14,378 bases of DNA from Candidatus Gerdarchaeota archaeon (GTDB taxonomy: Archaea > Asgardarchaeota > Heimdallarchaeia > JABLTI01), in the NCBI GenBank assembly GCA_016839405.1, contig JAEOUJ010000118.1:1-14378 (forward strand). The letters are read 5' to 3'. The number at the start of each line of letters is the position of its first letter. The first letter of the stretch is position 1. This document shows, piece by piece, positions 1-14,378 of this stretch. Position numbers and translations under genes: made by a program. The notes under the pieces were generated by a model, which searched no databases, was not told the origin of the DNA, and was given only the letters and a program-made list of their open reading frames with translations.

Positions 1-45
1 AGGGTCTATTTAAACTTATGTAAATAGAATGAAAAAGGAAAAAGT

Positions 46-71
46 GATTTAAACAAGATATAAGATATCTT
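46..71 (+). promoter_or_regulatory. Candidate TATA box and adjacent palindrome upstream of the MBL-fold gene
   Basis: A TTTAAA element at 48-53 follows a purine-rich stretch, as an archaeal BRE/TATA pair would. A 10-bp palindrome AAGATATCTT lies at 62-71, between the box and the transcription start expected near 75-80. A GAGGG ribosome-binding site at 99-103 sits 7 nt before the ATG. In DNA this AT-rich both the box and the palindrome could arise by chance. Confidence 0.3.
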
Positions 72-110
72 TTAAGATTATTGATTTAATTATTTACAGA
101 GGGAAAAAAA

Positions 111-1004
111 ATGGAAATAACAAAAATTGGTTCAAGGGGCACAGTATTTACTTTTGATGACTTATCTACAGAAAGCTATAACTGTCCAACTAATGTTTAT
201 GTTATAAATGGTGAAAAACATATTTTCATATGTGATACTTTTCTAGGGCCTAATTCCATGAAAGGAGTAAATGATTACATAAAGAAATATTACAAAGATA
301 AAACTTTGATTATATTCAACTCACATTATGACTATGATCACCATTGGGGAAATTGTGCATTTAAAGCAGAAAAAATAATAGCTCATAAATTATGTAAAGC
401 AAGAATTAAACAAGAAGGTAAAGAAGACTTAGAAAATTATAAAGATTATATCAGAGGAAATGTTGTTATTACTTTACCAGATACAGTTTTTGAAGATGGA
501 ATAGATTTTCCTGATGAAGAAGTCAGGTTTTTCCATTCACCAGGTCATACTGAAGACTCTTCCTCATGTATAGATATGAAAGATAAAATTCTTTTTGCTG
601 CAGATAACATTGAAGACCCAATTCCATATATTCGTTCAAATCTTGATGGAATTAGGTTGTATACTGATACTTTGAAAAAATACTTAGAAATGGATTGGTC
701 AATATTAATACCTGGTCATGGATCTATCACAAATAAAACCTTATTACTACAAAATCTTACTTATCTTGAAAGCTTTCCCAATCTTACAGAATCAGTTAAT
801 GTTGAAAAATATGGAAATTATTACTATAGAGTTCATTTGCAAAATTTATCCACTTTTGCTAATATTTTACAAGATGAAAGAAATATAGGTGAGGCTTTGA
901 AATATTATCAAAAGATAATTACTTTAGGTGAGAAATACAAACTCTTGAAAAAAGAGACAATTGACAAAATAAAACAAAAAATTTTAGATTTGAAAATTAA
1001 ATAA
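111..1004 (+). CDS. MBL-fold metallo-hydrolase
   Basis: Probable soluble metal-dependent hydrolase of the metallo-beta-lactamase fold. The metal motif is HYDYDHHWGN at residues 72-81, followed by GHT at 145-147 (His146), Asp165 in AADN and His203 in IPGHG. These come in the order expected for a binuclear zinc site. The second His of the classical HxHxDH motif is Asp74, giving HxDxDH, a variant I recall in a subset of archaeal and bacterial MBL proteins. The catalytic domain ends near residue 225. The last 60 residues look helical and TPR-like (around NIGEALKYYQKIITLGEKY), unusual for a minimal MBL protein. The ATG is supported by GAGGG 7 nt upstream. Its stop lies 1 nt from the stop of the convergent trmO-like gene. 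The substrate cannot be told from sequence. Confidence 0.85.
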   Translation: MEITKIGSRGTVFTFDDLSTESYNCPTNVYVINGEKHIFICDTFLGPNSMKGVNDYIKKYYKDKTLIIFNSHYDYDHHWGNCAFKAEKIIAHKLCKARIKQEGKEDLENYKDYIRGNVVITLPDTVFEDGIDFPDEEVRFFHSPGHTEDSSSCIDMKDKILFAADNIEDPIPYIRSNLDGIRLYTDTLKKYLEMDWSILIPGHGSITNKTLLLQNLTYLESFPNLTESVNVEKYGNYYYRVHLQNLSTFANILQDERNIGEALKYYQKIITLGEKYKLLKKETIDKIKQKILDLKIK

Positions 1005-1005
1005 A

Positions 1006-1500
1006 TCATTCTTTACTAAAACGATTGTCTGCTTTTATTTTTTTAATCTCTCTTTTATCGTACCATCCATGTTTGGTATCAGGATAAACATCAAAATCAG
1101 TAACAAATGGTTTAATGTCTAATAATGGTGTTTGATCTAACATATCAGCACCTGAAAATATTAATTCTATTGCATTTTTTTTTGCAATTATCTCAATGAG
1201 TTTTACTATGGATATACCAATTGGATTTGGTCTATTAGGAGCTCTAACAGCAAATAATCCCAATTCCTTTCTACTTAGAAATGGTTTAACCAATAATTTT
1301 GGCTCTTTTGCTTTATGAAAATGATATATTAATATTATGTGTGAAAAATCTTCTAAACCTCGTGTAGCTTCTAAATATTCTATAGGAATCACTGCTTTTC
1401 CTTTTTCATTTGAATATTTAGCTTGTATTGGCATACCTTCTGATGTTTTAAAAGGTGTTAGAATAATTCCAATCGATTTATAAATAATTGTTTGATGCAT
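1006..1500 (-). CDS. trmO: TrmO/TsaA-family tRNA (adenine-N6) methyltransferase
   Basis: Member of the TsaA/UPF0066 family, whose studied enzyme TrmO uses SAM to methylate the N6 of t6A37 in tRNAs decoding ACY codons. The 164-residue length is usual for a single-domain archaeal member. Signature blocks are RAPNRPNPIGIS at 86-97 and DMLDQTPLLDIKPF at 119-132, plus an early GIILTPF strand at 11-17. Family members usually read LDGTP where this one has LDQTP (Gln123), a small deviation at a conserved turn. The ATG is preceded on the minus strand by GGGAAAGGAAG, a purine-rich ribosome-binding site. It is divergent from the gene at 1551, sharing a 50-bp upstream region, and convergent with the MBL gene. 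Family assignment is secure; the exact tRNA substrate is inferred. Confidence 0.9.
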   Translation of the reverse strand: MHQTIIYKSIGIILTPFKTSEGMPIQAKYSNEKGKAVIPIEYLEATRGLEDFSHIILIYHFHKAKEPKLLVKPFLSRKELGLFAVRAPNRPNPIGISIVKLIEIIAKKNAIELIFSGADMLDQTPLLDIKPFVTDFDVYPDTKHGWYDKREIKKIKADNRFSKE

Positions 1501-1550
1501 CTTCCTTTCCCTAATTTCTTTAGAAAATTACTCATCTTAAATTTTATCTA
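1501..1550. promoter_or_regulatory. Compact divergent promoter region between trmO and the one-TM gene
   Basis: Only 50 bp separate the two divergent start codons. On the minus strand an AT element around 1536-1546 (AAATTTAAG) lies about 27 nt before a start of transcription that would leave a short leader carrying GGGAAAGG. On the plus strand the AT element around 1520-1530 lies about 26 nt before the ATG at 1551, which has no ribosome-binding site. That fits a leaderless transcript. The two promoters would overlap physically. Confidence 0.35.
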
Positions 1551-2180
1551 ATGAAAAATTTGATTAAGTTTAAAATATATTTTAAAATGATGAAAAGAGA
1601 GAGAATACCCTTTGTTATAATTGTTATTTTAATAATTTCAAGTTTTATACTAATTGAAGGTTTAGTTCTAAGAGAACTAGCAAGTAAATCTGATCTATCA
1701 TTTACTGATGAGGATGTTATAATAACAATAAATGGTTCTATAACAGAATTTTACGCTAGATATGCATTAAGAAATTATGGAGAAGTTACGAATTATATGA
1801 TTATTTTACCATTCGCATTAAAACCATGGGATGTAAATGTATCAATAAATAATGAATTGATATCTTATACATGGACTAGGTCAATGATTGATCCCGAACC
1901 AGTAATTTTTGATGCTATAAGATTTAATATAGATATTAATTATAATGAAAAATTAGATGTTATAGTTCAATATAAGAGAAATTATGAAATTTCACCAGAA
2001 AATGAATCAAAGGGAGTATTCCGTTATATTGTAGGATCAACAAAAAGTTGGAATAAACCATTGAATTTTGCTCATTTTGAATTATGGAAAATTGAAACTA
2101 GCAAAATACTACTCGAAAGTAGAGATTATTATAACTGGATGCCTGCTGAGACTTTTCTTTATTTTTATTTTGATTTATAA
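1551..2180 (+). CDS. Single-TM anchored protein with outward domain, unknown function
   Basis: I do not recognise this family. The 209-residue protein has a basic N-terminus (Lys/Arg-rich residues 2-18), one strongly hydrophobic segment at about 20-40, and then about 165 residues without a further membrane segment. By the positive-inside rule the C-terminal part would face outward. That part is rich in alternating hydrophobic strands (for example NYMIILPFAL at 81-90 and KLDVIVQYKRNY at 134-145), suggesting a beta-sandwich-like ectodomain. It has only a few Asn-x-Ser/Thr sites. The first ATG has no ribosome-binding site; the Met pair at residues 13-14 is an alternative start that still keeps the TM segment. 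It could stand alone or be co-transcribed with the MFS genes, but an apparent promoter lies at its 3' end. Confidence 0.6.
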   Translation: MKNLIKFKIYFKMMKRERIPFVIIVILIISSFILIEGLVLRELASKSDLSFTDEDVIITINGSITEFYARYALRNYGEVTNYMIILPFALKPWDVNVSINNELISYTWTRSMIDPEPVIFDAIRFNIDINYNEKLDVIVQYKRNYEISPENESKGVFRYIVGSTKSWNKPLNFAHFELWKIETSKILLESRDYYNWMPAETFLYFYFDL

Positions 2181-2202
2181 ACAAGAATGTAAAGACATGT
2201 CT
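2174..2202 (+). promoter_or_regulatory. Candidate TATA box with AGACATGTCT palindrome before the MFS genes
   Basis: TTTATAAA at 2174-2181 overlaps the stop codon of the preceding gene. A perfect 10-bp palindrome AGACATGTCT lies at 2193-2202. Transcription started about 26 nt past the box would begin near 2204, so the palindrome would sit just upstream of the start site, a place where a repressor could block it. An alternative box ATTTATAT at 2217-2224 lies about 26 nt before the MFS ATG and would give a leaderless mRNA. Confidence 0.35.
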
Positions 2203-2222
2203 CTAAAGGAAGAATTATTTAT

Positions 2223-2249
2223 ATGATTGATTACAAACATAGACTATGA
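2223..2249 (+). CDS. Possible 8-codon upstream ORF overlapping the MFS start (ATGA)
   Basis: ATG at 2223 opens an 8-codon frame (MIDYKHRL) that stops at TGA 2247-2249, overlapping the MFS start codon at 2246 as ATGA. A purine-rich site AAAGGAAG at 2205-2212 lies 10 nt before this mini-ORF, whereas the MFS ATG has no ribosome-binding site of its own. Translation of the mini-ORF could therefore couple ribosomes into the transporter gene. If the transcript is leaderless from 2246, the mini-ORF is not made. Confidence 0.3.
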   Translation: MIDYKHRL

Positions 2250-3991
2250 ACCAAGATAGGTTTCCTTATGGGAGAACAGCATTAATTAGCTTTGGATATT
2301 TCACAAATAATCTAACTTGGTCAGCTTATAATGTATTTGTACCATTATTTCTAAGTTCTAATTTTAAAGAAATATTGGGTGAAGATGCTGGTATGATAAA
2401 TACATTAGTAGGTTTAGTTATGATATTAGATAATATCGCATCAGTAATTATTCAACCAGCTATTGGAGATTTATCTGATAGAACTTGGATACCAAAACTT
2501 GGTCGAAGAATGCCGTTTGTTATTATAGGAATACCATTAGCAGCTTTTTATTTTGGTTTAATTGGTTCTTTTCAAAGTACTCTATGGGTTTTACTTGTAG
2601 CGATTTCAGGTTTTAATATTTGTATGGCATTTTATAAATCTCCTGCAATGAGTCTTGTTCCAGATACATTACCAAAAGATTATAGAAGTCAAGGTTCTGG
2701 CGTATTAAATGTAGTTGGTGGCATAGCTAGTATTCTTGGTTTGGTTATAGTTTCAACATTAATTAAAACAAATAGTAGTTTTTCATTTTGGGCTCTTTCA
2801 ATTATTTTAATTATATCATTGATTATTTTGATATTTAGTGTTCGGGAAAAGAAAGATGCTGAAATTGAAGTTAGCGAAGAAAAGGTGAATCTGATTTCCT
2901 CAATTAGAAATACATTCAAAGAAGGAGATAGAACACTAATTATTATGTTATTTGTAATATTTTTTCAAACAGCTGGTTATACTGTTGTTGAGACTTTTAT
3001 TAGCCGATATGCAACAGAAATACTGGAATTTGAAGAACAAACTGCTGGATACATTATGGCAGTGTTTGTTGCTTTTTCAGTATTATTAGCTCTGCCTGCT
3101 GGATTGATTGGTCGACGGATTGGTGCTTTAAATGCTTGTTTAATTGGATTAATTGGGTTCATAACTGCTTTAGTTCCCATTGCAATAATAAGCATAACAA
3201 GGGTAAATGTCCTAAGAGATATTTTAACTTTAAATACATTAAAACCACCTTATGTTGATTGGACAACTCCCTTTTATGCTGTAATGGTTGCTTTACTTGG
3301 GTTTAGTTGGTTAGTTGTCTCAATAAATTCAATTGTTGTTATTTGGAATATGGCCCCTCAAAGAAAAACTGCTACCTATACAAGTTATTTCTATGTATTT
3401 CTTCATACAGCTTCTATTATAAGCCCATTCCTGGCTGGTGGACTTTTTGATTTTTATGAATTTATTGCTAAAAGAACAGGTTCGACTGATGCATCTGGTT
3501 TAAGAATAATGTTTGTTTATGTTACGATTTGTTTTCTCATAGCATTTACTCTTATCACAGTTGTAAAAAGAAGAAAAACACGTACCATGAAAGATATTTA
3601 TGATAGAGATGAATATGTATTAAAAAGTCTTGATGAAAAAGAATATCCACTACTCTTTTTGCCTATGTTATTATTCGGAATTGGTTTAAGACAAGAAAAA
3701 GCTTTGATTGTTTTAAGAAGAGAACAAAATAAGGAACGAAGAGCATTAAGAAGAGAAATTCGTCGATTGAGACGTGAAAGACGTAAATTAAAATCTGAAG
3801 TTATTTTTGGGGATTATAAAGATGATGAGCTTGAACGATTACTTAAAATAAAAGAATATCGTGAATTAGAAAAGGAGTTAAGAAAAGAACACAGAGAAAA
3901 ACTTCGCGAATTAAGAGATCAAATTGTCAAAGAGAGAATGAGATTAAAAATGGAAGAAGAATCCCAAAAGGCAAAAGATAATAATGAGTAG
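2246..3991 (+). CDS. MFS transporter, SLC45/SUT-like, with long charged C-terminal tail
   Basis: Twelve-helix major facilitator, likely a cation-coupled sugar or other small-solute transporter in the cytoplasmic membrane; the substrate is unknown. The loop between TM2 and TM3 carries GDLSDR at 74-79 and KLGRRMPF at 84-91, the MFS signature in the form seen in sucrose/SLC45 and glycoside-pentoside-hexuronide families. DTLPKDYRSQG at 140-150 fits the conserved loop after TM4. A charged central linker spans about 200-228, and the second half begins near 229. After the last TM (about 421-440) comes a tail of about 140 residues. It includes a hydrophobic block YPLLFLPMLLFGIGL at 467-481 and then about 90 Arg/Lys/Glu-rich residues likely to form a long coiled coil. 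Typical members end soon after TM12. The next gene, a paralogue, starts inside its last codons (8-nt overlap). Confidence 0.85.
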   Translation: MNQDRFPYGRTALISFGYFTNNLTWSAYNVFVPLFLSSNFKEILGEDAGMINTLVGLVMILDNIASVIIQPAIGDLSDRTWIPKLGRRMPFVIIGIPLAAFYFGLIGSFQSTLWVLLVAISGFNICMAFYKSPAMSLVPDTLPKDYRSQGSGVLNVVGGIASILGLVIVSTLIKTNSSFSFWALSIILIISLIILIFSVREKKDAEIEVSEEKVNLISSIRNTFKEGDRTLIIMLFVIFFQTAGYTVVETFISRYATEILEFEEQTAGYIMAVFVAFSVLLALPAGLIGRRIGALNACLIGLIGFITALVPIAIISITRVNVLRDILTLNTLKPPYVDWTTPFYAVMVALLGFSWLVVSINSIVVIWNMAPQRKTATYTSYFYVFLHTASIISPFLAGGLFDFYEFIAKRTGSTDASGLRIMFVYVTICFLIAFTLITVVKRRKTRTMKDIYDRDEYVLKSLDEKEYPLLFLPMLLFGIGLRQEKALIVLRREQNKERRALRREIRRLRRERRKLKSEVIFGDYKDDELERLLKIKEYRELEKELRKEHREKLRELRDQIVKERMRLKMEEESQKAKDNNE

Positions 3992-5720
3992 CTCAATATC
4001 TCTTAAGATGACCTATAGTAGATTTCCCTATTTTAGGACTTTTTTAACAAGCATGGGTTATTTTACTTTAAATTTAACTTGGTCAGTTTTCACTATTTTT
4101 GTTCCAATATTCTTAAGTAATAACTTAAAACCCTTACTTGGTGATGTTCAAGTTTTAAATACATTAATTGGTATAATAATGATACTTGATAATATTGCTG
4201 CCTTAATAATTCAACCATTTATTGGTCATTTATCAGATCGTATTTGGATTCGTAAATTAGGAAGAAGAATGCCTTTTATTATTATTGGAATACCATTAGG
4301 AGCATTATTTTTTGGTTTAATTGGAACTTTTGAGGAGACATTGTATTTATTAATAATAGCTATTTGTGGATTTAATATTAGTATGGCTTTTTATAATTCT
4401 CCAGTAATTAGCTTAATTCCTGATACATTACCAGAAGAACACCGCAGTCAAGGAAATGGTGTAATGAATGTAGTGGGAGGACTAGCAAATATTGTTGGTT
4501 TGCTATTATCAGCTTACCTTTACACAATAAATCATTCTTTAGCTTTTTGGGGCATGTCAATAATAATGATTTTTTGTTTGGTGATTCTTTTAATAAATGT
4601 TAGAGAAAAAAAGAGCGATAATGAAATAATTGTAGAGAAAAAAAAGGGATTATTTGCTTCTTTAAAAGAAATACCGAAAAATAACAAAATCTTAGTTTTA
4701 TTTTTGCTTTTTAGTGTTTTTGCTCATAATAGCGGCTATCAAATAGCCGAGACATTTTTTAGTAGATATGCAATTGAAATTTTAGGTTTTACAGAAAATA
4801 AAGCAGCTAATATACTCGGAATTTTCGTAGTGATTCAAATTTTATTAGCTCTACCTGCAGGATTATTAGCAAAAAAAATTGGTTCATTAAATGCTTGTAT
4901 TATTGGTGCAATCACCTTTCTTTTGGGTTTTATTCCAATATCTGCCATAAGTATGACTAATTTAACTGTATTGAAACAAGTTATAACATTAAATGGAGTA
5001 ACACTAAGTTTAGAATTTTTTGCTTATTCTATTCTGGTTCTTGTTATGGGATTTGGTTGGATTTTATTAACAATTAATTTATTAGTTGTTCTTTGGAATC
5101 AAACTCCAGAAGGGAAAATTGCTACATATACAAGTTTTTATTCTGTTTTTTGGAATACAGCGGCAATTATTAGCCCATTTCTTGCTGGTGGTATTTTTGA
5201 TTTAATTTCAAATTTTACTGGAATTAATGGATTAGAAACTATGTTCCTTTTAGTAACAGTAAGCTATTTTTTTAATTTGATTTTTCTCTTAGTCGTGAAA
5301 ATAAAACAAGATCAACAATTTAAAACGCTTTTATTTGATGAAGATAGTTTTTCTACAAGAATTCAAAAAAAGGACATCCCTCTAAAATTTCTTCCATTAA
5401 TATTATTTGGATTAGGTTTACAAAGAAAGAGTACAATTAAACAAATAAGGGATGAATATCGTGTTGAAAAGAGAACAATTAGAAGTGAAATTAGATCAAC
5501 GCGAAGTTCTATTACTCCCAAGCAATTTATACCATTAAAAAGAGATGAAGAAACTAAAGATATAATTAAACAAATTAAAGATAAAAAAGAGGATAAAAAA
5601 ATACATCGTGAAGAATTTAAACAAAAAATAAAAGAAGTAAAAGAGGAGAAATATAAAGAAATTATCAGAGATCAAATACTAAAAGATAAGAAAAACAAAA
5701 AAAACAGAAAAGAGGAATAG
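3984..5720 (+). CDS. MFS transporter, paralogue of the preceding gene, with charged C-terminal tail
   Basis: Tandem paralogue of the upstream transporter, alignable over nearly the whole length: LSDR at 83-86, KLGRRMPF at 91-98, DTLPEEHRSQG at 147-157, and ETFFSRYAIEIL at 256-267 in the second half. The Asp that begins GDLSDR in the first copy is His82 here, which may matter for function. The charged linker is at about 208-232. The C-terminal tail repeats the architecture of the first copy: a hydrophobic block IPLKFLPLILFGLGLQ at 465-480, then a Lys/Glu-rich helical region to residue 578. The ATG at 3984 overlaps the previous stop (ATGAGTAG). An in-frame ATG at 4008 gives MTYSRFPYFRT, which aligns directly with the N-terminus of the first copy (MNQDRFPYGRT), so it may be the true start. 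Co-expression is likely; the two could act as separate transporters or as partners. Confidence 0.85.
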   Translation: MSSSISLKMTYSRFPYFRTFLTSMGYFTLNLTWSVFTIFVPIFLSNNLKPLLGDVQVLNTLIGIIMILDNIAALIIQPFIGHLSDRIWIRKLGRRMPFIIIGIPLGALFFGLIGTFEETLYLLIIAICGFNISMAFYNSPVISLIPDTLPEEHRSQGNGVMNVVGGLANIVGLLLSAYLYTINHSLAFWGMSIIMIFCLVILLINVREKKSDNEIIVEKKKGLFASLKEIPKNNKILVLFLLFSVFAHNSGYQIAETFFSRYAIEILGFTENKAANILGIFVVIQILLALPAGLLAKKIGSLNACIIGAITFLLGFIPISAISMTNLTVLKQVITLNGVTLSLEFFAYSILVLVMGFGWILLTINLLVVLWNQTPEGKIATYTSFYSVFWNTAAIISPFLAGGIFDLISNFTGINGLETMFLLVTVSYFFNLIFLLVVKIKQDQQFKTLLFDEDSFSTRIQKKDIPLKFLPLILFGLGLQRKSTIKQIRDEYRVEKRTIRSEIRSTRSSITPKQFIPLKRDEETKDIIKQIKDKKEDKKIHREEFKQKIKEVKEEKYKEIIRDQILKDKKNKKNRKEE

Positions 5721-5721
5721 A

Positions 5722-6375
5722 TTAATTCAGCACTTTTTCCGGTTCTTCTGATTTTCTAGCTTTGCGTTTTCTAATAATCTTAATAATTGAAGGAAAGAGC
5801 ATTCCAGTTGTGTATATATATTCTCTGTAAACATTTCCAAAGGTTTCAATAAGCATTTTTTCTTCATTCCTAATTCTTATAATGAAAATAAATAACAAAC
5901 CAATAACCCAAATAATACCAATAAACCAATTTCCAGTAATTAAAAATACAGAAGAATGATAAATCAAAAATGCTGTATACATTGGATGTCGTATGATATT
6001 ATAAGGACCTTCTATTATTAATTTGTGATCATGAAATATTTTCAAAGTATATGAGAAATTATTATTTAAAAATAAATGTACCCAAATAAACATTCCTAAT
6101 GATAATAACCCTGTACCAAAACCAATCCAAGAAATTAATTCAGGATAATTTGTTATTTGACCCCAAGAGAACCATTGATCAAAAAAAATGTACATGAAAA
6201 ATATGATAACTGTAGATGCAATATAAATTTGTAGAAAAGTAAGTCGAATTTTACTTTCTTTTATTTCAACATCTTTGTTGTTTTTTCTTGAGAGACGACT
6301 AAAAGTTATTCTTATGATTGTAAAAAATGAATATAAGCTAACAAGTATAACTTTAAACACAATCTCTTGAGTCAT
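5722..6375 (-). CDS. Membrane methyltransferase of the ICMT/phospholipid methyltransferase fold
   Basis: Integral membrane SAM-dependent methyltransferase related to isoprenylcysteine carboxyl methyltransferase (ICMT) and PEMT. The C-terminal catalytic core has GPYNIIRHPMY at 123-133, then a membrane segment at about 140-166, then RIRNEEKMLIETFGNVYREY at 167-186. The HP motif, the paired Glu residues (171-172) and the Tyr residues bind SAM and shape the active site in this family. Membrane segments are seen at about 7-25, 46-66, 80-101 and 133-166. The length of 217 is normal for prokaryotic members. The C-terminal 20 residues are Lys/Arg/Glu-rich and cytoplasmic. The substrate may be a lipid, a small isoprenoid or a protein; prokaryotic relatives are diverse. 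The nearby small GTPase has no CaaX box, so a prenyl-protein role is not supported here. Its stop is 1 nt from that of the convergent MFS gene. Confidence 0.8.
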   Translation of the reverse strand: MTQEIVFKVILVSLYSFFTIIRITFSRLSRKNNKDVEIKESKIRLTFLQIYIASTVIIFFMYIFFDQWFSWGQITNYPELISWIGFGTGLLSLGMFIWVHLFLNNNFSYTLKIFHDHKLIIEGPYNIIRHPMYTAFLIYHSSVFLITGNWFIGIIWVIGLLFIFIIRIRNEEKMLIETFGNVYREYIYTTGMLFPSIIKIIRKRKARKSEEPEKVLN

Positions 6376-6403
6376 TATACTCTTTTTAGTTATAAAATTT
6401 ATA

Positions 6404-6416
6404 TTTTTAAATTATC
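6404..6416 (-). promoter_or_regulatory. Candidate TATA box for the membrane methyltransferase gene
   Basis: Read on the minus strand, ATTTAAAAATAT lies about 30-40 nt upstream of the ATG at 6375, which would give a leader of only a few nucleotides. A weak AAAGAG purine run precedes the start. The region is so AT-rich that the placement is only approximate. Confidence 0.3.
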
Positions 6417-6470
6417 TGGACTTAACACTCAATTGGATTAAATATTAAAATAAATTCAACTTTTTATTAC

Positions 6471-6532
6471 CTTTTAAATAGTAATAAATGTCTTTTTATG
6501 ATAAAAGATATAAGAAAAGTAATTTCCAGGTG
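6471..6532 (+). promoter_or_regulatory. Promoter and ribosome-binding site of the ABC operon
   Basis: CTTTTAAATA at 6471-6480 is a good archaeal TATA box; transcription would begin near 6503-6507. AGGTG at 6528-6532 matches the 16S anti-Shine-Dalgarno end. It lies 5 nt before the TTG at 6538 and 11 nt before the alternative ATG at 6544, which slightly favours the TTG. Confidence 0.5.
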
Positions 6533-6537
6533 CATTA

Positions 6538-7494
6538 TTGGAGATGTCTGAACAAGATTATGCAATTGTAATAGAGAATTTAGTAAAGAACTACGATGAT
6601 GTAATTGCTGTTAATGATATTTCTTTGAAAATAAAAAAAGGTAAAATATTTGCTTTTCTAGGACCTAATGGAGCTGGTAAAACAACAACTGTAGAGATTT
6701 TAGAAGGAATAAGAAAAAAAACAAGTGGTAAAGCATTCGTTATGGGTTATAATATTGATAATAGAAAAGAGCTTAAAAAAATAAAAAGAGTAATCGGAAC
6801 ATTACCACAAGAATTCCATACATATGATAATCTTACAGTTAGAGAAAATTTGCGATTTTGGAGTCGCTTATTTGCAAATTCACTACCAATTGATAATTTG
6901 ATTGAATTAGTTAATTTAAAGGAAAAAGCAAAAACACGCTATAAGAATCTCTCTGGAGGTTTAAAAAGGCGTTTAGGTATTGCAATTGCTTTAGTAAATG
7001 ATCCCGAATTAGTTTTTCTAGATGAACCAACTACTGGTTTAGACCCACGAGCTCGACGTGAAACATGGGAGGTTATAGAGGATTTAAAAAATCGAGGTAA
7101 AACAATTTTCCTAACGACTCACTATATGGAGGAAGCTCAAGTTCTTGCTGATATTGTAGCTATTATTCACAAAGGGAAAATAATGGATTTAGGAACACCG
7201 GTTGAGCTTATTGACAGACATGGTGGTGATAACAAAATAATTGTTAGATGTAATTCTCAAGAAGCTCGAGAAAAAACGCATGATTTTCTTTTCATGCTTG
7301 TACCAATGGAAAATAAAGATGGTGATATTGTTGTATCTGGAAAAAAAGGTAGCATATCTAAAGTTGTTGATTTATTAGATGACAATGAAGTGCCTTATAC
7401 TGATATTGTTACACAACGACCAACCCTAGAAGATGTTTTTCTCTCTTTAACAGGTGAAACACTTGTAATTGAAAATGAGAAAAAAATAGCTTGA
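6538..7494 (+). CDS. ABC transporter ATP-binding protein, DrrA/CcmA type
   Basis: Cytoplasmic ATPase subunit of an ABC-2 exporter. All motifs are intact: Walker A GPNGAGKTTT at 42-51, Q-loop Gln91 in TLPQEF, signature LSGGLKRRLGIA at 138-149, Walker B LVFLDEP at 158-164, D-loop TGLD at 166-169 and switch His195 in TTHYMEEA. Residues from about 225 form the C-terminal domain typical of DrrA-like ATPases (DUF4162 type), ending in RPTLEDVFLSLTG at 294-306, a hallmark of this group. Start codon TTG at 6538 is chosen on the AGGTG spacing; ATG at 6544 would remove two residues. It is followed at 15 nt by two permease genes, the usual gene order for a drug-, lipid- or polymer-exporting system. The substrate is not predictable. 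Confidence 0.93.
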   Translation: MEMSEQDYAIVIENLVKNYDDVIAVNDISLKIKKGKIFAFLGPNGAGKTTTVEILEGIRKKTSGKAFVMGYNIDNRKELKKIKRVIGTLPQEFHTYDNLTVRENLRFWSRLFANSLPIDNLIELVNLKEKAKTRYKNLSGGLKRRLGIAIALVNDPELVFLDEPTTGLDPRARRETWEVIEDLKNRGKTIFLTTHYMEEAQVLADIVAIIHKGKIMDLGTPVELIDRHGGDNKIIVRCNSQEAREKTHDFLFMLVPMENKDGDIVVSGKKGSISKVVDLLDDNEVPYTDIVTQRPTLEDVFLSLTGETLVIENEKKIA

Positions 7495-7509
7495 AGGAGT
7501 AGATTATAT

Positions 7510-8718
7510 TTGAAAGATGGCACTTTATGGTCTAAAATGTTTCAGAGTTTTCGAAGGATTGGCAGCATTATTAGTGGTACTGGTTTAAGTTGGATTCGTT
7601 CTGGACCAGCACTATTTTTCACATTTATTTACCCAATTGTTATGATTTTACTATTTGGTTATATTTTTGGTGCAGCTCCATCAGAAAGTTATTACAATTT
7701 ATATTATTACAATGAAGATACTTATGATATTGACGATCAATTATTTTCCTATAATCCTGCTCAAATTCTACTTGAAAATTTAGGATTAAATAATGATTCA
7801 ATTAGTGATGAACTTAACTTGCGATTGATAAAATCAAATGCTAATTTAACAGAATTATCTCCAGTAGATTGGGCTAAAACTAATGATGTTCCATATTTAA
7901 TTATAATTCCAAGTGGTTGGTCAGCTGCTGTTAATGAATCTAAAATAAATGCTACTGCTCCAAAAGCAAATATTGAATATTATTTTGATCCATCATATAC
8001 AAGTTCATTTGAAGTTCAAAGTATTATTAGCCAAGTTCTTCAAGAAATGAATTTAAAGGAATTTGGGATTCCTGTTTTAATTGAAATTAATACAGAATCA
8101 ACTCCTGAACGTGAGGAATTAAATTATATTGATTTTTACGTGCCTGGTATAATTATGGTAACAATTTCAACTAGTGGGATGATGGGTATGGTAGCAGCTG
8201 TTACAGAAAATAGACAAACAGGTTTAATTTTCAAATTATCAGCAACTCCAATTAGAAAATGGGAATGGGCATTAGCTCAAGAACTATGGCAAGTGATAAT
8301 GAGTTTTATTGTTGCCATTTTAACTGTTTTAACTGGATGGATTGCTTTTGATTTTAATTTAAAAACCATTCATCCTTTAATGATACCAATATTAATTTTT
8401 GGTTCAATGACATTTGCTGGTTTAGCTTTAATTATAGCTCGTTTCGTTAAAAGGCCAGAAGCTGCTATGGCTGCAACAATGTCATTTGTTTTTCCACAAA
8501 TGTTTCTTTCAGGAGCGATTTTTCCAGCAGAAATATTACCAAATGCCATGCAAATAGTTGCTAAATTCTTTCCTCTATACTATGTGAGTGAATCTATGCG
8601 AGCTGTAATGTTAGAAGCGACTTTTCATAACGTATGGGTTCCATTTAGTGTGACTATTGCAATGGGTATAGTTTTTTTTACAATTGGTGTAATAATAGCC
8701 ATTTGGAGAAAAGAATAA
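7510..8718 (+). CDS. ABC-2 type permease, first subunit
   Basis: Membrane subunit of the ABC exporter. TM1 lies at about 34-54 (ALFFTFIYPIVMILLFGYIF), followed by an extracellular domain of about 150 residues. The remaining five membrane segments start at VPGIIMVTISTSGMMGM (211-227). The family-typical block FPQMFLSGAIFP lies at 328-339, and FPLYYVSESMRAVM is the conserved stretch before the last helix. This is the DrrB/YhgE-like ABC-2 arrangement with a large loop after TM1. Start TTG at 7510 is supported by AAGGAG at 7494-7499, 10 nt upstream and overlapping the end of the ATPase gene. The neighbouring permease is a paralogue, so a heterodimeric channel is likely. Confidence 0.88.
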   Translation: MKDGTLWSKMFQSFRRIGSIISGTGLSWIRSGPALFFTFIYPIVMILLFGYIFGAAPSESYYNLYYYNEDTYDIDDQLFSYNPAQILLENLGLNNDSISDELNLRLIKSNANLTELSPVDWAKTNDVPYLIIIPSGWSAAVNESKINATAPKANIEYYFDPSYTSSFEVQSIISQVLQEMNLKEFGIPVLIEINTESTPEREELNYIDFYVPGIIMVTISTSGMMGMVAAVTENRQTGLIFKLSATPIRKWEWALAQELWQVIMSFIVAILTVLTGWIAFDFNLKTIHPLMIPILIFGSMTFAGLALIIARFVKRPEAAMAATMSFVFPQMFLSGAIFPAEILPNAMQIVAKFFPLYYVSESMRAVMLEATFHNVWVPFSVTIAMGIVFFTIGVIIAIWRKE

Positions 8719-8724
8719 GGAGGT
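8719..8724 (+). promoter_or_regulatory. Strong Shine-Dalgarno site fixing a GTG start
   Basis: GGAGGT lies 6 nt before GTG 8731-8733, immediately after the stop of the first permease gene. It is the best ribosome-binding site in the operon and makes the GTG start convincing. Confidence 0.75.
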
Positions 8725-8730
8725 AAAAAA

Positions 8731-9960
8731 GTGCCCAATGAAAACCATTTAGACTCAACAAAAAAACAACCAAGAAAAGCAATTTTGGTCATTAAACGAT
8801 TAGGTGCATATATTTCTGCAGCATTAATAGATTTCAAACGATCACCATTAACAATATTTTTTACTATTGCTTATCCAATTATCTTAATTCTTTTATTTGG
8901 AGCTATATTTTCAGGTAATGGTGCCACATCTTCAACATATACTATGTATTATCAAAGTGGGGGTGATGATGGCTTTTTTATTAATTCAACCTATACTTTA
9001 AATTACACTGATCAAATAATCGTAACATTTCAAAATATGACACGCACTGATAATATTACTAAATTATTTGATTTAAGGCCTATTCCTGATGATATTATTA
9101 ATCCTGGAACTTTTTTGGAAGAAGAAGAAGGTTATATTGCATTAATTATTCCAGAAAATTTTACACAAGAAGTTATATTTAATCCTCCAATGAATTTAAC
9201 TATTATTCTAGATAGAAATTCTAATTCAGCCAATATAGCCTTGAGTATTGTTAATAGTGTTATTTATCAATATAATTTAGGAATAGCAGGTTATAATGAA
9301 ACAAAAATTGGTATGGAATCATTTGACATCTATTTAGAAGAAGAAATTGAATATTTTGAATTTTTAATTCCAGGGATTATTGGTGTAGCAATTTTGAATA
9401 ATGGAGTTATTGGAACAATAAATCGATATTCATATTTCGAAAGAAAAGGATTCTTTAGAAAACTCTCATCATCACCAATGAGTAAGGCTGATGTTGTTGT
9501 TGGTGAAGCATCTTGGATATTTTTACAAGGATTAATTTCAATTATCGCTATATTGTTAATTGGTTGGTTAGTTTTTAAAATACCTTCTGGTGATTATAAA
9601 TGGATTTATGAAGTTCTAGATTGGAAAGTGTTACCTATAGCTATATCAGCTGTTCTCAATTTTACAGGATTGGGTATGATAGGAGCTCGATTAGTAAAAA
9701 ATCCTGATGCATCTACAGCTGTCGGTAATTTTATTACATTTCCAATGATGTTTCTAAGTGGTGCTTTTTTTGAAGTTGCTCATATACCTGTTATAAATGT
9801 AATTTCTAAAATGCTACCTTTAACTTATATTAATGAAGCACTTCGAGCATCAATGATAACTCCAAATATACCAATTGCTTGGCTAAATATTGGTATAAGT
9901 TTTGCTTTTGGAGTTGTTCTTTTCACTATAGGTATATTAGTAACTAAAATAACTGAATAA
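8731..9960 (+). CDS. ABC-2 type permease, second subunit
   Basis: Second membrane subunit of the exporter, paralogous to the first. TM1 is at about 38-58 (LTIFFTIAYPIILILLFGAIF). A long extracellular domain with several Asn-x-Ser/Thr sites runs to about 205. Helices begin at FLIPGIIGVAILNNGVIG (211-228), and FPMMFLSGAFF at 337-347 aligns with FPQMFLSGAIF of the partner. LPLTYINEALRASM is the conserved stretch near the C-terminus. Start GTG at 8731 has an excellent GGAGGT site. The 12-nt gap from the first permease indicates co-translation. Two distinct permeases for one ATPase suggest an asymmetric exporter with a homodimeric ATPase. A hairpin follows the stop within 20 nt, ending the operon. 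Confidence 0.88.
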   Translation: MPNENHLDSTKKQPRKAILVIKRLGAYISAALIDFKRSPLTIFFTIAYPIILILLFGAIFSGNGATSSTYTMYYQSGGDDGFFINSTYTLNYTDQIIVTFQNMTRTDNITKLFDLRPIPDDIINPGTFLEEEEGYIALIIPENFTQEVIFNPPMNLTIILDRNSNSANIALSIVNSVIYQYNLGIAGYNETKIGMESFDIYLEEEIEYFEFLIPGIIGVAILNNGVIGTINRYSYFERKGFFRKLSSSPMSKADVVVGEASWIFLQGLISIIAILLIGWLVFKIPSGDYKWIYEVLDWKVLPIAISAVLNFTGLGMIGARLVKNPDASTAVGNFITFPMMFLSGAFFEVAHIPVINVISKMLPLTYINEALRASMITPNIPIAWLNIGISFAFGVVLFTIGILVTKITE

Positions 9961-9976
9961 TAATAATGAAAAGTTT

Positions 9977-10018
9977 AGAGAAATAGCAAGTTAAAATTTC
10001 AGCTGTTTCTCTCTTTAT
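9977..10018 (+). terminator. Hairpin plus T-rich tail ending the ABC operon
   Basis: Arms AGAGAAATAGC (9977-9987) and GCTGTTTCTCT (10002-10012) form an 11-bp stem with one G-U pair around a 14-nt loop, followed by CTTTATT. It lies 17 nt after the last permease stop. This resembles an intrinsic terminator, although archaeal termination relies mainly on the T-rich tract. Downstream, 10013-10110 holds only short AT-rich inverted repeats such as AATTTTC/GAAAATT at 10059-10076. Confidence 0.6.
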
Positions 10019-10113
10019 TGAAGTGAACGTTTAATTAGCTGATGGATTTTTCTAGAAAAATTTTCCTTAGAAAATTAATTTTTGGCATTTTAGAATTGCC
10101 TAAAGAATAACTG

Positions 10114-10169
10114 CTTTAAATAACTAAGTCAAGAATAATGAAAGAAATTTTATCGCAAAATTAAAGGAG
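10114..10169 (+). promoter_or_regulatory. Promoter and ribosome-binding site of the longin/GTPase/7TM operon
   Basis: CTTTAAATAAC at 10114-10124 is a TATA-box candidate, and the identical 11-mer occurs at 12210-12220. Transcription would begin near 10145, leaving a leader of roughly 35 nt with AAGGAG at 10164-10169, 9 nt before the ATG at 10179. Confidence 0.55.
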
Positions 10170-10178
10170 AATTATCAG

Positions 10179-10667
10179 ATGAAACCCGTATCATTATGCT
10201 TGGTCCAAATGGGTGAAAAAGGTCTTGAATTAGTAAAAGCACATCCTAACGTTTTGCCTAAAGAAATTCTTAGTGAGCTAACTTACAAATCAATGCCTAT
10301 GGGAGCAAAACCTGGAGAATTCTCATCAGCAGTTATTGGCGATTTATTTTATTCAAGTTATATCTTTTCCATCCCCAGAGAAGATAATCGAGATAATATA
10401 GCTGCAATTATTGCAGTTTATAATAATATGAAATACAATATTGAAGGTATACGTAAAGTATTTTCATTTATTGTTAAAGAGTTAGAAACTAAATCACTAT
10501 TAAAAACAGACATAGTTGAAGAAATTCTTCCAAATCTCTACAAAGGATTTGATAGTGGACACATTAAAATAAAAATCAGTTCGATTGCCACTATAGATAT
10601 TGATTTTGCAGAAGAGCCGGAAGAAAAAGATATCACTAATGATCTAGAAGATGATCTTTGGAGATAA
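10179..10667 (+). CDS. Longin-like domain protein (GTPase partner candidate)
   Basis: Small cytoplasmic protein of 162 residues with no membrane segment and no obvious catalytic motif. Predicted secondary structure follows the longin order of two strands, helix, three strands and two helices: strands at about 4-10 and 14-20, helix 27-38, strands 48-53, 58-65 (SSYIFSIPRE) and 73-81 (NIAAIIAVY), helices 88-104 and 112-121. The tail from 143 is acidic (EEPEEKD...DLEDDLW). Longin and the related roadblock folds are frequent partners or regulators of small GTPases in eukaryotes and Asgard archaea. Here the next gene, 22 nt downstream, is a small GTPase. ATG start with AAGGAG at 9 nt. The fold is my reading of the pattern rather than a clear family match; a roadblock-like or unrelated alpha/beta fold is possible. 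Confidence 0.55.
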   Translation: MKPVSLCLVQMGEKGLELVKAHPNVLPKEILSELTYKSMPMGAKPGEFSSAVIGDLFYSSYIFSIPREDNRDNIAAIIAVYNNMKYNIEGIRKVFSFIVKELETKSLLKTDIVEEILPNLYKGFDSGHIKIKISSIATIDIDFAEEPEEKDITNDLEDDLWR

Positions 10668-10673
10668 TTAAAA

Positions 10674-10679
10674 AAGGAG
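10674..10679 (+). promoter_or_regulatory. Ribosome-binding site supporting a TTG start for the GTPase
   Basis: AAGGAG lies 10 nt before TTG 10690-10692. No ATG occurs in frame before the P-loop, so the TTG start is needed to give a complete G domain. Confidence 0.65.
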
Positions 10680-10689
10680 ACAAATTACC

Positions 10690-11226
10690 TTGGCATTTCT
10701 ATTAAAACTATTTAAACGTAAATTAAAAGAAGTAGATATAACTATTTGCGGATTAGCTAATGCAGGTAAAACTACTATTATAAAATACTTAGAAACTGGT
10801 AGATTTGTCGATACTCAACCGACTATGGGAATCAATCGTGGAGAAACAATTCAAGTTGATAAACTTGAAATAAATATATTTGATTTGGGTGGTCAAGACG
10901 ATTTTCAAGTTCTTTGGCCAGAGGTTAACGAGAAGTCAGATGGAGTAGTATTTGTAGTTGATAAATCAGATGTTATGAATTTTGGGAGTGCAAAAGAAGC
11001 ATTTCATAATATAATTGAATCTCAAATTCATAAAGATGTCACAGTTTTGGTATTATTACATAAAGCAGATTTACCTGATGGTATGGAAAGGAATCAATTC
11101 ATCAAGGAATTTGATTTGCTAGATATACCTTACAAATGGGCTTGTTATGAAACATCAGCGAAAACAGGTTCGAATATCTTTGATAGCTTTCGTTGGTTTT
11201 TTGAGCAATTAAAAGAGGAGAATTAA
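10690..11226 (+). CDS. Small GTPase, Arf/Rag-like
   Basis: Complete single-domain Ras-superfamily GTPase of 178 residues. G1 is GLANAGKT at 21-28 (Arf style, compare GLDAAGKT). G2 Thr45 lies in PTMGIN. G3 is DLGGQDDF at 65-72 with Gln69 present. G4 is HKAD at 124-127 in place of NKxD. G5 is TSAK at 155-158. The GGQ switch II is shared by Arf, SR-beta and Rag/Gtr families, and HKxD at G4 is characteristic of eukaryotic Rag/Gtr GTPases. The N-terminus FLLKLFKRKLKEV (3-15) is hydrophobic/basic and could form an Arf-like amphipathic membrane helix, but there is no Gly2 for myristoylation and no C-terminal Cys for prenylation. Start TTG with AAGGAG at 10 nt. The 7TM gene follows after 3 nt. Likely a membrane-associated molecular switch; effector unknown. 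Confidence 0.93.
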   Translation: MAFLLKLFKRKLKEVDITICGLANAGKTTIIKYLETGRFVDTQPTMGINRGETIQVDKLEINIFDLGGQDDFQVLWPEVNEKSDGVVFVVDKSDVMNFGSAKEAFHNIIESQIHKDVTVLVLLHKADLPDGMERNQFIKEFDLLDIPYKWACYETSAKTGSNIFDSFRWFFEQLKEEN

Positions 11227-11229
11227 AGA

Positions 11230-12090
11230 ATGGCACTAGCAGCAGATCTTTTTTATATAATCTTTTCATGGATATCTCTAACAGTAAACATAGCACTTTT
11301 AGTATTTCTCTTTAATAATTTTATTAAAAAGAAAACGACTGGAACTTTAATCCTTTTCTCTTCTTATTTTGTTATAGCTTTAGGGGCAACACTTGGAGCA
11401 GTTGTTTACACTTTAGAATTTTTAAGCACCCCACTAGTAACTATTGGAGTATTACAATCATTATCAACAATTACTCCTCAAATTGGTCTTATTTTGATCT
11501 ATATTTTTTCAACAAGACATATATTAAGAGATAATGAGGTGGCTAAAACATTAACAACATCCTTATTTTCAGCACTTTTAGGATTCATTTTGACAATGTA
11601 TCTTTTAGCAGTCTACGGTCTTACAGAACAATTCCCAGGATTTATTTTACCTGAAGATGAAAGTGCAAAGTGGTTTCAATTAATTAGAACAAACATATCT
11701 GGTACAGATTTATATAATTTATCAATTTCATTCTTAGCTCCATTTATTACTATTGTACAAATTTATTTGAACCTTAGAATTATCATCAAATCATTTATTT
11801 TATCAAGGAGAACGGATAAAATAATTCGAAAACGAGGATTACAGATGATAGGTTGGGGTTTGGTTACTTACCTTTTAGGTGGATTAGTTATCTCTTTAGA
11901 AATTGGAGTTCCTTGGCCAGATGGTAGCCATATACCAACAATTTTCTGGACCCTTAGAAAATTGATATTTCTAGTTTCCTATTTCATTCTATATCTAGGT
12001 TGGATTATGCCAGATTGGTTCCGAAGGCGCATTAGAGGTAAAACTTGGTTTGAAATGCGTTATAAGGAAGTTAGTAAATTTACTCAATAG
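11230..12090 (+). CDS. Seven-TM integral membrane protein co-encoded with a small GTPase
   Basis: I do not recognise the family. Seven hydrophobic segments are visible at about 7-29, 39-62, 70-93, 109-130, 164-188, 204-224 and 241-261. Positive charge sits in the loops after TM1 (KKK at 33-35), TM3 (RHILRDNEVAK) and TM5 (SRRTDKIIRKR) and in the C-terminal tail (RRRIRGK). The loops after TM2, TM4 and TM6 are acidic or neutral. This predicts N-out/C-in topology. The longest outside loop (131-163) carries EDES and a few polar residues. No soluble catalytic domain is attached. The ATG has GAGGAG 9 nt upstream, inside the end of the GTPase gene, and the gap is 3 nt, so the two are translationally linked. 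It could be a sensor, a receptor-like anchor for the GTPase, or a transporter; sequence alone does not decide. Confidence 0.75.
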   Translation: MALAADLFYIIFSWISLTVNIALLVFLFNNFIKKKTTGTLILFSSYFVIALGATLGAVVYTLEFLSTPLVTIGVLQSLSTITPQIGLILIYIFSTRHILRDNEVAKTLTTSLFSALLGFILTMYLLAVYGLTEQFPGFILPEDESAKWFQLIRTNISGTDLYNLSISFLAPFITIVQIYLNLRIIIKSFILSRRTDKIIRKRGLQMIGWGLVTYLLGGLVISLEIGVPWPDGSHIPTIFWTLRKLIFLVSYFILYLGWIMPDWFRRRIRGKTWFEMRYKEVSKFTQ

Positions 12091-12092
12091 AG

Positions 12093-12128
12093 GAAAGAAT
12101 TCTTATATGAATTTCTTTCTTTTTTTTT
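12093..12128 (+). terminator. Strong hairpin plus T9 tract ending the longin/GTPase/7TM operon
   Basis: Arms GAAAGAATTC (12093-12102) and GAATTTCTTTC (12109-12119) pair with a single bulge around a 6-nt loop. They are followed directly by nine T residues at 12120-12128 and more T-rich sequence to about 12160. It starts 2 nt after the stop codon, as a bacterial-style intrinsic terminator would. Confidence 0.75.
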
Positions 12129-12209
12129 ATTTTAAATTCTCTCTTTTATTTTTATCATCTATCAAAAATATGCTAGTAATTATTTTTTATTTCAATTGCT
12201 AAACGATGA

Positions 12210-12220
12210 CTTTAAATAAC
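12210..12220 (+). promoter_or_regulatory. TATA-box candidate identical to the longin-operon box
   Basis: CTTTAAATAAC repeats exactly the 11-mer at 10114-10124. Transcription would begin near 12240 and run into the hairpin-rich stretch and the small ORF at 12372. No conventional gene follows, so the transcript may be a non-coding or small-protein RNA. Confidence 0.4.
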
Positions 12221-12283
12221 AAGTTGTCACATACTCATTCGCTTGAAAGAAATCAACTTTTAAGAAGGAATAGTGGGTTGACC

Positions 12284-12345
12284 TGAACTCGGTTTTTGAG
12301 TTTCAATTAAAAGTAGATGATTGTGAGAATAATAGAAATCTCACA
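12284..12345 (+). other. Two adjacent hairpins in a possible leader or small RNA
   Basis: The first pairs TGAACTC (12284-12290) with GAGTTTCA (12298-12305) with one bulge and a 7-nt loop. The second pairs TGTGAGA (12322-12328) with TCTCACA (12339-12345), a perfect 7-bp stem with a 10-nt loop. A further possible helix joins TCAAC (12253-12257) with GTTGA (12277-12281). Together they could structure an RNA beginning near 12240. No known RNA family is recognised. Confidence 0.35.
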
Positions 12346-12371
12346 TAACTGTAAAATAATGGTGATTTAAG

Positions 12372-12461
12372 ATGTTTAAATCTAAAATAGAAATGAAATT
12401 TGATGTAAAGAAAACTCTCGAGAAACCAGGTATGGAAATAAAATACCGGTTAAAAGCATAA
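12372..12461 (+). CDS. Possible 29-residue small protein with strong ribosome-binding site
   Basis: ATG at 12372 follows GGTGAT (12361-12366, 5 nt spacing), which exactly complements the 3' end of archaeal 16S rRNA. The 29-residue product is basic (FKSKIEMKFDVKKTLEKPG...). An open frame shifted by -1 continues from 12404 to the stop at 12563-12565 and would add a 34-residue Lys/Glu-rich segment (KKQEDDSNTLKKSEKQNK...). So this could be the 5' part of a frameshifted gene of about 64 codons. A hairpin, AACCAGGTAT/ATACCGGTT at 12424-12451, lies within it. Unrecognised; may be chance. Confidence 0.3.
   Translation: MFKSKIEMKFDVKKTLEKPGMEIKYRLKA
12424..12451 (+). repeat. Bulged 9-bp inverted repeat
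   Basis: AACC(A)GGTAT at 12424-12433 pairs with ATACCGGTT at 12443-12451 around a 9-nt loop, with one bulged A. It is stronger than expected for this AT-rich stretch. It lies just before the stop of the small ORF, where it could act as an RNA element or attenuate translation. Confidence 0.4.
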
Positions 12462-12609
12462 GAGCTAAAAAACAAGAAGATGATTCAAATACCCTAAAGA
12501 AATCTGAAAAACAAAATAAAACAAAGAAGATTGTAGGTATAAGAAAAATGCTTCAATATGATTAATAATTATAAATAAAATGGAATTGAAATAAAAAGGT
12601 GAACGTGTA

Positions 12610-12714
12610 ATGAATAATAAAAGGAATCTATTAAAAAATAACACAAAAATGAATTGTGATAAAATTAAAGCTGATATAGCAATAAATGCACTTATTAATG
12701 GATTAAATAGATAA
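12610..12714 (+). CDS. Possible 34-residue small protein with good ribosome-binding site
   Basis: ATG at 12610 follows AAGGTGA at 12596-12602 with 7-nt spacing, a near-ideal archaeal site. The product is short and Asn/Lys-rich at the start, with a C-terminal half that could form an amphipathic helix (KIKADIAINALINGLNR). The frame contains further stops every few codons after 12714, no fewer than chance would give, so it is not a clear pseudogene. No homologue is recognised. Confidence 0.3.
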   Translation: MNNKRNLLKNNTKMNCDKIKADIAINALINGLNR

Positions 12715-12830
12715 ATTGTCACTAATGAATCATCGAATATTAAAGAATTAAAAAGTATAATAATAAATCACCGATAAACTGATGAACAATTTTGAGCTTA
12801 AATATTGGATAAAAAATCAATTTCAAATAA

Positions 12831-12875
12831 GATGCTTGCATAAGCAGGCATCAACTTGATTTTATATTAAAAAAA
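12831..12875. terminator. 9-bp hairpin and T-tract between convergent transcription units
   Basis: GATGCTTGC (12831-12839) and GCAGGCATC (12844-12852) form a 9-bp stem with one G-U pair and an ATAA loop. On the plus strand it is followed by GATTTTATATT. On the minus strand a T7 run (12869-12875) and the hairpin follow the stop of the HAAS gene within 45 nt. It could serve as a bidirectional terminator. Confidence 0.5.
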
Positions 12876-12893
12876 GGGGAAAAGAAGGATTTC

Positions 12894-14189
12894 TTATCTG
12901 TAAACTTCTACTTCTTTTACAGGAAATCCTTCAGCTTCTAATCTAGCAATTTTTGATAATTCGGAAAGAATAGTTATAGCTAAAATAGCTATATTAACAT
13001 AGACTGTAACCTTTAACACTATCAATCCAATTGCTGGATCGAAAATAAAATTCTCACCAACTAATTGACCGAATTTTATAACAATCGCTTGGAATAGGTT
13101 CATAACTTCATCAGTATAAGGTCCCCAAACTGAAACTGGTTTTAATAAAACTAGCCATAAAGGTATCATTGCTGCAGTTGGTAAAGTGTGTAAGAACATT
13201 AATCCTTGTTGTACACGTAGAACTCGTCCTATAATAGCTTGAATAAATCGAATAAATCCACCAACAAGAATTATTCCTCCGAATAAAGCAAACCAATAAT
13301 TTAAAGGATAGTATTTTTCTCCTCTAAGGAAATCTAACAATGGTAGAAAAGCTAATATTACAAAAGTTGTTCCAAACACGATTCCAGCAATTCCATCTGA
13401 TAAGTAATTGCCATAACGATATTTATATTTAACAACCCTTGTTGTTTCTTTTCTTGGTTTTTCTTTAACAAACCTTGTTTCCTTTATTATTGATACCCTT
13501 GGTTCTGTTGTTTTAACAGTTTCAATTCTATCATATCGATCATCAAATGCTTCTATTTTTGCTGCTTTCTGAGTTACTTTAACATCAGAAACCATCTCTG
13601 AATCTTCGTATGCTGCACTATCAACTTTCTTTGCTTCTCTTCTAGATTCAAACCATCGATTAATTGAGAATGGCAATCGAGAAGTAAATCTTTGGAAATC
13701 TTCAGGTAAGTATCCTTCTTTTGATAAATAGACAAATTGAATTGTTATTGAAATTAAAGCAATTGCTAAACTAATAAACAATCCTGAGAAGAAGCTTCGA
13801 GCTACTCCTCCACTACCAATACTAAATAACATACCTATGAAATTCAATCCAAATAATATTGCACTTATAATAACCAAAGTTTTTAGATACATTGGAAATA
13901 ATTCTTCAGTTATGAAATATTTTGGTTTACCACGATGTTTATATTCTGCGGCAATTTTACTTGGTTTTCCCATTTGATCAAGTACTTGTCTAATTTGATC
14001 TTCTGAAGGATCCTCTCCATCTGCAAATTCTGTGGCCTTATCCCAAATATGATTTTCTAATTCTTCTAAAATCTCATTAAGCTCTTCTTTCTCATCTTTT
14101 AACCAAAAAGGCAGCTTTTTCTTGACATCTTCTAAAAATTCATCAACTATGTCTTTTTTAGTACGATTATCACTACTAATCTCAGTCAT
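12894..14189 (-). CDS. HAAS-domain multi-pass membrane protein
   Basis: The N-terminal 85 residues match the HAAS/DUF1700 pattern: FLEDVKKKLP at 18-27, a helix with EILEELENHIWDKATE at 39-54, then SEDQIRQVLDQMGKPSKIAAEY at 62-83, where the Gly-x-Pro turn and final iAxxY are typical. HAAS domains are usually cytoplasmic and work with PadR-type regulators in envelope sensing. Two TM segments follow (about 102-122 and 133-155). Next comes a highly charged cytoplasmic segment of about 105 residues (156-260, with KETRFVKEKPRKETTRVVKYKYRYG), then about four more TM segments (265-286, 299-319, 336-350, 384-408) and a charged tail. ATG start with GGAAGTG just upstream. The gap to the upstream zinc-ribbon gene is 13 nt, so they are co-transcribed. 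The domain call is by pattern; the role of the C-terminal membrane part is unknown. Confidence 0.65.
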   Translation of the reverse strand: MTEISSDNRTKKDIVDEFLEDVKKKLPFWLKDEKEELNEILEELENHIWDKATEFADGEDPSEDQIRQVLDQMGKPSKIAAEYKHRGKPKYFITEELFPMYLKTLVIISAILFGLNFIGMLFSIGSGGVARSFFSGLFISLAIALISITIQFVYLSKEGYLPEDFQRFTSRLPFSINRWFESRREAKKVDSAAYEDSEMVSDVKVTQKAAKIEAFDDRYDRIETVKTTEPRVSIIKETRFVKEKPRKETTRVVKYKYRYGNYLSDGIAGIVFGTTFVILAFLPLLDFLRGEKYYPLNYWFALFGGIILVGGFIRFIQAIIGRVLRVQQGLMFLHTLPTAAMIPLWLVLLKPVSVWGPYTDEVMNLFQAIVIKFGQLVGENFIFDPAIGLIVLKVTVYVNIAILAITILSELSKIARLEAEGFPVKEVEVYR

Positions 14190-14202
14190 TTTTTCACTTC
14201 CA

Positions 14203-14378
14203 TTAATTTTTCAGATCCTCTACGTAAAGACCACACACTTCGCAGAATTTTGTTATATCATCCAATTTAATTTTATTTGCACAATTTGGACAATACATGA
14301 ATCTATCTTCAGGTAATTTAACCTCAAATTCCATCATTGGTGACATTGCTTCAAGTAATTTTGAAAAGAATCCTGCCA
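14203..14378 (-). CDS. Partial gene: C-terminal zinc-ribbon protein
   Basis: Only the 3' end lies in the window; the frame is open to the edge at 14378. The visible 58 residues run from AGFFSKLLEAMSPMM through a short acidic stretch to a zinc ribbon with two Cys pairs, YCPNC and FCEVCGLYVEDL. It then stops at 14203-14205, 13 nt before the HAAS gene. The partner of HAAS proteins is commonly a PadR-family transcription regulator, so this may be the C-terminus of a regulator with an added zinc ribbon; the visible part does not prove that. An in-frame ATG at visible residue 11 could in principle start a 48-residue zinc-ribbon protein, but the open frame upstream favours a longer protein. Confidence 0.65.
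   Translation of the reverse strand, partial: AGFFSKLLEAMSPMMEFEVKLPEDRFMYCPNCANKIKLDDITKFCEVCGLYVEDLKN

Follow-up and report, generated by a model that had tools for sequence, protein, structure and literature searches.

The 14,378-nt stretch of archaeal DNA analysed here (the window) carries a compact unit of three genes, encoding a longin-fold protein, an Arf-family small GTPase and a seven-TM (7TM) protein, and this unit recurs in other Asgard genomes. The cassette could be a prokaryotic G-protein module with a role in signalling or trafficking. Our preferred reading, to which we assign a probability of about 0.5, is a membrane-bound small-GTPase switch, with the longin as a dedicated GAP and the 7TM protein as receptor or anchor.

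The three genes lie on the forward strand in the order longin (10179–10667, 162 aa, ATG start), GTPase (10690–11226, 178 aa, TTG start) and 7TM protein (11230–12090, 286 aa, ATG start), separated by 22 and 3 nt, respectively. Shine-Dalgarno-like runs precede all three starts (AAAGGAG at 10163–10169, AAGGAG at 10674–10679 and GAGGAG at 11215–11220). The original observation, in which tightly packed genes with a ribosome-binding site each were framed by a promoter and a hairpin/T9 terminator, was borne out. A putative TATA-like element, TTTAAATA (10115–10122, forward strand), was the only sequence in 9951–10180 to fit the patterns tried and ends 57 nt before the longin start, and a probable terminator, a hairpin running into a T9 run (12089–12128, forward strand; T9 at 12120–12128), is located behind the unit. 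The hairpin (−11.5 kcal/mol, z = −2.29) was equalled by 4 of 200 shuffled sequences, and its support is therefore modest. No tRNA was found within the window. An ABC exporter consisting of an ATPase and two ABC-2 permeases (6538–9960) lies directly upstream of the unit, and the fourth gene upstream (5722–6375, reverse strand) encodes a membrane methyltransferase of the ICMT/PEMT type.

Protein searches with the window longin and the window 7TM protein listed 78 proteins (including the window's own) and 49 proteins, respectively. The longin matches with an organism name were from the Asgard group, Heimdallarchaeota or Thorarchaeota, and once from Bathyarchaeia. Three pairs of longin and 7TM proteins have locus tags two numbers apart (GNW80_02645/_02655, FK733_12305/_12315 and ACFFDW_12500/_12510), a spacing that hints at synteny of the two genes. 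A pattern-limited longin scan of named genomes yielded 12 confirmed loci in four bins. In all 12 a 7TM gene lies immediately downstream, which indicates an association of more than chance, and the gene between it and the longin gene is a full GTPase in 10 loci, broken in one (L011) and absent in one (L012). Of 227 genomes from the same phylum, 41 gave matches to the longin model and 55 to the 7TM model, many of them weak.

In total, 73 distinct longin-family reading frames, including that of the window, were collected from the Asgard-phylum genomes and the four named bins. Of these, 21 stand in the longin–GTPase–7TM context, 24 adjoin a longer Arf-like GTPase of about 300 aa (two of these frames being pieces of a single L126 gene), 8 are next to a 7TM gene without a GTPase (the 7TM gene being broken in L043) and 20 are orphans, defined by the absence of a same-strand partner match up to 3 kb downstream and up to 600 nt upstream. 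Some orphans lie at contig edges (L045 and L120), and a GTPase-like gene is found 1.4 kb upstream of the L120 longin. The 21 three-gene units are distributed over the window and 10 genomes (G001–G004, G016, G018, G022, G026, G029 and G060), with up to five units per genome (G002 and G004); two are damaged, in the GTPase gene (L011) or in both the longin and GTPase genes (L030). In the 20 units whose GTPase exceeds 150 aa, that of the window among them, inter-gene distances range from −98 to +93 nt, the overlaps being possibly overstated because start codons were chosen mechanically. Together with the scanned loci, these copies uphold the earlier proposal of one unit and show that it recurs. 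Such a recurrent operon is unusual because, according to the accessible text of a structural survey (PMC10933270), the small-GTPase genes of MK-D1 generally lie outside operons with roadblock, longin or TRAPPC3 genes. No description of a longin–GTPase–7TM operon was seen among the papers listed in literature searches that covered mainly openly accessible articles.

A second build, composed of a diverged longin and the longer Arf-like GTPase, was found in 19 other Asgard genomes (in L093, L096–L098, L100–L104 and others, with duplications in L097 and L104). Its longin belongs to the same family by profile comparison (hhalign probability 99.1, E = 9e-19). Two multi-TM genes lie beside 18 of the 24 frames, one beside 3 and none beside 3, some at contig ends, and the gene order is either longin–TM–TM–GTPase or GTPase–longin–TM–TM. 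These TM proteins are typically 210–237 aa in length with 5–7 predicted TM segments; the four tested had no Pfam match, and profile comparison revealed no link to the 7TM protein (hhalign probabilities 0.9 and 0.2). For the domain that follows the G domain in the longer GTPases, no solved relative was present among the 60 matches listed, which match the G domain. The second build shows that the association of a longin, an Arf-type GTPase and a membrane protein is a recurrent partnership rather than a single frozen neighbourhood. In some genomes a further gene (L068:2927–3465, with relatives in L067, L069, L070 and L071) is located about 0.3–1 kb beyond the 7TM gene. Its product shows a weak match to Intu_longin_1 (E = 0.0073, below cut-off), also matches the C-terminal domain found in the ~300-aa GTPases and is perhaps a second longin.

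Pairwise distances of the three proteins are correlated over 20 copies (r = 0.78 for longin–GTPase, 0.76 for longin–7TM and 0.88 for GTPase–7TM), and none of 2000 permutations reached any of these values. When partners were shuffled among the paralogues of one genome, the observed values were reached 12, 0 and 0 times in 2000, respectively. Within genomes alone (19 pairs), the correlations were 0.23, 0.47 and 0.67 in the same order, so the agreement between longin and GTPase is weak at this level. Much of the surroundings of the window is also conserved in L001–L003, with the ABC exporter collinear in two of the three (L001 and L003); in L004–L012 the rest of the window has only partial matches (30–35% identity), to TrmO and, weakly, to the ABC ATPase.

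In the 10 genomes, the window GTPase has matches of at least 150 bits at 23 places, of which, by coordinates, 20 are in units and 3 outside (G001:C165, G002:C13 and G060:C66, the last with a stop). The three genomes with these lone GTPases also carry a GTPase-less longin–7TM pair, with a broken 7TM gene in G060, and G003 contains two such pairs and no stray GTPase. Neither feature was seen in the other six genomes. The stray GTPases and GTPase-less pairs fit, weakly, a partner supplied in trans.

The second protein of the window is assigned by its sequence to the Arf GTPase family (Pfam Arf, 1.6e-36, 125.8 bits), and its best sequence relatives in the PDB are of the ARF1 type. It carries the motifs GLANAGKT, PTMG, DLGGQ, HKAD and SAK as well as a basic N-terminus, and has no CaaX-like end. 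Gtr1_RagA (36.2 bits, cut-off 22) and SRPRB (30.3 bits) also scored above cut-off, and G-alpha (30.2 bits) scored below. Rag GTPases possess a C-terminal roadblock-type domain and form heterodimers. Of the original designation 'Arf/Rag-like', the Arf part thus stands, whereas the Rag part is weak because of the much lower score and because the protein, at 178 aa, lacks a C-terminal domain. The HKAD (G4) motif was considered as a mark of Rag and rejected, since N and H vary at this position across units. Apart from truncated copies, the linked GTPases keep the P-loop, the switch I PTxG (ATLG in L107), GQ and N/HKxD, and most have short, basic N-termini. Four of the 48 genes counted as linked GTPases, namely the end genes of L067, L068, L070 and L071, are not GTPases, their match to the longer-GTPase profile being confined to its C-terminal part. 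The cassette GTPase resembles the Asgard ArfRs in being an Asgard Arf-family GTPase; these are described as having an N-terminal amphipathic helix and being membrane-localised when GTP-bound, and the accessible text of the review (PMC12554972) mentions no such operon.

The first protein, originally described as longin-like, is predicted to have a longin fold. Its AF2 model (pLDDT 83.5) shows strands and helices in longin order (b-b-a-b-b-b-a-a) plus a hairpin and matches solved longins by fold. Residues 146–162 have a pLDDT below 50; this acidic tail (window 10617–10664) ends in DDLWR, a D-D-L-W-like motif, and a W occurs in the last four residues of all 55 rows of the longin alignment. Many longins of the second build instead end in KGSF(F/L/I) or (A/K)GMF. 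P23 and P40 are kept nearly everywhere in the family. The best PDB fold matches are GATOR1/SEA chains, those identified being tied with a Loki longin, and adaptor and SNARE chains are also among the matches; the suggested likeness to GATOR1 (NPRL2/NPRL3/DEPDC5) is accordingly the nearest eukaryotic one for this fold.

The two systems differ in other respects. The cassette longin is a single domain without the later parts of NPRL2, its reading frame ending at residue 162, and has no sequence-profile match to it. The longin alignment gave an hhalign probability of 0.1 against 62 NPRL2-family sequences, and the second-build longins gave 1.1, against a profile that is narrow because these sequences are almost all from vertebrates. 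The NPR2 family is absent from the Pfam matches of the 55 longin members at E ≤ 0.1, and a PDB sequence profile search with the longin alignment returned nothing credible. The Pfam matches that did occur (DHHA2, KGK and others) were rejected because they are scattered over few members, that to DHHA2 being below cut-off. GATOR1 acts on Rag GTPases, whereas the cassette GTPase is Arf-type, single-domain and encoded together with a 7TM protein. FLCN-FNIP and C9orf72-SMCR8 are also longin GAPs. Because SMCR8 is reported to act on ARF1 in the accessible part of one study (PMC8213707), an Arf-type target is not foreign to such GAPs.

A candidate arginine finger is Arg71 (codon 10389–10391, forward strand), which lies in the b4–b5 loop just before strand 5 and is at least 90% conserved in the 55-row alignment. 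As far as the available portions of the two papers state, the arginine finger of GATOR1 is NPRL2 Arg78, on a longin loop (PMC8534245), and that of SMCR8 toward ARF1 is Arg147, on the longin domain (PMC8213707). Arg71 is present in all 42 intact GTPase-linked longins of both builds (45 frames less the two L126 fragments and the damaged L030), in all 8 longins linked to a 7TM gene only and in 10 of the 20 orphans (linked versus orphan, p = 1.7e-6). F63 (42/42 linked versus 6/20 orphan) and G123 (40/42 versus 1/20) contrast equally strongly, and the Arg71 contrast is therefore support rather than proof. In a superposition of longin model residues 1–146 on chain 9o5a_H, 145 residues pair with chain residues 5–162. 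If the chain and its numbering are those of NPRL2, this pairing confines Arg71 to about NPRL2 residues 74–88, in which Arg78 is the only arginine. MAFFT alignments of the 42 longins with 55 NPRL2-family sequences (seven odd isoforms were dropped from the 62) placed Arg71 on Arg78 in all five modes; with 7TM-linked longins only, this occurred in none of the five, in registers that contradict the superposition. Arg71 may occupy about the place of the arginines in some known longin GAPs, and the loop that carries it is probably the equivalent one.

In Mon1-Ccz1 and TRAPP, longins serve as a GEF or as a platform for the GTPase. With this precedent, the cassette longin could be a GEF or a passive GTPase platform, with regulation by the 7TM protein or a third factor; we regard this as a less probable role.

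Among prokaryotic systems, the actinobacterial conservons (Cvn, 'actinobacterial G protein systems') are similar in being multi-copy operons that combine a small GTPase with a roadblock partner and a sensor in the membrane, as outlined in the accessible text of two papers (PMC4316618, PMC13343842). Their own parts are a histidine kinase rather than a 7TM protein, an MglA-type GTPase, an MglB roadblock protein and an extra CvnC protein, and no kinase or roadblock family match was found in the three cassette proteins. With the defining parts missing, the cassette falls outside both GATOR1-type GAPs and conservons. ArvABC of Haloferax is likewise a three-gene archaeal operon around a small GTPase, and drives vesicle formation (PMC10927574). 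The cassette might similarly be a membrane-deformation or trafficking module. The GTPase would then form vesicles or direct them, the 7TM protein would label the site or the cargo, and the longin would be a coat-like or regulatory component, by analogy with ArvABC and its different partners. The Arf-family membership and basic N-terminus of the GTPase as well as the adaptor and SNARE chains among the longin fold matches agree with such a role. However, the ArvABC partners named in the available text of that report are DUF2073 and DUF2072 proteins, with no longin or 7TM protein; neither domain is among the matches of the three cassette proteins, and the two are different operons. Several diverged copies per genome also suit sensing better than one house-keeping machine. 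A trafficking module is compatible with the membrane GTPase switch but, taken as the account of the cassette, appears unlikely.

The third protein is predicted to contain seven TM helices, as originally claimed (AF2 model, pLDDT 88.9), with a beta-hairpin in the TM4–TM5 loop and two short helices after TM7. The mean number of K+R over 45 rows is 19.4 in the four inside segments versus 1.1 in the four outside segments, indicating a likely N-out/C-in topology. The 50 PDB fold matches listed are all GPCRs, with weak E-values. Several of the best matches to viral structures are viral GPCRs (best E = 0.023), but scores are similar for membrane proteins of phages and giant viruses and for a histidine kinase from a phage. 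A shared arrangement of helices may be all that underlies the likeness to GPCRs. The best match of a PDB profile search with the 7TM alignment was also a GPCR (E = 0.049) and was taken as chance. The pairing of a 7TM protein, likely N-out, with an Arf-family GTPase recalls eukaryotic GPCR–G protein systems, from which the cassette differs in having no match to the 7tm Pfam families, no beta/gamma partners and a small GTPase rather than G-alpha. Weak relatives, mostly of the second half of the protein, occur at 15 loci in other Asgard genomes (L136–L150), five with a GTPase-profile match and two more with a match to the longer-GTPase C-terminal domain (raw counts). A very unlikely reading is that the third protein acts as a transporter or membrane enzyme whose amount or place is all that the GTPase–longin pair controls. 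In its favour are the sole NCBIfam match, a weak one to the 'putative transporter' MAB_1171c (E = 0.0054, 15.8 bits, cut-off 100), and the invariant R183 (inside TM5) and R243 (inside TM7), which could line a pore or active site, though also a ligand pocket. Against it, most invariant residues are in, or close to, the cytoplasmic loops and the tail, and the PDB fold matches listed are all GPCRs.

In the GTPase switch that we favour, the Arf-family GTPase would cycle between GDP and GTP and be held on the membrane by its basic N-terminal helix. The longin would put Arg71 into the GTPase active site and thereby set the off-rate. Other longin GAPs are dimers, and the cassette longin may be one as well. 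The 7TM protein, for which the roles of anchor, receptor and exchange factor all come into question, would in this reading, with its N-terminus outside and a strongly basic inner face, keep the longin–GTPase pair at the membrane and couple an outside or lipid signal to it, and the up to five duplicated copies per genome could act as parallel channels with their own inputs. This switch is the simplest account of the cassette; it would work like GAP control of the GATOR1/C9orf72 type, with a gene logic like that of conservons.

A wider and rather doubtful proposition is that Asgard archaea possess expanded receptor-coupled cassettes, in which a 7TM protein of GPCR shape controls the state of an Arf-family GTPase and a dedicated longin GAP carries an arginine finger of the GATOR1/FLCN/C9orf72-SMCR8 type. 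If true, longin GAPs would have begun as operons in archaeal relatives of eukaryotes, and the coupling of 7TM receptors to GTPases of the Arf/G-alpha type perhaps also began in such operons. In Asgard archaea it is difficult to assign GTPase regulators to the GTPases that they act on, as the accessible text of the MK-D1 survey illustrates (PMC10933270). Here, the genomes themselves name a GTPase–longin pair and its membrane partner, 21 times in the three-gene form and about equally often in the second build, so that a candidate archaeal longin GAP becomes directly testable, which bears on the origin of GATOR1/Rag-type and receptor-coupled GTPase control in eukaryotes.
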